Below are positions 1 to 64,000 of a stretch of DNA of 64,000 nucleotides, in pieces. The DNA comes from Candidatus Polarisedimenticolaceae bacterium. Lineage in GTDB: Bacteria; Acidobacteriota; Polarisedimenticolia; Polarisedimenticolales; DASRJG01. Position numbers and translations under genes: made by a program. Positions within the stretch are counted from its first letter, which is position 1, and each line of letters starts with the position of its first letter. The notes below the pieces were generated by a model. The model was not told where the DNA came from. It searched no databases and saw only the letters and a list, made by a program, of their open reading frames with translations. Location: assembly GCA_036275915.1 (NCBI GenBank), contig DASUCV010000001.1:1-64000 (forward strand), given 5' to 3'.

Positions 1-83
1 CTCAGCGTGAGGCCGAGGGCTTGTCGTCGGTCTCGCAAGAGTTGGGCGACCCCGGGGGAGATCGCCAGAGCGCGGCTGGGCAT
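1..83 (-). CDS. XRE-family HTH regulator, N-terminus only (runs off left edge)
   Basis: Only the first 27 codons are in the window. The frame is open from an ATG at 83 to the edge. The peptide contains GVAQLLRDRRQALGLTL, which has the look of the first helices of an XRE/Cro-type helix-turn-helix domain (xxLRxxRxxxGLTLxE). A TAGAAT box lies on the minus strand at 90-95, 6 bp before the ATG, matching the leaderless arrangement of many other genes here. It is divergent from the TolC/RND operon and could regulate it, which is an inference. With so little sequence the family call is tentative. Confidence 0.5.
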   Translation of the reverse strand, partial: MPSRALAISPGVAQLLRDRRQALGLTL

Positions 84-89
84 GACGGA

Positions 90-95
90 ATTCTA
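90..95 (-). promoter_or_regulatory. -10 box TAGAAT of the XRE-type gene
   Basis: TAGAAT on the minus strand ends 6 bp before the ATG at 83, so transcription would begin at or next to the start codon. No clear -35 hexamer is visible. Confidence 0.45.
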
Positions 96-132
96 CGCGC
101 ATCGTCAAGCGGCGGCGGGATGAAATTGTTGC

Positions 133-160
133 TTGACAGCACCTGGCATCGCCGTATGGT
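133..160 (+). promoter_or_regulatory. Candidate sigma70-type promoter of the TolC/RND operon
   Basis: TTGACA (133-138) and TATGGT (155-160) are separated by 16 bp. The predicted start near 167 gives a leader of about 97 nt. The leader holds an inverted repeat GTTCGG-CTT-CCGAAC (220-234), which could be an operator or a small hairpin. The rest of 84-263 shows nothing coding that I can support. Confidence 0.5.
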
Positions 161-263
161 TCCCGATAGAACGGTTGCGCTACGGCGTCCCCTGGCCCTG
201 CTCTTTCGATTTGGGCAGGGTTCGGCTTCCGAACGTAGGATAGGCGTCCAAGGGGCGCTGGAC

Positions 264-1472
264 ATGCCTGGTCGACTCATCCTGCCGGCCGCGGCGTTGG
301 CCGCGGTGCTTACGCTCTCGGCTGCCCGCGCCGAGCCGCTCTCGCTCGACGAGGCGATGGCGCTCGCCGAGCGCGCGAACCCGTCGCTCGCGGCCGAGCG
401 CCTTCAGGTGCCGGTGGCGCAGGCCGGTATCGGTGTCGCGCGGCAGCGGCCGAACCCGGAGCTGGCTCTCGAAGAGGATCGGGAGACGCCCCACGACGCG
501 CTGAGCCTCACGTTCCCGATCGAGACCGGCGGCAAGCGTGGCAAGCGCATCGACGTGGCCGAGGCCGCCGTGGGAACGAGCCAAGCGTCGCTCGCGAAGG
601 TGACGATCGAGGTACGGGCGAAGGTGCGGCGCGCGTACTTCGGGCTCGCCGCCGCGGAGCGCTCGGCCGCCGAGGCGCAGGGCATGGCCGCGCTGGCGGC
701 GCGCTCGCGCGACGCCGTCCGCGAGCGCGTCAAGAGTGGCGATGCCCCCCGTCTCGAGCAGCTCCAGACGGAGATGGCGGCGGCACAGAACGAGAACGAG
801 GCGGTGACGGCGCTCGCGCTGGCGGCCTCGCGCCGCGCGGAGCTGAACGTGCTCCTCGGCCGCGCGACCGACGCCGAGACGACGACGGCCGGCGACCTCG
901 GCGAAGGGGTGATCCCGGATCTCGCGACGGCGACCGCGACGGCCCTGTCGCACAACGGCGATCTCACGGTGCTCGAGGGACGCCTTCGCGAGCAGAATCA
1001 TCGCGTGAGCCTGGCGCGTGCGCAGCGGTGGCCGGACTTCGGCGTGATGGGAGCGGTGACGCACCGCGACCCGGAATTCGATTGGGGCTGGCGCGCGGGC
1101 GTGTCCCTGACGCTGCCGGTGTTCCACAATCACGGCGCCGAGGCAAAGCTCGAGGAGGCGACGCTCGCGCAGCTCACGGCCGAGCGCGAAGCGCAGATCG
1201 CCGATGTACGCTCCAAGGTCGCTTCGGCATGGACGCTCGCGGACGCGCGCGGCAAGCAGTACGCGCGCTACCGTGACGAGATCCTGCCCACGGCACGCGA
1301 GGTGGAGTCGATGGCGGAAGAGTCGTACCACGCGGGGCAGACGGGCCTCGTCGAGCTGATCCAGGCGATCTCGGCGGTGCGCGACGCGCGCGGCCGCGCC
1401 GTGGACGCCGGCCTCTCGTACCAGGAGGCGCTGGCGGATCTCGAGGAAGAGATCGGAGCGCCGATCCCATGA
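264..1472 (+). CDS. TolC-family outer-membrane efflux protein (CzcC/CusC-like)
   Basis: The 402-residue product is the outer-membrane channel of a tripartite efflux pump. The ATG at 264 is chosen because it gives a clean signal peptide (MPGRLILPAAALAAVLTLSAARA) directly before the mature start EPLSLDEAMALAERANPSLAAERL, the usual first helix of OEP-family proteins. AAGGGG lies about 8 bp upstream as a possible ribosome site. An open frame extends further upstream to 21 but looks non-coding. The second OEP repeat begins around the LARAQRWPDFGVMGAV segment. The last codons overlap the adaptor gene by 4 bp (ATGA), implying translational coupling. The substrate cannot be read from this subunit. 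Confidence 0.85.
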   Translation: MPGRLILPAAALAAVLTLSAARAEPLSLDEAMALAERANPSLAAERLQVPVAQAGIGVARQRPNPELALEEDRETPHDALSLTFPIETGGKRGKRIDVAEAAVGTSQASLAKVTIEVRAKVRRAYFGLAAAERSAAEAQGMAALAARSRDAVRERVKSGDAPRLEQLQTEMAAAQNENEAVTALALAASRRAELNVLLGRATDAETTTAGDLGEGVIPDLATATATALSHNGDLTVLEGRLREQNHRVSLARAQRWPDFGVMGAVTHRDPEFDWGWRAGVSLTLPVFHNHGAEAKLEEATLAQLTAEREAQIADVRSKVASAWTLADARGKQYARYRDEILPTAREVESMAEESYHAGQTGLVELIQAISAVRDARGRAVDAGLSYQEALADLEEEIGAPIP

Positions 1473-2539
1473 GACGTATCGTCGCTGGTTTTGCGATCGC
1501 GCTTCTCGCGGTCTCCTGCGCGAAGAAGGGCGAGGAGGAGGTCGAGACGACCGGCGTCGTCCCCGTATCGGTCGAGACCGTGCGCAAGGGAACGATCCGC
1601 GCGCTCGTCAGCGCCGCCGCCGTCGTCAGGCCGGCGACCGGCGCCGCGCTCGACGTGATCCCTCCCGCCGAGGCGCGCATCGTCGAGCTGCCGGCTTCGG
1701 TCGGCGACCGCGTCGCGAAGGGCGGAGTTCTCGTGCGGTTCGAGGTGCCGACGCTCGCGTCGGACCTCTCCGCCCGCGAGTCGGACGTCAAGAGCGCGCG
1801 GGCGGCCCTCGAGGCGGCCCAAGCCGCCTTCGACCGGGAGAGCCACCTCGTCGAGCGCGGGATCGCCGCCGGGAAGGACCTCGAGGCTGCGCGGCGCGAC
1901 CGGACGAGCGCCGAGTCGGCCCTTGCGGCGTCGGAGAGCGCCCTCGCCGCCGCCAAGGAGCTGGCGGCGCGGTCGGTCGTGCGCGCACCGTTCGACGGCG
2001 TCGTCACCGTGCGCACGCACAATCCCGGCGACCTCGTCGAGCCGGGAGGCGACCCGATCCTCGAGCTCGTCGATCCGGCCCGGCTTCAGGTCGAGGCCTC
2101 GGTTCCGGTGACCGACCTGCCGCACGTGACGGCGGGAGCGTCGGCGCGCGTCATCGGCCCGGCGACGTTTCCGCCCGAGACCGCGACGGTGCTCGCGGTC
2201 CCCGGCGCCGTCGATTCCACGACGGCGATCGCGACCGTGCGGCTCGGCCTTCCTAAGGCGACGCGGCTGCCCTCGGGGACCCCCGTGCACGTCGAGATCG
2301 TCGCGGGCGAGCACGCGAACGTGCTCATCGTCTCGGCGGCCGCGATCGTCCGCGACGGCGACGACGCGTTCGTGTTCGTCGCCGGCGACGACCACGCCGC
2401 CCACCGCCGCAAGGTCGAGGTCGGGATCGTGGCCGAGCCCGACGCCGAGATCGTCTCCGGCCTCGAAGGCAACGAGCAGGTCGTCTCGCGCGGCGCCGCG
2501 GGCCTGCCGGACGGCGCGAAGATCGCCGTCCGCGGATGA
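1469..2539 (+). CDS. RND efflux periplasmic adaptor (HlyD/CusB family), lipoprotein
   Basis: The 356-residue product links the inner-membrane pump to TolC. Its N-terminus is a lipoprotein signal (MRRIVAGFAIALLAVSC, Cys17 in the lipobox), so it should be lipid-anchored in the periplasm. A lipoyl/barrel-sandwich half (VIPPAEARIVELPASVGDRV), an alpha-hairpin rich in Ala/Glu/Arg (about 105-165), and the second lipoyl half (VVRAPFDGVVTVRTHNPGDLV) follow in the usual order. It overlaps both neighbours by ATGA junctions, so all three pump parts should be made together. No metal-binding His/Met cluster stands out, so a heavy-metal role is not supported. Confidence 0.88.
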   Translation: MRRIVAGFAIALLAVSCAKKGEEEVETTGVVPVSVETVRKGTIRALVSAAAVVRPATGAALDVIPPAEARIVELPASVGDRVAKGGVLVRFEVPTLASDLSARESDVKSARAALEAAQAAFDRESHLVERGIAAGKDLEAARRDRTSAESALAASESALAAAKELAARSVVRAPFDGVVTVRTHNPGDLVEPGGDPILELVDPARLQVEASVPVTDLPHVTAGASARVIGPATFPPETATVLAVPGAVDSTTAIATVRLGLPKATRLPSGTPVHVEIVAGEHANVLIVSAAAIVRDGDDAFVFVAGDDHAAHRRKVEVGIVAEPDAEIVSGLEGNEQVVSRGAAGLPDGAKIAVRG

Positions 2540-5500
2540 ACCCCGCCAAGACCGCGCTCGCCCACAAGCGCACGGTCGTCCTCGCGACCGTGCTCCTGTG
2601 CCTGGCGGGCGCCGTCGCGCTGCCGTTCCTTCCGAGCTCGATCTACCCGCGGCTCGCCTTCCCGCGGGTCATGGTCATCGCCCACAGCGGGACTCTTCCC
2701 CCGAAGACGATGGCGCTCACCGTCGTGCGGCCGATCGAGCAAGCGCTCATGGAGGTGCCGGGGATCCGCCGCGTCCGCTCGAAGACCTTCCGCGGAGCGA
2801 CCGAGATCTCGGCCCTCTTCGAGGACACGACGGACATGGACAATGCGCTGCAGCAGGCGCAGTCGCACATCGCGGAGATCCGCTCGTCGCTGCCGGAGAA
2901 CATCGACCTCGACGTCGAGAGGGTGACCCTCTCCGAGTTCCCGATCCTGAGCTTCAACCTGACCGGCGGCCTCTCCGTCCCCGATCTCTACGACTACGGG
3001 TACTACGTCATGCGCCCGGCGCTGGCGCGCGCGCGGGGTGTCGGCAAGATCGAGGTGCTCGCGAGCGACACGCGGGAGATCGAGGTCGTGGTGGATCCCG
3101 CGAAGGCCGCCGCGTCCGGCGTCACGGTCCCGAAGATCGCCGACGCACTCCGCGCCGCGAACCGCCTCGAGCCGATCGGCCGGACGGTGCGGGGCGGCCG
3201 GCAGACGCTCGAGCTCGCCGCGGGACTCTTCAGGTCGGTGGACGACATCGCCGCGGTGCCGATCGCTCTCGACAAGGGCACCGTCGTTCGCGTCGGCGAT
3301 CTCGCCGCGGTGACGCCGGGCTCGCCCGACCGCACGCGGCTCATCGCGGGGAACGGCAGGGAGGCGGCGATCGTCAGCATCAGCCAGCAGCCGAGCGCGA
3401 ACACCGTCTCGGTACGCGGCGAGGTCGAGCGCGCGATGGCGGGCCTTGCCTCGAGCCTCCCGTCGGGGCTGACGATCACGAAGGTCTACGATCTCGCCGA
3501 GTTCGTCGAGGCGGCGATCGGAAGCGTGCGGGACGCGATCCTGATCGGCGGCGTCCTCGCGGTCCTCGTGCTCGCCTTCTTCCTTCGCGACTTTCGCATG
3601 ACCGTCATCGCGGCGATCACGCTCCCCCTCACCGTCCTCGCGACGTTCGTCTTCATGCGCCTGTTCGACGAGCCGATCAGCCTCATGTCGATGGGCGGGA
3701 TCGCCGTCGCGATCGGTCTCGTCATCGACGATGCGGTCGTCGTCGTCGAGAACATCTACCGCCGGCGCGAGGACGTCGCGGAGGCGACCGGCGAGCTGGT
3801 GGCGCCGGTGGTCGGATCGACGCTGACGACCGTCGTCGTGCTCGCTCCCCTCGGCTTGCTCTCGGGCGTCGCGGGCCAGTTCTTCCGCGCTCTCTCGCTG
3901 ACGCTGTCGTCGGCGGTGCTCCTCTCGCTCGTCTTGGCGCTCACGCTCATTCCGGTCCTTGCGGCGCGAGCGCTGCCCAAGAAACGCGCGGAGGGCGAGC
4001 GCACCTGGCGGCCCGCGCTCTACTCCCGGACGCTCGCGCGCGCTGTCGCCCGCCCTCGCCTCGCCGTGGCGGCGGTGGCGCTCCTCATCGCCGGGGCCGC
4101 CGTTCTCTACGTGCTCATCCCGTCCGGCTTCCTCCCGAAGATGGATGAGGGCGGCTTCGTCGTCGACTACATCACGCCGGCGGGTACGGCCCTCGTCGAC
4201 ACCGATCGCGACGTCAAGGCGATCGAGGCGCTCCTCGCGAAGGTCCCCGAGGTCGCGTCGTTCTCGCGGCGCACCGGATCGGAGCTGGGACCGCTCGCCA
4301 CGGAGCAGAACCGCGGCGACATCCTCGTCCGGCTCGTTCCTCGGAGCCGCCGCCACCGGTCGGCCGACGAGATCGTCGACGAGCTGCGCGGGAAGGTGCA
4401 CGATGCCGTCCCCGGGGTCGACGTCGAGTTCGTGCAGCTCCTCCAGGACGTCCTCGGCGACCTCGAGGGCGCGGCGGCGCCGGTCGAGGTCAAGATCTTC
4501 GGCGACGATCCCGCGGTCCTCGCGACGATCGCGGATCGCGCCGAGGAGCGCCTCGAGAAGGTCCGCGGGCTCGTCGATCTCGTCGGGCCGCAGACCGGAA
4601 ACCCTGAGATGAACTGGACGATCGACCGGGCCGCGGCGACGCGCCTCGGCGTCTCGGTGCAGGAGGTCGCCGATCAGCTCTCCGCGGCGTGGCTCGGCGA
4701 GGCGGCGACCGACCTTCAGCTCGAGGATCGGACCGTTCCCGTCCGCGTGCGCTACACCGACGCTTTCCGCTTCGACCCCGCCAAGCTCGCCACGACGCCG
4801 ATCGAGGGCGACAAGGGAAAGATGGTCCCCCTGTCGAGCCTCGCCGCGGCGACGCCGTCGGACGGCCCCGCGCTTCTCTTCCGGGAGAACCTCCGCTCCA
4901 TGGCCATGATCACCGGGCGGATCGAGGATCGCGATCTCGGCGGCACGGTCGCCGACGTCAAGAAGACGCTCGGGTCACTCGAGCTGCCCGTCGGCTACCT
5001 GATCGAGGTCGGGGGCCAGGACGAGGCGCAGAGCCAAGCGTTCCGCGAGCTGGCGCTCGTGCTCGGGGCCGCCGCCGCGCTCGTGCTCCTCATCCTCGTC
5101 GCGCAGTTCCGCGCGTTCGCGCCCGCGCTCGTCATCCTCGCGGTCGCGCCGCTCTCGTTCGCGGGCGCCTTCCTCCTGCTCCTCGTGACGGGGACCGAGC
5201 TGAACGTTTCGTCTGCGATGGGACTGATCCTCCTCATCGGTCTCGTCGTCAAGAACGGCATCATGCTCATCGATTATTCCCACCGCCTCGAGCAGGACGG
5301 CCTCCCTCCTCGCGACGCGATGGTCGAGGCGGGCATCGTCAGGCTGCGCCCGATCCTCATGACGACGCTCTGCACGCTGTTCGGACTCCTGCCGCTGGCC
5401 CTCGGCCTCGGCTCGGGCGCCGAGCTGCAGAAGCCGCTGGCGCTCGCCGTCATCGGCGGGCTCGGGCTGTCGACGCTCGGAACGCTCTACCTCGTTCCGG

Positions 5501-5550
5501 CGATCTATGTGGCGTGGCGCGAGCGAAGAAAGTCGACAGTCAACAGTTAA
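2536..5550 (+). CDS. RND-family efflux permease
   Basis: The 1004-residue inner-membrane proton antiporter is slightly shorter than the usual 1030-1050. TM1 is near the N-terminus (VVLATVLLCLAGAVALPFL) and there are two copies of the porter/TM repeat. The TM4 motif reads GLVIDDAVVVVENIYR; the paired aspartates are the proton relay expected in drug/solvent-type (HAE-like) pumps, whereas heavy-metal (CzcA) pumps normally carry a different TM4 signature. A second conserved block, GLVVKNGIMLIDY, lies in TM10. The final residues STVNS are encoded by the heptad-repeat array at 5532-5602, so the natural C-terminus may have been altered by that repeat. It is the third gene of the efflux operon and is convergent with the sensor kinase gene. 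Confidence 0.9.
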   Translation: MNPAKTALAHKRTVVLATVLLCLAGAVALPFLPSSIYPRLAFPRVMVIAHSGTLPPKTMALTVVRPIEQALMEVPGIRRVRSKTFRGATEISALFEDTTDMDNALQQAQSHIAEIRSSLPENIDLDVERVTLSEFPILSFNLTGGLSVPDLYDYGYYVMRPALARARGVGKIEVLASDTREIEVVVDPAKAAASGVTVPKIADALRAANRLEPIGRTVRGGRQTLELAAGLFRSVDDIAAVPIALDKGTVVRVGDLAAVTPGSPDRTRLIAGNGREAAIVSISQQPSANTVSVRGEVERAMAGLASSLPSGLTITKVYDLAEFVEAAIGSVRDAILIGGVLAVLVLAFFLRDFRMTVIAAITLPLTVLATFVFMRLFDEPISLMSMGGIAVAIGLVIDDAVVVVENIYRRREDVAEATGELVAPVVGSTLTTVVVLAPLGLLSGVAGQFFRALSLTLSSAVLLSLVLALTLIPVLAARALPKKRAEGERTWRPALYSRTLARAVARPRLAVAAVALLIAGAAVLYVLIPSGFLPKMDEGGFVVDYITPAGTALVDTDRDVKAIEALLAKVPEVASFSRRTGSELGPLATEQNRGDILVRLVPRSRRHRSADEIVDELRGKVHDAVPGVDVEFVQLLQDVLGDLEGAAAPVEVKIFGDDPAVLATIADRAEERLEKVRGLVDLVGPQTGNPEMNWTIDRAAATRLGVSVQEVADQLSAAWLGEAATDLQLEDRTVPVRVRYTDAFRFDPAKLATTPIEGDKGKMVPLSSLAAATPSDGPALLFRENLRSMAMITGRIEDRDLGGTVADVKKTLGSLELPVGYLIEVGGQDEAQSQAFRELALVLGAAAALVLLILVAQFRAFAPALVILAVAPLSFAGAFLLLLVTGTELNVSSAMGLILLIGLVVKNGIMLIDYSHRLEQDGLPPRDAMVEAGIVRLRPILMTTLCTLFGLLPLALGLGSGAELQKPLALAVIGGLGLSTLGTLYLVPAIYVAWRERRKSTVNS

Positions 5551-5602
5551 CAGTTAACAGTTAACAGTACTGTCGACTGTCAACTGTTGACTGTGAACTG
5601 TT
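5532..5602. repeat. Bidirectional array of ACAGT/ACTGT heptads
   Basis: Five ACAGT cores at 7-bp spacing (mostly ACAGTTA units) are followed by five ACTGT cores, also at 7-bp spacing, meeting at the palindrome ACAGTACTGT (5564-5573). The array lies between two convergent genes and contains the stop codons of both. It could fold as a long imperfect hairpin and act as a two-way terminator. A close relative is at 55534-55595. Confidence 0.85.
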
Positions 5603-6950
5603 CTTCCAGCACCGGAATCACGATGCGGAATGCGGCGCCGCCGAGGTCGCTCGTGCCGCAGTCGATCGTGCCGCGGTGGCGGAGCACGATCGCGCGGGCG
5701 ACGGCGAGCCCGAGGCCGACGCCGTCGGTCGTGTGGCGCGTCGCGGGGGCACGGTGGAACCGCTCGAAGACGCTCGCGCGCTCGGACTCGGCGACGCCGG
5801 GCCCGTCGTCGTCGACCGTGACGGTCGCGGTCGTGCCGTTCCTCACGGCACGCACCCGCACGTGCGCCTCGCTCCCCGCGAACTTCCGCGCGTTCTCGAC
5901 GAGGTTCGCGATCGCGCGCTCCAGCAGCTCCTCGCTCCCGCGCACGAGGATCTCGTCAGGAGCGTCGACCATCGCGGACTGGCGCGTGCCGATCGCCCGC
6001 GCGAGGTCGCACAGGTTGACGGGAGTCTGCGGCAGCGGTGCCGCCTCGGAGCGCGCGAGGAGGAGGAGCGCGTCGACGAGCGCGTTCAACGCATCGACCT
6101 CGCGCAGCGCGTGCGACGCGTGCGCGGCCTGCGGCGCGGAGAGCGACCCCTCCACGACGAGCCGCTCGAGACGTCCCCGGATCGCCGCGAGCGGCGTGCG
6201 CAGCTCGTGGCTCGCCTCCTGGCTGAAGCGGCGCTCGCGCGCGAGCGCGTCGCCCAGCCGGGCGAGGAGGCCGTTGAACGAATCTTGCAGCGTCGCGATC
6301 TCGCGTGCGTTCGCTTCGACGACGAGCCGCACCTCGGGATCGGCGGCGGATGCGGCGGCCGCGGCTTCGAGGTGTCCGAGCGGAACGAGGCGCCGCGAGA
6401 AGAGGGCTCGACCCAGGAGCGCGCCGACGATCGCCGCGACGGGAAGCGCGCCGAGAAGCACCGCCCCGAATCGCCGCACCTCGGATTGGTGGAGGACGTC
6501 GGTCGTGACGACGCGCACGACGTACTCCGATCCGCACCAGCGCGCGCACGCGCGGAAGTGCCCCGAGGCGGCTCCTCGCTCCTTGGGGACCGCGGTCACC
6601 GCCGCGGCGTTGATGGCGACGTCGAACGCGTCCGGGTCCCAGTCCGCGACCTTGCCCAGCGCTTCGGCGACGTGGCCCTCCTTGTCGAGGAGCTCGAAGC
6701 GGAACCCTTGCAGCCCCGCTTCCGCGAAGTACTCGCGTGCGGCCCGAAGCATGCCGAACTTCTGCTCGGCCGCCTCGACCTCGATCCCGTTCGCGACCTC
6801 GACACCGATCGCCTCCAGGGTCTCGTCCTGGTGCTCGCGCAGGAGGATGGCCGACGCGCCCATCGTCGCGAGGACGAGCGCGGCGCAGGCCATGGTGACG
6901 ACGAGCGTGTGAACTCGGAAGAGCTGCCCGATGAGGGTCGGACGCTTCAC
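5580..6950 (-). CDS. Two-component sensor histidine kinase
   Basis: The 456-residue protein starts at a GTG (6950) overlapping the regulator stop by 4 bp (GTGA). TM1 is VVTMACAALVLATMGASAILL, then comes a periplasmic sensor region of about 130 residues, TM2 (FGAVLLGALPVAAIVGALLGRALF), a HAMP linker, the HisKA phosphoacceptor block SQEASHELRTPLAAIRGRLE (His near residue 250), and the ATPase boxes NLVENARKFAG, DDDGPGV and GVGLGLAVARAIV. A longer upstream reading frame is antisense noise within the regulator gene. The C-terminal FTVNS residues come from the heptad repeat. It probably senses an envelope or periplasmic signal and controls the facing RND operon; the latter is inferred from position. 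Confidence 0.9.
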   Translation of the reverse strand: MKRPTLIGQLFRVHTLVVTMACAALVLATMGASAILLREHQDETLEAIGVEVANGIEVEAAEQKFGMLRAAREYFAEAGLQGFRFELLDKEGHVAEALGKVADWDPDAFDVAINAAAVTAVPKERGAASGHFRACARWCGSEYVVRVVTTDVLHQSEVRRFGAVLLGALPVAAIVGALLGRALFSRRLVPLGHLEAAAAASAADPEVRLVVEANAREIATLQDSFNGLLARLGDALARERRFSQEASHELRTPLAAIRGRLERLVVEGSLSAPQAAHASHALREVDALNALVDALLLLARSEAAPLPQTPVNLCDLARAIGTRQSAMVDAPDEILVRGSEELLERAIANLVENARKFAGSEAHVRVRAVRNGTTATVTVDDDGPGVAESERASVFERFHRAPATRHTTDGVGLGLAVARAIVLRHRGTIDCGTSDLGGAAFRIVIPVLEEQFTVNS

Positions 6951-7621
6951 GCTTCCGACCGCAGCGAGTAGCCGACGCCGCGGAGTGTCCGGACGGCGTC
7001 GGGCGCACCGGCATCGGCGAGCTTCCGGCGCAGCCGCGCGATGAGGACCTCGAGGCTCCCCGACGACGCGTCGTCGTCGGTCCCCCAGACCGAGAGGAGG
7101 AGCGACGATCGCGGAACGACACGGCCGCGCTGGCGCGCCAGCGTCTCGAGGATGTCGAACTCGCGTGCCGTGAGCGGCACCTCGCGCGTTCCTGCGACGA
7201 CGCGGCGCGCGGACGTCTGGACCTCGACGGGACCGATGCGGACGATCTCGTCCGCGAGACGCGGGCCCCGACGGAGGAGCGCCTTGACGCGCGCGCGCAG
7301 CTCGGCGGCGGCGAAGGGCTTCTTCAGGTAATCGTCCGCGCCGGCCTCGAGCCCCGCGACGCGATCCTCGACGTCGCCGCGAGCGGTGAGCATGAGGACC
7401 GGGGTCGCGTCCGCGTCCCTCCGGAGTCCGCGGCACAGATCGATGCCGGGCCGGTCCGGGAGCATCCAATCGAGCACGACGCCGGCGAAGCCGCCCTCAC
7501 GCAGGGCGGCCTCCGCCGCGGCGCACGTCGCGACGCCGCGGACGTCGAATCCGGCTTCCTTGAGCGTGGTCTCGACGAAAGCCCGGACCTCGCCGTTGTC
7601 CTCGACGACCAAGATCCGCAT
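6947..7621 (-). CDS. OmpR/PhoB-family response regulator
   Basis: The 224-residue regulator has an N-terminal receiver domain (acidic pocket VVEDN, phosphoacceptor Asp51 in VVLDWMLPD, signalling Thr in LMLTARGD, Lys in DDYLKKPF) and a C-terminal winged-helix DNA-binding domain (LTAREFDILETLARQRGRVV, then a block ending VRTLRGVGYSL). It is the first gene of a kinase operon. A TATCCT box lies 8 bp before the ATG with no Shine-Dalgarno sequence, so the mRNA is predicted to be leaderless. The neighbouring RND efflux operon is the most likely target. Confidence 0.92.
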   Translation of the reverse strand: MRILVVEDNGEVRAFVETTLKEAGFDVRGVATCAAAEAALREGGFAGVVLDWMLPDRPGIDLCRGLRRDADATPVLMLTARGDVEDRVAGLEAGADDYLKKPFAAAELRARVKALLRRGPRLADEIVRIGPVEVQTSARRVVAGTREVPLTAREFDILETLARQRGRVVPRSSLLLSVWGTDDDASSGSLEVLIARLRRKLADAGAPDAVRTLRGVGYSLRSEA

Positions 7622-7629
7622 GGACGGAG

Positions 7630-7685
7630 AGGATACCGCAGGATCCGCCGATGTTCGGGTTGCGTTCGGGTCAAGGCCGTACGTT
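7630..7685. promoter_or_regulatory. Divergent promoters between response regulator and Omp85-like gene
   Basis: On the minus strand TATCCT (7630-7635) lies 8 bp before the regulator ATG. On the plus strand TACGTT (7680-7685) lies 6 bp before the ATG at 7692; a TTGCGT at 7660-7665 is upstream but only 14 bp away. Both arrangements predict leaderless transcripts. Confidence 0.45.
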
Positions 7686-7691
7686 CGGCCT

Positions 7692-9395
7692 ATGCGCGGG
7701 GTCGTGCGGGCGGGCGCGTGTCTTTTCGTCCTGGGTAGTATCGGAATTCCCCCTGTGAGCTCCCAGGAAGCGCCCGCCGGCGACCCCGCCCCTCTCGAGG
7801 CGGCGATCGTGCCTCAGGGTCCGCTCCGGGACCCGTCCGACGACGAGGTCCCCGACGACGCCGCGCTCGAAGCGCAGGGGGCCGTCATCGGCACGATCAC
7901 GGTCGACGCGGCGAACATCTTCGACAAAGAGGATCCGAAAGAGAACAAGAAGCTCCTGCGGGCCGCCGACAAGCTTCATGTGACGACGCGCCCGAACGTC
8001 ATCCTCCGGCAGCTCACGTTCAAGACCGGCGATTGCTATTCCCGTGCGGCGCTCGACGAGTCGGAGCGCCACCTCCGCCACAACGGCTACCTCTACGACG
8101 CCACGATCCGGCCGGTCCGTTACGACGGACACACGGTCGACGTGATCGTGCACACGCGCGACGTGTGGACGCTGCGGCCCGGCCTCAACTTCAAGCGCAG
8201 CGGCGGCACGAACACGCTCCACTTCGGGATCCAGGACGGGAACTTCCTCGGCCTCGGCAAGAACGTCCAGATCGAGCGGCGAAGCTCGGTTGACCGCGTC
8301 GAGACCGGGATCGACTACGTCGACCCGATGTTCGCGCGCACGCACGCGCGCCTCGAGGCCGGGTACTCGAACAACAGCGACGGCAAGGCCAGCGTGGCCG
8401 CGATCGACCGCGGGTTCTGGAAGGTCGACGAGGACTGGGCCGCCGGGATCCGGGGTGAGACGAACCTCAGGACCGACCCGCTCTACGCGCTCGGGATGAT
8501 CACCGACCAGTTCCGGGAGGACCGCACCTTCTTCGAGGGGTACTACGGGCGGCATCTGGCCACCGTCGGGACCGTGACGTACCGCATCCTGTCGGGGTTC
8601 ACGTACGACCACTCGCTCTTCTCCCCGCTGCCCCAGCCGGGGGCGACGAACGTGCTCCCCGCCGACCGCACCCTCTCCTACCCGTGGATCGGGTTCGAGA
8701 TCTTCCACGAGGCGTACGTCCGCGCCCACGACATGGACAAGCTCGGCCGGACGGAAGACTTCAACCTCGGGCGCGACCTCAACGTCCGGCTCGGGTTCGC
8801 GTCACCGGCGTTCGGCGCCGACCGCAGCGCGGGCATGGTCGACATCGCGTGGACGTCGGGCTTCTCCCCGGGCGCGGGGCAGGTCATCACGCTCGCCGCC
8901 ACCGCCGACGGCCGCGTGACCTCGACCCGCGTCGAGAACGGGATCGCCACCGCCGCCGTGCGCTATTACCACCGCTGGGCCGAGTGGTCTCTGTTCTTTT
9001 CCAGCCTGTCGTGGACCGAGGCGACCAACCTCGACGCCGACCAGCAGATCACCCTCGGCGGCGACAACGGATTGCGGGGCTACCCGCTCCGGTACGCCGT
9101 CGGAGACCGCAGCATCCTCCTCACCGTCGAGCAGCGCTTCTACCTCGACCGCGAGTTCGTGCACCTCTTCCGCCTCGGGGCCGCGGTCTTCGCCGACGTC
9201 GGAAAGGCGCACAGCGAGGACCCGAACCCCGCGTCGCACCTCGGCGTGCTCAAGGACGTCGGCCTCGGCGTCCGGATCGGGCAAACGCGCTCGGCCCATG
9301 CGAACGTCGTTCGCATCGACGTGGCGCTACCGTTCGATGCCGGTGGAACGGGGCTCCATCCCCAGCTCCTCGTCACGACCGGGGAGACCTTCTGA
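7692..9395 (+). CDS. Omp85/BamA-TamA-like outer-membrane protein with POTRA domain
   Basis: The 567-residue protein has a signal peptide (MRGVVRAGACLFVLGSIGIPPVSSQ). One POTRA-like domain follows (about 90-150, with LTFKTGDCYSRAALDESERHLRHNGYLYDATI; a start-of-path element resembling the fxxGdxys...LxxxGyf pattern). Next come an entry strand region (DVWTLRPGLNFKRSGG) and a C-terminal beta barrel ending in Phe (TGETF), as expected for BAM-recognised barrels. The motif GGDNGLRGYPLRY resembles the barrel L6 VRGF-type segment, here LRGY. With only one clear POTRA it is unlikely to be the main BamA and may be a TamA- or phospholipase-fused-type relative. Its stop overlaps the sulfatase start (TGATG), suggesting a joint envelope function. 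Confidence 0.75.
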   Translation: MRGVVRAGACLFVLGSIGIPPVSSQEAPAGDPAPLEAAIVPQGPLRDPSDDEVPDDAALEAQGAVIGTITVDAANIFDKEDPKENKKLLRAADKLHVTTRPNVILRQLTFKTGDCYSRAALDESERHLRHNGYLYDATIRPVRYDGHTVDVIVHTRDVWTLRPGLNFKRSGGTNTLHFGIQDGNFLGLGKNVQIERRSSVDRVETGIDYVDPMFARTHARLEAGYSNNSDGKASVAAIDRGFWKVDEDWAAGIRGETNLRTDPLYALGMITDQFREDRTFFEGYYGRHLATVGTVTYRILSGFTYDHSLFSPLPQPGATNVLPADRTLSYPWIGFEIFHEAYVRAHDMDKLGRTEDFNLGRDLNVRLGFASPAFGADRSAGMVDIAWTSGFSPGAGQVITLAATADGRVTSTRVENGIATAAVRYYHRWAEWSLFFSSLSWTEATNLDADQQITLGGDNGLRGYPLRYAVGDRSILLTVEQRFYLDREFVHLFRLGAAVFADVGKAHSEDPNPASHLGVLKDVGLGVRIGQTRSAHANVVRIDVALPFDAGGTGLHPQLLVTTGETF

Positions 9396-11332
9396 TGAGC
9401 GGGTCCTCTCGCCTGCGGCTGGCGGCTTACGTGCCGTTCGTCTTCGTCGTCGTGGGCGCCGTCCTGCGGACCCTACTCTACGTCGGGTTTCACGAAACCT
9501 TCCGCGCCGGCGACGCCGTGCTCGCGCTCGCGGTGGGTGCGCTCATGGATGGCCTCGTCGGCGTGCTCGCCGCGCTCCCGTTCGCGCTGTGCCTGTCGCT
9601 GTTCCGGCTCAGGTGGCTCGAGCGGCCGGCGCTCCGCTTCGCCGCGCTCGCCGCGTTCGGTGCCGTGGCCACGTTCTTCGCCACCGTCGAGTGGTACTTC
9701 TTCGACGAGTTCAACTCCCGCTTCAACAACATCGCCGTCGATTACGTGCGCAACCCCGGCGAGGTCCTCGGCAACATCCACGAGAGCTACCGGGTCGGGC
9801 TCGTCGCGGCAGGCTCGGTCGTCGCCGGGCTCGTCCTCGCCGCCGCCGGCATGCGCGCGATGCGTGGGCTCACGCTCCCGGCCCCGAGGCGGCGCGACCG
9901 CGTCCGGCGCCTCGCCGTGACGCTCGTCGCTGCGACGTCAGCGGCCGGCGCCCTCGCGCTCGCTCCCTCCGACGTGAGCGCCGACCGCATCGTCAACGAG
10001 ATCGCACAGAACGGCGTCGCGCGCTTCGCCCACGCCGTGCGCACCGGCAACCTCGACTACGCCCTCTACTACCGCACGCTTCCGAAGAACCTGGCGCGGC
10101 GCCGCGCGGCCGTCGTGCTCGATGCGTCATGGATGGGGCCGGACGCCGAGACGGCCGCCCCCCCGGACCCCACTCCCGACACTTCGCCGAAGCCCTGGGA
10201 CGTCGTCGTCATCCTCGAAGAGAGCCTCGGGAGCGAGTTCATCGGCGCGCTCGGGCACGAGCGCAAGACGCCGGGCTTCGACCGCTGGAGCAACGAAGGG
10301 CTCCTGCTCACGAACCTCACCGCGACGGGAAACCGCACGGTGCGCGGTCTCGAGGGAACGCTCTGCTCGATGGTCCCGCTCCCCGGCGCCGCGGTCCTGA
10401 AGCGGATGAAGCACGCGCCGGTGGCGACGCTCGCCGGCGTCTTCCAGCTCGAGGGGTACAAGACCGCCTTCGTCTACGGCGGCTGGGGGCGGTTCGACGA
10501 CATGAAGCCGTTCTTCCCGAACAACGGCTTCGACGAGTTCATCGAGCGCGACGCCTATCCGAAAGACGCCTTCAGCACGGTCCTAGGGGTCGCCGACGAG
10601 TGGATCTTCGCGCAAGCGCTCGCGCGCCAGAAGGCCGCGGCGGCGAAAGGCGAGCGCCTGTTCATGACGGTCTTGACCGTCAGCAACCACCGGCCGTTCC
10701 AGGTCCCCGAGCGCGGCACCGCGTTTCCGGCCGCGAGGCAGAACCGCGATGCGGCGGTCGCCTACGCCGACTGGGCGCTCGCCGACTACCTCGACAAGGC
10801 GAGGGCCGAGGGCCTGCTCGATCACACGCTCGTTCTCATCGAGGGCGATCATGGGGCGCGCGTCTACGGCGAGCAGGTGATCCCGACGCCGAGCTACCGC
10901 ATCCCCGGCCTCTTCCTCGTGCCCGACCCGGCGTGGAAGGGCCGCCGTCTCGACCGGCTCGCCTCGCAGATCGATCTCGCCCCGACGCTCTTGGCGCTCA
11001 CCGGCCGCGACAGCCCCGTGCCGTTCCTCGGTACCGACCTGACCGATCTCCCCGCGGAGGGCGGCCGCGCCTTCGTCCAGCACAACCGCGACGTCGGCCT
11101 CCTCACCGACACAGCGCTCGTCACCCTCGGCCTCCAGCACGCGGACATCTGCTACACGCGGAGCGGCCGCGACAGCGACGCGTTCACCCGCGCCGCCACC
11201 TGCGCGAGCAGCCCCGCCCTTCAATCGCTCGAGGACGACGCAGCGGCCGTATTCCAGACCGCCGACGAGATGCTGCGCGCCGGCGACTACACGATCAAGA
11301 AGGATGCGCCGAGCGTCGCGGAGAATCGCTGA
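9395..11332 (+). CDS. LtaS/OpgB-like membrane sulfatase-fold phosphotransferase
   Basis: The 645-residue protein has about five N-terminal TM helices (starting YVPFVFVVVGAVLRTLLYVGF) and a periplasmic alkaline-phosphatase-superfamily domain (PF00884 type). Signatures are VVVILEESLGSEF, ATGNRTVRGLEG (candidate nucleophile Thr), VSNHRPFQVP and IEGDHGARVYG (metal-binding Asp-His). Relatives transfer phosphoglycerol or phosphoethanolamine to cell-surface glycans or lipids. The substrate here is unknown; in a diderm, decoration of periplasmic glucan or LPS is plausible. It is co-transcribed with the upstream Omp85-like protein (1-bp overlap). Confidence 0.8.
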   Translation: MSGSSRLRLAAYVPFVFVVVGAVLRTLLYVGFHETFRAGDAVLALAVGALMDGLVGVLAALPFALCLSLFRLRWLERPALRFAALAAFGAVATFFATVEWYFFDEFNSRFNNIAVDYVRNPGEVLGNIHESYRVGLVAAGSVVAGLVLAAAGMRAMRGLTLPAPRRRDRVRRLAVTLVAATSAAGALALAPSDVSADRIVNEIAQNGVARFAHAVRTGNLDYALYYRTLPKNLARRRAAVVLDASWMGPDAETAAPPDPTPDTSPKPWDVVVILEESLGSEFIGALGHERKTPGFDRWSNEGLLLTNLTATGNRTVRGLEGTLCSMVPLPGAAVLKRMKHAPVATLAGVFQLEGYKTAFVYGGWGRFDDMKPFFPNNGFDEFIERDAYPKDAFSTVLGVADEWIFAQALARQKAAAAKGERLFMTVLTVSNHRPFQVPERGTAFPAARQNRDAAVAYADWALADYLDKARAEGLLDHTLVLIEGDHGARVYGEQVIPTPSYRIPGLFLVPDPAWKGRRLDRLASQIDLAPTLLALTGRDSPVPFLGTDLTDLPAEGGRAFVQHNRDVGLLTDTALVTLGLQHADICYTRSGRDSDAFTRAATCASSPALQSLEDDAAAVFQTADEMLRAGDYTIKKDAPSVAENR

Positions 11333-11337
11333 GACGC

Positions 11338-11343
11338 TACAAT
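11338..11343 (+). promoter_or_regulatory. -10 box TACAAT for the small-protein/nucleotidyltransferase pair
   Basis: TACAAT ends 6 bp before the ATG at 11350 and begins just after the preceding stop codon. No Shine-Dalgarno sequence follows, so a leaderless mRNA is predicted. Confidence 0.5.
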
Positions 11344-11349
11344 GGCCGC

Positions 11350-11502
11350 ATGGACCGAGACGAGCGGACCCATTCCGAGGACGGCGTCGACCTCACCCTC
11401 ATCCGGTGGATGCTGTCGCTGACGCCGGCCGAGCGGCTCCAAGTGCTCGAGTCCAACATCCGATCGCTGGAGGCGTTGCGCGGTGCCGCCAACCGCCGCT
11501 GA
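11350..11502 (+). CDS. Small 50-residue protein, putative partner/antitoxin of the nucleotidyltransferase
   Basis: The protein is charged and mostly helical (HSEDGVDLTLIRWMLSLTPAERLQVLESNIRSLEALR). I recognise this as the type of short protein that travels directly upstream of MNT/AbiEii-like nucleotidyltransferases, although no function has been demonstrated that I can name. It overlaps the next gene by 20 bp, the arrangement typical of toxin-antitoxin pairs. A leaderless promoter box precedes it. It may bind or neutralise the nucleotidyltransferase. Confidence 0.7.
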   Translation: MDRDERTHSEDGVDLTLIRWMLSLTPAERLQVLESNIRSLEALRGAANRR

Positions 11503-11983
11503 CGTCTCGGGGCTTCTTCGCGTCCTCGCCGCGCACGACGTCAAGTTCATCGTGATCGGAGGCGTCTGCGCCGTCTTGCATGGCGCTCCGGTCTCGACGT
11601 TCGATCTCGACATCGTTCCCGATCGGTCGCCGGACAACGTCGCGAGGCTGCTCGAAGTGCTGAAGGGCTTGGGAGCTGTCCATCGAGACCCCGCCGGTCG
11701 CACGATCGAGCCCGACGCTTCGCGCCTTGGCGGGCCCGGCCACAACCTCTTGTCGACACGCTCTGGCCCTCTCGACGTTCTCGGCACGATCGGCGCCGGA
11801 AGAGACTTTCAGTCGCTAGAACCGCGATCACGCCTGGTGGATCTCGGCGACGGAGTCCGCGTTCGCGTCCTCGATCTCGACGCACTCATCGAGACGAAGC
11901 AGGAGGCCGGACGGGACAAGGATCGCGCGGTGATCCCGATTCTCCAGCAGACGCTCGCGGAGAGTCGCCGTCATCGCACGTAA
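11483..11983 (+). CDS. Nucleotidyltransferase of the MNT/AbiEii-like superfamily
   Basis: The 166-residue protein starts at GTG 11483 inside the upstream small gene. It has the Pol-beta-like nucleotidyltransferase signature: FIVIGGVCAVLHG (Gly26-Gly27) followed by STFDLDIV (Asp41 and Asp43, metal ligands), and a later carboxylate region VRVLDLDALIETKQEAGRDKD. Such stand-alone enzymes transfer nucleotides to proteins, RNA or small molecules and are often toxins or antitoxins. The stop overlaps the convergent phosphodiesterase gene by 13 bp. A toxin-antitoxin role is inferred from the paired layout only. Confidence 0.75.
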   Translation: MPPTAADVSGLLRVLAAHDVKFIVIGGVCAVLHGAPVSTFDLDIVPDRSPDNVARLLEVLKGLGAVHRDPAGRTIEPDASRLGGPGHNLLSTRSGPLDVLGTIGAGRDFQSLEPRSRLVDLGDGVRVRVLDLDALIETKQEAGRDKDRAVIPILQQTLAESRRHRT

Positions 11984-13392
11984 CCGATCGCGCGCAGCTG
12001 ATCGAGCAGCTCTTTCTCGGTCTCGTCGGGCAGCGGGATGTCGGGGACATAGCCCTGCCCTGATCCGTAATGCGCAACCTCTTTGGCGTGAAGCGGCGCC
12101 GTGAACCAGTCGGCTCGCGGTGATGATCTCAAGTCCTTCGCGACGGGCAATCCCAGAGCCGCCGCCAACGTGGGCATGACGTCGTAGAGCGTCGCGTCGG
12201 GGAGCTTTCCGGTCTTCACGCCGGGACCCGCGATGACGAAGATCCCGGGCGGCGCGTCGGGATGGTCGCCGGTGCGCTTGGGGTTGTCCTCGGGCTCGAA
12301 GCCGTGGTCGGAGAGCAAGAGCACGCCGGTGTCGGCGTCGCGAAGCGCCAAGAGCTTGTCGAGCCACTCGTCGGCGTAGCGCGCGAACGCTTCGACGGTG
12401 CCGGCGTAGAGCGGCTGCTGCGCCTCGAGCGACGCGCGCTCGTCCTTGCTCCACTTCATCGATGCGAAGCGCGAGGGGTCCTTGAAGTAGAGAAAATAGT
12501 GCGACGCGAAGTCGATGCACTGGAAGTGGACCATCGCCAGCTCGGGGCGGATCGCGGGGTACTCGGCTTCGGCGATGCGTCCGGTCATCGTGTCGAAGAG
12601 CCACGCCTTCTTGAGGAAGAACTTGCGCTCGTCCTCGCCCGCACGCAGCGCGCGCGCGAGCGGCGCCTGGAATTCGGCTGCATCGGCGGGGCCGTACGCG
12701 GCGAAGCGGCGCAGGGCGGGCGGCATCGCCTGCGTGACCTCGCGCTGGATCGCCAAGATCTCCGGGAGGCGCGAGGTCGGATAGACGAGGCCGGCGCCGG
12801 TCTTCGTCGCGTCGTCGTGGATCGCCATCCGGTCTTCGAGGTGCTCGTGGTAGAGGAAGTTCGAGACCATGAGGCCGTCGATGCGGTCGGCGGGGAAGGT
12901 GTTGTGATAGCCGACGACGAGCGACGGGCGTCCGGCGTCGGTCATCAAGTTCCACAACGCGCGCGCGCGCCGGTCGGCATTCGTGAAGAGGCGGCGCGTC
13001 TCTCCGTTCTCCACACGCCCCCACGCGAGGATGCCGTGATGGGCGGGATCGACGCCGGTCGCGACGGTCGTCCACAGCACCGGCGAGAAGGTCGGCTTGA
13101 AGCTCCTCATGGCGCCGTAGCCGCCTTCGCGCATCAAGCTCGAGAGCGCGGGCATCTTCCCCGCATCGACGAGCGGCAGGAGGAGGTCCCATCCGGCGCC
13201 GTCCCACCCGACGACGATCCATCGCTTGGGGAGGCGGCCCTCCGCCGAAGCGGGCGCCGCGTTCCACGGCGCGCGCCAGGTATCGAGCGCGGTATTGCCG
13301 GCGACCGGCGCGTACGAAGGGCCCCACGGACGCCACCACGCGAGGGCGGCGGCGAGCGCGAGGACGACGAAGGCGATGACTGCTTTGCGCAC
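11971..13392 (-). CDS. Exported type I phosphodiesterase/nucleotide pyrophosphatase-like enzyme
   Basis: The 473-residue protein starts at GTG 13392, giving a signal/anchor VRKAVIAFVVLALAAALAWW. It belongs to the alkaline-phosphatase superfamily: VVGWDGAGWDLLLPLVDAGKMP (metal Asp), FKPTFSPVLWTTVATG (candidate nucleophile Thr), DPAHHGILAWGR, and VLLLSDHGFEP (metal Asp-His). Members hydrolyse phosphodiester or pyrophosphate bonds in nucleotides or other esters; the physiological substrate is unknown. It lies 2 bp downstream of the DUF2127 gene and is the last gene of that two-gene operon. Confidence 0.8.
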   Translation of the reverse strand: MRKAVIAFVVLALAAALAWWRPWGPSYAPVAGNTALDTWRAPWNAAPASAEGRLPKRWIVVGWDGAGWDLLLPLVDAGKMPALSSLMREGGYGAMRSFKPTFSPVLWTTVATGVDPAHHGILAWGRVENGETRRLFTNADRRARALWNLMTDAGRPSLVVGYHNTFPADRIDGLMVSNFLYHEHLEDRMAIHDDATKTGAGLVYPTSRLPEILAIQREVTQAMPPALRRFAAYGPADAAEFQAPLARALRAGEDERKFFLKKAWLFDTMTGRIAEAEYPAIRPELAMVHFQCIDFASHYFLYFKDPSRFASMKWSKDERASLEAQQPLYAGTVEAFARYADEWLDKLLALRDADTGVLLLSDHGFEPEDNPKRTGDHPDAPPGIFVIAGPGVKTGKLPDATLYDVMPTLAAALGLPVAKDLRSSPRADWFTAPLHAKEVAHYGSGQGYVPDIPLPDETEKELLDQLRAIGYVR

Positions 13393-13394
13393 CG

Positions 13395-13859
13395 TCAGTG
13401 GCGGTAGAGCCGCTCGCGATTCCGGTACAGGTAGACGACGATCGCGACGTTGACGACGAGGATCACGACGATCGTGATCGACGGCTCTCTGACGAGCCCG
13501 TACGTTTCGATCGGCACGAAGAAGGCCGACTCGGCGAGGACGAGGCGGCCGACCCATCGCGAGCGATAGATCAGACCGAGCCCTTCGCCGAGCGACAGCG
13601 CGCCGTAGAGCAAGGCCCCGGTCGCCGCCCATTTGACGTTGCCGGGGGTGATCTCGTCGATGCGGTCGCCCAGCCGGTCGAAGAACTTCGTTTCCGGGTC
13701 GAGCTTGAACCGCCGGACCGTCGCGTCGAAGTGGGGCCGGAGGTCCTCGCCGACGAGCTCGTACGCCTTCACCGCCAGGACGATGCCCAGGACCCCGCGC
13801 AGGAGCTTGAGCGCGATGATCGCGTAGAGGGTGGGGGCTCGTTTGGAGGGGGAAGGCAA
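13395..13859 (-). CDS. DUF2127 family membrane protein
   Basis: The 154-residue protein has about four TM segments (LYAIIALKLLRGVLGIVLAVKAYELV; ATGALLYGALSLGEGLGLIY; RLVLAESAFFVPIETYGLV; ITIVVILVVNVAIVVYLYR) and the GEGLGL and PxExY motifs I associate with DUF2127. The function is unknown. The start is TTG 13859: a TAGAAT box lies 9 bp upstream and no better ATG or GTG precedes the first TM. It heads an operon with the phosphodiesterase. Confidence 0.75.
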   Translation of the reverse strand: MPSPSKRAPTLYAIIALKLLRGVLGIVLAVKAYELVGEDLRPHFDATVRRFKLDPETKFFDRLGDRIDEITPGNVKWAATGALLYGALSLGEGLGLIYRSRWVGRLVLAESAFFVPIETYGLVREPSITIVVILVVNVAIVVYLYRNRERLYRH

Positions 13860-13868
13860 GGCGGAGTG

Positions 13869-13899
13869 ATTCTACCCGATGCCCGAACTCCGGTAGACT
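13869..13899. promoter_or_regulatory. Divergent -10 boxes between DUF2127 and symporter genes
   Basis: On the minus strand TAGAAT (13869-13874) is 9 bp before the TTG at 13859. On the plus strand TAGACT (13894-13899) is 8 bp before the ATG at 13908. The two boxes are only 19 bp apart, so their -35 regions overlap and the promoters may compete. Confidence 0.5.
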
Positions 13900-13907
13900 G
13901 CGCGCCG

Positions 13908-15314
13908 ATGGCCGGGGGACGCCGTATCTGGATCGCGCGTACGGCGGTGATCGCGACGGCGGCGGCGCTCTGGTTTTCCCCTGTTCCGGACGGATTGAGC
14001 GCGCCGGCGTGGCACCTGTTCGCGCTCTTCGCGGGCGCGATCTTCGCAGTCGTGGCCGGCGCCCTCCCGATCCTGACCGCCTCGCTCATCGCGGCCGCGC
14101 TGGCGGTCCTGACGGGGACGCTCGCCCCCGCGCACGCGTTCGGCGGGTTCTCGAACGGGACGATCCTCCTCATCGTCGTCGCGTTCCTCGTGGCGCGCGC
14201 GGTCGTCACCACCGGCCTGGGTCAACGCATCGGTTATGGCGTCGTCGCGCTCTTCGGCCGGTCGACGCTCGGTCTCGCCTACAGCGTGTTCGTGGTGGAT
14301 GCGCTCATCGCGCCGGCGTTCCCGAGCAACACGGCGCGATCCGGGGTGCTCTTCCCGTTGACCTACTCGCTCGCCGAGGCGGCGGGCGCCGAGCCCGCGC
14401 AGCCGGCGCGTCGGCGACTCGGGGCGTTCCTCATGTTCTCCGGCATCGCGAGCCTCAGCGTGTCGTCCGGCCTCTGGCTGACGGCGATGGCGGCGAACCC
14501 CGTGGGTGCCGAAATCGCGAAGCCGTTCGGCGTCTCGATCGGTTTCGGCTCGTGGCTGATCGCGGCTTCCGTCCCGTCCCTCGTCGCGATGGGCGTCCTG
14601 CCGCCGCTGCTCTTCGCGATCTTCCGCCCCGAAGTGCGGTCGACGCCGGAAGCGCCCGCGGCCGCGAAGAAGGCCCTGGCCGCGATGGGACCGCTCCGCC
14701 GGAGCGAGAAGATCGTCGCGGTGACGTTCGTCGCGATGGTCGTCCTCTGGGCGGCCGGCGGGCGGCTCGGGATCGATGCGACTGCGGTGGCGTTCGCAGG
14801 GCTCGCGGTCCTGCTCGTCACCGGCGTGCTGACGCCTTCTCTTCTCGCGAAGGAAGGCGACGTGCTGGCCGTCTACCTTTGGTTCGCGATCTTGTTCACG
14901 CTCAGCAGCCAGCTCAATGAGCTCGGGTTCATGGCGTTCCTCGGCGAGAGGTTGGCCTCGCATCTCGGCGGGCTCGCCCCAGGGGTCGCCGGCGTGGTGC
15001 TGGTGGTGGCGTACGTCGCCCTGCACTACCTCTTCGTCAGCCAGACGGCGCACCTGCTCGCCCTGTTCGGGGTGTTCCTCGACGTCGGCGTTCGCCTCGG
15101 CGTCCCGGCCGCGCCGCTCGCCTTCCTTCTCCTGTTCGCGACGAACTTCTTTTCGTCGTTGACGCCGCAGGCTTCGAGCGCCAATCTCCTGTTCGCCGGC
15201 AGCGGCTATCTCTCGCAAGGCGAGATGTACCGGGCCGGAGCGGCGACCACGGGAGCTTGTCTCGTGGTGTTCCTGGCGGTGGGGCTCCCGTGGCTCATGT
15301 GGGTGACACGATGA
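13908..15314 (+). CDS. DASS/SLC13-family anion:sodium symporter
   Basis: This is a 468-residue, very hydrophobic integral membrane protein with roughly 11-12 TM segments. The hallmark SNT motifs are present: FPSNTARSGVLFPL in the first half and a second-half counterpart near TPQASSANLLFAGSGY. Family members import dicarboxylates, tricarboxylates or sulfate with Na+. The exact substrate is not readable. It overlaps the next gene by 4 bp (ATGA), so it is the first of a three-gene operon driven by the TAGACT box. Confidence 0.85.
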   Translation: MAGGRRIWIARTAVIATAAALWFSPVPDGLSAPAWHLFALFAGAIFAVVAGALPILTASLIAAALAVLTGTLAPAHAFGGFSNGTILLIVVAFLVARAVVTTGLGQRIGYGVVALFGRSTLGLAYSVFVVDALIAPAFPSNTARSGVLFPLTYSLAEAAGAEPAQPARRRLGAFLMFSGIASLSVSSGLWLTAMAANPVGAEIAKPFGVSIGFGSWLIAASVPSLVAMGVLPPLLFAIFRPEVRSTPEAPAAAKKALAAMGPLRRSEKIVAVTFVAMVVLWAAGGRLGIDATAVAFAGLAVLLVTGVLTPSLLAKEGDVLAVYLWFAILFTLSSQLNELGFMAFLGERLASHLGGLAPGVAGVVLVVAYVALHYLFVSQTAHLLALFGVFLDVGVRLGVPAAPLAFLLLFATNFFSSLTPQASSANLLFAGSGYLSQGEMYRAGAATTGACLVVFLAVGLPWLMWVTR

Positions 15315-15970
15315 CGACCGCCGACGCCCCGCGCCGCCGCCTGCTGGACCCGACCGATCGCTTCTCCGAGATTCTGTTCGGTCTCATCATGGTCCTGACG
15401 TTCACCGGGACGCTGAGCGTCGCGGAAGCGGGGCGACAAGAGGTTCGCGAGATGCTCGTCGGAGCGCTCGGATGCAACCTCGCCTGGGGGATCGTCGACG
15501 CGATCATGTTCCTGATCTCTTCGCTCACCCTGAGGGCCCGCGGCCACACGCTGCTCCGCGCGCTCCAGGCCGCCACGGACAAGAAGGCGGCGGCCGCGAG
15601 CATCGCCGAGGTTCTTCCCGAGCGCCTCGCCGCCGTGCTGCTGCCGGAGGACCTCGAGTCGATGCGACGGCGCCTCGCCGCGCTCCCCGCGCCGCCCGCC
15701 AAGGTGATGCCGTCGCGTCAGGAGTGGCTGCAAGCGGTGGCGATCTGTGTCCTGGTCTTCCTGTCGACCTTCCCGGTGACGATCCCGTTCATGTTCATCC
15801 ACGACGCGCATCGGGCGCTCCGGCTCTCGAACGCCGTCGCCCTCGTCATGTTGTTCCTTCTCGGGCATTCGCTCGGCAAGTACGCCGGCGGGAGGCCGTG
15901 GCTCCTCGGACTCGGGATGCTCGTCTTGGGGCTCGCCCTCGTCGGCCTGACGATCGTGCTCGGCGGATGA
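15311..15970 (+). CDS. VIT/CCC1-like multi-pass membrane protein
   Basis: The 219-residue protein has five probable TM segments: FSEILFGLIMVLTFTGTLSV, MLVGALGCNLAWGIVDAIMFLISSL, then a soluble loop (about 85-130), and three C-terminal TMs. The AGRQEVREMLVGALGCNLAWGIVDA segment resembles the first repeat of the VIT1/CCC1 iron/manganese transporter family. The acidic metal-binding loop typical of plant VIT1 is not evident, so metal transport is only a possibility. It is translationally coupled to both neighbours by 4-bp ATGA overlaps. Confidence 0.6.
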   Translation: MTTADAPRRRLLDPTDRFSEILFGLIMVLTFTGTLSVAEAGRQEVREMLVGALGCNLAWGIVDAIMFLISSLTLRARGHTLLRALQAATDKKAAAASIAEVLPERLAAVLLPEDLESMRRRLAALPAPPAKVMPSRQEWLQAVAICVLVFLSTFPVTIPFMFIHDAHRALRLSNAVALVMLFLLGHSLGKYAGGRPWLLGLGMLVLGLALVGLTIVLGG

Positions 15971-16578
15971 AGAAGCTCATCCCGATCGTGGCCTTCCTGG
16001 CGCTCGCGGCGGCGCCCGTCTTTGCGGACGACGCGAAGCCGGAGTGGGCGTGCTCCGTCTCCCTCTGGGGCTACGACGTGCCGGAGTCGCAAGACTACCT
16101 CAACCCGAACTTCACCGCCGATCGCGGCCGTCTCCACCTCGAGGTGCGTTACCAGTACGAGGCCATCGATACGACCTCGGTCTGGGCGGGCGCGAACTTC
16201 CACGCCGGCAAGAGCTGGTCGTTCGATGCGACGGCGATGCTCGGCGGGGTCTTCGGCGATCTCGACGGCGTGGCCCCGGGCTACCGGCTCTCGCTCGAGC
16301 ACAAGTGGTTCTACCTGGCGAGCGAAGGCGAGTACTTCATCAGCAGCCACGGCGACGACGGCGACTATCTCTACAGCTGGACGGAGGCCGGCGGCTACCC
16401 GGTCTCGTGGTTCCGCCTCGGCCTCGCGGCCCAGCGGACTCGTGCCTATCAGAGCGATCTCTCCATCCAGCGCGGCGCCTACGTCGGATTCACCTTCAAG
16501 TCGTTCGACGCGGCGGCGTACGTCTTCAACCCGTGGGACGACCCGACGTACGTGCTCGCCCTGCGCTTGGACTTCTAG
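15967..16578 (+). CDS. Small outer-membrane beta-barrel-like protein
   Basis: The 203-residue protein has a signal peptide (MKKLIPIVAFLALAAAPVFA) and alternating aromatic/polar strands with the terminal sequence VLALRLDF, ending in Phe as barrel proteins do. I do not recognise a specific family. As the third gene of the symporter operon (ATGA overlap) it may give outer-membrane passage for the same solute. Its stop overlaps the convergent SulP gene stop by 4 bp. Confidence 0.65.
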   Translation: MKKLIPIVAFLALAAAPVFADDAKPEWACSVSLWGYDVPESQDYLNPNFTADRGRLHLEVRYQYEAIDTTSVWAGANFHAGKSWSFDATAMLGGVFGDLDGVAPGYRLSLEHKWFYLASEGEYFISSHGDDGDYLYSWTEAGGYPVSWFRLGLAAQRTRAYQSDLSIQRGAYVGFTFKSFDAAAYVFNPWDDPTYVLALRLDF

Positions 16579-18188
16579 GCCCCGAGGTAGCGCGCGACCG
16601 CGGTCTCCATGTTGAAGACGAGCCCTTCGCGCCCGAGCGTCGCACCGAGCGGCGCGCGCTGCACCATCTCGAGCACATCGGGGTTGAGCTTGACGAGCCA
16701 GAGCGAGACTCCGAAATCGCGGATGCGCCGCTCGGCTTCCGTCAGCGTCTTGAGGGCGGAGTACTCGAGATCGGGCACGCCGCCCAGCTCGAGCGCGACG
16801 ACCTTGGGCTTCTCCCGCTCGATGAGCGGCCGTAGCTTCTCGAGGACGAGCCCGGCGTTCGCGAAGTAGATCGATCCGTCGAGGCGCACCATGAGAAGAC
16901 CGGCGAAGGTCTCGTCGTCGGGGTGATCGGCGCGGAGGGGCCGGAAGACGTTCGTGCCGCGCTTCCGGCCGAGGATGTGGATCCGCGTGCTCGATCCGGT
17001 GCGCGCGAGCGCGGCGAGCGAGATCACGATCGCGACGAGGATCCCCTTCAAGGTGCCGAGCGCGATGACGGCGAGACACGCGATGAGCGCCCAGCGGAAC
17101 TCCATGAAGCGCACGCGGCGGATCGCCAGGAACTCGGACGGCTTGATGAGGCCGAACGAGTAGACGATGACGATCGCCGCAAGCGTCGCGTGCGGCATCA
17201 ATCCGATGTACGGCGCGAGGAAGAGCATGGTGAGCAGCGCCGCGAGCGCGGTGACGACGCCCGCGAGGCGCGTCTTGGCGCCGGCCATCCGGTTGACCGC
17301 CGTCTGCGAGGTGCCGCCGCCCGCCGCCATCGCGCCGAGGAAGGCGCCGCCCGCGTTGGCGACGCCGGTCGCGAGCAGCTCTCGGTTCGCCCTGGGGAGC
17401 GGCTCGTCCGGCGACGAGAACGCGCGCCCGGCGGCGATCGTCTCGGTGAAGCTCATGAGCGCGATGCCGAGCGCGCCCGGCCAGAGCTCCCTCGCCAGCG
17501 CGATATCCGGAAGCGTGATCGCCGGCAGGCCCTTCGGCAGCGCCCCGACCGCGGCGATCCCGTAGGCGTCGAGCTTGAAGAGGGCCATCCCTGCGATCCC
17601 GAGACCGGCCGCGATGAGCGGCGCCGGCCAGCGCGGGGCGAAATGCTCGAATGCGACGAGGAGAGCGATCGTGCCGAGAGCGACGGCGAGCGTGGGCCAC
17701 GAGGTCTCGGGAAGGCTCTTCGCGATCGCGGCGAGATTGTGGAGGAAGCCGCCCTTCACGATGTGGGTCCCGAGGAGCTTGGGGATCTGATCCACGACGA
17801 TGACGAGCCCGATCCCCGCCTTGAAGCCGACGAGCACCGGCTCCGAGATGAAGTTCGCGACGAACCCCAGGCGGAGCACCCCCGCGGCGACGAGGATCGC
17901 CCCGACGAGGAGCGTGAGCGTGGCCGACGCGCGGATCGGGTCGGCGGCCTCCGCGATTTGACCGATCTGCGCGCCGACGAGGATGGCGAGGGTCGTCGTC
18001 GTCGAGACCGAGAGCACGCGCGACGACCCGAGGAAGGCGTAGAGGAGCATCGGGATGAACGCGGTGTAGAGGCCGGCCTGAACGGGGAGGCCCGCGATCG
18101 TGGCGTACGCCATCGCCTTGGGGATGACGACCGCGGCGGTCGTCGCACCCGCGAGCAGGTCGAAGCGGAGGTTCGCCCGGTCAGACAT
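16575..18188 (-). CDS. SulP-family inorganic anion transporter with STAS domain
   Basis: The 537-residue protein starts at MSDRANLRFDLLAG, right before the first TM; a longer upstream frame lies in the dehydrogenase gene. The Sulfate_transp core includes AMAYATIAGLPVQAGLYTAFIP and FLGSSRVLSVSTTTTLAILVG (binding-site region), and the C-terminus is a STAS domain (from about residue 430, with VVALELGGVPDLEYSALKTL). SulP proteins carry sulfate, bicarbonate or other anions. The gene begins 8 bp inside the dehydrogenase gene, so the two are co-transcribed. Confidence 0.9.
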   Translation of the reverse strand: MSDRANLRFDLLAGATTAAVVIPKAMAYATIAGLPVQAGLYTAFIPMLLYAFLGSSRVLSVSTTTTLAILVGAQIGQIAEAADPIRASATLTLLVGAILVAAGVLRLGFVANFISEPVLVGFKAGIGLVIVVDQIPKLLGTHIVKGGFLHNLAAIAKSLPETSWPTLAVALGTIALLVAFEHFAPRWPAPLIAAGLGIAGMALFKLDAYGIAAVGALPKGLPAITLPDIALARELWPGALGIALMSFTETIAAGRAFSSPDEPLPRANRELLATGVANAGGAFLGAMAAGGGTSQTAVNRMAGAKTRLAGVVTALAALLTMLFLAPYIGLMPHATLAAIVIVYSFGLIKPSEFLAIRRVRFMEFRWALIACLAVIALGTLKGILVAIVISLAALARTGSSTRIHILGRKRGTNVFRPLRADHPDDETFAGLLMVRLDGSIYFANAGLVLEKLRPLIEREKPKVVALELGGVPDLEYSALKTLTEAERRIRDFGVSLWLVKLNPDVLEMVQRAPLGATLGREGLVFNMETAVARYLGA

Positions 18189-19227
18189 CGGCGAACTGGA
18201 TGACGGCCTTGATGTCGTCGGGCTGGCGCGCGAGCGCCGAGGCAAAGTCTTTCGGGGCGATACGCCGTGTGATGAGCCGTGCGAGCCACTCGCGGTCGGC
18301 GCGCGCGAGGGCTTCGCCCGCCTTGTACCAGTGGCGCTTGTTCGCGTTGACGCTCCCGACGACGACGTTGTTCCTGAGGACCATCTCCGCCGCGAGATCG
18401 GCGGTGGCGAAGCCGCTCGCGGCGCCGCCGCTCCCGACGCCGGTAAGGCAGACGATCCCACCGGCGCCGATGCATTGAAGGGCGTCCGAGATGACCTGGC
18501 CGACCCCCGTGCACTCGACGATGACGTCCGGCTGGAATCCGACGTCCTTGACCGAGCCGCTGTGGTACGTCGCGCCGAGCGCTTTCACGAGATCGGGCTT
18601 CGGCCCCGTCGTCACGCGGTCGAGCACGTGCACCTCGAGCCCGCGCTGACGCCCGAGCAACGCCGCGAGGAGTCCGATCGGACCCGCTCCCGTCACGAGA
18701 ACCGTGCGCGGCTCCCAGAAGGCTCGCTGCCCGACCGCCACCACTTGCTCCCACGCCTTCGCCACGACCGTCGTGGGCTCGAGGAGGACGCCGAGGAGTC
18801 CGAGCGATCGATCGACACGCATCGCGTACTCGGGCTCGATACGCCAGCGCTCCGACATGAATCCGTCGATCTGCTTGATCCCGCGCTCCGTGTACTGGCC
18901 GTTCCGGCACATGTCCCACTCGCCCACGGCGCAGTTGGGACACGGCACCGGGTCGGGCCGGCGCACGATCCCGACGACGAGATCCCCCGCCCGTAACCCG
19001 GTCGGCCCCGGATCGACGACGCGTCCGAGCGACTCGTGCCCCAGCACGAGCCGGGTCCGTCCCTCCGGTGCCCAACCGTACTTGCCCTCGGCGATCTCGA
19101 CGTCGGTGCCGCACACGCCGACCGCGACCGCTTCGACGACGATCGACCCGTTGCGCGGGTCCGGATCCGGGACATCCTCGAGCCGTGCGCTCCCGGGGAC
19201 CTTCGGCTCGACGGTGATCGCCTTCAT
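18181..19227 (-). CDS. Zinc-dependent glucose 1-dehydrogenase-like MDR enzyme
   Basis: The 348-residue medium-chain dehydrogenase/reductase has catalytic zinc ligands Cys39 (GVCGTDVEI) and His64-Glu65 (LGHES), a cysteine cluster for a structural site (PCPNCAVGEWDMC, only three Cys visible), and the Rossmann motif VTGAGPIGLLAALLG. The C-terminal half resembles the glucose dehydrogenase type (Glu_dehyd_C). It probably oxidises an aldose or polyol with NAD(P). It lies upstream of and overlaps SulP; the functional link is unclear. The divergent gene starts 21 bp away. Confidence 0.82.
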   Translation of the reverse strand: MKAITVEPKVPGSARLEDVPDPDPRNGSIVVEAVAVGVCGTDVEIAEGKYGWAPEGRTRLVLGHESLGRVVDPGPTGLRAGDLVVGIVRRPDPVPCPNCAVGEWDMCRNGQYTERGIKQIDGFMSERWRIEPEYAMRVDRSLGLLGVLLEPTTVVAKAWEQVVAVGQRAFWEPRTVLVTGAGPIGLLAALLGRQRGLEVHVLDRVTTGPKPDLVKALGATYHSGSVKDVGFQPDVIVECTGVGQVISDALQCIGAGGIVCLTGVGSGGAASGFATADLAAEMVLRNNVVVGSVNANKRHWYKAGEALARADREWLARLITRRIAPKDFASALARQPDDIKAVIQFADV

Positions 19228-19248
19228 CGTGCGACAATCGCGCCCGGC

Positions 19249-20172
19249 ATGGCGCGCCCGTCCCGCATCGGACTCCTCATCGTCGTCCTCCTCGCGTCCA
19301 CTTGCGCGGCGAGCGCCCAGGAGCTCGAGCCGCGAGCTTACTCGTCTTCCCCCCTCGGCACGAACTTCTTCCTGCTGGCGCTCGGCCGGTCGAGCGGATC
19401 GGTCATCTTCGATCCGTCGATTCCGATCACCGACGTGAGCGCGCACGTCGGCAGCGCGACCGCCGGTTACGGGCGGTCGTACGGGATCGGCGGCAAGCAG
19501 GGACTCTTCACCATCGCGTTCCCCTATGCCGTCGCCCACGTCGAAGGGATGGTCCAGGAACAGGCGCACGCGGTGACACGCTCCGGGCTCGCCGACCTAC
19601 GGCTCCGCGCGTCGCTCAACCTGATCGGCGGCAAGGCGATGAGCCCCGCGGAGTTCGCCGCGGCGCCTCGCAAGACGGTCTTCGGGATCAGCGTCACCGT
19701 GCAGGCGCCGACCGGTGCCTACGATGCGACCAAGCTGGTCAACCTCGGCACCAACCGGTGGGCGTTCAAGCCGGAGCTCGGCGTCTCGGTGCCGGTTGGG
19801 CACTGGTACCTCGAGGCGTACGCCGGCGCGTGGTTCTTCACGAACAACGTCAACTTCTACCCCGGGACGTCGGTCAAGCAACAGGATCCGTTGACGTCGG
19901 CGCAGTTCCACGTCGCCTACACGTTCAAGAACCGGTCGTGGCTGGCCCTCGACGGGACGTGGTACGGCGGCGGTCAGGTGACGCTCGACGACGGCCCTCC
20001 CTCGGCGCGCTTCAGCAACAGCCGCTACGGCGGCACATTCTCGTTGCCGGTCGCCAAGCTCCATTCGCTCAAGTTCGCCGCGAGCAAGGGCGCCTCGGCG
20101 CGCACCGGCAGCAACTTCACGACTTATCTGCTCGCGTGGCAGGTGCTCTGGTTCGAGCGAGGAAACCCCTAG
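19249..20172 (+). CDS. Outer-membrane transporter-like protein (phenol MetA-pathway family type)
   Basis: The 307-residue protein has a signal peptide (MARPSRIGLLIVVLLASTCAASA) and a beta-rich body. LGTNRWAFKPELGVSVPVGHWYLEAYAGAWFF is typical of the family annotated as putative MetA-pathway phenol degradation or simply transporter, which I take to be an outer-membrane barrel. A GACAAT sequence lies 10 bp before the ATG. It stands alone and ends 3 bp before the palindrome at 20175. The transported compound is unknown. Confidence 0.7.
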   Translation: MARPSRIGLLIVVLLASTCAASAQELEPRAYSSSPLGTNFFLLALGRSSGSVIFDPSIPITDVSAHVGSATAGYGRSYGIGGKQGLFTIAFPYAVAHVEGMVQEQAHAVTRSGLADLRLRASLNLIGGKAMSPAEFAAAPRKTVFGISVTVQAPTGAYDATKLVNLGTNRWAFKPELGVSVPVGHWYLEAYAGAWFFTNNVNFYPGTSVKQQDPLTSAQFHVAYTFKNRSWLALDGTWYGGGQVTLDDGPPSARFSNSRYGGTFSLPVAKLHSLKFAASKGASARTGSNFTTYLLAWQVLWFERGNP

Positions 20173-20174
20173 CC

Positions 20175-20252
20175 AAATGGGGACATTCTGCTTTTTCCTT
20201 CAGAGCTTCGAAGTGCAGAAGCTCTGAAGGAAAAAGCAGAATGTCCCCATTT
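20175..20252. repeat. 35-bp perfect inverted repeat (palindromic element E1)
   Basis: Arms 20175-20209 and 20218-20252 are perfect reverse complements with an 8-nt loop. Outer ends read AAATGGGGACATTCTGC. The element fills the gap between the convergent 19249 and glsA genes, 3 bp after one stop and 10 bp from the other, so it could end transcription from both sides. Its outer sequence recurs in the element at 35239. Confidence 0.95.
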
Positions 20253-20261
20253 CTAATTTCC

Positions 20262-21275
20262 TTACTTGGGCTTCACCGCGTACGGATTGCCGCCGAGGGC
20301 GTTCGAGATGTCGGCGATCGCCTTCTGCGCGCGCACGCTGTTGCCCGCCGCATCGAGCGGCGGTGAGATCACGGCGATGCCGAACTTGCCCGGCGAGACC
20401 GCGATGATGCCGCCGCCGACGCCGCTCTTCCCGGGAAGGCCGGTGCGGTAGAGCCACTTGCCCGAGTCGTCGTAGAGGCCGGCGGTCGCCATGACCGCGA
20501 GCACCTTCGACACGTTCTCGTTCTTCATGACCTGCTTGCCGCTGATCGGATTCTTGCCGCCGTTCGCGAGCGTGGCCGCCATCGTCGCGAGGTCCTTCGC
20601 GTTGACGCTCACCGAGCACTGCTCGGTGTAGATGTCGGTGGCGCGATTCGGCTCGGCCTTGATGTAGCCGTACGCGTACATGAGCATGCCGATCGCCTGG
20701 TTCCGCTGGTTCGTGTCCGACTCCGACTTGAAGACTTCCTGGTTGACGGAGAGCGGCCGGCCGGCGAAGTCGCCGTAGAAGTCGAGGATGTTCTTCCAGA
20801 TCGCGTCGCGGTTCGCGCCCTTGACCATGGCGGTAGTCGCGATGGCGCCCGGGTTCACGAGCGAGTTCATCTCGGGACCGCCGAGCATCTTCTGCGCCAT
20901 CTCGACCGCGATGATCGAGTTGAAACGCATGCCGGTCGCGTCGACGCCGATCGTCGAGGCGATCGCCTCCGGCCCTTGCTCCTCGATGACCTTGGCGAGT
21001 GTGAAGACCTTGGAGATGGACTGGATCGAGACCTCGGACTTGATGTCGCCCGTGGTGTAGACCTTGCCGTCGGCCGTGACGAGGGCGATGCCGTAGATCT
21101 TGGAGTCGACCTTGGCGAGCGCCGGGATGTAATCGGCGTTCGCGCCTTCCTTCAGGTCCTTGTACTTGTCGAAAGCCGCTTTCATCGCGGCGTTGATGTC
21201 GGCCGGCGATTGCGCTGCGGCCAGCGTCGCGGCCGAGATCAGAACCACCGCGGCGAGCGTCTTACGGAAGATCAT
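20262..21275 (-). CDS. glsA: Periplasmic glutaminase A (beta-lactamase-like serine glutaminase)
   Basis: The 337-residue enzyme hydrolyses L-glutamine to glutamate and ammonia. The catalytic SxxK motif is SISK (Ser86-Lys89), with family blocks GPEMNSLVNPGAIATTAM, TEQCSVSVNAKDLATMAATLANGG and the closing YRTGLPGKSGVGGGIIAVSPG. Unusually for glutaminase A, it begins with a clear signal peptide (MIFRKTLAAVVLISAATLAAAQ), so it should act in the periplasm. It is the last gene of a four-gene envelope operon and overlaps the porin stop by 1 bp (TGATG). Confidence 0.93.
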   Translation of the reverse strand: MIFRKTLAAVVLISAATLAAAQSPADINAAMKAAFDKYKDLKEGANADYIPALAKVDSKIYGIALVTADGKVYTTGDIKSEVSIQSISKVFTLAKVIEEQGPEAIASTIGVDATGMRFNSIIAVEMAQKMLGGPEMNSLVNPGAIATTAMVKGANRDAIWKNILDFYGDFAGRPLSVNQEVFKSESDTNQRNQAIGMLMYAYGYIKAEPNRATDIYTEQCSVSVNAKDLATMAATLANGGKNPISGKQVMKNENVSKVLAVMATAGLYDDSGKWLYRTGLPGKSGVGGGIIAVSPGKFGIAVISPPLDAAGNSVRAQKAIADISNALGGNPYAVKPK

Positions 21276-22477
21276 CACTGCCCTCCCCAGGTCTTGCCAA
21301 AGTTGAACTTGGCCGAGAACTGCACCCGGAAGTCGTCGACGCTCCATCCGTCGGAGTTGTTCTCGCGGCGGCCCCACTGGAGCTCGGGACCGAACATGAC
21401 GTGATCGGTCGGGTAGAAGAGGAGATTGACGAGCGCGTACTGGCCGACCTTGAATGCGTCGGGCGCCTGGAGATCCGAGTTGCTGATGTCGACGCGCGAG
21501 TAGCCGATCGTGCTCGTCATCTTCTCGTTCCACGTGTGGTCGTAGAAGGCGACGAGACCGAAGACGGGCAACGCCTTGCCCTTGATCGGCGTGACCGCGT
21601 TGCCGAAGTTGCTCTCGGGGCCGACGTCGACCGGGGCGTCGTTCATGTAGTTCTCGATTCCCTCCCCGTAGACGATCGACGCGCGCAAGACGTCGCTCTT
21701 CAGGAACTTCACGTTCGTGCTGACGTTGACACCCCATCCGATCGTGTCGCCCGAGAGATCGATGGCGTCGGGGACGTTGTCGTCCCACTTGATGTAGCGC
21801 AGGGCGCCGGCGAACTGAAGGTGACCCCACGGGCGAGTCATCCGGAAGTTCCCCGTGACGTCGGGCGACGGGAAGCGGCCCTGGAGGCCCTGGCTCGCGA
21901 CGAGCTCGTCGACGACACCGCCGTCTCCCGACGCGCCGGGCCGCTCGAGCGCCAGCGTGAGCGCGTTGTCGCCCTGCATCGGCATCCAACGGAACTGGAC
22001 GTTGCGAAAGAAGACCATGCCGTTAGGTCCCCAGTACTCGATCGAGTTCGGGAAGACGTCCGGATCCATGAACGGGCTCCAGGTCTGCCCCGCGCCGATC
22101 TGCTTCCACTGCCCGTACGCGTGGCGCAGGCGGAAGGTCGTTTGCCCGGCATCGACGCCGGTGCCGAACAGCTCGAACTCGAAAATCGTGTAGACCTCGC
22201 CGTCCTTCGTGGGAATCCAGCTCTTGACGCCGAGCCGGCTCTGTCGCACGCCCGAGTAGAACCGGCCGTCCTGGCCGAACTCGTTGTCGAAGGCCGGCAG
22301 CTTCGTCGGCCGCATGACGTCGAACCAGTTCGGATCGTTCTGGTTGAAGTCGTAGCCCATGTCGAGCATCGCAAATCCGTAGAGGCTGATCTTCGCCTTG
22401 TCGCCTTCCTCCGCAGAGGCGCCGCGCGAGAGCATCGCGGCCGCGACGAGGGCGAGCACGCCCATTGATCGTCTCAT
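21275..22477 (-). CDS. DcaP-like outer-membrane porin
   Basis: The 400-residue protein starts at ATG 22477, preceded by a strong AGGAGGTG site 6 bp away; a longer start at 22495 is less likely. The signal peptide is MRRSMGVLALVAAAMLSRGASA. The body resembles DcaP-family porins: KISLYGFAMLDMGYDFNQ, a TTFRLRHAYGQ block followed by GQTWSPFMDPD, and a GWSVDDFRVQFSAKFNFG end. The FRLRHA...GQTWS block is shared with the porin at 25079-26593, so the two are paralogues. Downstream of the amidohydrolase and upstream of glutaminase, it probably imports the solutes they process. Confidence 0.82.
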   Translation of the reverse strand: MRRSMGVLALVAAAMLSRGASAEEGDKAKISLYGFAMLDMGYDFNQNDPNWFDVMRPTKLPAFDNEFGQDGRFYSGVRQSRLGVKSWIPTKDGEVYTIFEFELFGTGVDAGQTTFRLRHAYGQWKQIGAGQTWSPFMDPDVFPNSIEYWGPNGMVFFRNVQFRWMPMQGDNALTLALERPGASGDGGVVDELVASQGLQGRFPSPDVTGNFRMTRPWGHLQFAGALRYIKWDDNVPDAIDLSGDTIGWGVNVSTNVKFLKSDVLRASIVYGEGIENYMNDAPVDVGPESNFGNAVTPIKGKALPVFGLVAFYDHTWNEKMTSTIGYSRVDISNSDLQAPDAFKVGQYALVNLLFYPTDHVMFGPELQWGRRENNSDGWSVDDFRVQFSAKFNFGKTWGGQ

Positions 22478-22491
22478 CCGTTCACCTCCTG

Positions 22492-23529
22492 TCATTTGAC
22501 GTTCGCCTTCTCCCAAGCCCGCACCTTGGCGCGAGCTTCGTCGAACAAACGCTCGTAGTTCCCCATCCGCACCATCTGGCTCGCCTCGGGTGTCAGCTTC
22601 GCGAAGAGCGGCGCGTACATCCGGTAGACCTTGAGGTAGCCGTCCTGCGTCGTCGGCGCGACCTCGTCGGTCCCGAAGAGGAAGCGGTCGGGGTGGCGGT
22701 TGATCAGCGCCGCAACCTGATCGATCGCCTCGGGGGACGAGACGAGGTACTTCGCGACCTCGTCCCACGAGATGTCGACGTAGACGTGGCTCATGTTCGG
22801 GGCCGAGAGGAGGCGCTCGACGAGGTCGAGCTGGTCCTTGACCGGGCGGACGACCCGCCCCAGGCCGATGTGGGCCCAGATGATCGTCGTCTTCGGGTGG
22901 CGCAGGAAGAGGTCGCGAAGCTGCACGAGCTGGTACGGATCCTGGCCGGGCTTCGGAAACGGCATGTCGACGTCGTTGTGCATGATCGCCACGAGGCCGG
23001 CCTCGCCGCAGAAGTCGAGCAGGCGATCGAGCGCTGGATTCGTCAAGCTCGCGGTCTTCCCCGCGACCTTCGACGAGACGAACTCCTTGTGGATCGTGAA
23101 CTCGCCGATCCCGGAGAAGACTCCCGGGAACGTCGTGAGCACGCGGCGCACGTGATCGGCCGCGTACATGTCGGCCGGGTTGAACCCGGTGATCATCGGA
23201 TCGAACCGCGCCTGCTCGGCCTTGGTGAGCGAGCGGTACGTCATCGCGATGTACGCGTCCGTGAACGAGTAGTAGTAGAGCGGCGCGTCGGTCTGCAAGT
23301 AATACGTCGGCGCGAAGTCGCCGCTGTTGTCGTGGTCCCAGGTCTGCTGCAGCGGGATCCCGAAGAGCGCGACGCGGCCGACCTTGTCCCCCATGATCTC
23401 GAGGAACTTGTGAATGTCGGTTCCCTGCTGGACGTAGTTCGTCAGGTGGAAGTGGGAGTCGTCGACCTCGTAGGCGCGGAGCGGCAGCGCGGCGACGAGG
23501 ACCGCCGCGAAGACCTTGAGGGACCTCAC
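22492..23529 (-). CDS. Exported amidohydrolase-related (PF04909-type) TIM-barrel hydrolase
   Basis: The 345-residue protein starts at GTG 23529 with a signal-like stretch VRSLKVFAAVLVAALPLRA, cleaved before YEVDDSHFHLTNYVQQG. The metal ligands expected in this family are present: HFHL near the N-terminus, VAIMHNDVD mid-barrel, TIIWAHIGLGR, and FLFGTDEVAP at the end. Relatives hydrolyse or decarboxylate ring compounds and amides. Export is unusual for this family and fits the porin neighbours. It overlaps the upstream DUF3011 gene by 4 bp and lies 14 bp before the DcaP-like porin. Confidence 0.8.
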   Translation of the reverse strand: MRSLKVFAAVLVAALPLRAYEVDDSHFHLTNYVQQGTDIHKFLEIMGDKVGRVALFGIPLQQTWDHDNSGDFAPTYYLQTDAPLYYYSFTDAYIAMTYRSLTKAEQARFDPMITGFNPADMYAADHVRRVLTTFPGVFSGIGEFTIHKEFVSSKVAGKTASLTNPALDRLLDFCGEAGLVAIMHNDVDMPFPKPGQDPYQLVQLRDLFLRHPKTTIIWAHIGLGRVVRPVKDQLDLVERLLSAPNMSHVYVDISWDEVAKYLVSSPEAIDQVAALINRHPDRFLFGTDEVAPTTQDGYLKVYRMYAPLFAKLTPEASQMVRMGNYERLFDEARAKVRAWEKANVK

Positions 23530-25031
23530 CAATTCATCTCCGCCACGGCGGTGTAGACGTCGCCGTTCCCGCCGACCGGGTAGGGAACCGCGGTGTAGCC
23601 GACGGGACAGTGGTGGAGGTGGATCCACTCGGCATTGACGCGGAGGCCGCGCCGCTTGAGCGGATACCAGTTCGCTCCGATGCGGAAGTCCGACCCGTCG
23701 CCGTAGTCGCCGAGGATCTCGGAGCCGCTCGTGTAGACCTGGAGGATGTTCTTCACCGGCATCGCGGAAGCCTGGACCTGGAAGCCGTGATCGTCGATGC
23801 CGGCGATGACGTCGGTCCCGGGTCCGCTGTAGTTGGAGAGCCAGCGCTGGTAGTACTCCGCTTCGAGCGCGTAGCCCTTCCACTTGACCCCGGCGTCGAA
23901 GCTCCCCATCTGATACGTGACCTTCTCGACGGTGATCCCGGGGCCAAAGAGGTCCGGGGTGAAGATCACGCTGCCGTCGGTCAGCCGGATCTGGCTGTTC
24001 TCGATCGAGTTCGTCCCGGGCTGCGCCTGCGCGTCCTCACGGCTGCGCGTGTAGTGGAGGCCGAAGCGCGTCGCGACCTTCTCGTGATAGTCGAAGTCGC
24101 CGAACGTCCCGTAGAGGCCGAACTCGCCCGTCGTCGGGAGCCAGGTCACCGAATACGACTGCGTGTTGAGGCCGTTGTCGAGCTGCGCCGCGCTCACGCC
24201 CAGGGTGCTGAGATTGTTCGCGATCATCGCCATGTACTTCACGTTCGATACGATCTCGCCCTTCACCCACACTCCCGTCGTGTAGGAACCCCGGAAGAAC
24301 TCGTCGGCGATGAGGCGGTCGTCCACGCCGAGCCAGTACGGGAACTGCCCTTCCGTGCTCCGCACCGCCGGAAGGCTCGTGATGCCGCCGCCGAGCGTCG
24401 CCCAGCGGTTGAACGTGTAGGAGATGTTCCCGCCGCCGACGACCTGAGCCGGATCGCCCTGGGAAGCGTTCGACGACCAGACATAGAGGTAATAGCGCAA
24501 TTTCGGCGTCATGAACCAGCCCGAGAACGGCAGGAAGAACTTGGTGAGCTGGATGTCCTGACGCTGCTTGACGCTGTGCGTGTTCCCGAAGAAATCGGTG
24601 TAGCTCGGGTCGAGGTTGAGCTGGTTGAGATAGCGGACGTACGTGAAGAGACGCATGTAGATCTGGCCGTTGTCCCCCTCGAAGAGCAGGAATCCGGCGT
24701 TGGGCACGTAGCGCGGCGTCCGCTCGCGGGTCGGCGCCGTCACCTCCTCGCCCTCGGCGGGCGCCGCGGCGACGAAGACACCGGTGCAGCCGTCGGAGAC
24801 CCAGACTCCCGTCTCGTCGTACCCCCAGGTCTTTCCGAGGAGGCACGCCGCGCTCCCGCTCGAGCGCGCGAGCACGACACCGGAGGTCGTGTTCGCCTTG
24901 CAGTGGTTACGCTCGCCGGGCTGCGACGCGCATTCGATGCGCGCGGCTTTCGGAGGAAGCTGCGGTTCTTGCGCGAGCGCAGCGCCCATGATTGCGAAGG
25001 AGAGCGTCGCGAGAACGATCCGGCGCGTCAC
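23526..25031 (-). CDS. DUF3011 domain plus outer-membrane barrel protein
   Basis: The 501-residue protein has a signal peptide (TRRIVLATLSFAIMGAALA), then a DUF3011-like Cys-rich module (RIECASQPGERNHCKA...ACLLGKTWGYDETGVWVSDGCTGVF, four Cys forming probable disulfides), then a phosphate-porin-like beta barrel (about 115-501, ending VAEMNW). GTG 25031 is preferred over TTG 25037 because TAGAGT lies exactly 6 bp before it. It is the first gene of the amidohydrolase/porin/glutaminase operon. The DUF3011 module would face the periplasm or outer surface; its role is unknown. Confidence 0.75.
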   Translation of the reverse strand: MTRRIVLATLSFAIMGAALAQEPQLPPKAARIECASQPGERNHCKANTTSGVVLARSSGSAACLLGKTWGYDETGVWVSDGCTGVFVAAAPAEGEEVTAPTRERTPRYVPNAGFLLFEGDNGQIYMRLFTYVRYLNQLNLDPSYTDFFGNTHSVKQRQDIQLTKFFLPFSGWFMTPKLRYYLYVWSSNASQGDPAQVVGGGNISYTFNRWATLGGGITSLPAVRSTEGQFPYWLGVDDRLIADEFFRGSYTTGVWVKGEIVSNVKYMAMIANNLSTLGVSAAQLDNGLNTQSYSVTWLPTTGEFGLYGTFGDFDYHEKVATRFGLHYTRSREDAQAQPGTNSIENSQIRLTDGSVIFTPDLFGPGITVEKVTYQMGSFDAGVKWKGYALEAEYYQRWLSNYSGPGTDVIAGIDDHGFQVQASAMPVKNILQVYTSGSEILGDYGDGSDFRIGANWYPLKRRGLRVNAEWIHLHHCPVGYTAVPYPVGGNGDVYTAVAEMNW

Positions 25032-25037
25032 GCGCAA

Positions 25038-25043
25038 ACTCTA
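25038..25043 (-). promoter_or_regulatory. -10 box TAGAGT of the DUF3011-porin operon
   Basis: TAGAGT on the minus strand is 6 bp before GTG 25031. A TTGACA is also present upstream (minus strand, 25058-25063), but only 14 bp separates it from the box, so its role as -35 is doubtful. Confidence 0.45.
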
Positions 25044-25078
25044 GTACGGATCGCGATTGTCAAGACGACAAATCGCGC

Positions 25079-26593
25079 TCAGAAACGAAAGATGCCGACG
25101 AGCTGAATCTGGTCCGCGCTCCCCTTGTGACCATCGAGGTTTTCACGTGTGCCGTAAAGATACTGAACACCCAAATCGATCCGCTCGATCGGCGAGAAGA
25201 CGATGTTGGCGGAGTATCGGTTCGTCTTGTGGTAGGCCTCGGGGAGCTGGAAGTCGAGGTTGTCGACGGTGACGAAGCTCCAGATGAGCGCCGACCGCAA
25301 GTTCATCTTGCGCGTGCGCTCCCACTCCTTCCACGTGTGCTCGTAGTCGAGGTAGAAGCCGACCGCAGGCAGCGCGTGGAGCGTCCCGTCGATGGGATTG
25401 AAGACCGCGTCCTGCCCGCCGAGCGATTGCAGATCGTTGATGTAGCGCGCGATGCCGCGGCCGGCGTTGATCTGGAACACGAACCGGTCGAGGAGCCCGA
25501 AGCGGCGGAACGGGATGACTCCGGAGATGCCCGCGCCCCATCCGATGGCGGAGCCCGAAGCCGTGAGCGGCGCGTCGGCCTCGCCGCGGATCTCGCGGAA
25601 GACGAACGCCTCCTGGAGGTGCCCGATATCCTTGAACTTCCAGGTGATGCGCGCCACGAGATCGGGGACGACGTTCACCCCTTCTCCGCCCGTGATCGAG
25701 ACCGCGGGAGTCTCCGCGGCGCCGGCGACCGAGAGAATGGGAGAGATGTCGGCCGAATACCGGATCTGCGCCTGGCGCACGACGTTCTCGCCGTTGATCC
25801 CCTCGAAGTCGAGGTCGAGGGGAGCGTTCGAGGGGTCGGAGAACGTCGACCACGTTTGGCCGAGCAGGAAGCCACGGAACTGGGCGAAGGCGTGCCGCAG
25901 GCGGAAGTTGACGTTCGCATCGTCGAAGTTCGATCCGTAGAAGTCGCCTTCGATGAACGCGCGCATGTAGCCGGCGCCGGTCGGCGTGCGCAGCTCGAAG
26001 TTGAGACGGCTCGTGTTCGCCGTGAAGCGCGTGCGGGATCCTTCGCCCGCCTCGGTCGTCTCGACGGGGATCGAGTTCGTCAAGAAACGATCGTCCGACC
26101 CGAGCGCCTGGAGCGTGAACACCCCCGCGGTCCGGATGCGGCCGCCGAACTTGATGGCGGCGTCAGTGCCGGGGATGCGGATCGATCCGGGGAAATCTCC
26201 GGCGGCGACCAGCTCGGGGGTCTCCTGCGCCGACCGCTCGATCTTCGCGAGGCGATCGGCGAGGTCCTTCTGCGCCTCGATCGCCGGGATCTGTTGCTCG
26301 ATCTGCTCGAGGCGCGCCTTCATCGCGTCGAGCTCCGCCTGGAGCGCGTCGAGCGCGGCCTTCGAGGCGGCGGCCTGCGCGCCCTGCGCCGCCTGCTGAT
26401 CGGCCAGCTTCGCCGCCTGGTCGGCGATGAGCTTCTCCTGGGCCTCGATCGTCGCCTTCTGCTCGTCGAGCTGTTTCTGGAGCTGCGCGACCGTCGGCTT
26501 CGGCGCGGCCTTTTTTTTGGGCGGAGCGGGGTCGGCGGCGTTCGCCACGGCGATCGCGAGCAGGACCGCGAGGGCGAGCGCGAGGCGGCGCAC
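25079..26593 (-). CDS. DcaP-like porin with N-terminal coiled coil, attached to the nuo operon
   Basis: The 504-residue protein starts at GTG 26593, overlapping the nuoN stop by 1 bp (TAGTG). A signal peptide (RRLALALAVLLAIAVANA) is followed by a long coiled coil (about 35-110, VAQLQKQLDEQKATIEAQEK and further heptads), as DcaP and other trimeric porins have, then the barrel with VNFRLRHAFAQF and LLGQTWSTFSDPS, paralogous to the 21275 porin, ending in Phe. The coiled coil probably holds the trimer together in the periplasm. Its position after nuoN suggests co-transcription with Complex I, without an obvious functional link. Confidence 0.82.
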   Translation of the reverse strand: MRRLALALAVLLAIAVANAADPAPPKKKAAPKPTVAQLQKQLDEQKATIEAQEKLIADQAAKLADQQAAQGAQAAASKAALDALQAELDAMKARLEQIEQQIPAIEAQKDLADRLAKIERSAQETPELVAAGDFPGSIRIPGTDAAIKFGGRIRTAGVFTLQALGSDDRFLTNSIPVETTEAGEGSRTRFTANTSRLNFELRTPTGAGYMRAFIEGDFYGSNFDDANVNFRLRHAFAQFRGFLLGQTWSTFSDPSNAPLDLDFEGINGENVVRQAQIRYSADISPILSVAGAAETPAVSITGGEGVNVVPDLVARITWKFKDIGHLQEAFVFREIRGEADAPLTASGSAIGWGAGISGVIPFRRFGLLDRFVFQINAGRGIARYINDLQSLGGQDAVFNPIDGTLHALPAVGFYLDYEHTWKEWERTRKMNLRSALIWSFVTVDNLDFQLPEAYHKTNRYSANIVFSPIERIDLGVQYLYGTRENLDGHKGSADQIQLVGIFRF

Positions 26594-28062
26594 TAGGTCA
26601 ACGTGGTCCAGAGACCGCTCGCGAGATCGAGGAGGAACGACGGCGCCAGGCCCAGCCACAGCACGACGGCAGCGGCGATCGTGAGCACCGCCGCGAACGA
26701 CGGCGGCACCGGGCCCGCGGTCGCGACCTCGCCGTCGGGCTCCTTGAACCACATCGTCATGATGACGCCGAGGTAGTAGTACACCGCCACGACGGCGTTG
26801 AGTGAGCCGACGATCACGAGCAGCCACGCGCGCGATTCGACGGCGGCTTGGAAGATGAGGTACTTGCCGAAGAAGCCGCCGGTCGGCGGGATCCCGGCCA
26901 TCGAGAGCAGGAACACCGTCATCGCGAGCGCGAGCCACGGATGACGCCGCCCGAGGCCCGCCCACGACGAGATGAAGTCGTAGCCGCTCTCTCCGCGCTC
27001 GTCGCCGCCGCCGACCGCCGCCGCCACCGCGAACGCGCCGATCGTCATGAAAGCGTACGTCGTCAGGTAGAAGAGGATCGCCCGGATGCCGAGCGCGGGG
27101 AGGCAGACGACCGCGATGAGCAGGTAGCCCGCGTGCGCGATCGACGAGAAGGCGAGGAGGCGCTTGATGTTCGTCTGGGCGAGCGCGACCAGGTTCGCGA
27201 CCGTCATCGTGACGATCGCGAGCCAGGTGACGAGCGGCACCCAGAGCGCCGCCTTCGCGCCGAAGGCGCCGACGAGGACGCGCAGGAGCGCGGCGAAGGC
27301 GACCGCCTTCGTCGCGGCCGCCATGAACCCGGTGACGTTCGTCGGGGCGCCGGTGTAGACGTCCGGCACCCACTGGTGGAACGGCACCGCGGCGATCTTG
27401 AACGCGAACCCGACGACGACGAGCCCGAGCGCGATCGCGAGCATCGGCGACGTACGGTCGGCCGACATCTGCGAGAGCGAGAGGGTGCCGGTCGAGCCGT
27501 ACGTCAGGGCGAGGCCGTACACGAGGAATCCCGAGGAGAACGCGCCGAGCAGGAAGTACTTGAGCGCGGCTTCGATCGCGCGGACGCGTCCGCGCGTGAG
27601 GCCGCAGAGCACGTAGAGGGTCAGGGAGAAGGTCTCGAGCCCGATCAGGATCATCATGAGGTTCGTCGTCTCGAGCATGAGGACCATGCCCGCGAGCGCC
27701 AGGAGCGCCATCGCGTAGAACTCGGGCTCCTCCGCCCCCTCGCGCGAGAGGAAGCGCGACGAGAAGACGAGCGTGAGGAAGCCGGCCGCGAGCACGAGGA
27801 GGCTCATGTAGATGCCGAAGCGGTCGACGCGGACCATCCCGTAGGCGGTCGTCTGGGGCTCGACGACCGTGATCGCCCACTGCTTGAGGCACGCCCACGC
27901 CGCGAACCCCGTGCCGAGGAGCGACCACGTCCACGGCGAGAGCAGGCGGTCGAGCAGACCCGTCTGCTCGCGCTCGAACGCCGAATGGAACAGCAGGATG
28001 AGGAGCGCCCAGGCGACGAGGATCAGGACGGGGAGAATGAGCGGGATCGAGAATTCCGCCAT
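26593..28062 (-). CDS. nuoN: NADH-quinone oxidoreductase subunit N
   Basis: The 489-residue antiporter-like membrane subunit of Complex I has about 14 TM helices. Conserved features include GLETFSLTLYVL (the key glutamate region of TM5), KIAAVPFHQWVPDVYTGAPT (discontinuous helix with the Pro and Lys), NIKRLLAFSSIAHAGYLL, and SMAGIPPTGGFFGKY. The ATG at 28062 is 2 bp after nuoL; a GTG two codons upstream is possible. Directly upstream one expects nuoM, which is missing. Confidence 0.95.
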   Translation of the reverse strand: MAEFSIPLILPVLILVAWALLILLFHSAFEREQTGLLDRLLSPWTWSLLGTGFAAWACLKQWAITVVEPQTTAYGMVRVDRFGIYMSLLVLAAGFLTLVFSSRFLSREGAEEPEFYAMALLALAGMVLMLETTNLMMILIGLETFSLTLYVLCGLTRGRVRAIEAALKYFLLGAFSSGFLVYGLALTYGSTGTLSLSQMSADRTSPMLAIALGLVVVGFAFKIAAVPFHQWVPDVYTGAPTNVTGFMAAATKAVAFAALLRVLVGAFGAKAALWVPLVTWLAIVTMTVANLVALAQTNIKRLLAFSSIAHAGYLLIAVVCLPALGIRAILFYLTTYAFMTIGAFAVAAAVGGGDERGESGYDFISSWAGLGRRHPWLALAMTVFLLSMAGIPPTGGFFGKYLIFQAAVESRAWLLVIVGSLNAVVAVYYYLGVIMTMWFKEPDGEVATAGPVPPSFAAVLTIAAAVVLWLGLAPSFLLDLASGLWTTLT

Positions 28063-28064
28063 CG

Positions 28065-30020
28065 TCACACCGTGAGGTAGACGAGGATCGCGGCGACCCC
28101 CATCAGGAAGAGAAGCGCATAGTTCCTCACGTAGCCCGTCTGGAACAGCTTGAGGAGCTGGCCGACGACGTCGGTGCCGATCGCGCTCGCGTTGACGAGC
28201 CCGTCGACGACCCAGCGGTCGAAGCCGGCGAAGAAGCGGGAGACCGCGTAGAACGGCTTCAGGATCACCGCCTCGTACAGCTCGTCGACCCAGTAGAGGT
28301 TGCGCCAGAGCGCGTAGACCGGCCGGAAGCGGCCCGCGATCGCGCCGGCGCTGCCCGGCCGCTTGCGGTAGACGAGCCACGCGAAGCCGATCCCGGTGAG
28401 GGCGATCGCGAGGGCGAGCCCCATGAGACCGACCTCGAGCGCGACGCTGTGCTCCTCGGCTCCGGCCTCCGCGACCGCCACCGCCGGCGCGAGCCAGTGA
28501 TGGAAGACGTTCAGGTCCTTACCGCCCGTGAGCGCCGCCGGAATCCCGACGAAGCCGCCGACCGCGGAAAGGACGGCGAGGATCGAGAGGGGCACCGTCA
28601 TCGAGCGGGGCGACTCGTGCGCGTGGTCGAAGACGTGGTGCTCGCCGCGGTACGACCCGTAGAACACCAGGAACGCGAGGCGGAACATGTAGAACGCGGT
28701 GAGGCCCGCGGCGAAGGCGAGCGCCCCCCAGACGATCTTGTTCCCGCCCGACCAGGCGCCCCAGAGGATCTCGTCCTTCGAGAAGAAGCCGGCGAGCGGG
28801 ACGATCCCCGAGATGGCGAGGGTCGCCACGAGGAACGTGAGGAACGTCACCGGCATCTTCGTGCGCAGGCCGCCCATCTTCGTGATGTCCTGCTCCCCGT
28901 GCTGCCCGTGGATGACGCTGCCGGCGCCGAGGAAGAGGAGCGCCTTGAAGAAGGCGTGGGTCATGAGGTGGAAGATCGCGGCCGTCCACGCGCCGACCCC
29001 CGCCGCGGCGAACATGTAGCCGAGCTGGCTGACCGTCGAGTAGGCGAGGACCTTCTTGATGTCGGTCGCGGTGATCCCCATCGTCGCCGCGAAGACCGCC
29101 GTCAATGCGCCGACGGCGGCGATGACTCCCATCGCCTCGGGGGCGTGCACGTAGAGTCCCGACATCCGCGTGACCATGTAGACGCCGGCGGTCACCATCG
29201 TCGCGGCGTGGATGAGTGCCGACACCGGAGTCGGGCCGGCCATCGCGTCGGGGAGCCAGACGTAGAGCGGGATCTGCGCCGACTTGCCGCACGCGCCGAT
29301 GAAGAGGAGCAGGCCCACGGCGACGAGGAGCGCGTGGTGCGTGTCGCCGGCGCCGGCGACGGCGGTCGCGACCGTCCGGTAGTGGAGGGTCGCGAACTGC
29401 GTCACGAGGTAGAGCATGCCGATCACGAACGCGAAGTCGCCGATGCGATTGACGAGGAACGCCTTCCGGCCGGCGTCGGCGCAGGTGAGCCCCGTGCGCA
29501 CGTCGAACGGACGGTCGTAGAAGAAGCCGATGAGGAGGTACGAGCAGAGCCCGACCCCTTCCCAGCCGACGAACGTCACGAGGAGGTTCGACCCGAGGAC
29601 GAGGGTCAGCATCATCGACAGGAAGAGGTTGAGGTAGACGAAGAAGCGGGCGAACCCCTCTTCATGCGCCATGTAGCCGACGCTGTAGACGTGGATCAAG
29701 AACCCGACGCCGGTGACGACGAGGATCATGATCGCCGAGAGCGGGTCGAGCGCGAATCCCCAGTCGATCGTCACCGCCTCGTTGTGCGGACCCGCGGGGC
29801 CGAGCGGAAGCCACGTCCCGAACGAGGTCTCGAAGTAGCGCGCGTCCGCCGGAAGATGCGAGAGGTCGAGGACGGCCCCCGCCGAGACGATCAGGGCGGC
29901 GAGCACGACGCCGCAGCCGACGAGACCGACCGCGCGCTTCGACATCCGCCGGCCGAACAGGCCGTTGATCGCGACGCCGACGAGGGGCAGAACGGGGATG
30001 AGGCCGATGAGCTTCAGCAT
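28065..30020 (-). CDS. nuoL: NADH-quinone oxidoreductase subunit L
   Basis: The 651-residue largest antiporter-like subunit of Complex I carries TFVGWEGVGLCSYLLIGF (glutamate of TM5), QIPLYVWLPDAMAGPTPVSALIHAATMVTAGVY, DIKKVLAYSTVSQLGYM, HAFFKALLFLGAGSVIHGQHGEQD and PLAGFFSKDEIL, with the long C-terminal lateral helix extension (about 560-651). It pumps protons or connects the pumping channels. It lies 7 bp after nuoK and 2 bp before nuoN, so nuoM is absent from its normal place. Confidence 0.96.
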   Translation of the reverse strand: MLKLIGLIPVLPLVGVAINGLFGRRMSKRAVGLVGCGVVLAALIVSAGAVLDLSHLPADARYFETSFGTWLPLGPAGPHNEAVTIDWGFALDPLSAIMILVVTGVGFLIHVYSVGYMAHEEGFARFFVYLNLFLSMMLTLVLGSNLLVTFVGWEGVGLCSYLLIGFFYDRPFDVRTGLTCADAGRKAFLVNRIGDFAFVIGMLYLVTQFATLHYRTVATAVAGAGDTHHALLVAVGLLLFIGACGKSAQIPLYVWLPDAMAGPTPVSALIHAATMVTAGVYMVTRMSGLYVHAPEAMGVIAAVGALTAVFAATMGITATDIKKVLAYSTVSQLGYMFAAAGVGAWTAAIFHLMTHAFFKALLFLGAGSVIHGQHGEQDITKMGGLRTKMPVTFLTFLVATLAISGIVPLAGFFSKDEILWGAWSGGNKIVWGALAFAAGLTAFYMFRLAFLVFYGSYRGEHHVFDHAHESPRSMTVPLSILAVLSAVGGFVGIPAALTGGKDLNVFHHWLAPAVAVAEAGAEEHSVALEVGLMGLALAIALTGIGFAWLVYRKRPGSAGAIAGRFRPVYALWRNLYWVDELYEAVILKPFYAVSRFFAGFDRWVVDGLVNASAIGTDVVGQLLKLFQTGYVRNYALLFLMGVAAILVYLTV

Positions 30021-30027
30021 CGCCGCG

Positions 30028-30330
30028 TCACCACCGGAGGAGGTTGATCTCGTCGACGTCCGTCGTGTCCCGGAGGCGGAACAGGGCGATGACGATCGCG
30101 AGCCCCGCAGCGGCCTCGGCCGCGGCGAGCGCCATGATGAAGAAGACGTAGATCTGCGCTTCGGTCCCGCCCGTGATCCGCGCGAACGCGATGAAGGCGA
30201 GGTTCGCGGCGTTGAGCATCAGCTCGACGCACATGAGGATCGTGATCGCGCCGCGGCGCAGGAGCACGCCGGCGACGCCGATCGAGAACAGCACGGCAGA
30301 GAGGAGGAGGACGAGGCGCGGGTCGATCAC
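30028..30330 (-). CDS. nuoK: NADH-quinone oxidoreductase subunit K
   Basis: The 100-residue, three-helix membrane subunit has the two conserved glutamates of the proton path in MCVELMLNAANLAF and ALAAAEAAAGLAIVIALFR. GTG 30330 overlaps the nuoJ stop by 4 bp (GTGA) and gives exactly the usual family length. It works with nuoJ and nuoL in proton translocation. Confidence 0.95.
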   Translation of the reverse strand: MIDPRLVLLLSAVLFSIGVAGVLLRRGAITILMCVELMLNAANLAFIAFARITGGTEAQIYVFFIMALAAAEAAAGLAIVIALFRLRDTTDVDEINLLRW

Positions 30331-30824
30331 GAGAGCCTCTTCTTGGCGAGGAGGACCGCGCCGACCATCGCGACGACGAGCAGGAGCGAGATCGCCTCGA
30401 ACGGATAGTAGAAGCGTCCGAAGAGGTCCTGCCCGACCGACGCCGCCGTCCCGAACCGGTCGGGCGCCGGCGGGAACGCCGACGGGACGGACGCCCAGAG
30501 CGCGCGGCCGAGGACGATCGCGAAGACGAGGGTGGCCACCGGCGCCAGGATGCGCTGGAACGTGCCGGCCGGATGCGCGCGCTGCTCCTCGCGGAGGTTC
30601 AAGAGCATGATCACGAAGAGGATGAGGACCATGATCGCGCCGGCGTAGACGATGACCTGCAAGAGGCCGATGAACTGCGCGTCGAGCACCATGAAGACGC
30701 CGGCGATCGCGCACAGGTTGAACGCGAGCGCGACGGCAGAGCCCACCGGGTTCCGGCTCGTGATGACGACGAGCGCCGAGGCGACGATGAGGAGCGCCAG
30801 GACGTAGAAGGCGACGAGCGTCAT
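30327..30824 (-). CDS. nuoJ: NADH-quinone oxidoreductase subunit J
   Basis: The 165-residue membrane subunit has five TM helices and the signature FIGLLQVIVYAGAIMVLILFVIMLLNL, whose pi-bulge TM3 forms part of the E-channel of Complex I. It starts 1 bp after nuoH. In most operons nuoI lies between nuoH and nuoJ; here there is no room for it. Confidence 0.93.
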   Translation of the reverse strand: MTLVAFYVLALLIVASALVVITSRNPVGSAVALAFNLCAIAGVFMVLDAQFIGLLQVIVYAGAIMVLILFVIMLLNLREEQRAHPAGTFQRILAPVATLVFAIVLGRALWASVPSAFPPAPDRFGTAASVGQDLFGRFYYPFEAISLLLVVAMVGAVLLAKKRLS

Positions 30825-30825
30825 C

Positions 30826-31893
30826 TCAGTGCCCCACGACGCCGTAGACGACCAGGATCGCCGTGCCCGCGAGGTTCGCGAGCGAGATCGGAAGCAGCCC
30901 CTTCCAGCCGAGGTTCATGAGCTGGTCGTACCGGAAGCGCGGCAGCGTCCAGCGGACCCACACGTACAGGAACTGGAAGAACGCCATCTTCGCGACGAAC
31001 GCGCCGATCTGCATCGACCACAGGGCCCAGCCCGGCTCGGGGAGCCACGCCTTGGGAAGCCCGACCTGCCAGCCGCCCAGGAAGAGCGTGATCCCCAGCG
31101 CGGAGCTGGTCATCATGTTGATGTACTCGCCCATGAAGAACGCGGCGAAGCGCATCCCCGAGTACTCGGTGTGGTAGCCGGCAACGAGCTCGCCTTCGGC
31201 CTCGGGGAGATCGAACGGCGTGCGGTTCGTCTCGGCGTAGCCCGCAACGGTGAACAGGATGAACCCGAGCAGCGGGATGCCGCCGGAGAACACATACCAG
31301 TGCCAGAACCCGCCCGCCTGCTGCGCGACGATCGTCGTCGGCCGGAGGCTTCCCGAGACCAGGACCACGGAGGTCACCGCGAGGATGAGCGGCAGCTCGT
31401 ACGAGATCATCTGCGCGGATGAGCGAAGCCCGCCCATGAGCGAGAACTTGCTGTTCGACGACCAGCCGGCGAGCACGAGCGCATAGACGCCGAGGCCGGT
31501 CGCGGCGAACGCCCACAGGAGGCCGCCGTCCAGGTCGAGGATGACGAGCGACACTTTCTTCCCGAAGATCACGACCTCGGGGCCGAACGGAACGACGGCG
31601 AAGGCGCACAGGGCCGGCACGACGGCGAGCACCGGGGCCATGAGGTAGAAGAACTTGTTCGCCTCGGCGGGGACGATGTCTTCCTTTTGAATGAACTTGA
31701 TCCCGTCGGCGAACGGCTGGAAGAGCCCGAACGGGCCGACGCGGTTCGGGCCCAGACGGTACTGGATGATCGCGGACACGCGCCGCTCGACCCACGTCAT
31801 GATCGAGACGCAGAGCATGAGCAGGCTGAAGACGACGACGATCTTGACGAGCGCGATCACCGGATCCGACGTGAGAAGGGCGAGGAGATCCAT
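30826..31893 (-). CDS. nuoH: NADH-quinone oxidoreductase subunit H
   Basis: The 355-residue quinone-site membrane subunit has CVSIMTWVERRVSAIIQYRLGPNRVGP (loop contacting the quinone), FQPFADGIKFIQKEDIVP, and the acidic funnel NRTPFDLPEAEGELVAGYHTEYSGMRFAAFFMGEY, all strongly conserved. It couples quinone reduction to the membrane arm. Its partners NuoB and NuoI, which deliver electrons to the quinone site, are not encoded in this cluster. Confidence 0.96.
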   Translation of the reverse strand: MDLLALLTSDPVIALVKIVVVFSLLMLCVSIMTWVERRVSAIIQYRLGPNRVGPFGLFQPFADGIKFIQKEDIVPAEANKFFYLMAPVLAVVPALCAFAVVPFGPEVVIFGKKVSLVILDLDGGLLWAFAATGLGVYALVLAGWSSNSKFSLMGGLRSSAQMISYELPLILAVTSVVLVSGSLRPTTIVAQQAGGFWHWYVFSGGIPLLGFILFTVAGYAETNRTPFDLPEAEGELVAGYHTEYSGMRFAAFFMGEYINMMTSSALGITLFLGGWQVGLPKAWLPEPGWALWSMQIGAFVAKMAFFQFLYVWVRWTLPRFRYDQLMNLGWKGLLPISLANLAGTAILVVYGVVGH

Positions 31894-31896
31894 CGC

Positions 31897-33444
31897 TCAG
31901 GCCCGCGCCGCCGCCGCGGCCGGCACGCCGAGAAGGCCGAGGGTCTCGGGCGTCACGCCCTCGAACTCGCGCACCGCCTTGGCGAGATCGGCGAGCACGT
32001 CGTCGGCCGACCCCCACGCGGGAAGCGAAACGCCCGCGGCCTCCGCGATGTCCATCGCGATCCGCCAGCCGGGACGCGCCTCGCCGAGCGGCAGGTGGCA
32101 GCGCCGCACGCGCTGCGCGCGCCCTTCGAAGTTGACGAAGGTGCCGTCTGCTTCCGACCACGATGCCGACGGGATCGCGACGGCGGCGCCTTCGGCGGCG
32201 CCGGACACGAACGGCCCCACGAAGACCACCGGCCGGCCGGCAACCTTCGGCGCGGTGTCCTGCGGGTCGAGCGTGTCGCCGAGCACGAGGAGCGGGCCCG
32301 AGCCCGGGGCCTCGCTCGCGGCCGAGCCGAGGATCCACTCCGCTCCCTTGGAGTTCGCGCCCTTGTCGGCGCGGTAGAGGATCGCGTCGTCCCCGCCGCG
32401 GACGACGCGGCGGAAGCTCGTCGACGTCCCGCCGAGCGCGACGATGAGCGACTTCCAGGCGAAGAGGTCTTCGGCGACGAGACGCGCGGACGCGAGCATC
32501 GCGGGCTTGCCCGCCTTCAGGGTCGCCGCGGCCGCTTGCACCGCTTCGTCGTAGGTCGTCCCGGTGCCGGCTTTCTGCGGCGTCTCGAGCCGGGTCGCCT
32601 GCTGCTCGCGCTCGTAGGAAAGGCGGCCTTCGTCGCAGATCCAGTGGCCGTTGACCGCCTCGTTGACGCGCGGGACGATGCGCTTGACGCGATCGTCGAG
32701 CTGCCCCGTGGTCGTCATCATCGTCTGCTGCTGGCCGACGCCGACGACGACGTTGCAGCCGCGCGCGCAGCCGCCGCAGATCGTCGGCGTGTTCTTCAGG
32801 TACCAGACGCGCGTCGCGAAGCGGAACTCCTTGAGCGTGAGCGCGCCCACCGGGCAGAGGTCGACGACGTTCCCCGAGTAGGCGTTGTCGAGCCGCTTGC
32901 CGGGAAAGATCCCGATCTGGCTGCGCTCGCCGCGCTCGAAGAAGCCGAGCTCGCCGGTCTTCGTGACCTCGTCGCAGAAGCGGATGCAGCGGCTGCACTG
33001 GATGCAGCGCTCTTGGTCGAGCATGACGTGCGGCCCGATGTCGACCGCTTTCGAGAGCGCGAGCTTCGGCTCGGTGTAGCGGCTCTCGCCGTCGCCGTAC
33101 TCGACCGCGTACTCCTGGAGGCGGCACTCCCCCGCCTGGTCGCAGATCGGGCAGTCGAGCGGGTGGTTGATGAGGAAGAACTCCATCATCGCCGCGCGCG
33201 CCGTGACCACCTTCTCGCTCGCCGTGTGGACGACCATTCCCTCGGCGACCGGCGTGTAGCAGCCGATGACGAGCTTCGGCGCCTTCTCGACCTCGACGAG
33301 GCACATGCGGCAGTTGCCCGCGATCGTGAGCCCCGGGTGGTAGCAGTAGTGCGGGATCTCGCGGCCGCGCTGCTGGCACGCGTTCAGGATCGTCGTCCCG
33401 GCGGCGACCTCGAGCTCCTGGCCGTCGATCGTGACCTTCGGCAT
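31897..33444 (-). CDS. nuoG: NADH-quinone oxidoreductase subunit G (short form)
   Basis: The 515-residue protein has an N-terminal ferredoxin-like [2Fe-2S] domain (PHYCYHPGLTIAGNCRMCLV...GCYTP), an [4Fe-4S] region with HPLDCPICDQAGECRLQ, the pair CIQCSRCIRFCDE, and the molybdopterin-oxidoreductase-like 4Fe4S start CGGCARGCNVVVG. The C-terminal molybdopterin-fold part is much shorter than in E. coli NuoG (about 900 residues), as in several other phyla, and is Ala-rich at the end. It carries electrons from NuoF towards the quinone arm. It directly abuts nuoF. Confidence 0.92.
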   Translation of the reverse strand: MPKVTIDGQELEVAAGTTILNACQQRGREIPHYCYHPGLTIAGNCRMCLVEVEKAPKLVIGCYTPVAEGMVVHTASEKVVTARAAMMEFFLINHPLDCPICDQAGECRLQEYAVEYGDGESRYTEPKLALSKAVDIGPHVMLDQERCIQCSRCIRFCDEVTKTGELGFFERGERSQIGIFPGKRLDNAYSGNVVDLCPVGALTLKEFRFATRVWYLKNTPTICGGCARGCNVVVGVGQQQTMMTTTGQLDDRVKRIVPRVNEAVNGHWICDEGRLSYEREQQATRLETPQKAGTGTTYDEAVQAAAATLKAGKPAMLASARLVAEDLFAWKSLIVALGGTSTSFRRVVRGGDDAILYRADKGANSKGAEWILGSAASEAPGSGPLLVLGDTLDPQDTAPKVAGRPVVFVGPFVSGAAEGAAVAIPSASWSEADGTFVNFEGRAQRVRRCHLPLGEARPGWRIAMDIAEAAGVSLPAWGSADDVLADLAKAVREFEGVTPETLGLLGVPAAAAARA

Positions 33445-34743
<1,299 letters not shown>

Positions 34744-34751
34744 CGCTCGTC

Positions 34752-35216
34752 CTACGGGAGGCTCTCGAGGAGGCCGTCGACCTTCTCGAGCGTGAGGTTC
34801 TCGTGGTAGTCGTCGTTGAGCTGGAACATCGGCGCGGTGCCGCACGAGCCGAGGCACTCGACGCGCACGAGCGAGAACTTGCCGTCGGGGGTCGTCTCCC
34901 CCGTCTTGATCTTGAGCTTCTTCTCGAGGTGCTCGAGGAGCGGATCCGACCCGCGCAGCATGCACGAGAGAGTCGTGCACACCTGGATGTGGTACTTCCC
35001 GGTCGGCCGCTGCTTGTACATCGTGTAGAAGGTCACGCAGCCGTGAACGTGCGACGGGGCGACGTTCAAGCGCCGCGCGACCCACTCCTCGGCCTCGAGC
35101 GGCACCCAGCCGTGCGCGCGCTGGACCTCCCACAGCACCGGCAAAAGCGCCGCCTTCGGCTGCGGGTACCGCGCGACGAGGGAGTCGACCCTCTTCTCGA
35201 AGTCAGCGCCGTACAT
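34752..35216 (-). CDS. nuoE: NADH-quinone oxidoreductase subunit E
   Basis: The 154-residue thioredoxin-fold subunit has four [2Fe-2S] cysteines in VCTTLSCMLRGS and VECLGSCGTAPMFQLND. ATG 35216 (MYGADFEKRVDSL) gives the normal length. A longer in-frame start at 35264 would read into the palindrome at 35239-35374 and is rejected. The element separates nuoE from nuoD and may uncouple their expression. Confidence 0.93.
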   Translation of the reverse strand: MYGADFEKRVDSLVARYPQPKAALLPVLWEVQRAHGWVPLEAEEWVARRLNVAPSHVHGCVTFYTMYKQRPTGKYHIQVCTTLSCMLRGSDPLLEHLEKKLKIKTGETTPDGKFSLVRVECLGSCGTAPMFQLNDDYHENLTLEKVDGLLESLP

Positions 35217-35238
35217 GCGATCTCTCAGAGGGACCTCG

Positions 35239-35374
35239 TGGGGACATTCTGCTTTTTCTTTCAAATTCGGAGAGGGGAATAAGGGGACTGCTTCCGAACT
35301 TCTGAATTGCGAAATTCGCTAGCCGTCCCCTTATTCCCCTCTCCGAATTTGAAAGAAAAAGCAGAATGTCCCCA
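35239..35374. repeat. 50-bp perfect nested inverted repeat inside the nuo operon (element E2)
   Basis: Arms 35239-35288 and 35325-35374 are perfect reverse complements around a 36-nt loop that itself has GAATT-GCGA-AATTC. The outer third matches E1 (TGGGGACATTCTGC); the inner part (AATAAGGGGACTGCTTCCGA, split by the loop) matches elements E3 and E4. It therefore looks like one palindrome inserted in another. It ends 1 bp before the nuoD stop codon. Confidence 0.95.
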
Positions 35375-35375
35375 A

Positions 35376-36572
35376 TCATCGGTCGACCTCGCCCATGACC
35401 GGGTCGATGCTCCCGATGCAGGCGACGACGTCGGCCACGAGCTCGCCCTGCACCTGATGCGCGAGGCTCGCGAGGTTGTTGAATGCAGCCGCGCGGATGC
35501 GCAGGCGATAGGGCGAGCGGCCGCCCTCGGAGACGATGTAGAAGCCCAGCTCGCCCTTGGGGACCTCGGTTGCGAGGTAAACCTCACCGGGCGGGCACTC
35601 AAACCCTTCGGTGACGATCATGAACTGATGGATCAGCTCCTCCATCTTCGTGAGCACTTTCTTCTTGGGAGGGAGGAAGACCTTCGGATCGTCGACGTTG
35701 ACCGGGCCGTCGGGAATGTTCTTCAGGGCCTGGTCGAGGATGCGGACCGACTGCCGCATCTCCTCGACGCGGACGAGGTAGCGGTCGTAGACGTCGCCCT
35801 CGGTGCCGACCGGCACCTTGAAGTCGTAATTCTGGTAGCCGCTGTACGGCTTCGCCTTCCGCACGTCGTAGGAGACCCCCGACGCGCGCAGCACCGGCCC
35901 GGTGCAGCCGTACGAGAGCGCCTCCGCGGCGGTGAGCTTGCCGACTCCCTGCGTGCGCTTGAGCCAGATCGTGTTCTTGGTGAGGAGGCCTTCGTAGTCG
36001 TCGATCCGGCCGGGCATCGCGTCGACGAATTCACGGAGGCGCTTGAGCCAATCGGCGCTGGCGTCGTACGCCACGCCGCCGACGCGCGTGAACGACGTCG
36101 TGAGCCGCGCACCTGTCAGGTCCTCGACGAGGTCGTAGTGCCACTCGCGGTCCTTGAAGGTGTGGAAGAACATCGTCGCCGCGCCGAGATCGAGCGCGGA
36201 GGTGCCGAGCCACACGAGGTGCGAGCCGATGCGCGCGAGCTCGGCGCACATGACGCGGAGCACTTCGCACCGCGGCGGGACCTCGATCCCGAGGAGCTTC
36301 TCGACCGCGAGCGCGAAGCCGACGTTCGCCGCGAGCGGGCTCAGGTAGTCCATCCGGTCGGTGTAGGGGATGAACTGGAGATAGGTCCGGTTCTCGGCGA
36401 TCTTCTCCATCCCGCGGTGCAGGTAGCCGATGACCGCGTCGCAGCCGACGACCGTCTCACCATCGAGCTTGAGGATGCAGCGGAGCACGCCGTGGGTCGC
36501 CGGGTGCGACGGGCCCATGTTGATCGTCAGCGTATCGCCGTGATCCGGGGAGACATCGAACGCGACCGGCAT
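35376..36572 (-). CDS. nuoD: NADH-quinone oxidoreductase subunit D
   Basis: The 398-residue 49-kDa subunit forms half of the quinone-binding site. Conserved elements are NMGPSHPATHGVLR, GYLHRGMEKIAENRTYLQFIPYTDRMDYLS, ELARIGSHLVWLGTSALDLGA, the block YEGLLTKNTIWLKRTQGVG, and the C-terminal SIDPVMGEVDR. The stop codon sits 1 bp from the large palindrome. NuoB, its direct partner, is not encoded between nuoA and nuoC as normal. Confidence 0.96.
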   Translation of the reverse strand: MPVAFDVSPDHGDTLTINMGPSHPATHGVLRCILKLDGETVVGCDAVIGYLHRGMEKIAENRTYLQFIPYTDRMDYLSPLAANVGFALAVEKLLGIEVPPRCEVLRVMCAELARIGSHLVWLGTSALDLGAATMFFHTFKDREWHYDLVEDLTGARLTTSFTRVGGVAYDASADWLKRLREFVDAMPGRIDDYEGLLTKNTIWLKRTQGVGKLTAAEALSYGCTGPVLRASGVSYDVRKAKPYSGYQNYDFKVPVGTEGDVYDRYLVRVEEMRQSVRILDQALKNIPDGPVNVDDPKVFLPPKKKVLTKMEELIHQFMIVTEGFECPPGEVYLATEVPKGELGFYIVSEGGRSPYRLRIRAAAFNNLASLAHQVQGELVADVVACIGSIDPVMGEVDR

Positions 36573-36588
36573 CGTCCTCGCCCTGGCT

Positions 36589-37047
36589 TCAGCCGCGGAA
36601 GAGCGGAAGCTCCTTGCGGAGCGGGAAGTCGGTGTAGTCCTCCGGCATCAGAATGCGCCGGAGGTCGGGGTGGCCTTCGAAGACGACGCCGAACATGTCG
36701 AACGCCTCGCGCTCGTTCCAATCGGCCGAGCGCCAGAGGGGGGTCAGCGAGGCGACCGGCCCTCGGTCGCCGGTACGGGTCTTGAGGCGGAGGATGTCGT
36801 TACGCTTCGGGCTGTACAGGTGGGCGACGACTTCCATCGGCTCGGCGCGGTGAGGCCAGTGGACCGCCGTCACGTCGAGCAGAACGGTGAAATCGGTCTC
36901 CGGGTCGTCGCGGAGCCACTGCGCCGCGCGGAACCAATCCTTCGAGGTGACGACCGCCCACCACTGGTCACGGAACGAGGCCGTTTCGAGGACCGCGTCC
37001 GGAAACCGCGCCTTGAGGAGCTCGACAGCCTTTTCGCCTTCGGCCAT
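36589..37047 (-). CDS. nuoC: NADH-quinone oxidoreductase subunit C
   Basis: The 152-residue 30-kDa subunit has the signature [46 protein letters not shown]. It stabilises the NuoB/NuoD interface. It starts 4 bp after nuoA, so nuoB has been lost from, or never was at, this site. It lies 16 bp before nuoD. Confidence 0.95.
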
Positions 37048-37051
37048 CGGC

Positions 37052-37435
37052 TCACTCCCACTCGAGGGCGCCGCGCCGCCAGAGGTACACGTAGCCGGCG
37101 ACGAGGATCCCGAGGAAGACCGCCATCTCGGCGAGGACGAACCCCTTGCTTCCCGCGAACCCGCGGAACGTCACGGCCCACGGGAGGAGGAACGCCGCCT
37201 CGATGTCGAACAGGATGAAGAGCATGGCGACGAGGTAGAACTTCACGGAGAAGCGATGCTTGGTGACCGGCTCGAACGGTCGCGACCCGCACTCGTACGG
37301 GGTCGTGTCGACCTTCGCCTTGAGCCAGCTCTTGTTGATCAGCTTGGGAACGAGCCAGCTCGCCACGAGCATCGCGCCGATCATCACCACTGCCATCACG
37401 ATCGTGAGCAGGACTGTGATCAGGCTGCCTTCCAT
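37052..37435 (-). CDS. nuoA: NADH-quinone oxidoreductase subunit A
   Basis: The 127-residue, three-helix membrane subunit carries [10 protein letters not shown] (conserved loop with Cys) and [22 protein letters not shown]. It is the first gene of the operon. GGAG lies about 6 bp before the ATG, and a TAGAGT box (minus strand, 37461-37466) is 25 bp upstream. Confidence 0.95.
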
Positions 37436-37460
37436 GGAAGCTCCGCGCCGAAGGGGCGGT

Positions 37461-37466
37461 ACTCTA
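37461..37466 (-). promoter_or_regulatory. Candidate -10 box TAGAGT of the nuo operon
   Basis: TAGAGT on the minus strand is 25 bp before the nuoA ATG, giving a leader of roughly 18 nt with a GGAG site. No convincing -35 is seen. Confidence 0.4.
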
Positions 37467-37495
37467 ACACAGCGTCCGGACGGTGCTTTTGGGGG

Positions 37496-38587
37496 TCAGC
37501 GAGGGGCGGACACGCTGATCGTTCCGTCCCGCGAAGGACGGGGTCGGCCGGGGGGCAGGAGCGTGTCGTCGTCGGGGGAAAGGTCGTCGGCGCGCCGGAA
37601 CGCGTTCGCCGCTTCGTCGGGCAGCCCCATCTTCAAGTAGAGGTCGCCCAGGGTCTCGTAGACGAGCCCCAGGCGCGGCGCGCAGGCCTCCGCGCGCTGG
37701 AGCCACTGCTTGGCCTCGGGATATTTCTGCGCGGCGCAAAAGGTCCGGCCGAGGTTGATCATCGCGTAGCACTGGCGGGGCTCGCGGTCGAGGACATGGC
37801 GGAACACCGACTCCGCCTTGTCGAGCTGCCCGGCGCCGAGCGCCGCGCGGCCCACGAGGTGCATCGCGTCCATGTCGTCAGGCGTCAGGGAAGAGAGGCG
37901 CTGCGCGAACTCGAGCGCCTGGCCGTAGAGGATCTTTTTCTTCACGACGTCGGTCTCATCCGCCGCGATCCGGATGTAGCTCTCGCTCAGGACCCGGAGC
38001 ACGCCGGTGTCGTCCGGGGACGACTCGAGGGCGAAGCGGAGGGGTTGGATCGCCGCCTTGGGGTCGCCGTTCCCGAAGTACGCCTTGCCGAGCTGCGCGA
38101 AGACCGCCGGATCCTGGTGAATCCGCCTGGCCACCTCGAGGTCGGCGACCACCTGATCCCAGCGCTGGAGCGCGTACCAGGCCTGTGCCCGGAACAGGAG
38201 CAGGTTGTAGCGTTTGAACGGGTCCTGCGTGTGCCCCAACCCTTCGGTGAGGGCCTGGATCGTGCGCTCCCAGTTCGCTTCGTCCCTGAGCGCGAACGCG
38301 AGGCCCATGTAGTACTCGGGGCGCGTGGGGTTGAGCTCGATCGCGTGCCGGAAATGGCCTTCGGCCGCCCCCGGTGACCGCATCTTGAGCATGCAATGGC
38401 CGAGCATGAAGAAGCCGAAGTCGTAATCGGGGGACCGGTCGACGAGCGCCTGGAACTTCGTCACCGCCTCCAGGTATCGGCCCGCCTTGAAATCGGACAT
38501 GGCATCGTGCGGGTCCACGGCCCGGGCCGGCCTCGTGAACGCGAAGGTAAGGGCAAGGGCGGTGGCGACGACCATGCGGCCCCTCAT
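37496..38587 (-). CDS. Exported tetratricopeptide-repeat protein
   Basis: The 363-residue protein has a signal peptide (MRGRMVVATALALTFAFTRPARA) and about eight TPR-like units filling the rest (for example AVTKFQALVDRSPDYDFGFFMLGHC, AEGHFRHAIELNPTRPEYYMGLAFAL, AESVFRHVLDREPRQCYAMINLG). TPRs form protein-binding scaffolds. It overlaps tonB by 4 bp (ATGA), so it probably works in the periplasm with the TonB system, perhaps presenting a partner to TonB or to an outer-membrane receptor. Exact partner unknown. Confidence 0.8.
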   Translation of the reverse strand: MRGRMVVATALALTFAFTRPARAVDPHDAMSDFKAGRYLEAVTKFQALVDRSPDYDFGFFMLGHCMLKMRSPGAAEGHFRHAIELNPTRPEYYMGLAFALRDEANWERTIQALTEGLGHTQDPFKRYNLLLFRAQAWYALQRWDQVVADLEVARRIHQDPAVFAQLGKAYFGNGDPKAAIQPLRFALESSPDDTGVLRVLSESYIRIAADETDVVKKKILYGQALEFAQRLSSLTPDDMDAMHLVGRAALGAGQLDKAESVFRHVLDREPRQCYAMINLGRTFCAAQKYPEAKQWLQRAEACAPRLGLVYETLGDLYLKMGLPDEAANAFRRADDLSPDDDTLLPPGRPRPSRDGTISVSAPR

Positions 38588-39306
38588 CGGGCCCCCTTGA
38601 AGTCGATCGCCACGACGATCGTGCGCGGCGCCGTTCCCCCGTCGTGCCGTTCGTACCGCCATTGCTTCACCGCGTCGATCGCCGCCGTTTCGAAACCCAA
38701 GCCGGTCCTCGTGCTGCCGATCACCGTCGCGTCCGCGATCGTTCCGTCGACGGCGACGACGAGCTGCACCGTGACGCGCGCATCCACGCGAAGCGCCCGC
38801 GCCGCGGGCGGATAGACCGGCCGCGCGCGCTTGACCAGGGTTAGCCCCGCCGCAGCCTGCCCGGCTTGCGGTGACGACGGCTCGACCGACGGTGGAACGG
38901 CATCGGGAGGTGGGATCAGAGGGTCGACCTCCGGGTTGACCGCGATCGCGATCGGTGGCGCCGGCTCGGCGACGGGCTCGAACGTGACCTGCATCTCCCG
39001 GGCGACGAGCGGCGCCGGTGTTCCGGCCGGACGCCCTCCCGGCTCGGCGACCGGCGCCGACCCCTCCTCGGCGACCGGCGGTGCCGGCCGCCAGACCATC
39101 GGGAAATCGGGCGGTGTCGAGGGGACGGACACCCCGGCGGGGGTCGCAAAAGTAGGAAGGAGGAGCACGACGACGTGGAGCGCGACCGTCGCGACGACGA
39201 TGAGCGGGAGGAGGTGGCCGAGCGAAGGTCCGCCGAGGTGCGCCAGCCGCCGCTTCTCGGCTTCGAGCTTGTCCTCGAGCTTGAGAAGACCGCGCAGCGA
39301 GCTCAC
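38584..39306 (-). CDS. tonB: TonB-family energy transducer
   Basis: The 240-residue protein has a cytoplasmic N-terminus of about 30 residues, one TM (LLPLIVVATVALHVVVLLLP), a Pro/Ala/Glu-rich periplasm-spanning linker (about 55-150) and a C-terminal TonB domain (RPVYPPAARALRVDARVTVQLVVAVDGTIADATVIGST...AIDAVKQWRYE). The start is GTG 39306, overlapping the second exbD by 4 bp. It would transmit ExbB/ExbD motion to outer-membrane receptors; none is encoded nearby. Confidence 0.88.
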   Translation of the reverse strand: MSSLRGLLKLEDKLEAEKRRLAHLGGPSLGHLLPLIVVATVALHVVVLLLPTFATPAGVSVPSTPPDFPMVWRPAPPVAEEGSAPVAEPGGRPAGTPAPLVAREMQVTFEPVAEPAPPIAIAVNPEVDPLIPPPDAVPPSVEPSSPQAGQAAAGLTLVKRARPVYPPAARALRVDARVTVQLVVAVDGTIADATVIGSTRTGLGFETAAIDAVKQWRYERHDGGTAPRTIVVAIDFKGAR

Positions 39307-39719
39307 AGCGAGGCCCTCCGCGACCGCGGTGGAAAGCCGATGCGGGGCGGTCCGGGAAGTGAGGCGATCGCCGCGTAGGCGTCGATCATCGCCTGGTAGC
39401 TCGCGTCGGGCGCGACGATGAGGATCACCGCCGGCCGCTGCGAGCCGGCCAGACGCGCGCGCAGCTCGCTCTCCAAGCTGCCCGCCGGAATCGACGAGCC
39501 GTCGACCGCGATCTCGTTCTCCGAACCGACCTCGACCTTGACCGCCCCGCGGTCGTCGAAGACGCCTCCCCCCGACGAGCTGGCGAAGCGCATCGCGGGG
39601 CCGCGCACCGCTCCGAACATCCCCGAAATCATGACGGTCGTGAAGATGAGCAGGGCGAGGTTGGCCATCGGCGTCGTCGGCACCGCCGTGACCCGCGTGA
39701 CCGCGCGCCGCAGGTGCAT
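39303..39719 (-). CDS. ExbD/TolR-family protein, second copy
   Basis: The 138-residue protein has a short cytoplasmic N-terminus, one TM (MANLALLIFTTVMISGMFGAV) and a periplasmic domain ending with AVILIVAPDASYQAMIDAYAAIAS, the ExbD/TolR fold. The TM position that carries the proton-relay Asp in E. coli ExbD (Asp25) appears to be Asn20. It starts immediately next to the first exbD copy and overlaps tonB by 4 bp (GTGA). Confidence 0.78.
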   Translation of the reverse strand: MHLRRAVTRVTAVPTTPMANLALLIFTTVMISGMFGAVRGPAMRFASSSGGGVFDDRGAVKVEVGSENEIAVDGSSIPAGSLESELRARLAGSQRPAVILIVAPDASYQAMIDAYAAIASLPGPPRIGFPPRSRRASL

Positions 39720-40160
39720 CTAGGCTCCCGCCGCGATCGTCGGACGGGCGCCGAGGACGACGTTCTTCACGCCGGCCTTCCGTAGCATCTCGAGGACGTC
39801 GTCGACGACGGCGAAGCGGATCGACCCGTCGACGCGCAGGAGAAAGGTTCTCTCAGAATCCTTGTCCACGATCCGCGACGCCTCGAAGTACAGCCCCTCC
39901 GGGCCGCCGAGATCCTGGAACTTGCCCGGCTCGCGCTCGACACGCCACTCGAGCGCATCGTCCGGACCGCGCTCGACGACGATCGTCACGGCACCGGCGG
40001 GCGCCTCGAACGGGCCCGGCGCGCGCGGCAGCTCCGTGGCGGAGTCCTGAGGGTCGTAGCGAGTGGCGAGAAAGAAGAAGAACACGAGCAGAAGCGCGAG
40101 GTTTGCCAGAGCGGCAGCGGGCACCGCGGGAGGCAACGGCCGGGGCCTTGGCAGGTGCAT
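39720..40160 (-). CDS. ExbD/TolR-family protein, first copy
   Basis: The 146-residue protein has a single TM (ALANLALLLVFFFFLATRY) and a periplasmic domain with TFLLRVDGSIRFAVVDDVLEMLRKAGVKNVVLG, typical of ExbD. The expected TM Asp is replaced by Asn20, the same position as in the adjacent paralogue. It lies 10 bp after exbB and forms the stator pair with it. Confidence 0.8.
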   Translation of the reverse strand: MHLPRPRPLPPAVPAAALANLALLLVFFFFLATRYDPQDSATELPRAPGPFEAPAGAVTIVVERGPDDALEWRVEREPGKFQDLGGPEGLYFEASRIVDKDSERTFLLRVDGSIRFAVVDDVLEMLRKAGVKNVVLGARPTIAAGA

Positions 40161-40170
40161 CGCTTCGGCT

Positions 40171-40806
40171 CTAGGCCTTCGTCCCCATCCGCTCCATCTC
40201 CGAGAAGGTCTCGACGACGACGCTGGCGGCCATCTCCAAGGTACGGCTCTGGGCGGCCACGCGCCCCGCCAAGTAATTGTGGAACGGGAGCGCGATCGCG
40301 GCCACGATCAGTCCCCAGGCCGTCGTGTACAGCGCCTGGGAGATCCCGCCGGCAACTCGGGAGGGGTCCGACAGCCCGCCCACGTGAATGACGTCGAACG
40401 CGACGATCATCCCCCAGACGGTTCCAAGAAAACCGAGGATCGGCGCCAAGTTCGCGATCGTCGCGAGGAGGCCGAGCTTTCCCTCGAGCTGGGCCAGCTC
40501 GTAGAGGGCGGTTGCCTCCATCGCGGATTCGACCTCGTTCCGGGGCGCGCCGATCTTGAGCACCCCGGCATGGAGAACGGAGGCCGCCGGCCCTCGCCGC
40601 GATTCGCAGACCTCCGCGGCCTCGCGGACGCGGCCGTTCAAGAGCTCCTTGCGAACGTGGGCGAAGAAATCGCGTACATCGATCTGGAGCGATCGGAACT
40701 GGATGAGCTTGTAGACGATGACGGCGACCGCGACCACGCTGCACACCGTGATCGGGTGCATCATCGGTCCACCGGCGAGATACAGGCGTCCCAGGTCACC
40801 CAGCAT
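40171..40806 (-). CDS. ExbB/TolQ/MotA-family proton-channel protein
   Basis: The 211-residue protein has three TMs: MMHPITVCSVVAVAVIVYKLI, LGLLATIANLAPILGFLGTVWGMIVAF and GISQALYTTAWGLIVAAIALPFHNYLAG. The last two contain the family signature. The site of E. coli ExbB Glu176 (usually IxEAL) is Gln157 here. The start is ATG 40806, with a TATCCT box 10 bp upstream; an alternative upstream start lies in the intergenic gap. It is the first gene of the TonB operon. Confidence 0.85.
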   Translation of the reverse strand: MLGDLGRLYLAGGPMMHPITVCSVVAVAVIVYKLIQFRSLQIDVRDFFAHVRKELLNGRVREAAEVCESRRGPAASVLHAGVLKIGAPRNEVESAMEATALYELAQLEGKLGLLATIANLAPILGFLGTVWGMIVAFDVIHVGGLSDPSRVAGGISQALYTTAWGLIVAAIALPFHNYLAGRVAAQSRTLEMAASVVVETFSEMERMGTKA

Positions 40807-40855
40807 CGTGCAAAAAAGGATAACCCAAGCCCCGGAACCACGCCGGGAGGGCAAA

Positions 40856-42070
40856 TTATTCGTAGCGCAGCGACTCGATCGGATCCAGACGTGAGGCTTT
40901 TGCGGCGGGGTAGATCCCGAAGAACAGGCCGACGGCGGACGAGAAGCCGAAAGCCAGGGCGAGCGCCCAGAGCGGCACGAAGAATCCGGGCCAATTCGGG
41001 ATCAGCTTCGCCGCGAGCGCGCCGACCCCGATCCCCATCGCCATGCCGATGATTCCGCCCACGAGGGCGAGCGTGATCGCCTCGATGACGAACTGGGCGA
41101 GGATGTGGCTCCGGCGCGCGCCGACCGCCTTGCGGACGCCGATCTCGCGCGTCCGCTCGGTCACCGAGACGAGCATGATGTTCATGATCCCGATCCCGCC
41201 GACGAGGAGCGCGATCGAGACGACGCCCGCCACGACGTAGGTCACGCCGTTCGCGAACTTCGTGAACGACTTCAGGAACTCCTTCTGCGTCGACACCTTG
41301 AAGTCGCTCGGCTGGTCGGCGCGCAAGCGGTGGCGGACACGGAGCGTGTTCTCGATCTCGTCCGCGGCCTGGTCGACGAGCTCGGGCGTGCGGGAGCGGA
41401 CGAGGAACGCGGTGTTCTCCTCGACGTCGTGTCCCCACAAGGACACCGCGGTGCCGAACGGGATCATGACGAACTTGTCCAGCTCCTGTCCCAGGAGCTG
41501 CCCTTTCGGCTCCATGACGCCGATGATGTGGCAGGTCCGCCCCTCGACGCGGAGGTCCTTGCCGACCGGGTTCTCCGGGAGCTTGAGATCGGTGAGGACG
41601 CCGTGGCCGATGACGCACGCGTTCGTCTTGCCGGTCTCGTCGAGCGCGCCGAAGAAGCGCCCGAGATCGACGTAGTAGTTCCTCACGTCCTGGAAGACCG
41701 GCTGGACGCCGATGACCTGGTACTGCGAGCGCTCCTCGCCGAACTTCACCTCGCCGAAGTGCTGCACGATCGGCGTCGCGACGGTGACCGACGGGCAGGT
41801 GCGCATGACGGCCTGGCCGTCCTCCCACGTGAGCACGATCTTCCCGAGCTTGTCGCCTTCCTTCCCCGGCGGGCGGAACGGCTCGACGATGATCGTGTTC
41901 GCTCCGAGATTCTGCACCTCTTGCGTGATGACCTGGCTGAACCCCTGCACGATCGAGACGACCGCGATGACGGCCGCGGTGCCGATCACGATGCCGAGGG
42001 TCGTCAGCATCGACCTCATCTTGTTGGCCCAGATCGCCTTCAGGGCCATCAGGAGGTTTTCGAGGAACAC
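40856..42070 (-). CDS. MacB-type ABC transporter permease
   Basis: The 404-residue protein has an N-terminal TM with the block MLTTLGIVIGTAAVIAVVSIVQG, a large periplasmic MacB_PCD domain (about 45-260), and three C-terminal TMs forming the FtsX domain (VAGVVSIALLVGGIGIMNIMLVSVTERTREIGVRKAVGARR, and AAKASRLDPIESLRYE). It transmits ATPase movement mechanically to MacA/TolC. GTG 42070 starts 1 bp after the ATPase gene and gives the usual FLENLLMALKAI N-terminus; ATG 42049 is an alternative. Confidence 0.9.
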   Translation of the reverse strand: MFLENLLMALKAIWANKMRSMLTTLGIVIGTAAVIAVVSIVQGFSQVITQEVQNLGANTIIVEPFRPPGKEGDKLGKIVLTWEDGQAVMRTCPSVTVATPIVQHFGEVKFGEERSQYQVIGVQPVFQDVRNYYVDLGRFFGALDETGKTNACVIGHGVLTDLKLPENPVGKDLRVEGRTCHIIGVMEPKGQLLGQELDKFVMIPFGTAVSLWGHDVEENTAFLVRSRTPELVDQAADEIENTLRVRHRLRADQPSDFKVSTQKEFLKSFTKFANGVTYVVAGVVSIALLVGGIGIMNIMLVSVTERTREIGVRKAVGARRSHILAQFVIEAITLALVGGIIGMAMGIGVGALAAKLIPNWPGFFVPLWALALAFGFSSAVGLFFGIYPAAKASRLDPIESLRYE

Positions 42071-42071
42071 C

Positions 42072-42773
42072 TCAGGCTCCGACGGGGGTGTTGCGCACGT
42101 CGCTGATGATCTTTCCGTCCCTGAGGCGCACGACGCGGGCGGCGTGCTGCGCGAGGTCGTCCTCGTGGGTGACGAGGATGATCGTGTTGCCGCGGCGGTG
42201 CAGATCGTCCATGAGCGCGAGGATCTCCTCGCCCGTCTTGGAGTCGAGGTTCCCGGTCGGCTCGTCGGCGAGGAGGATCGACGGGCCGTTGACGAGGGCG
42301 CGCGCGATCGCCACGCGCTGCCGCTGGCCGCCGGACATCTCGTTCGGGCGATGGTGCTTGCGCGTGCCGAGGCCGACGGCATCGAGCGCCTTCTCGGCGC
42401 GCTCGCGCCGCTCGCGGCGCGGCACGCCCGAGTAGACGAGCGGGAGCTCGACGTTCTGGACGGCGTCCGCGCGCGGCAGCAGGTTGAACGTCTGGAAGAT
42501 GAAGCCGATCTCCTTGTTGCGGATCTGCGCGAGCTCGTCGTCGTTCATCGTGGCGATCTCGCGGCCCTTCAGGACGTACGACCCCGACGTCGGGGTGTCG
42601 AGGCATCCGATCAGGTTCATGAGCGTCGACTTGCCCGAGCCCGAAGGTCCCATGATCGCGACGTAGTCGCCGCCTTCGATCGACAGCGATACGTCGTCGA
42701 GCGCCTGGACGATCGTCTCCGCCCCCATCTGATAGGTCTTGTGGACGTCCTTGATGTCGATGAGCGCGCTCAA
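42072..42773 (-). CDS. MacB/LolD-type ABC transporter ATP-binding protein
   Basis: The 233-residue ATPase has Walker [11 protein letters not shown]-loop [10 protein letters not shown], signature [15 protein letters not shown], Walker [13 protein letters not shown] and the His switch LVTHEDDLA. The start is TTG 42773, overlapping the adaptor stop (TTGA); a longer in-frame upstream extension lies in the adaptor gene. It powers the adjacent permease. Confidence 0.92.
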
Positions 42774-44077
42774 TCGATTTCGACTTGGGCCTTGCCCTCG
42801 TCGTCTCCTTTCTTCTTCTCTTCGGCCTTCTTCTCGCGGACGAGATCGCCGGGCTTGAGGTCGCGGAGGGCGCGGTACGGGCCCGTGATCACCGTCTCGC
42901 CCTCCTTGAGACCGTCCGCGACCGTGACCGAGGTCTCGTCGCTGATGCCGGACTTCACCTTCTTGAGGACCGCCTTCTTGTTCTCGACGACGAAGACGCA
43001 CTCCTGCGTGTCGGCCTTGTCCGCCTTCGCGGCGGGAGCCGGCGCGGGATCCTTCGCGTCCTTCTTGTCTTTGCCGTCCTTCGCCTCGAGCTCCGACGGC
43101 TTCTTGAGCATGATCGCCTGGATCGGCACCGTGAGCGCGTGATCCGCACGCTCGGTCTCGATGCGCGCCTTGGCGGTCATTCCGGGACGGAGCTTCGTAT
43201 CCACGGTATCGAGCGCGATCTTGACCTCGAAGATCTGCGTCTGCTGGCCGGCGCGCTGGATCGCCGAGCCGGCGATCTCGATGACCTTGCCGGCGTACGG
43301 CTTCGCCTCGCCGACGGCGTCGACGACGACGCGGGCGATCTGCCCAAGCTTGACCTGGGTCACGCGGGTCTCGTCGACGTCGACCGTCGCCAGGATCTCG
43401 CCCATGTCGGAGACGATCATGATCACGGTGCCGGGGTTGTTCATCGTCCCGGTCAGCGTGATCTCGCCCTTCTCGGCGTTCAGCTTCGTGACGGTGCCGT
43501 CCATCGGCGACCGGATCGTCGTCTTCGAGAGGTCGTCTTGCGCGTGCGCGAGGCTCGCGTCCGCCTGCGCGACCTGCTCCTCGAGGCTGCCGAGCTCGAT
43601 CTCGCGCTGCCTGAGGTCGAGATCGCTCAGGTCGAGCGTCTCCTGCGAGACGAGCCCGCTCGTCTGGAAGAGAGCCTTGTTACGCTTGTTCTGACGCTCC
43701 GAGTTCGCGAGCGCAACCTTCGCCTGGTCGATCGCGATCTTCTGCATCCGTACGGCGGACTGGAGCCGGTCGACCTCGGTCTTGTAACGCTGGGGGTCGA
43801 TCTGGACGAGGAGGTCCCCCTTCTTGACCAGGTCGCCTTCCTTCACCGGGAGCTGGACGATCTCGCCGATGACGACCGACGACTGGATGTTGACCTTCGT
43901 GCGGGCCTCGATCCGGCCGGTCGCGGAGACGAACGAGGCGAGGTCCTTCACGGCCGCCTTGGCCATGTAGACCTCCTCGCCCTGCTCCTTGGGCTTGCTG
44001 AGCACCGACGCCGCGATGATGCCGCCGACCACGACGACGGCCCCCGCGACGATCAGCGATTTCTGGAGCTTGGTCAT
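42770..44077 (-). CDS. MacA-like periplasmic adaptor (HlyD family)
   Basis: The 435-residue protein has a TM anchor ([20 protein letters not shown]), lipoyl halves ([25 protein letters not shown] and [15 protein letters not shown]), an alpha-helical hairpin (about 100-180) and a beta-barrel region. A low-complexity Lys/Asp/Ala insert (about 325-350, [20 protein letters not shown]) and a Lys/Glu-rich tail ([15 protein letters not shown]) are unusual. It connects the ABC pump to TolC. ATG 44077 overlaps the Yip1 stop by 4 bp. Confidence 0.9.
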
Positions 44078-44856
44078 CCCATGAACGCCGACAACAGGAG
44101 GCCCAGACAAACCTTGACCACGATGTAGGCAACCCAAACGCCCAGGACGACATTACGGGCCGATGACTTCGAGAGGCGCGTCGTCTTCGAGAGCGCGATC
44201 GATCCCACGAGGAACAGCCAGATGTCGAAGACGTCGACGCTCGAGAGCAGGCCGAGGAGCGCCTTGTTCGTCGTCTCGAAGTCCATGAACGCGGCGACGT
44301 TGGACTTGAGGATGCGCCCGAACTGGACATCGGGCGGATCGAACGACGCCTTGGGATACGCGACGATCGTCGTCAGCAGGAGCGGGATGAGCCCGATCGT
44401 CTGCGTGTACGCGTACCCGGCGACGACCTTGAGATAGTTCGTCTTCGCCCCGAATGCCGCCGCGAGCCCGTGATAGAGCAGCGGCACGAAGAAGATCGGG
44501 ATCAGGACGAAGAGCGACGTCAACGCCCGCCGCACCGGCTTCTTGCCGTTCTCGAACCCCTCGCGCGTCTTCTGCTCGACCTGATCGCGCTGGGCGTCGG
44601 TCATGTTGCCCTTCGACATCTTCTCGACGAACTTCATCTGGTTCTTGACGGCCTGATCGACGTCGATCTTCGTCACGGTGACGCTCTGCACGACGAAGAA
44701 CGCGATCATGAGGAGGAAGACCGGAAGCAGCCAGTCCCATCCGGGCCTCCGGGCGATCGACTCGAAGGTCTTCGTCGGCGACGTGAAGACGCCGATCAGC
44801 CGCGCGACCGGCGACAGCTCCGGCCCCTGGCTCGGTGCCCCCGTGGACTCGGTCAT
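44074..44856 (-). CDS. Yip1-domain membrane protein
   Basis: The 260-residue protein has about five TMs: the N-terminal LIGVFTSPTKTFESIARRPGWDWLLPVFLL is the bacterial Yip1 signature, followed by a charged helix (VDQAVKNQMKFVEKMSKGN...) and further TMs. The function in bacteria is not established. Located between TolC and MacA with tight spacing (3 bp, then ATGA overlap), it probably belongs to the export system. Confidence 0.75.
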   Translation of the reverse strand: MTESTGAPSQGPELSPVARLIGVFTSPTKTFESIARRPGWDWLLPVFLLMIAFFVVQSVTVTKIDVDQAVKNQMKFVEKMSKGNMTDAQRDQVEQKTREGFENGKKPVRRALTSLFVLIPIFFVPLLYHGLAAAFGAKTNYLKVVAGYAYTQTIGLIPLLLTTIVAYPKASFDPPDVQFGRILKSNVAAFMDFETTNKALLGLLSSVDVFDIWLFLVGSIALSKTTRLSKSSARNVVLGVWVAYIVVKVCLGLLLSAFMG

Positions 44857-44859
44857 TCC

Positions 44860-46470
44860 TTACCTCCCGGCCTCGGCGTCGAGCTTGAGGCCTTGCGACT
44901 CGAGGAGCGTGCCCTTCGAGCGCTCGAGATCCGCGAGCCCCTTGTTGTAGTCGAGCACGGCCTGGATGAGCTGCAATTGAGCGTTCCTGAGGTCGGTCTG
45001 GAAGGTGAAGACCTCGAACGAGGTCGACATCCCGTTGTCGAACTTCTTCTGCTCGGCCTCGAGCTTCTTCTGCTGGAGCTCGACGTTCTTGCGCCCGGCG
45101 ACGACCCGCTCGTAGCCCGACTCGACGGCGCGAACGGCGCGGCGCACGTCGACGCGGACGATCTCCTCGGTGTTCTGCTCGGACAACTCGGCTTTTTGGC
45201 GGTTGATCTGGGCGTTGGCGTAGTTCGCCTCGGCGGCGCGGTTGTTGATCGGAACGGCGTAGGTGAGGCCGACGAACCAGGTGTAGTTGTCGAGCTTCGG
45301 AATCTCTCCCAACGCGGATCCCAGCCCGCCGGTATTGAACGTCTGGAAGAAGATGTCATCGGCGGTGTTGAGGATGCCGTCCGGGCCGGGAAGCTGATTG
45401 TTCGTGATTGAATTGAGATTGTTCCCCGTCGGCGAGAATCTGGCGGTGAGATCGAGTTGATGCCGGGCGTTCTTCTTCGCCACCCGCTCGCCGAGCTGCG
45501 CCGTTTCGACCTGATAGCCGGACTGGAGAATCTCGGGACGCGACTTCAGCGCGGTGGCGATCGCCTCGTCGAGGCTCGGCTGCCGCTGGTCCTGCGCCGG
45601 CTCCTCCGTCGGATTGATCGACTTGTTCCAGAGAGGGTCGTCGGGAGGAATGGCCAGGAGCTGGCGAAGAGCGTCCTCGGAGTTCTTCACGGCAAGCTTC
45701 GTCGTGATGACGCCCTCGACGTTCGAGGCGACGTTCGCTTCGGCCTGCGTGATCTCGATCGGGGCCAGCGTCCCGACCTCGACCTTCTTCTTGTTCAGCT
45801 CGTAGAGATCTTGCGAGAGCTTCAGCGCCTGCTCGGCGACCTCTTGCGCCTTCATCGAGGCGAGCAGGTCCCAGTAGGCGTTCTCGACCGTCTGGATCAC
45901 GCTCGTCGCCTGACCGCGCAGCACCTCGTGGCTGATGTCGACGTTCGTCTTCGCCACCAGGAGCGAGTACTCGGTCGTTTCCTTGCCGAGGCCTTTGAGA
46001 AGCGGGAGCGTGAATGCCAGGTTGAGGGCACTGCTGTACTTGGGGTTGTAGTCGCCAAAAGGCTTTGCATCGATGTAGGCGGAGCTGAGCGACGCTTCCC
46101 AGGTCGCGCCGAAGTTCAGGAGCTGCTTGAAGTCGGCCGAGATGTCCGTGGTCTTCTGCTTCGGTGAGGCATAGACGACCCGGCCGCCGATGAACAGCGG
46201 CTGCCCTTCGGACTTGGTCTCGGTGTGGCCGAGCTGCGACGTGAAGAACGGGTCGAAGGCGGCCTTCTGAAACAGCACGTCGTTCAGGGCGATCTGCGGG
46301 TCTCTCTTGGCGACGGCGAGATCGAGATTGTTCTCGAGCGCCTTCGAAAGGGCCTCGGACAGGCTGAGCGGCACAGTCCCCGCATCTTGGGCGTACGCCC
46401 GCGGTACGGACGACGCGACGAGCGCCGCCGCCGTCGCGAGGGACACCAACATCACGCATCTCGGCTTCAC
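44860..46470 (-). CDS. TolC-family outer-membrane channel of the MacAB-type system
   Basis: The 536-residue protein has a signal peptide (KPRCVMLVSLATAAALVASSVPRAYA) and OEP repeats (LSLSEALSKALENNLDLAVAKRDPQIA; later LDEAIATALKSRPEILQSGYQVETAQL). Its length, about 100 residues above usual, includes an insert (NSITNNQLPGPDGILNTADDIFFQTF). GTG 46470 is preceded by GGAGG 6 bp upstream. It starts the operon; the 134-bp gap upstream holds minus-strand TATCCT-like and TAATAC sequences but no convincing promoter. Confidence 0.88.
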   Translation of the reverse strand: MKPRCVMLVSLATAAALVASSVPRAYAQDAGTVPLSLSEALSKALENNLDLAVAKRDPQIALNDVLFQKAAFDPFFTSQLGHTETKSEGQPLFIGGRVVYASPKQKTTDISADFKQLLNFGATWEASLSSAYIDAKPFGDYNPKYSSALNLAFTLPLLKGLGKETTEYSLLVAKTNVDISHEVLRGQATSVIQTVENAYWDLLASMKAQEVAEQALKLSQDLYELNKKKVEVGTLAPIEITQAEANVASNVEGVITTKLAVKNSEDALRQLLAIPPDDPLWNKSINPTEEPAQDQRQPSLDEAIATALKSRPEILQSGYQVETAQLGERVAKKNARHQLDLTARFSPTGNNLNSITNNQLPGPDGILNTADDIFFQTFNTGGLGSALGEIPKLDNYTWFVGLTYAVPINNRAAEANYANAQINRQKAELSEQNTEEIVRVDVRRAVRAVESGYERVVAGRKNVELQQKKLEAEQKKFDNGMSTSFEVFTFQTDLRNAQLQLIQAVLDYNKGLADLERSKGTLLESQGLKLDAEAGR

Positions 46471-46604
46471 GTCAATCCTCCGCTTGAAAGAGCCCGTGCT
46501 CCCCGGACCTTGCCCCCGCCCGATCCCCAGCCATCGTCTGGCGTATTACGCTCGACCCCGGCAGGCGGTTTCAGCGACGAGGGCCGGGAGGATACAACGG
46601 CGGC

Positions 46605-47582
46605 CTACCGCGTGGCGACGTGACAGGCGACCCGGCGACGGTCGTCGATCGCGAGAAGCGGCGGCTCCTCGCGCAGGCAGACCGCCTCGGCGAGCGGACA
46701 GCGCGGGTGGAAGCGGCAGCCGGAGGGCGGCCTGAGGGGCGAAGGAGGCTCGCCGGGAAGCACGCGGGCGGGAGGGGCGTCCGGCGACCGGCGCGGCGTC
46801 GCCTCGAGGAGCGCCCGGGTATACGGGTGCTTCGGGGCGAGGTAGAGGTCCTCCGCGGGCGCCTCCTCGACGATCTTCCCCAGGTACATGACCGCGACGC
46901 GGTGCGCGACGTGCCGGACGAGGCGGAGGTCGTGCGCGATGAAGAGATAGGCGAGCCCCCGGCGCCGCTGAAGGTCGACGAGCAGGTTGACGATCTGCGC
47001 CTGAATCGAGGGGTCGAGGGCCGACACCGGCTCGTCGGCGACGAGGAATCGGGGCTCGCAGGCGATCGCCCGCGCGATCCCGATCCGCTGGCGCTGCCCG
47101 CCGGAAAAGGCGTGCGGGTACTTGTCGAGGGCCGAGCGGTCGAGGCCGACCTCCTCGAGGAGGAGGGCGGCGCGCTCGCGCCGCTCGGCGCGCGAGGCGC
47201 CGATGCCGTGGATCGTGAGCGGCTCGGCAACGAGCGAGGCGACTTTCATCCGGGGGTTGAGCGCCCCGTAAGGATCCTGGAAGACGATCTGGAAGTGGCG
47301 GCGCATCCGCCGCAGGGGCCGCGCCGCCAGCGCGAGCAGATCGACCCCGTCGAAGCGGATCGCGCCGGCGTCCGGCTCCGCGAGCCTCACGATGAGCCGG
47401 CCGGTCGTCGACTTCCCGGAGCCGGACTCCCCGACCAGACCGAGCGTCTCACCCGCCCCGACCTCGAGATCGACCCCGTCGACGGCACGGAGCGCCGGGC
47501 CAGGGCGGCCGAGCCAACCGGTGCTCGCGGTGAACGACTTGACGAGCCCGCGCGCCTGGACGAGCGGCGGCCCCTCGTTCAA
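46605..47582 (-). CDS. Oligopeptide/dipeptide ABC transporter ATPase (DppF/OppF-like)
   Basis: The 325-residue ATPase has Walker [10 protein letters not shown], signature [16 protein letters not shown], Walker [13 protein letters not shown], and the C-terminal oligopeptide-type extension with cysteines ([22 protein letters not shown]), often an Fe-S site in DppD/F proteins. The start is TTG 47582, overlapping the upstream stop (TTGA). It pairs with the adjacent DppD-like ATPase; no permease or binding protein is in the window, so the rest of the transporter is elsewhere. Confidence 0.9.
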
Positions 47583-48553
47583 GCGTCCCTCCCGTAGAGG
47601 TGGCACGCCACGCGACAGCCGGCCTCGAGATCGACGTTCGGCGGCTCGATCGTGCCGCACGGCGCGAACGCCTCCGGGCACCGGGGATGGAACCGGCAGC
47701 CGGCCGGGTACGCGACCGGGTCCGGAACCTGGCCGGCGAGCGCGCGGAGGCGTTTTCCGCGCCCGTCCCCGGCATCCTCGGGAATCGCGGCGAGGAGCGC
47801 CTGCGTGTACGGGTGCCGCGGCCGCGCGAAGATCTCACGCACCGGCGCCTCCTCGACGAGACGTCCCGCGTACATGACGCCGACGCGGTCGGCGATCTCG
47901 GCGACGACGCCGAAGTCGTGCGTGATGAGGAGCACGGTGAGGCGCCGGTCGGCTTTGAGCGTGCGGAGGAGCGCCAGGATCTGCGCCTGAATCGTGAGGT
48001 CGAGCGCGCTCGTCGGCTCGTCTGCGATGAGCAGGCGCGGCCGGCAGGACAGCGCGATCGCGAGCATGGCGCGCTGCTTCATGCCGCCCGACAGCTCGTG
48101 TGCGTACGACGACGCCTGCCGCTCCGGATCCGGCAGCGCCACCTCGCCGAGGAGGCGCACCGCCTCCCGCCACGCGTCCTTCCGCGAGAGGCCGCGGTGG
48201 ATGCGGAGCGACTCGCCGACCTGCGTGCCGATCTTGAGCACCGGGTTGAGCGCGGCGCCCGCCTCCTGGAAGGCGAGGCCGATCTCGGCTCCCCTCACGC
48301 GCCGCATCTCCCGCTCCGTCAAGCCCATGAGATCGCGGCCGCCGAAGATCATCTTGCCGCCGGTGATGCGGCCCGGCTCGACGACGCGCAGCACCGAGTA
48401 CGCCGTCGCCGTCTTCCCGCACCCCGACTCGCCCACCAGGGCGTACGTCTCACCCTCTTCGAGAATGAGATCGAGCCCGTCGACCGCGCGCACCTCGCCG
48501 CGCGGATCGTCGTAGCGAACGTGCAGGTTCTCGATCGCGAGGAGCGGCGCCAT
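47579..48553 (-). CDS. Oligopeptide/dipeptide ABC transporter ATPase (DppD/OppD-like)
   Basis: The 324-residue ATPase has Walker [10 protein letters not shown], the usual insert [21 protein letters not shown] (Q-loop), signature [15 protein letters not shown], Walker [38 protein letters not shown] and the cysteine extension [23 protein letters not shown] box (minus strand, 48561-48566) is 7 bp before the ATG, so it should be leaderless. The box touches the E3 palindrome. Confidence 0.92.
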
Positions 48554-48560
48554 CGATGCG

Positions 48561-48566
48561 ATTCTA
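48561..48566 (-). promoter_or_regulatory. -10 box TAGAAT of the dppD-like gene, touching palindrome E3
   Basis: TAGAAT on the minus strand ends 7 bp before ATG 48553. Its first base is also the outermost base of element E3, so any -35 region lies within the palindrome. Confidence 0.5.
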
Positions 48567-48697
48567 CGGAAATAAGGGGACAGCTACCGAATTTCAAGGG
48601 TGACAGGAACCAGGTTTTTCTTACGCGCGAACTGCGCGCGCAAGAAAAACCTGGTTCCTGTCACCCTTGAAATTCGGTAGCTGTCCCCTTATTTCCG

Positions 48698-48698
<1 letters not shown>
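48566..48698. repeat. 57-bp perfect nested inverted repeat (element E3)
   Basis: Arms 48566-48622 and 48642-48698 are perfect reverse complements around a 19-nt loop containing CGCGCG on both sides. The outer part carries AATAAGGGGACAGCTACC, related to E2 and E4. The inner part begins GTGACAGGAACCAGG, a different palindrome type, so the element is nested. It begins at the -10 box of the dppD-like gene and ends on the first base of the mutase stop codon. Confidence 0.96.
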
Positions 48699-50290
<1,592 letters not shown>

Positions 50291-50297
50291 CGACGGG

Positions 50298-50321
50298 AGT
50301 ATAGCGACCGCTCCCTATAAT
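50298..50321. promoter_or_regulatory. Overlapping divergent promoters of mutase and mtnA
   Basis: On the minus strand TATACT (50298-50303) is 7 bp before ATG 50290. On the plus strand TATAAT (50316-50321) is 6 bp before ATG 50328. Only 12 bp lies between the boxes, so the polymerases cannot bind both together and the two genes may be reciprocally expressed. Confidence 0.6.
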
Positions 50322-50327
50322 CCGGCC

Positions 50328-51344
50328 ATGTTCACGACCGTCGCGCGCACGCCGGAAGGCGTGCGCCTTCTCGATCAAAGGCGCCTTCCGGGCGTGACGG
50401 ACTACGTGACCCTCCGGACCGCCGAGGAAGTCGCCGGCGCGATCCGCGCGATGGTCGTGAGGGGCGCGCCGGCGATCGGCGTGACCGCCGCCTTCGGGCT
50501 CACGCTCGCAGCGCCGCAGGGCGACGCCGCGCTCAGGGAGGCGGAGCGCGTCCTCCGCGCCGCGCGGCCGACCGCGGTCAATCTCGCCTGGGCGCTCGAC
50601 CGGATGATGGCCGCCGCCGCACGGGCACGGAGCGAAGGCGCGGACGACGCCGGGATCGCCGCACGTCTCGAGCGCGAAGCGCAGACAATCCACGACGAAG
50701 ACCTCGAGGCGTGCCGGGCCATCGGGCGTCACGGCGCGACACTCGTCCCGGAGCGCGCCTCGATCCTCACGCATTGCAACGCCGGCGGGCTCGCCACCGC
50801 CGGTTACGGAACGGCGCTCGGCGTCATCCGCGCGGCGGTGGAAGCGGGCAAGCGCATCCGCGTGCTCGCCGACGAGACGAGGCCGTTCCTGCAGGGCGCG
50901 CGCCTCACCGCGTGGGAGCTGATGCAGGACGGGATCGAGACGGTGCTCATCGCGGACAGCGCGGCCGGAAGCCTTCTCCGCTCGGGCGCGATCGACCTCG
51001 TCGTCGTCGGCGCCGACCGCATCGCGCGGAACGGCGACGTCGCCAACAAGATCGGAACGTACTCTGCCGCGGTCCTCGCGAAGGAGAACGGCGTGCCGTT
51101 CTACGTCGCGGCGCCGGTCTCCACGGTCGACCTCGCCTGCCCGAACGGCGAGGCGATCCCGATCGAGTCGCGCGACGCCGCGGAGGTCACCGAGCTCTTC
51201 GGGACGCGCATCGCGCCCGCGGGTGTCGGCGTCCTGAATCCGGCGTTCGACGTGACCCCCGCGCGCTACGTCGCTGCGATCGTCACCGAGCGCGGGATCG
51301 CGCGCGCGCCCTACGAGGCCTCGCTCGCCGCTCTCCTGCGCTGA
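50328..51344 (+). CDS. mtnA: Methylthioribose-1-phosphate isomerase
   Basis: The 338-residue enzyme converts methylthioribose-1-phosphate to methylthioribulose-1-phosphate in methionine salvage. Signatures are [21 protein letters not shown] (catalytic Cys150), [18 protein letters not shown] and [20 protein letters not shown] (catalytic Asp230). Homology to eIF2B-type proteins is expected. No other methionine-salvage genes are in the window. ATG 50328 is 6 bp after TATAAT. Confidence 0.95.
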
Positions 51345-51381
51345 ACGGAGACCACGACGACCGGGACCGCACAGGCGGCGC

Positions 51382-51387
51382 TACCAT
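51382..51387 (+). promoter_or_regulatory. -10-like box TACCAT before tsaD
   Basis: TACCAT ends 8 bp before ATG 51396 in the 51-bp gap after mtnA, so tsaD may have its own leaderless promoter. Confidence 0.35.
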
Positions 51388-51395
51388 GCGCGGCC

Positions 51396-52427
51396 ATGGC
51401 CCGGATCCTCGCGATCGAAAGCTCGTGCGACGAGACCGCCGCCGCCGTCGTCGAGGACCGCTGCCACGTCCTCTCCTCCGTCGTCGCGTCTCAGGACGAG
51501 ATCCACGCCAAGTACGGCGGGGTCGTTCCCGAGCTGGCGTCGCGCCGCCACGTCGAGTGCATCGGGCCGGTGATCGTGGAGGCGTTGGCCCAGGCGGGGG
51601 GCGGCCTCGACGCCCTCTCCGCCATCGCGGTGACCCGCGGACCCGGCCTCGTCGGCTCGCTCCTCGTGGGCCTCTGCGCGGCGAAGGCGATCGCCTGGCA
51701 GCGAGGCCTCCCGCTCCTCGGCATCAACCACCTCGAAGGCCACGTGCGCTCGCCGTTCCTCGAGAATCCCGGCATCGAGTTCCCGGCGATCGCGCTCGTC
51801 GTTTCGGGCGGGCACACGGCGCTCTACCTCTGCCCCGAGGAGGCGGTCTACCGGCCGATCTCGCGCACGCGCGACGACGCGGCCGGCGAGGCGTTCGACA
51901 AGGTCGCGAAGCTTCTCGGCCTCGGCTACCCCGGCGGGCCGGTCATCGACCGCCTGTCGGACGGCGCCGACGAGCAGGCGTTCGAGTTCCCGCGCGCGAC
52001 GATGAAGAACCAGTCGCTCGACTTCTCGTTCAGCGGGCTCAAGACCGCCGTGAGGATCCGCGCGACCGAGCTGGGCCTCGCGCACGCGCGCCCGTCCGGC
52101 GGCGAGGCGACCGACGCGGTCCGCGACCTCGTCGCATCGTTCCAGAGGACCGTGGCCGAGACCCTCGTCGCGACCACGCTCGCCGCGTGCCGGCGCGAGT
52201 CGGTGCCGACGGTGCTCCTGTCCGGAGGGGTCGCGTGCAACCGCCGCTTGCGCCGCGCCTTCGCCGAAGCGGAAGTCGCCGAGGGACTCCGCGTCTACGC
52301 GCCCTCGCCCCGCTACACGACCGACAACGCCGCCATGATCGGGGAGGCGGCGTTCCTTCACCTCGAGCGCGGGGATGTCGCGCCGTGGGACGTGAACGCC
52401 GACGCCCAGTGGAAGCTCGGCACGTGA
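51396..52427 (+). CDS. tsaD: tRNA threonylcarbamoyladenosine synthase subunit TsaD
   Basis: The 343-residue ASKHA-fold enzyme transfers the threonylcarbamoyl group to A37 of ANN-decoding tRNAs. It has the ATP/metal motifs ILAIESSCDETAAAVV, NHLEGHV (His112 and His116 binding Fe/Zn), LVVSGGHTALY, LDFSFSGLKTAV and LLSGGVACNRRLR, with YTTDNAAMIG at the end. It is an essential housekeeping gene; length and motifs are normal. Confidence 0.96.
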   Translation: MARILAIESSCDETAAAVVEDRCHVLSSVVASQDEIHAKYGGVVPELASRRHVECIGPVIVEALAQAGGGLDALSAIAVTRGPGLVGSLLVGLCAAKAIAWQRGLPLLGINHLEGHVRSPFLENPGIEFPAIALVVSGGHTALYLCPEEAVYRPISRTRDDAAGEAFDKVAKLLGLGYPGGPVIDRLSDGADEQAFEFPRATMKNQSLDFSFSGLKTAVRIRATELGLAHARPSGGEATDAVRDLVASFQRTVAETLVATTLAACRRESVPTVLLSGGVACNRRLRRAFAEAEVAEGLRVYAPSPRYTTDNAAMIGEAAFLHLERGDVAPWDVNADAQWKLGT

Positions 52428-52450
52428 ATGGGAGTACCCTAACGCCCCGC

Positions 52451-53233
52451 ATGAGGACGATCGATCTCGAAGGCAAGGTCGCGCTCGTCGCCGGAGTCGC
52501 CAACCAACGTTCGCTCGCCTGGGCGATCGCCGAGGCGCTCGCCGACGCCGGTGCGAAGCTCATCCTCACGTATCAGGGCGAGCGCCTCCAGAAGAACGTC
52601 GCCGAGCTGGCCGCCGAGCGCCCCGGCACTCTCATGTTCCCGTGCGACGTCACGAACGACGTCGAGATCTACGCGCTCTTCCAGCGCATCGCCGCGGCGA
52701 ACGACGGGCGTCTCGACATCCTCGTCCACTCGATCGCCTTCGCGCGTCGCGAAGATCTCGACGGCGACTTCCGCAACACGAGCCGCGACGGCTGGCACAC
52801 GGCGCTCGACATCAGCGCCTACTCGCTCCTCGCCCTCACGAACCGCGCCACGCCGCTCATGGAGGCGGCGGGAGGCGGGTCGATCGTGTCGCTCACCTTC
52901 CAGGCGAGCCAGCGCGTCTTCCCGAACTACAACGTCATGGGAAGCGCCAAGGCCGCGCTCGAGCACGCGACCCGCCAGCTCGCCTTCGAGCTGGGCCCGA
53001 TGAACATCCGGGTCAACACGATCTCCGCCGGTCCGATCCCGACCCTCTCGGCGCGCGGCATCTCGGGGTTCTCGAGCATGGCGAGCCATCACAAGAAGAC
53101 GGCGCCGCTCAAGCGGAACATCGAGGCGCGCGAGGTCGGCGACGCCGCGCTCTTCCTCTGCTCGCCGATGGCGTCGGGGATCACCGGATCGACGCTCTAC
53201 GTCGACGCGGGCTACAACGTGATGGGCGTGTGA
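52451..53233 (+). CDS. fabI: Enoyl-[acyl-carrier-protein] reductase (NADH)
   Basis: The 260-residue short-chain-dehydrogenase-type enzyme carries out the last step of fatty-acid elongation. It has the FabI N-terminal ALVAGVANQRSLAWAIA, the VHSIAFA segment, and the catalytic Tyr160/Lys167 in PNYNVMGSAK. The residue equivalent to E. coli Tyr146 is Phe150, as in InhA-type enzymes. TACCCT lies 10 bp before the ATG. After the stop there is a GGTGAG triplicate, then element E4. Confidence 0.93.
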   Translation: MRTIDLEGKVALVAGVANQRSLAWAIAEALADAGAKLILTYQGERLQKNVAELAAERPGTLMFPCDVTNDVEIYALFQRIAAANDGRLDILVHSIAFARREDLDGDFRNTSRDGWHTALDISAYSLLALTNRATPLMEAAGGGSIVSLTFQASQRVFPNYNVMGSAKAALEHATRQLAFELGPMNIRVNTISAGPIPTLSARGISGFSSMASHHKKTAPLKRNIEAREVGDAALFLCSPMASGITGSTLYVDAGYNVMGV

Positions 53234-53249
53234 GGGTGAGGGTGAGGGG
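53231..53249 (+). repeat. Short GGTGAG tandem at the fabI stop
   Basis: Three near-identical GGTGAG/GTGAGG units follow directly from the fabI TGA and merge with the left arm of element E4. It may be a slippage product. Confidence 0.6.
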
Positions 53250-53307
53250 ACAGCTTCCGAAACTCAGGCGGTAGCCCGGACCTCCGAGTTTCGGAAGCTG
53301 TCCCCTC
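53244..53307. repeat. 22-bp perfect inverted repeat (element E4), forming the end of the radical SAM gene
   Basis: Arms 53244-53265 and 53286-53307 are perfect reverse complements with a 20-nt loop; the outer end is GAGGGGACAGCTTCC, like the inner part of E2 and outer part of E3. The right arm and loop lie inside the radical SAM reading frame and supply its last residues (GDSFRNSEVRATA) and stop codon. Confidence 0.93.
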
Positions 53308-54532
53308 TCTTGAGCTCTCTCCGCAGCTGCGCGGCGAACACCTTCCGCATGAGCTTGAGCTTGAGCTCGCCGGCCCAGAAACGGCGCGGGTCGTGCTGGA
53401 GCCAGCGCGCCTCCTCGGGGAGCATCACGAGCGAGACGTGGACGTTGTCCGCGACGCCGATGGGGAGGCCGTTCGTCATGCACGCCTCGTAGAGGCGGCG
53501 GAAGACGGGGACGAGTTCCTCGGTCTTGGGCGGCGGCACGTCGGCGAAGTCGGTGGCTTGGAGCGGGCGGAAAACGCACACGGTCGGGATGGCGCCGACG
53601 CTCGCGATCCAGTCGATGGCGCGGATCGAGTCCTCCGGCGGCTCGAGCCCGGCGATGATCTCGCCGTTGACGACCCACGGCTCGAAGCCGCGGCCCGTCG
53701 TTCCGACCTCCTGCGCACAGTAGCGGATCGCCTCGAGGTAGCGGTCGAGCCCGTACTCGCGGTGCTTGCCGGGGCAGACGGCGGCGAACCGGTCGCGGTT
53801 CCAGATCTCGAAGCAGAAGGAAACGCGGTTGACCCCCATGCGGCGTAGCTCGCGGTAGCGGGCGAGGTCGTGGTGCGGCGGCGTCTGGACGCCGACCATC
53901 ACCTTCGTCGCTTCCTTGACCCGCTGGATGTACGGCTCGAGGATGTCGAGGTAGGTGTCCCCGTCGTAGTGGCCGGTGTTGAAGTCGACGTAGGTGATCC
54001 CGGACTCGGCGCGGGCCGCCTGGACGACCTCGACGACCTCCTCGATCGATTTCGAGTCGCCGTCGTCGGCGCCGAGGTTGAGGCCGACCGAGCAGAACCT
54101 GCACTGCTCCTTGTCGGGCTGCTTGAGCCAGTACTCGCAGACCTTGGACGGATAGACCCCCAGATAGGTCCCCTGGAGCGTCCCCACCATGGTCATCCGT
54201 TTGCCCGAGGTCGTTTTGCGGTTGTACCAGGCGGGCTGCGGAGAGAGTTGCACCGCGCTCACCGGCCCGACGGCGTCGTGGTCGAGCCACAGCGCATCCC
54301 CCCGCCAGCGGAAGACGTAGGGCGACGCTTGGGCGAACGACTCGACGACCGGGACGTTCGTCCAGAGGCCTCCCGGCAGGATGACCTCGAGCCCCGAGCC
54401 GAGACCCGCCCGGGTCCTCAGAATTTTGCGCCCGCCGTGCTCTTCCACGGCGTCCGAGTCGTCGATGCGCGCGCCTCGGCAGTAGAGGTCGAGCTTGAGG
54501 AGCCCCGGATTCTTGCGAACGTCGGTTTCCAT
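53264..54532 (-). CDS. Radical SAM protein with unusual CX11CX2C cluster motif
   Basis: The 422-residue protein starts at ATG 54532 (METDVRKNPG), 7 bp after a TATTCT box. The probable [4Fe-4S] ligands are Cys132, Cys144 and Cys147 (VCEYWLKQPDKEQCRFCSVG), a CX11CX2C spacing instead of CX3CX2C. A TIM-barrel core follows with TYVDFNTGHYDGDTYLDILEPYI, MVGVQTPPHHDLARYRELRRMGVNRVSFCFEIWN and GRGFEPWVVNGEIIAGLEPPEDSIRAIDWI. No known subfamily is recognised. The C-terminal 15 or so residues come from palindrome E4. It is divergent from the Rrf2 regulator across an operator-like array. Confidence 0.8.
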   Translation of the reverse strand: METDVRKNPGLLKLDLYCRGARIDDSDAVEEHGGRKILRTRAGLGSGLEVILPGGLWTNVPVVESFAQASPYVFRWRGDALWLDHDAVGPVSAVQLSPQPAWYNRKTTSGKRMTMVGTLQGTYLGVYPSKVCEYWLKQPDKEQCRFCSVGLNLGADDGDSKSIEEVVEVVQAARAESGITYVDFNTGHYDGDTYLDILEPYIQRVKEATKVMVGVQTPPHHDLARYRELRRMGVNRVSFCFEIWNRDRFAAVCPGKHREYGLDRYLEAIRYCAQEVGTTGRGFEPWVVNGEIIAGLEPPEDSIRAIDWIASVGAIPTVCVFRPLQATDFADVPPPKTEELVPVFRRLYEACMTNGLPIGVADNVHVSLVMLPEEARWLQHDPRRFWAGELKLKLMRKVFAAQLRRELKRGDSFRNSEVRATA

Positions 54533-54534
54533 TG

Positions 54535-54583
54535 CGGACAGAATACGTCCGCGGGCGTCCGTGCATCGGACCGAATTTGTCCG
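54535..54583. promoter_or_regulatory. Operator-like array of five GTCCG/CGGAC half-sites over the radical SAM promoter
   Basis: Half-sites: CGGAC 54535-54539, GTCCG 54547-54551, GTCCG 54557-54561, CGGAC 54567-54571, GTCCG 54579-54583, with spacers 7, 5, 5 and 7 nt. The first two form GCGGAC-N7-GTCCGC around the minus-strand TATTCT -10 box (54540-54545). Centres are 10-12 bp apart, close to one helical turn, so one protein could bind along one face. The Rrf2 protein encoded next door is a natural candidate. Confidence 0.6.
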
Positions 54584-54677
54584 TAAATCCCTTTCCAAGG
54601 TGCGCGCGGAGTTCTATAACCGAGCATCCGGGTCTCGAAAGGAAATTACTCCCGAGGCCCCGAGAGGTGGGTGACTC

Positions 54678-55124
54678 ATGGCGCTCCGACTGACTCGCGC
54701 AGGCGACTATGCGGTACGGGCGATGATCCACATCGGCTCGCTCCCCGACGGTGGCGTGGCGCTCAAGGACGAGATCGCGCTCGCCGAAGGAATCCCTCCG
54801 AGCTTCATGGCGAAGATCCTCCGGCAGCTCGTCCGCACCGGACTGCTCCGTTCGGCGCGCGGCGTCCACGGCGGGTTCGGCCTCGCGCGCGGCGCCGGCG
54901 ACATCAGCCTCCTGGACGTCGTCGAGGCGATCGAGGGCCCGATCCAGCTTACGGACTGCTCCCCCGATCCCGAGCGGTGCACCCTCTCGCACGACTGCCC
55001 CGCGAGCGGCGTCTGGCTCGAGGTCCAGCAGCGGATGACCGGTCTCCTCCGGGAGACGAGCCTCGAGGCGCTCCTGTCGGCGCCCCGGCGCAACCGGCGG
55101 GTGATGTACCGGATCAGTGGCTAA
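54678..55124 (+). CDS. Rrf2-family Fe-S transcriptional regulator
   Basis: The 148-residue regulator has an N-terminal winged helix (MALRLTRAGDYAVRAMIHI...GIPPSFMAKILRQLVRTGLLRSARGVHGGFGLAR) and a C-terminal cluster loop with Cys94, Cys101 and Cys107 (DCSPDPERCTLSHDC; CX6CX5C), as in IscR/NsrR-type proteins that sense Fe-S status, NO or oxidative stress. GAGAGGTG lies about 9 bp before the ATG. In the 145-bp gap a TATAAC (near 54615) could serve as -10. Divergent from the radical SAM gene, it may repress it. Confidence 0.9.
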   Translation: MALRLTRAGDYAVRAMIHIGSLPDGGVALKDEIALAEGIPPSFMAKILRQLVRTGLLRSARGVHGGFGLARGAGDISLLDVVEAIEGPIQLTDCSPDPERCTLSHDCPASGVWLEVQQRMTGLLRETSLEALLSAPRRNRRVMYRISG

Positions 55125-55185
55125 TCCGGACGTCCCGACGTAATCTCCCCTGCGTCGCGCCGCATTGCGGTCGCCAGGAGGCTCC

Positions 55186-55527
55186 ATGAAGCAACTGATC
55201 TCGATCGCCTGTCTCGTCGCCCTCGCCCTCTTCGTTGCCGCGCCCGCGCGTGCCGGCGAGCCGGCCGGACAGACGACCTTGAAGGGCTGGGTCGTCGACG
55301 ACGACTGCGGCGCGAAGAACGCGAACGCCGCCGGCGCCGACTGCATCAAGATGTGCCAGAAGAACGGCGCCAAGCTCGTGCTCTACGTGGACGGCAAGAC
55401 CTACGGCCTCTCCGACCAGAAGCTCGCGCTGGCCAACGTCGGCCACGAGGTTGCGGTCACCGGCACCGTCGACAAGAACGGCAACGTCACGGTCGCCAAG
55501 ATGGAAACGGCGAAGAAGACGTCCTGA
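55186..55527 (+). CDS. Small secreted protein, probable OB-fold (DUF5818-like)
   Basis: The 113-residue protein has a signal peptide (MKQLISIACLVALALFVAAPARA) and four cysteines in the mature part's first half (WVVDDDCGAKNANAAGADC, KMCQ). A LVLYVDGKTYGLSD...HEVAVTGTVDKNGNVTVAKM pattern suggests a small beta barrel. AGGAGG lies 6 bp before ATG 55186. A TAATCT box is at 55141-55146. Function unknown; similar small secreted proteins occur in Acidobacteriota-type genomes as far as I recall. Confidence 0.65.
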   Translation: MKQLISIACLVALALFVAAPARAGEPAGQTTLKGWVVDDDCGAKNANAAGADCIKMCQKNGAKLVLYVDGKTYGLSDQKLALANVGHEVAVTGTVDKNGNVTVAKMETAKKTS

Positions 55528-55533
55528 AGGTTC

Positions 55534-55595
55534 ACAGTCGACAGTTGACAGTTGACAGTTCCGGAACTGTGAACTGTTGACTGTTAACTGTCGAC
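55534..55595. repeat. Second ACAGT/ACTGT heptad array
   Basis: Four ACAGT cores at 7-bp spacing, then a TCCGGA centre, then four ACTGT cores at 7-bp spacing. It is the same unit design as the array at 5532-5602 but with fewer units and a different centre. It lies between the secreted-protein gene and lepA and may act as a terminator. Confidence 0.85.
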
Positions 55596-55620
55596 TTCCC
55601 GGCCACTGCCGCCCCGTTGC

Positions 55621-55626
55621 TATACT
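55621..55626 (+). promoter_or_regulatory. -10 box TATACT of lepA
   Basis: TATACT lies 27 bp before the lepA ATG (leader about 20 nt, no clear Shine-Dalgarno site). The -35 region would be just after the heptad array. Confidence 0.45.
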
Positions 55627-55653
55627 GAGCCACTTTCCGGGGCGCTCTTCCTG

Positions 55654-57450
55654 ATGAAGTCCCTGCGAATCCGCAACTTCTCGATCATCGCGCACATCGA
55701 TCACGGGAAGACGACGCTCTCCGACCGTCTGCTCCAGCGGACGGGAGCCGTCGCCGAGCGCGACATGACCGCGCAGATGCTCGACGCGATGGACCTCGAG
55801 CGCGAGCGCGGCATCACGATCAAGGCCCACGCCGTCACCCTGGGCTATCGCGCGAAGGACGGCCAGGACTACATCCTCAACCTCATCGACACACCCGGGC
55901 ACGTCGACTTCAACTACGAGGTCAGCCGCTCGCTGGCCGCGTGCGAGGGGGCGCTGCTCGTCGTCGACGCGAGCCAGGGAGTCGAGGCGCAGACGCTCGC
56001 GAACACCTACCTCGCGGTCGACGGCGCGCTCGAGGTCATCCCGGTCCTCAACAAGATCGACCTCCCCGGCGCCGAGCCGGAGCGCGTGCGCGAGCAGATC
56101 GAGAACATCATCGGCATCGACACGGCGCACACGATCGCCGCGTCGGCGAAGGAAGGGATCGGGATCGACGAGATCCTCGAGGCGATCTGCACCCTCGTCC
56201 CGAGCCCGAAGGGGTCGTACGAGGCGCCGCCCAAGGCGCTCATCTTCGACTCCTGGTACGACCCGTACCGCGGGGTCGTGATGCTCGTGCGCGTCGTCGA
56301 CGGCACGCTCGAGAAGCGGATGAAGATCCGCCTCATGATCACCGGCGGCTCGTACGAGATCGAAGAGATGGGAGTGTTCTCGCCGAAGGCGACGGTCCGC
56401 GACACGCTGTCGGTCGGCGAGGTCGGCTTCGTCATCGCGAACATCAAGAAGATCAGCGACTGCCAGATCGGCGACACGATCACCGACGAGAAGAACCCGA
56501 CGACGGACCCGTTCCCCGGCTTCCGGGAAGTCAAGCCGATGGTCTTCGCCGGGCTCTACCCGACCGACTCGGCGCAATACGAGGATCTCCGGGATGCGAT
56601 GGAGAAGCTCCGACTGAACGATTCGTCGTTCAGCTACGAGCCCGAGTCGTCGGGGGCGCTCGGCTTCGGGTTCCGCTGCGGGTTCCTCGGCCTCCTCCAC
56701 ATGGAGATCGTGCAGGAGCGCCTCGAGCGCGAGTTCAACCTCGACCTCATCACGACGGCGCCCGGCGTGTCGTACCGTGTGACGACGACCAAGGGCGAGG
56801 TCCTCGAGGTGCACAACCCGAGCAAGCTGCCGCCGCAGGCGAACATCGAGATCATCGAGGAGCCGATCATCACCGCGATGATCATCAGCCCGCCCGAGTA
56901 CCTCGGGAACATCATGAAGCTCTGCGACGAGCGGCGCGGGATCCAGAAGAAGCTGAGCTACCTCTCGAAGACGCGCGTGCTGCTCGAGTACGACATGCCG
57001 CTCAACGAGGTCGTCCTCGACTTCTTCGACAAGCTCAAGTCGGGGTCGCGCGGCTACGCCTCGCTCGACTACCACCTCGCGGGATACCGCGCCGATAAGC
57101 TCGTCAAGATGGACCTGCTCGTCAACGCCGAGCCGGTCGACGCCCTCTCCGTGATCTGCCACCGCGACAAGTCGGAGATCAAGGGCCGGGCGCTCGCGGC
57201 CAAGATGAAGGAGCTGATCCCGAGGCAGCTCTTCGAGGTCGTCATCCAGGCGGCGATCGGCGGCAAGATCCTCTGCCGCGAGGTCGTGAAATCGATGGGC
57301 AAGAACGTCCTCGCGAAGTGCTACGGCGGCGACATCTCCCGTAAGCGCAAGCTCCTCGAGAAGCAGAAGGAAGGCAAGAAACGGATGAAGCGCGTCGGGC
57401 GGGTCGACATCCCCCAGGACGCCTTTCTGGCCATCCTCAAAGTCGACTGA
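55654..57450 (+). CDS. lepA: Elongation factor 4 (LepA)
   Basis: The 598-residue translational GTPase has G1 [16 protein letters not shown]2 RGITIKA, G3 DTPGHVDF, G4 NKIDLPGA, and the LepA-specific C-terminal domain ([38 protein letters not shown]). It acts on ribosomes during initiation or back-translocation. Normal length and motifs. Confidence 0.97.
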
Positions 57451-57474
57451 TTCGCGCGCCCGGCCGTTTGGGCG

Positions 57475-57480
57475 TAATCT
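57475..57480 (+). promoter_or_regulatory. -10 box TAATCT deciding the VKOR-fusion start
   Basis: TAATCT ends 8 bp before GTG 57489 and lies after a possible TTG start at 57468. The spacing supports GTG 57489 as the true, leaderless start. Confidence 0.45.
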
Positions 57481-57488
57481 CCCGCGAC

Positions 57489-59648
57489 GTGGCCGATGCA
57501 GCCCCCAGGCCCCTTGTGGCGGCGATTCTCGCCGTGCTCCTCCTCGCGGGGGTCGCGATCGCGGGGTATCTCGCCGTCCATCACGAGAACCACGTCTACG
57601 GCGACGCGACCCTCAGCCTCGCGAACTGCCCCGAGACCGAGACGATCAACTGCGACGTCGTCAACTCGAGCGGCTTCTCGGAGGTCCTGGGCGTGCCGAT
57701 CGCGGCGTTCGCGATACCGACGTACCTGCTCCTCCTCGGCATGCTCGCCGTCTGCCGCCGCAATCCCGCCGTCCTCGCCCACGTGTTCACGATCGGCTTG
57801 CTCTGCGTCGCCTACTCGGCGTTCCTCTTCGTCGTCTCGAAGACGGTCGTCGGGTACCTTTGCCTGTGGTGCATGAGGCTCTACGCCGTGAACCTCTCCA
57901 TCCCGATCCTCTCGGCTTTCGCCGCGCGCCGCTCGCCCCAGTCGCTCGTCGCGGCGACGTTCCACGATCTCCGCCGGTTCCGGCCCGCCGTCGTTCGCGC
58001 GGGTGCGGCGTTCGTCGTGCTCCTCGGGATCACCGTCGCCGGCGATCGCGCCCTTCGCGCGCACGTCAAGGCGCAGGCGGCGGCGGAGCGCCATCGGATC
58101 GAGCAGGAGGGCGGCCCGACGGTGCCGGCGGTGCCCGAGACGCCCTCGGGTCCGTCATCCGGCCTCTCCCTCGTTCCTCCGGCCTACGCCGACGAGAAGC
58201 CTGCGCCCCCCGCGCCGTACAAGCTCGCCGGTCCTCTCCGGAAGCTCGACGGCGGGAAGGCCGCCCCGTTCGACCTCCAGGGACGCCTCGGCAAGGGGAA
58301 GCCGGTCGCGCTCATCTTCTGGGCGCCGAACTTCGCCTGGTCCGAGCGATCCCTCGTGTCGATGGCGCAGGCGCTCGCGAAGGATTATCCGGCGTTCGAG
58401 GTGTACGCAGTCGCGGGGAAGCGCGACGACCAGAAAGACGAGGATCTCGTCGAGCGGTTCGCGATGCTCGAGGTTCCCGCGTCGCTTCCGCTCCTCGCCG
58501 ACGACGGGTTCGCGGTGAGCAAGGCCCTCGCCGTCGAGGACGTGCCGAACGTCGCCGTGTTCTCCGCGATGGGGCAGCTCGTCGTCGCGAAGATCAAGAG
58601 CCCCGATCAGCTCCTCATCACGGGGGGCGGGAACAAGCCGGCGAGCGACGTCCTGCAGCAGGTGGCGAAGGGGGCCGAGGTCCCGCAGATCCAGCGCATG
58701 TTCCCGTATTACCCGGGCTCGGAGCTCGTCGGGCACTGCGCACCGCCGTTCCGCGGCAAGACCTTCGGCACCGGCGCACCTTACGCGTTCACCGGAAAGG
58801 GGAACGGGCGCCCGACGCTCGTCATGTTCTGGTCGTCGACCTGCAAGCACTGCCAGGTCGACGTGCCGCAGCTCGTCAAGTGGGTCAAGGCGCACCCGAA
58901 CGCCGCGGACATCGTCGGCGTCACGATCATCAAGAAGGACCAGGCCGGGCAGCCCTCGCACCGTGCGATCACGGAGCAGTACATCAAGGCGCAGGGAATC
59001 TCGTGGACGGTCGTCGAGGACCCCGACGGCGTCGTCACCCGAACGTACCGGAGCATCTCGACACCGACGACGTTCTTCGTCTCGCCGTCGGGCACCGTGA
59101 CCGACGTCTGGTACTACGCGCACGAAGAGGGCTTCGACGCGGCGATGGACCGCTCGCTCGCGACGGCGAAGGCCGGGGCGGCGACGGCATGCAGCGCCCC
59201 GGCCGAGCCGGACCGCCCGGCGCTGTCGATGAGCGTGATGTCGTCCGACGGCAAGCGCATCGAGCTCGCGAAGGCGGTGGGCGGCCCTACGCTCGTCCAC
59301 TTCTGGGCGACGTGGTGCAAGCCGTGCGTCGCCGAGCTGCCGTCGCTCGTGAAGTTCCGCGACACGATCGAGAAGGCGGGCACCGGCAAGGTCGTCCTCG
59401 TCTCGGTCGAAGGCGAGGAAGACGGGAAGCGCATCACGGATTTCCAGAAGACGCTCGGCGTCGATCTCCACTCCTATCGCGCACCGCAGGGCGGCGTGGC
59501 CGGCAAGATCGATCCGGCGTTCCGCGTCCCGCGGACCTACGTCGTCGACGGGAAGGGCGGCGTGCTCGAGGAGCGGCAGGGGGCGCAGGACTGGGCGGAC
59601 CCGGCGTTCGCGGAGGGGATCAAGGCCTGGCTCGACGCCGCGCGCTAG
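57489..59648 (+). CDS. VKOR domain fused to three thioredoxin-like domains
   Basis: The 719-residue disulfide-forming protein. An N-terminal VKOR module (residues 1-145, four or five TMs) has loop cysteines Cys47 and Cys55 (LANCPETETINCDVVNSSG) and the CxxC pair Cys125-Cys128 (GYLCLWCMR). A linker contains YADEKPAPPAPYKL. Thioredoxin-like domain 1 (about 230-390) has APNFAWSER where CxxC should be, so it is redox-dead. Domain 2 (about 420-555) has Cys452-Cys455 (CKHC). Domain 3 (about 580-719) has Cys610-Cys613 (WCKPC). It would pass electrons from substrates to quinone through VKOR in the periplasm. Three thioredoxin domains on one VKOR is unusual. Confidence 0.88.
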   Translation: MADAAPRPLVAAILAVLLLAGVAIAGYLAVHHENHVYGDATLSLANCPETETINCDVVNSSGFSEVLGVPIAAFAIPTYLLLLGMLAVCRRNPAVLAHVFTIGLLCVAYSAFLFVVSKTVVGYLCLWCMRLYAVNLSIPILSAFAARRSPQSLVAATFHDLRRFRPAVVRAGAAFVVLLGITVAGDRALRAHVKAQAAAERHRIEQEGGPTVPAVPETPSGPSSGLSLVPPAYADEKPAPPAPYKLAGPLRKLDGGKAAPFDLQGRLGKGKPVALIFWAPNFAWSERSLVSMAQALAKDYPAFEVYAVAGKRDDQKDEDLVERFAMLEVPASLPLLADDGFAVSKALAVEDVPNVAVFSAMGQLVVAKIKSPDQLLITGGGNKPASDVLQQVAKGAEVPQIQRMFPYYPGSELVGHCAPPFRGKTFGTGAPYAFTGKGNGRPTLVMFWSSTCKHCQVDVPQLVKWVKAHPNAADIVGVTIIKKDQAGQPSHRAITEQYIKAQGISWTVVEDPDGVVTRTYRSISTPTTFFVSPSGTVTDVWYYAHEEGFDAAMDRSLATAKAGAATACSAPAEPDRPALSMSVMSSDGKRIELAKAVGGPTLVHFWATWCKPCVAELPSLVKFRDTIEKAGTGKVVLVSVEGEEDGKRITDFQKTLGVDLHSYRAPQGGVAGKIDPAFRVPRTYVVDGKGGVLEERQGAQDWADPAFAEGIKAWLDAAR

Positions 59649-59651
59649 ACT
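59646..59651 (+). promoter_or_regulatory. -10 box TAGACT formed partly by the VKOR stop codon
   Basis: TAGACT ends 8 bp before GTG 59660; its TAG is the stop codon of the VKOR-fusion gene. A leaderless murL mRNA is predicted. Confidence 0.45.
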
Positions 59652-59659
59652 CCTCGCTC

Positions 59660-61015
59660 GTGATCGAGCGACGGCCGCTGCCCTACGACACCCTCGAGCT
59701 GACCCACCGCGCGATCGACGGGCGTCGCGTGCGGCTGGGCTACGCGCTGGTCGCACCGGCCCTAGCGCGGGTCGATCTCGAGGAGACGCTCGAGATTCCG
59801 CCGTCGCTCGGACCGCTGCGGGACGGCGCGTGGGCGCCTCGCCTCCTCGCCGCGCTCCATCTCGCCGCGGGCACGTCGTACTGGAAGACCTGCCTCCCGC
59901 CGCGCATCGTCGTCCCGGGCGATCCGCTGTCCGAAGACGACGCCGCGTTCTGGAACCGCGTCTACACGGCCGGACTCGCGGAATTCTTCTACCGGAACGG
60001 CATCGATCCGACCGGCCTCGCTCCTTTTTCCGGGGAGCGAAAGACGGCGGCTCCTTCCACCGCGGAACCATCCGGCGAAACGCTCCTCCTCTGGGGCGGC
60101 GGGAAGGACTCCGTCGTCTCGCACGAGGCGCTCCGTGAAGGCGGCATCGACCACGATCTCCTCACGATCGGACGCGCGTGGGAGCCCACGGCCCGGTCGG
60201 GGGTGGTCGCCGGGACGACGCACCACGTGGCCAAGCGGACGCTCGACCCGAAGCTCTTCGAGCTGAACGCCTCCGGCGCGTGGAACGGGCACGTGCCGGT
60301 CAGCGCCTATCTCGCGTTCGCGGGGCTCCTCCTCGCCGCGCTCGGCGGCCGCCAGGCCGTCATCGCCTCGAACGAGGCGAGCGCCTCCTCCGGCAATACG
60401 ATCTGGAACGGGCTCGACGTCAACCATCAGTGGAGCAAGTCGCTCGAGTTCGAGCGCGCGGCACGCGCGTGGCTTTCGCGCCACACGGGCGGTACCCTCG
60501 ATTACGTCAGCCTGTTGCGGCCGCTTTCGGAGCTTCGAATCACGAAGGCGTTCACCACGCATCCTGCGTACTTCGAGGCGGTCAGCTCGTGCAACCGCAA
60601 CTTCCGGCAGACCGCGGACGCGCCCGCGCGGTGGTGCCTCGCGTGCGCGAAGTGCGTCTTCGTCGCGCTCATGGCGCGGCCTTTCCTCTCCGAGACGGAC
60701 TACCACCGCCTCTTCGGCGGCGACCCGCTCGCAGATCCCGAGAACGTGTCCTACGTCGAGGAGCTGCTCGGCCTGCGCGGCATGAAGCCGTTCGAGTGCG
60801 TCGGTACCCCCGACGAGAGCGCAGTCGCGCTCAAGCTCGCGAAGGAGGCGGGACGGCCGTTGCCGCACGGCGTCATGACGGCGCTCCACGAAGAGCTGAC
60901 CCTTCGCGACATCGACTGGGCCGGCGCGACGTCTCGCGCCCTCGCCCGCGGCGACGATCACGCGCTCTCCCCTGCGCTCCTCGCGGCACTCGATGGCTAT
61001 CTCGCTCGGCACTGA
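59660..61015 (+). CDS. murL: UDP-MurNAc-L-Ala-L-Glu epimerase MurL
   Basis: The 451-residue PP-loop-type protein has the ATP motif WGGGKDS (Gly146-Ser151) and a cysteine block SCNRNFRQTADAPARWCLACAKC near residues 310-335. In Xanthomonas MurL epimerises the L-Glu of UDP-MurNAc-L-Ala-L-Glu to D-Glu, working with MurD2. The same pair is here, with murD2 overlapping by 23 bp, so the recognition is firm on context. Start GTG 59660 chosen from the TAGACT spacing. Confidence 0.88.
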   Translation: MIERRPLPYDTLELTHRAIDGRRVRLGYALVAPALARVDLEETLEIPPSLGPLRDGAWAPRLLAALHLAAGTSYWKTCLPPRIVVPGDPLSEDDAAFWNRVYTAGLAEFFYRNGIDPTGLAPFSGERKTAAPSTAEPSGETLLLWGGGKDSVVSHEALREGGIDHDLLTIGRAWEPTARSGVVAGTTHHVAKRTLDPKLFELNASGAWNGHVPVSAYLAFAGLLLAALGGRQAVIASNEASASSGNTIWNGLDVNHQWSKSLEFERAARAWLSRHTGGTLDYVSLLRPLSELRITKAFTTHPAYFEAVSSCNRNFRQTADAPARWCLACAKCVFVALMARPFLSETDYHRLFGGDPLADPENVSYVEELLGLRGMKPFECVGTPDESAVALKLAKEAGRPLPHGVMTALHEELTLRDIDWAGATSRALARGDDHALSPALLAALDGYLARH

Positions 61016-62333
61016 GACGCGCGCCGGGGTCTTCGGCTACGGAGCCGAAGGACGCGCGAGCGTGGCCTGGCTCCTGAGGCGGCGTTGCCTCGCCGTCCGC
61101 GTCATCGCGGCCGCGCGCCCCGCCGATCTGCCCGACGGCGTCCCGTGGATCGACGAGCGCGATTCCGCCGCTCTCGACGGCCTCGATCTCGTCCTCAAGT
61201 CCCCGGGGATCAAGCCGTCGCACCCGCTCCTCCTCGCGGCGGCGTCGCGCGGCTTACCCGTGACGAGCGCGACCGCGATCTTCGTCGCGCTTGCCCGGCG
61301 CGAGCGGCTCGCCGTCGTCGGCGTGACCGGCAGCAAGGGAAAGTCGACGACGGCGTCGTTGATCCACCGCACGCTCGAAGCGGCCGGCGTCCCGTCCGTT
61401 CTCGTCGGGAACATCGGGCGTCCGGCGCTCGACGTGCTGGAAGACGCCGTGAGCGTGCGGCCGGTCGTCGTCTACGAGATGTCGAGCTACCAGACGCACG
61501 ATCTCACGCTGGGCCCTTCGGTCGCGGTGATCACGCGCCTCTTCCCCGAGCACCTCGATTGGCACGGCGATGCCGGAGCCTATTACGCGTCCAAGCTGCG
61601 CATCGCCGCGACGCAGCGACCCGACGACGTCACCGTGTGGAACGCGGGCGACCTCGAGCTGGCGCGCCGTTTCCCGTTCGGTCCCGCCCGCCACGTCGCC
61701 TACGGCGGCAGCTCGGGGTTCCGGTTCGAAGGCGGCGCCTTCCGCCGCGGCGACGAGGTCCTCTTCAGCGACGTCCGGATGCTCCTGCGCGGGCCTCACA
61801 ACCGCGCCAACGCGTGCGCCGCGCTCGCCGCCGCGTCGCTCTTCGGCGCGAGCCCCGCTCACCTCGAGGAGGTGCTCGCGGACTTCCGGGGACTCCCCCA
61901 CCGTCTCGAGGACCTCGGCCTCCACGGCGGCATCCGCTGGATCAACGACTCGATCTCGACCGCGCCGGAAGCCGCGGTCGCGGCGCTCGAGGCGTTCGGC
62001 GGCGAGGTCGCGACCTACATCGGCGGCGGCACCGACCGCGGCTTCGACTTCGCGCCGCTCGCGGAGGCGCTCCTGGCGCGCGCGATCCCCAATGTCGTGC
62101 TGGTTCCGGAGACCGGCTCCAGGATCAAGGAGGCCGTCCTCGCCCGCGACCCCTCCGCCGCGAGCCGGCTCCACGCCGCGCGGGACCTCGCGGACGCGGT
62201 GGCCCTGGCGCGCCGCCTCACGCCGCAGGGACGCACCGTGCTTTTCTCCCCCGCCTCCCCGAGCTACGGTCCGTTCGCCAACTTTGAGGAGCGCGGGGAT
62301 AGACTGCGCGCCTACGTCCAGGAGGCGTCATGA
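60993..62333 (+). CDS. murD2: UDP-N-acetylmuramoyl-L-alanine--L-glutamate ligase MurD2
   Basis: The 446-residue Mur ligase has an N-terminal Rossmann domain (GVFGYGAEGRASVAWLL), ATP-binding VGVTGSKGKSTTASLIH, central motif YEMSSYQTHDL (metal), HNRANACAALAAASL and the C-terminal domain (RWINDSISTAPEAAVAAL, then a FSPASPSYGPFANFEERG end). It is a MurD relative; adjacency to MurL assigns it as the L-Glu-adding MurD2. ATG 60993 lies inside murL. Confidence 0.88.
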   Translation: MAISLGTETRAGVFGYGAEGRASVAWLLRRRCLAVRVIAAARPADLPDGVPWIDERDSAALDGLDLVLKSPGIKPSHPLLLAAASRGLPVTSATAIFVALARRERLAVVGVTGSKGKSTTASLIHRTLEAAGVPSVLVGNIGRPALDVLEDAVSVRPVVVYEMSSYQTHDLTLGPSVAVITRLFPEHLDWHGDAGAYYASKLRIAATQRPDDVTVWNAGDLELARRFPFGPARHVAYGGSSGFRFEGGAFRRGDEVLFSDVRMLLRGPHNRANACAALAAASLFGASPAHLEEVLADFRGLPHRLEDLGLHGGIRWINDSISTAPEAAVAALEAFGGEVATYIGGGTDRGFDFAPLAEALLARAIPNVVLVPETGSRIKEAVLARDPSAASRLHAARDLADAVALARRLTPQGRTVLFSPASPSYGPFANFEERGDRLRAYVQEAS

Positions 62334-62851
62334 AGAGAACCGTCGTCGTCGCTCTCGTTTCGTTCGTGCTCGGTGGGCTCGCCGTCCACGCGGCCAAGAC
62401 CGTCTTCGATCCGAAGGCCTACTACGCCGGCAAGGAGCCGAAGGAAGCGGTTGCCGCGCTCCTCGCGCGTGCCGAGACGATCGCCGGCGACGGCTCATGG
62501 GAGCGGATCGGTGTGGGCCGCGTCTACTACCTGTCGGGTGACAAGGCGAAGGGGCAGGCGATCTTCGACGGCGTGATCGGCGGCAAGGTCGCGAAGAGCG
62601 ACCTCTACCGGATCGGCGACGTGTACGCCACCGCCGGCGAGTGGGACAAGGCCAAGCCGATCTACGAGCGCGCCATCTCGATGGATCCGGAGGACGATCG
62701 CGGCCTTCTCCGGGTGGGATGCTGGTACAACCTGAACGGCGACCGCGCCCACGCGGAAGCTCTGTTCGACAAGGCGTTCGCGCGCTCGCCGAACGAGATC
62801 TGGCATTACGCTCTCGCGGCGGGGTCGTACGAAGGCGTAAAGCCGTTCTAG
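62330..62851 (+). CDS. Signal-anchored tetratricopeptide-like protein
   Basis: The 173-residue protein has an N-terminal membrane anchor or signal (TVVVALVSFVLGGLAVHA) and TPR-like repeats (GVGRVYYLSGDKAKGQAIFDGVIG, RIGDVYATAGEWDKAKPIYERAISMDPEDD, RVGCWYNLNGDRAHAEALFDKAFARSP). It overlaps murD2 by 4 bp (ATGA). It may act in the periplasm as a binding scaffold; function unknown. Confidence 0.75.
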   Translation: MKRTVVVALVSFVLGGLAVHAAKTVFDPKAYYAGKEPKEAVAALLARAETIAGDGSWERIGVGRVYYLSGDKAKGQAIFDGVIGGKVAKSDLYRIGDVYATAGEWDKAKPIYERAISMDPEDDRGLLRVGCWYNLNGDRAHAEALFDKAFARSPNEIWHYALAAGSYEGVKPF

Positions 62852-62852
62852 A

Positions 62853-63443
62853 TCACTTCCCCCACGAGAACCCGAGCAGCAGGCTCGCCTGCTCGTAATT
62901 CGCGTTCACGTCCTGACCGGCAAACGTGAACTTCGTGCCCTGCACGAAGCGCCCGTCCATGCCGATGTTGAACGTGTCGCCGACCTTGAAGTAAACGCCG
63001 GCGTTCTCGTAGAAGCCGAACGAGTGGTCGTGGCTGCCCGAGTCCCAGAAGTTCCAGTCCTTGCCGAAGCCCGCCCCCATGAGGACGACCCCGCCGCCGA
63101 GATAGGGGCGTGCGACGCCTTTCTTCACGGGCACCCAGAGGAATCCGGCGGACATCTCAAAGAAGGCGACGTTGACGTCGCCGACATGGCCGAGGACGGG
63201 AGCGACCGCCGTCCCGCTGTCGCTCGCGATCATCGTCGCGAGCGCGACGCGGATTGGCGAGGAGGTCGGAGCGAAGTCGACCTCGACGCCGAAGATCGCC
63301 GGCTGATTCACCGGCTTCCAGTCGTCGCCGAGCCAACGCTGGCCGACGAAGAACTGTACGTTCCCCGACATGTCCTCGGCGCGAGCGGATCGGTACCCGA
63401 GGAAAGCGAGCGCGAGAACGCCCAGGACCAGTAGTTTTCTCAT
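62853..63443 (-). CDS. Small secreted outer-membrane-type protein
   Basis: The 196-residue protein has a signal peptide (MRKLLVLGVLALAFLGYRSARA) and a beta-rich body (NVQFFVGQRWLGDDWKPVNQ; GVEVDFAPTSSPIRVALATMIAS; ARPYLGGGVVLMGAGFG; ending QASLLLGFSWGK) resembling small porin-like barrels. No named family is recognised. It lies 16 bp after the FAD oxidoreductase gene and is probably in its operon. Confidence 0.65.
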   Translation of the reverse strand: MRKLLVLGVLALAFLGYRSARAEDMSGNVQFFVGQRWLGDDWKPVNQPAIFGVEVDFAPTSSPIRVALATMIASDSGTAVAPVLGHVGDVNVAFFEMSAGFLWVPVKKGVARPYLGGGVVLMGAGFGKDWNFWDSGSHDHSFGFYENAGVYFKVGDTFNIGMDGRFVQGTKFTFAGQDVNANYEQASLLLGFSWGK

Positions 63444-63459
63444 CTGGGTACCCGTCCCC

Positions 63460-64000
63460 TCATTGGAGCCGAACGTCTCCAGGTGACCCGTCGAGCGGCG
63501 GCACGATCGGGCGGCCGAACTTCCGGGCGATCCGCTGCGCCTTCCCCAGTCCCTGGAGAACGCGGAACCGCCCGATCGTCTTCCAGGCGCCGTCGCGGAG
63601 CACATCGCCCGCAAGGACCGAGACGACCGCCGCAGGAAGCTGAAGTCCGTGGCGGGGGTGGAAGAAGAACGCGAGGAAGTCGGGGTCGTAGTACGAGCGG
63701 ATCAGGCTGAAGAAGAGGCGCTGCAGCTTCTTGTTGAGCGCCGCCGCGCCCGCGGTGTCGGCGGCGTCGACGCGTCCCTTCGCGGTGATCGCGGTGGCGA
63801 CGTCGTGCGCCGCCCTCTCGGCGACCGTCATCCCGATGTACACGCCGGTCGAGAAGACGGGATCCAGGAAGCCGGCGGCGTCACCCACCATCGCGAAGCC
63901 GTCGCCGTGCGTGCGCGAAACCTTGAAGGAAAAGTTCTGGACGGCGGCGGCGGGGATCGTCCGGGTCGCGTGCTGGAGTCGCCGCGCGGCGTCCGGGGTG
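63460..64000 (-). CDS. FAD-dependent oxidoreductase, halogenase/geranylgeranyl-reductase-like (partial, runs off right edge)
   Basis: Only the C-terminal 179 residues are inside the window; the frame stays open to 64000 through SFKVSRTHGDGFA. The FAD-binding GDAAGFLDPVFSTGVYIGM motif is that of tryptophan-halogenase/geranylgeranyl-reductase-type flavoproteins. The helical C-terminus (LNKKLQRLFFSLIRSYYDPDFLAFFFHPRHG) fits the same group. Substrate unknown; a carotenoid, lipid or halogenation role cannot be separated from this fragment. Confidence 0.75.
   Translation of the reverse strand, partial: TPDAARRLQHATRTIPAAAVQNFSFKVSRTHGDGFAMVGDAAGFLDPVFSTGVYIGMTVAERAAHDVATAITAKGRVDAADTAGAAALNKKLQRLFFSLIRSYYDPDFLAFFFHPRHGLQLPAAVVSVLAGDVLRDGAWKTIGRFRVLQGLGKAQRIARKFGRPIVPPLDGSPGDVRLQ

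Follow-up and report, generated by a model that had tools for sequence, protein, structure and literature searches.

What role might be fulfilled by a VKOR domain that carries three thioredoxin folds, one of them without cysteines, within a single polypeptide chain? This question is raised by a gene in the window, the 64,000-nucleotide stretch of DNA from a Candidatus Polarisedimenticolaceae bacterium that was analyzed here, and whose product had been predicted from the letters alone to join VKOR to one dead and two active thioredoxin domains. The gene is a forward-strand open reading frame (57489-59648) of 719 codons that starts with GTG at 57489 and stops at 59646-59648; an alternative TTG start is located 21 bases further upstream, and a lepA-like open reading frame, named from its sequence without a family search, has its stop 38 bases before the GTG. 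Eight proteins from the same class align with the 719-amino-acid product at 41-53% identity across most or all of its length, and a chance open reading frame or a mis-assembly is thereby ruled out.

Domain architecture of the fusion protein

The open reading frame, Pfam matches and orthologues together define a product whose VKOR domain, with its four redox cysteines intact, is followed by a fifth membrane helix, then by a linker rich in Pro and Ala and finally by three thioredoxin folds, designated D1 (dead), D2 (CKHC) and D3 (WCKPC); all features described below lie on the forward strand. Specifically, Pfam places VKOR at amino acids 13-141 (6e-16), AhpC-TSA at 414-539 (2e-25) and Redoxin at 577-702 (4e-17), and the full-length AlphaFold2 model (pLDDT 86.6, pTM 0.78) is composed of five long membrane-type helices and three domains with a thioredoxin-like order of strands and helices.

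The four-helix VKOR domain (amino acids 13-141; 57525..57911) scores 59.2 bits against PF07884, above the curated cut-off of 27.5, its profile matches the structures 4nv2 and 3kp9 as well as human VKORC1, and its helices are present in the model. Both cysteine pairs of the family are conserved: the quinone-side CLWC motif in the last core helix (C125 and C128; 57861..57872) is invariant, and the periplasmic-loop pair (C47 and C55; 57627..57653) is kept in all orthologues holding that stretch. Among the nine same-class proteins, including that of the window, the invariant cysteines are C55, C125, C128, C417, C452, C455, C568, C610 and C613, with C47 kept wherever the sequence includes that stretch. 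Downstream of this domain lie the fifth transmembrane helix with an extension (amino acids 166-206, helical in the model; 57984..58106) and the Pro/Ala-rich linker (amino acids 207-246; 58107..58226), a region of low pLDDT, variable length and 27% mean identity. A fifth helix preceding a thioredoxin tail has been described for known VKOR-Trx proteins (PMC4555120), and it is found here, according to the model, together with C-terminal thioredoxin folds bearing CxxC (CKHC and CKPC). The usual, if not strictly defining, trait of a single thioredoxin-like domain is absent, and because three such folds are present instead of one, the protein is filed as a VKOR-Trx variant.

The first of these folds, D1 (amino acids 247-405; 58227..58703), has no Pfam match of its own across these residues, and is, as predicted by profile search and by AlphaFold2 and Foldseek, a thioredoxin fold. 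Specifically, a profile of 27 D1 sequences searched against the PDB finds YkuV as its best match (6e-13), followed by StoA, DsbF and ResA. When D1 is modeled alone, AlphaFold2 yields a pLDDT of 94.7 and a pTM of 0.90, and Foldseek matches this model to DsbE, DsbF and ResA with E-values of about 1e-7 to 1e-6 (best 2.4e-7) and with TM-scores of approximately 0.6 by query that reach 0.78 by target. Assignment of D1 as a peroxiredoxin was considered and rejected, as the top Foldseek matches are of the DsbE/ResA/DsbF type and peroxiredoxins stand lower in the ranking. Where live relatives have WCxxC, D1 reads FWAPNFAWSE (58317..58346); alignment to the WSISCHLC of YkuV indicates that both cysteines have been replaced, and no cysteine occupies the active-site columns in any of the 27 D1 sequences, although the cis-proline position (P353; 58545..58547) is invariant in the same alignment. 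D1 is dead in 11 of 11 four-part proteins (that of the window, eight from the same class and two from Bdellovibrionota). Mean pairwise identity in the same-class set is 0.48 for D1, 0.54 for VKOR, 0.52 for D2, 0.52 for D3 and 0.27 for the linker; the similarity of the D1 value to those of the live domains, set against the linker, argues that D1 is not decaying. Most likely D1 lacks redox chemistry, and it may serve as a rigid spacer, a scaffold or a substrate-binding domain.

The remaining folds retain their active sites. D2 (amino acids 409-562; 58713..59174) is a StoA/ResA-type domain identified by AhpC-TSA (2e-25), by StoA (3erw, 2e-18) and by the model, and its CKHC (TCKHC; C452 and C455; 58842..58853) conforms to a CxHC motif that is invariant in nine orthologues. 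D3 (amino acids 575-718; 59211..59642) is of the TlpA/ResA type, as indicated by Redoxin (4e-17), by PDB matches to 3kcm, ResA and TlpA, and by the model; its CKPC (WCKPC; C610 and C613; 59316..59327) is invariant in the nine same-class proteins, and C610 is lost in one Bdellovibrionota genome (G427). Scores against curated NCBIfam models fall below cut-off (81.7 versus 170 for ResA and 51.9 versus 123 for DsbE), a result of little weight given that these models fit single-domain proteins. In addition to the active sites, the orthologue alignment reveals two extra invariant cysteines, C417 at the start of D2 (58737..58739), which is also found in a VKOR-D2-only protein (L161), and C568 in the D2-D3 linker (59190..59192). 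At a guess, these two residues could form a disulfide that staples the entry of D2 to the D2-D3 linker. The original prediction thus holds with respect to the motifs it listed and to the three thioredoxin folds, one of them lacking active-site cysteines, that are joined to a VKOR domain, which is intact.

Distribution and relatives of the four-part form

VKOR was found in 14 of 41 genomes of the class, nine of which, including that of the window, encode the four-part form; a tenth (G036), in which a D3 fragment lies at a contig end, is likely. One orthologue (L007) ends at a contig edge, and the starts of two others (L006 and L010) are unclear. Within the order to which the window belongs, the form is present in one of ten genomes, namely the window's own, and among 396 sampled Acidobacteriota genomes the full form was seen in this class only. 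Sampling of 291 genomes of Bdellovibrionota, to which the MAG carrying L032 belongs, revealed two further cases (G396 and G427), and none was detected in 349 sampled genomes around G399 or, in a survey run without a positive control, in 346 sampled genomes of the phylum of G398. In total, the profile survey covered about 1,380 genomes of four phyla and found the four-part layout only in the window's class and the two Bdellovibrionota genomes, and its absence elsewhere in that survey marks the layout as rare but real. A contig scan with two short patterns, which does not amount to a complete census, gave mainly matches to thioredoxin domains alone. Consistent with the earlier suggestion that the architecture is unusual, no report of a VKOR with three thioredoxin domains was found in the open-access literature searched. 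Taken together, these data establish the three-thioredoxin VKOR fusion as a real, rare and conserved elaboration of the known VKOR-Trx enzyme type.

Phylogenetic analysis separates the fusions into two old, well-supported clades, each spanning families and both including members of two genera (g14 and g22); this pattern is consistent with an ancient duplication followed by losses, or with transfer. Other VKOR fusions of the class (L112, L122 and L123) seem, by eye, to carry one C-terminal DsbA-like domain rather than three. Two of these (L123 and L122, from G021 and G035) fuse VKOR to the DsbA-like domain, and L123 also possesses a long N-terminal extension that resembles, again by eye, a C39 peptidase-like domain.

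The class commonly encodes secreted proteins composed of a dead D1 and a live D2, one of them in the window's own genome (L142; G000:C11:149196-150200). Like the fusion, these stand-alone proteins display the D1-D2 order, a dead D1 and, usually, CxHC in D2; unlike the fusion, they lack VKOR, D3 and the conserved C417/C568 pair. The fusion therefore has its D1-D2 part in common with a module that also exists by itself and whose D1 is likewise dead. The secreted dead-plus-live thioredoxin protein is itself widespread, as L142 and its relatives (A2) illustrate.

Relatives in Bdellovibrionota, each observed in one genome, bear on the relative importance of D2 and D3. G446 encodes VKOR and D2 only, retains the equivalent of C417, has no D3 remnant after VKOR-D2 and is adjoined by the same downstream gene family, while in G427 the cysteines of VKOR and D2 are retained and D3 reads WSPQGPSC, the first cysteine having been lost. 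Because one relative has VKOR-D2 alone and the other has lost C610, D2 appears to be the partner that VKOR needs, and comparison of these sequences suggests that D2 is core and D3 accessory. At three Bdellovibrionota loci (L032, L160 and L161) a gene for a small exported protein, in which a PAILNLN stretch is conserved, comes after the VKOR gene, and at two (L032 and L163) a gene resembling those of oligopeptide transporters comes before it.

Genome context and proposed mechanism

No DsbB match was found in the window's genome and the fusion is the only VKOR encoded there, making it the only recognizable quinone-linked disulfide generator found in that genome; seven Thioredoxin_4 (DsbA-like) matches, some partial, are also present. 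Across the class, VKOR and DsbB matches are both missing from about 24 of 41 genomes, which suggests that disulfide formation in the class may have other sources, and nearly all have DsbA-like Thioredoxin_4 matches. Within the window, the fusion gene is followed by a stretch (59651-62333) that encodes first a MurL-like epimerase, scoring below its family's curated cut-off, and then a MurD-family ligase, an arrangement known from the L-glutamate route to muropeptides; upstream of the fusion gene are a radical SAM protein on the reverse strand (53264-54598) and a divergently oriented Rrf2-family regulator on the forward strand (54678-55124).

The function best suited to the anatomy, cysteine conservation, predicted folds and distribution described above is that of a quinone-coupled oxidative-folding enzyme in which D2 is the core partner of VKOR, a reading we regard as reasonably probable and whose mechanism is borrowed from what is known of the VKOR family, including the quinone coupling and the direction of electron flow. 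As a single-chain, quinone-coupled system, the protein would form disulfide bonds on the outer side of the cytoplasmic membrane. VKOR would reduce quinone and thereby form a disulfide at CLWC, and the loop pair C47/C55 would hand a disulfide to the CxHC of D2, its cognate thioredoxin. D3, with its CxPC, may provide a second, distal thiol-disulfide arm that is either fed by D2 or acts on substrates through oxidation or isomerization. D1, whether as a rigid spacer or by binding substrate, may position the two live domains above the membrane domain. Two points weigh against this reading: D2 and D3 belong to the TlpA/ResA/StoA type, whose best-studied members act mostly as reductants, and the many class genomes lacking both VKOR and DsbB matches may obtain their disulfides from other sources.

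A more specific form of this reading draws an analogy to PDI, such that D1 would bind unfolded clients in the manner of PDI b-type domains, D2 would oxidize and D3 would isomerize, all tethered to VKOR. In keeping with such a bacterial counterpart of PDI and its oxidase are the combination of a dead fold with two live ones whose motifs differ (CxHC versus CxPC), the strong conservation of D1 with its cis-proline and a full-length pTM of 0.78, suggestive of defined packing. G446, however, does without both D1 and D3, and client binding by D1 and isomerase activity of D3 are putative; we hold this analogue to be unlikely, albeit worth entertaining. The same standing, at perhaps one chance in several, is given to the idea that a quinone-linked generator, an oxidizing arm, an isomerizing arm and a client-capturing dead thioredoxin form one single-chain oxidative-folding machine, in effect a PDI merged with its oxidase. 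Alternatively, D1 may be an inherited passenger, never needed in the fusion and acquired when a stand-alone D1-D2 protein was fused whole. Stand-alone proteins of this kind, with D1 already dead, are indeed widespread in the class and occur in the same genome, but since the old split D1 has retained an identity close to that of the live domains, which is unexpected of a passenger and renders this account improbable.

It had also been proposed that the fusion forms a self-contained relay for cytochrome c maturation or oxidative folding. The oxidative-folding half of this proposal is plausible in light of the anatomy and of the lack of DsbB and of any other VKOR in the genome, but the half concerning cytochrome c finds little in its favor. 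According to the latter, a TlpA/ResA-type D3 would handle apocytochrome thiols with D2 and VKOR as the redox supply, and the closest solved or curated relatives of D3 do include ResA, TlpA and DsbE/CcmG. VKOR oxidizes, however, whereas ResA and CcmG must be kept reduced. The window's genome moreover encodes a CcdA-type protein adjoining a TlpA-like one (C4:408247-409379), and this pair is another candidate for the reductive step of cytochrome c maturation. No cytochrome c maturation genes were recognized near the window's gene or, by eye, near six orthologues, and inspection by eye of rough open reading frame calls at these six loci revealed no recurring, recognizable partner genes, so that a cytochrome c operon was rejected. 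Finally, G446 lacks D3 and the D3 of G427 is crippled. A role in cytochrome c maturation is therefore considered very improbable, and quinone-coupled oxidative folding centered on VKOR and D2 remains the preferred reading.

Comparison with known thiol-disulfide systems

VKOR-Trx fusions serve as models for the transfer of disulfides from a quinone-linked enzyme to a thioredoxin. In the fusion described here, nature has joined VKOR to three thioredoxin folds, one of which is conserved despite having no cysteines, and this arrangement allows one to ask directly whether a single chain can accommodate oxidation, isomerization and client binding. It also draws attention to a module of one dead and one live thioredoxin fold that is widespread in Acidobacteriota.

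One close structural reference is the Synechococcus VKOR-Trx protein (PDB entries 3kp9, 4nv2, 4nv5 and 4nv6), whose structures are matched by the VKOR profile. This protein shares with that of the window a VKOR domain with two cysteine pairs, a fifth helix and a C-terminal thioredoxin-fold domain, yet it is 291 amino acids long and has one thioredoxin domain, as compared to three, one without cysteines, in the window's protein. More generally, prokaryotic VKOR fusions carry a thioredoxin-like domain at the C-terminus or, in some taxa, at the N-terminus (PMC4555120). A one-domain VKOR-DsbA fusion from Clostridium sp., shown to complement an E. coli dsbA dsbB mutant (PMC12453122), likewise joins VKOR to a thioredoxin-fold oxidase, but that oxidase is a single DsbA domain rather than three domains of the StoA/ResA type. 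StoA, ResA and TlpA themselves resemble D2, D3 and, cysteines aside, D1 in fold and sequence; unlike the window's protein, each consists of one such domain that is not joined to a quinone-linked oxidase. Eukaryotic PDI, whose b-type domains are non-catalytic, offers an analogy in which nothing more than a shared fold is claimed; it too mixes live with dead thioredoxin folds within a single polypeptide, but has no covalent link to its oxidase.
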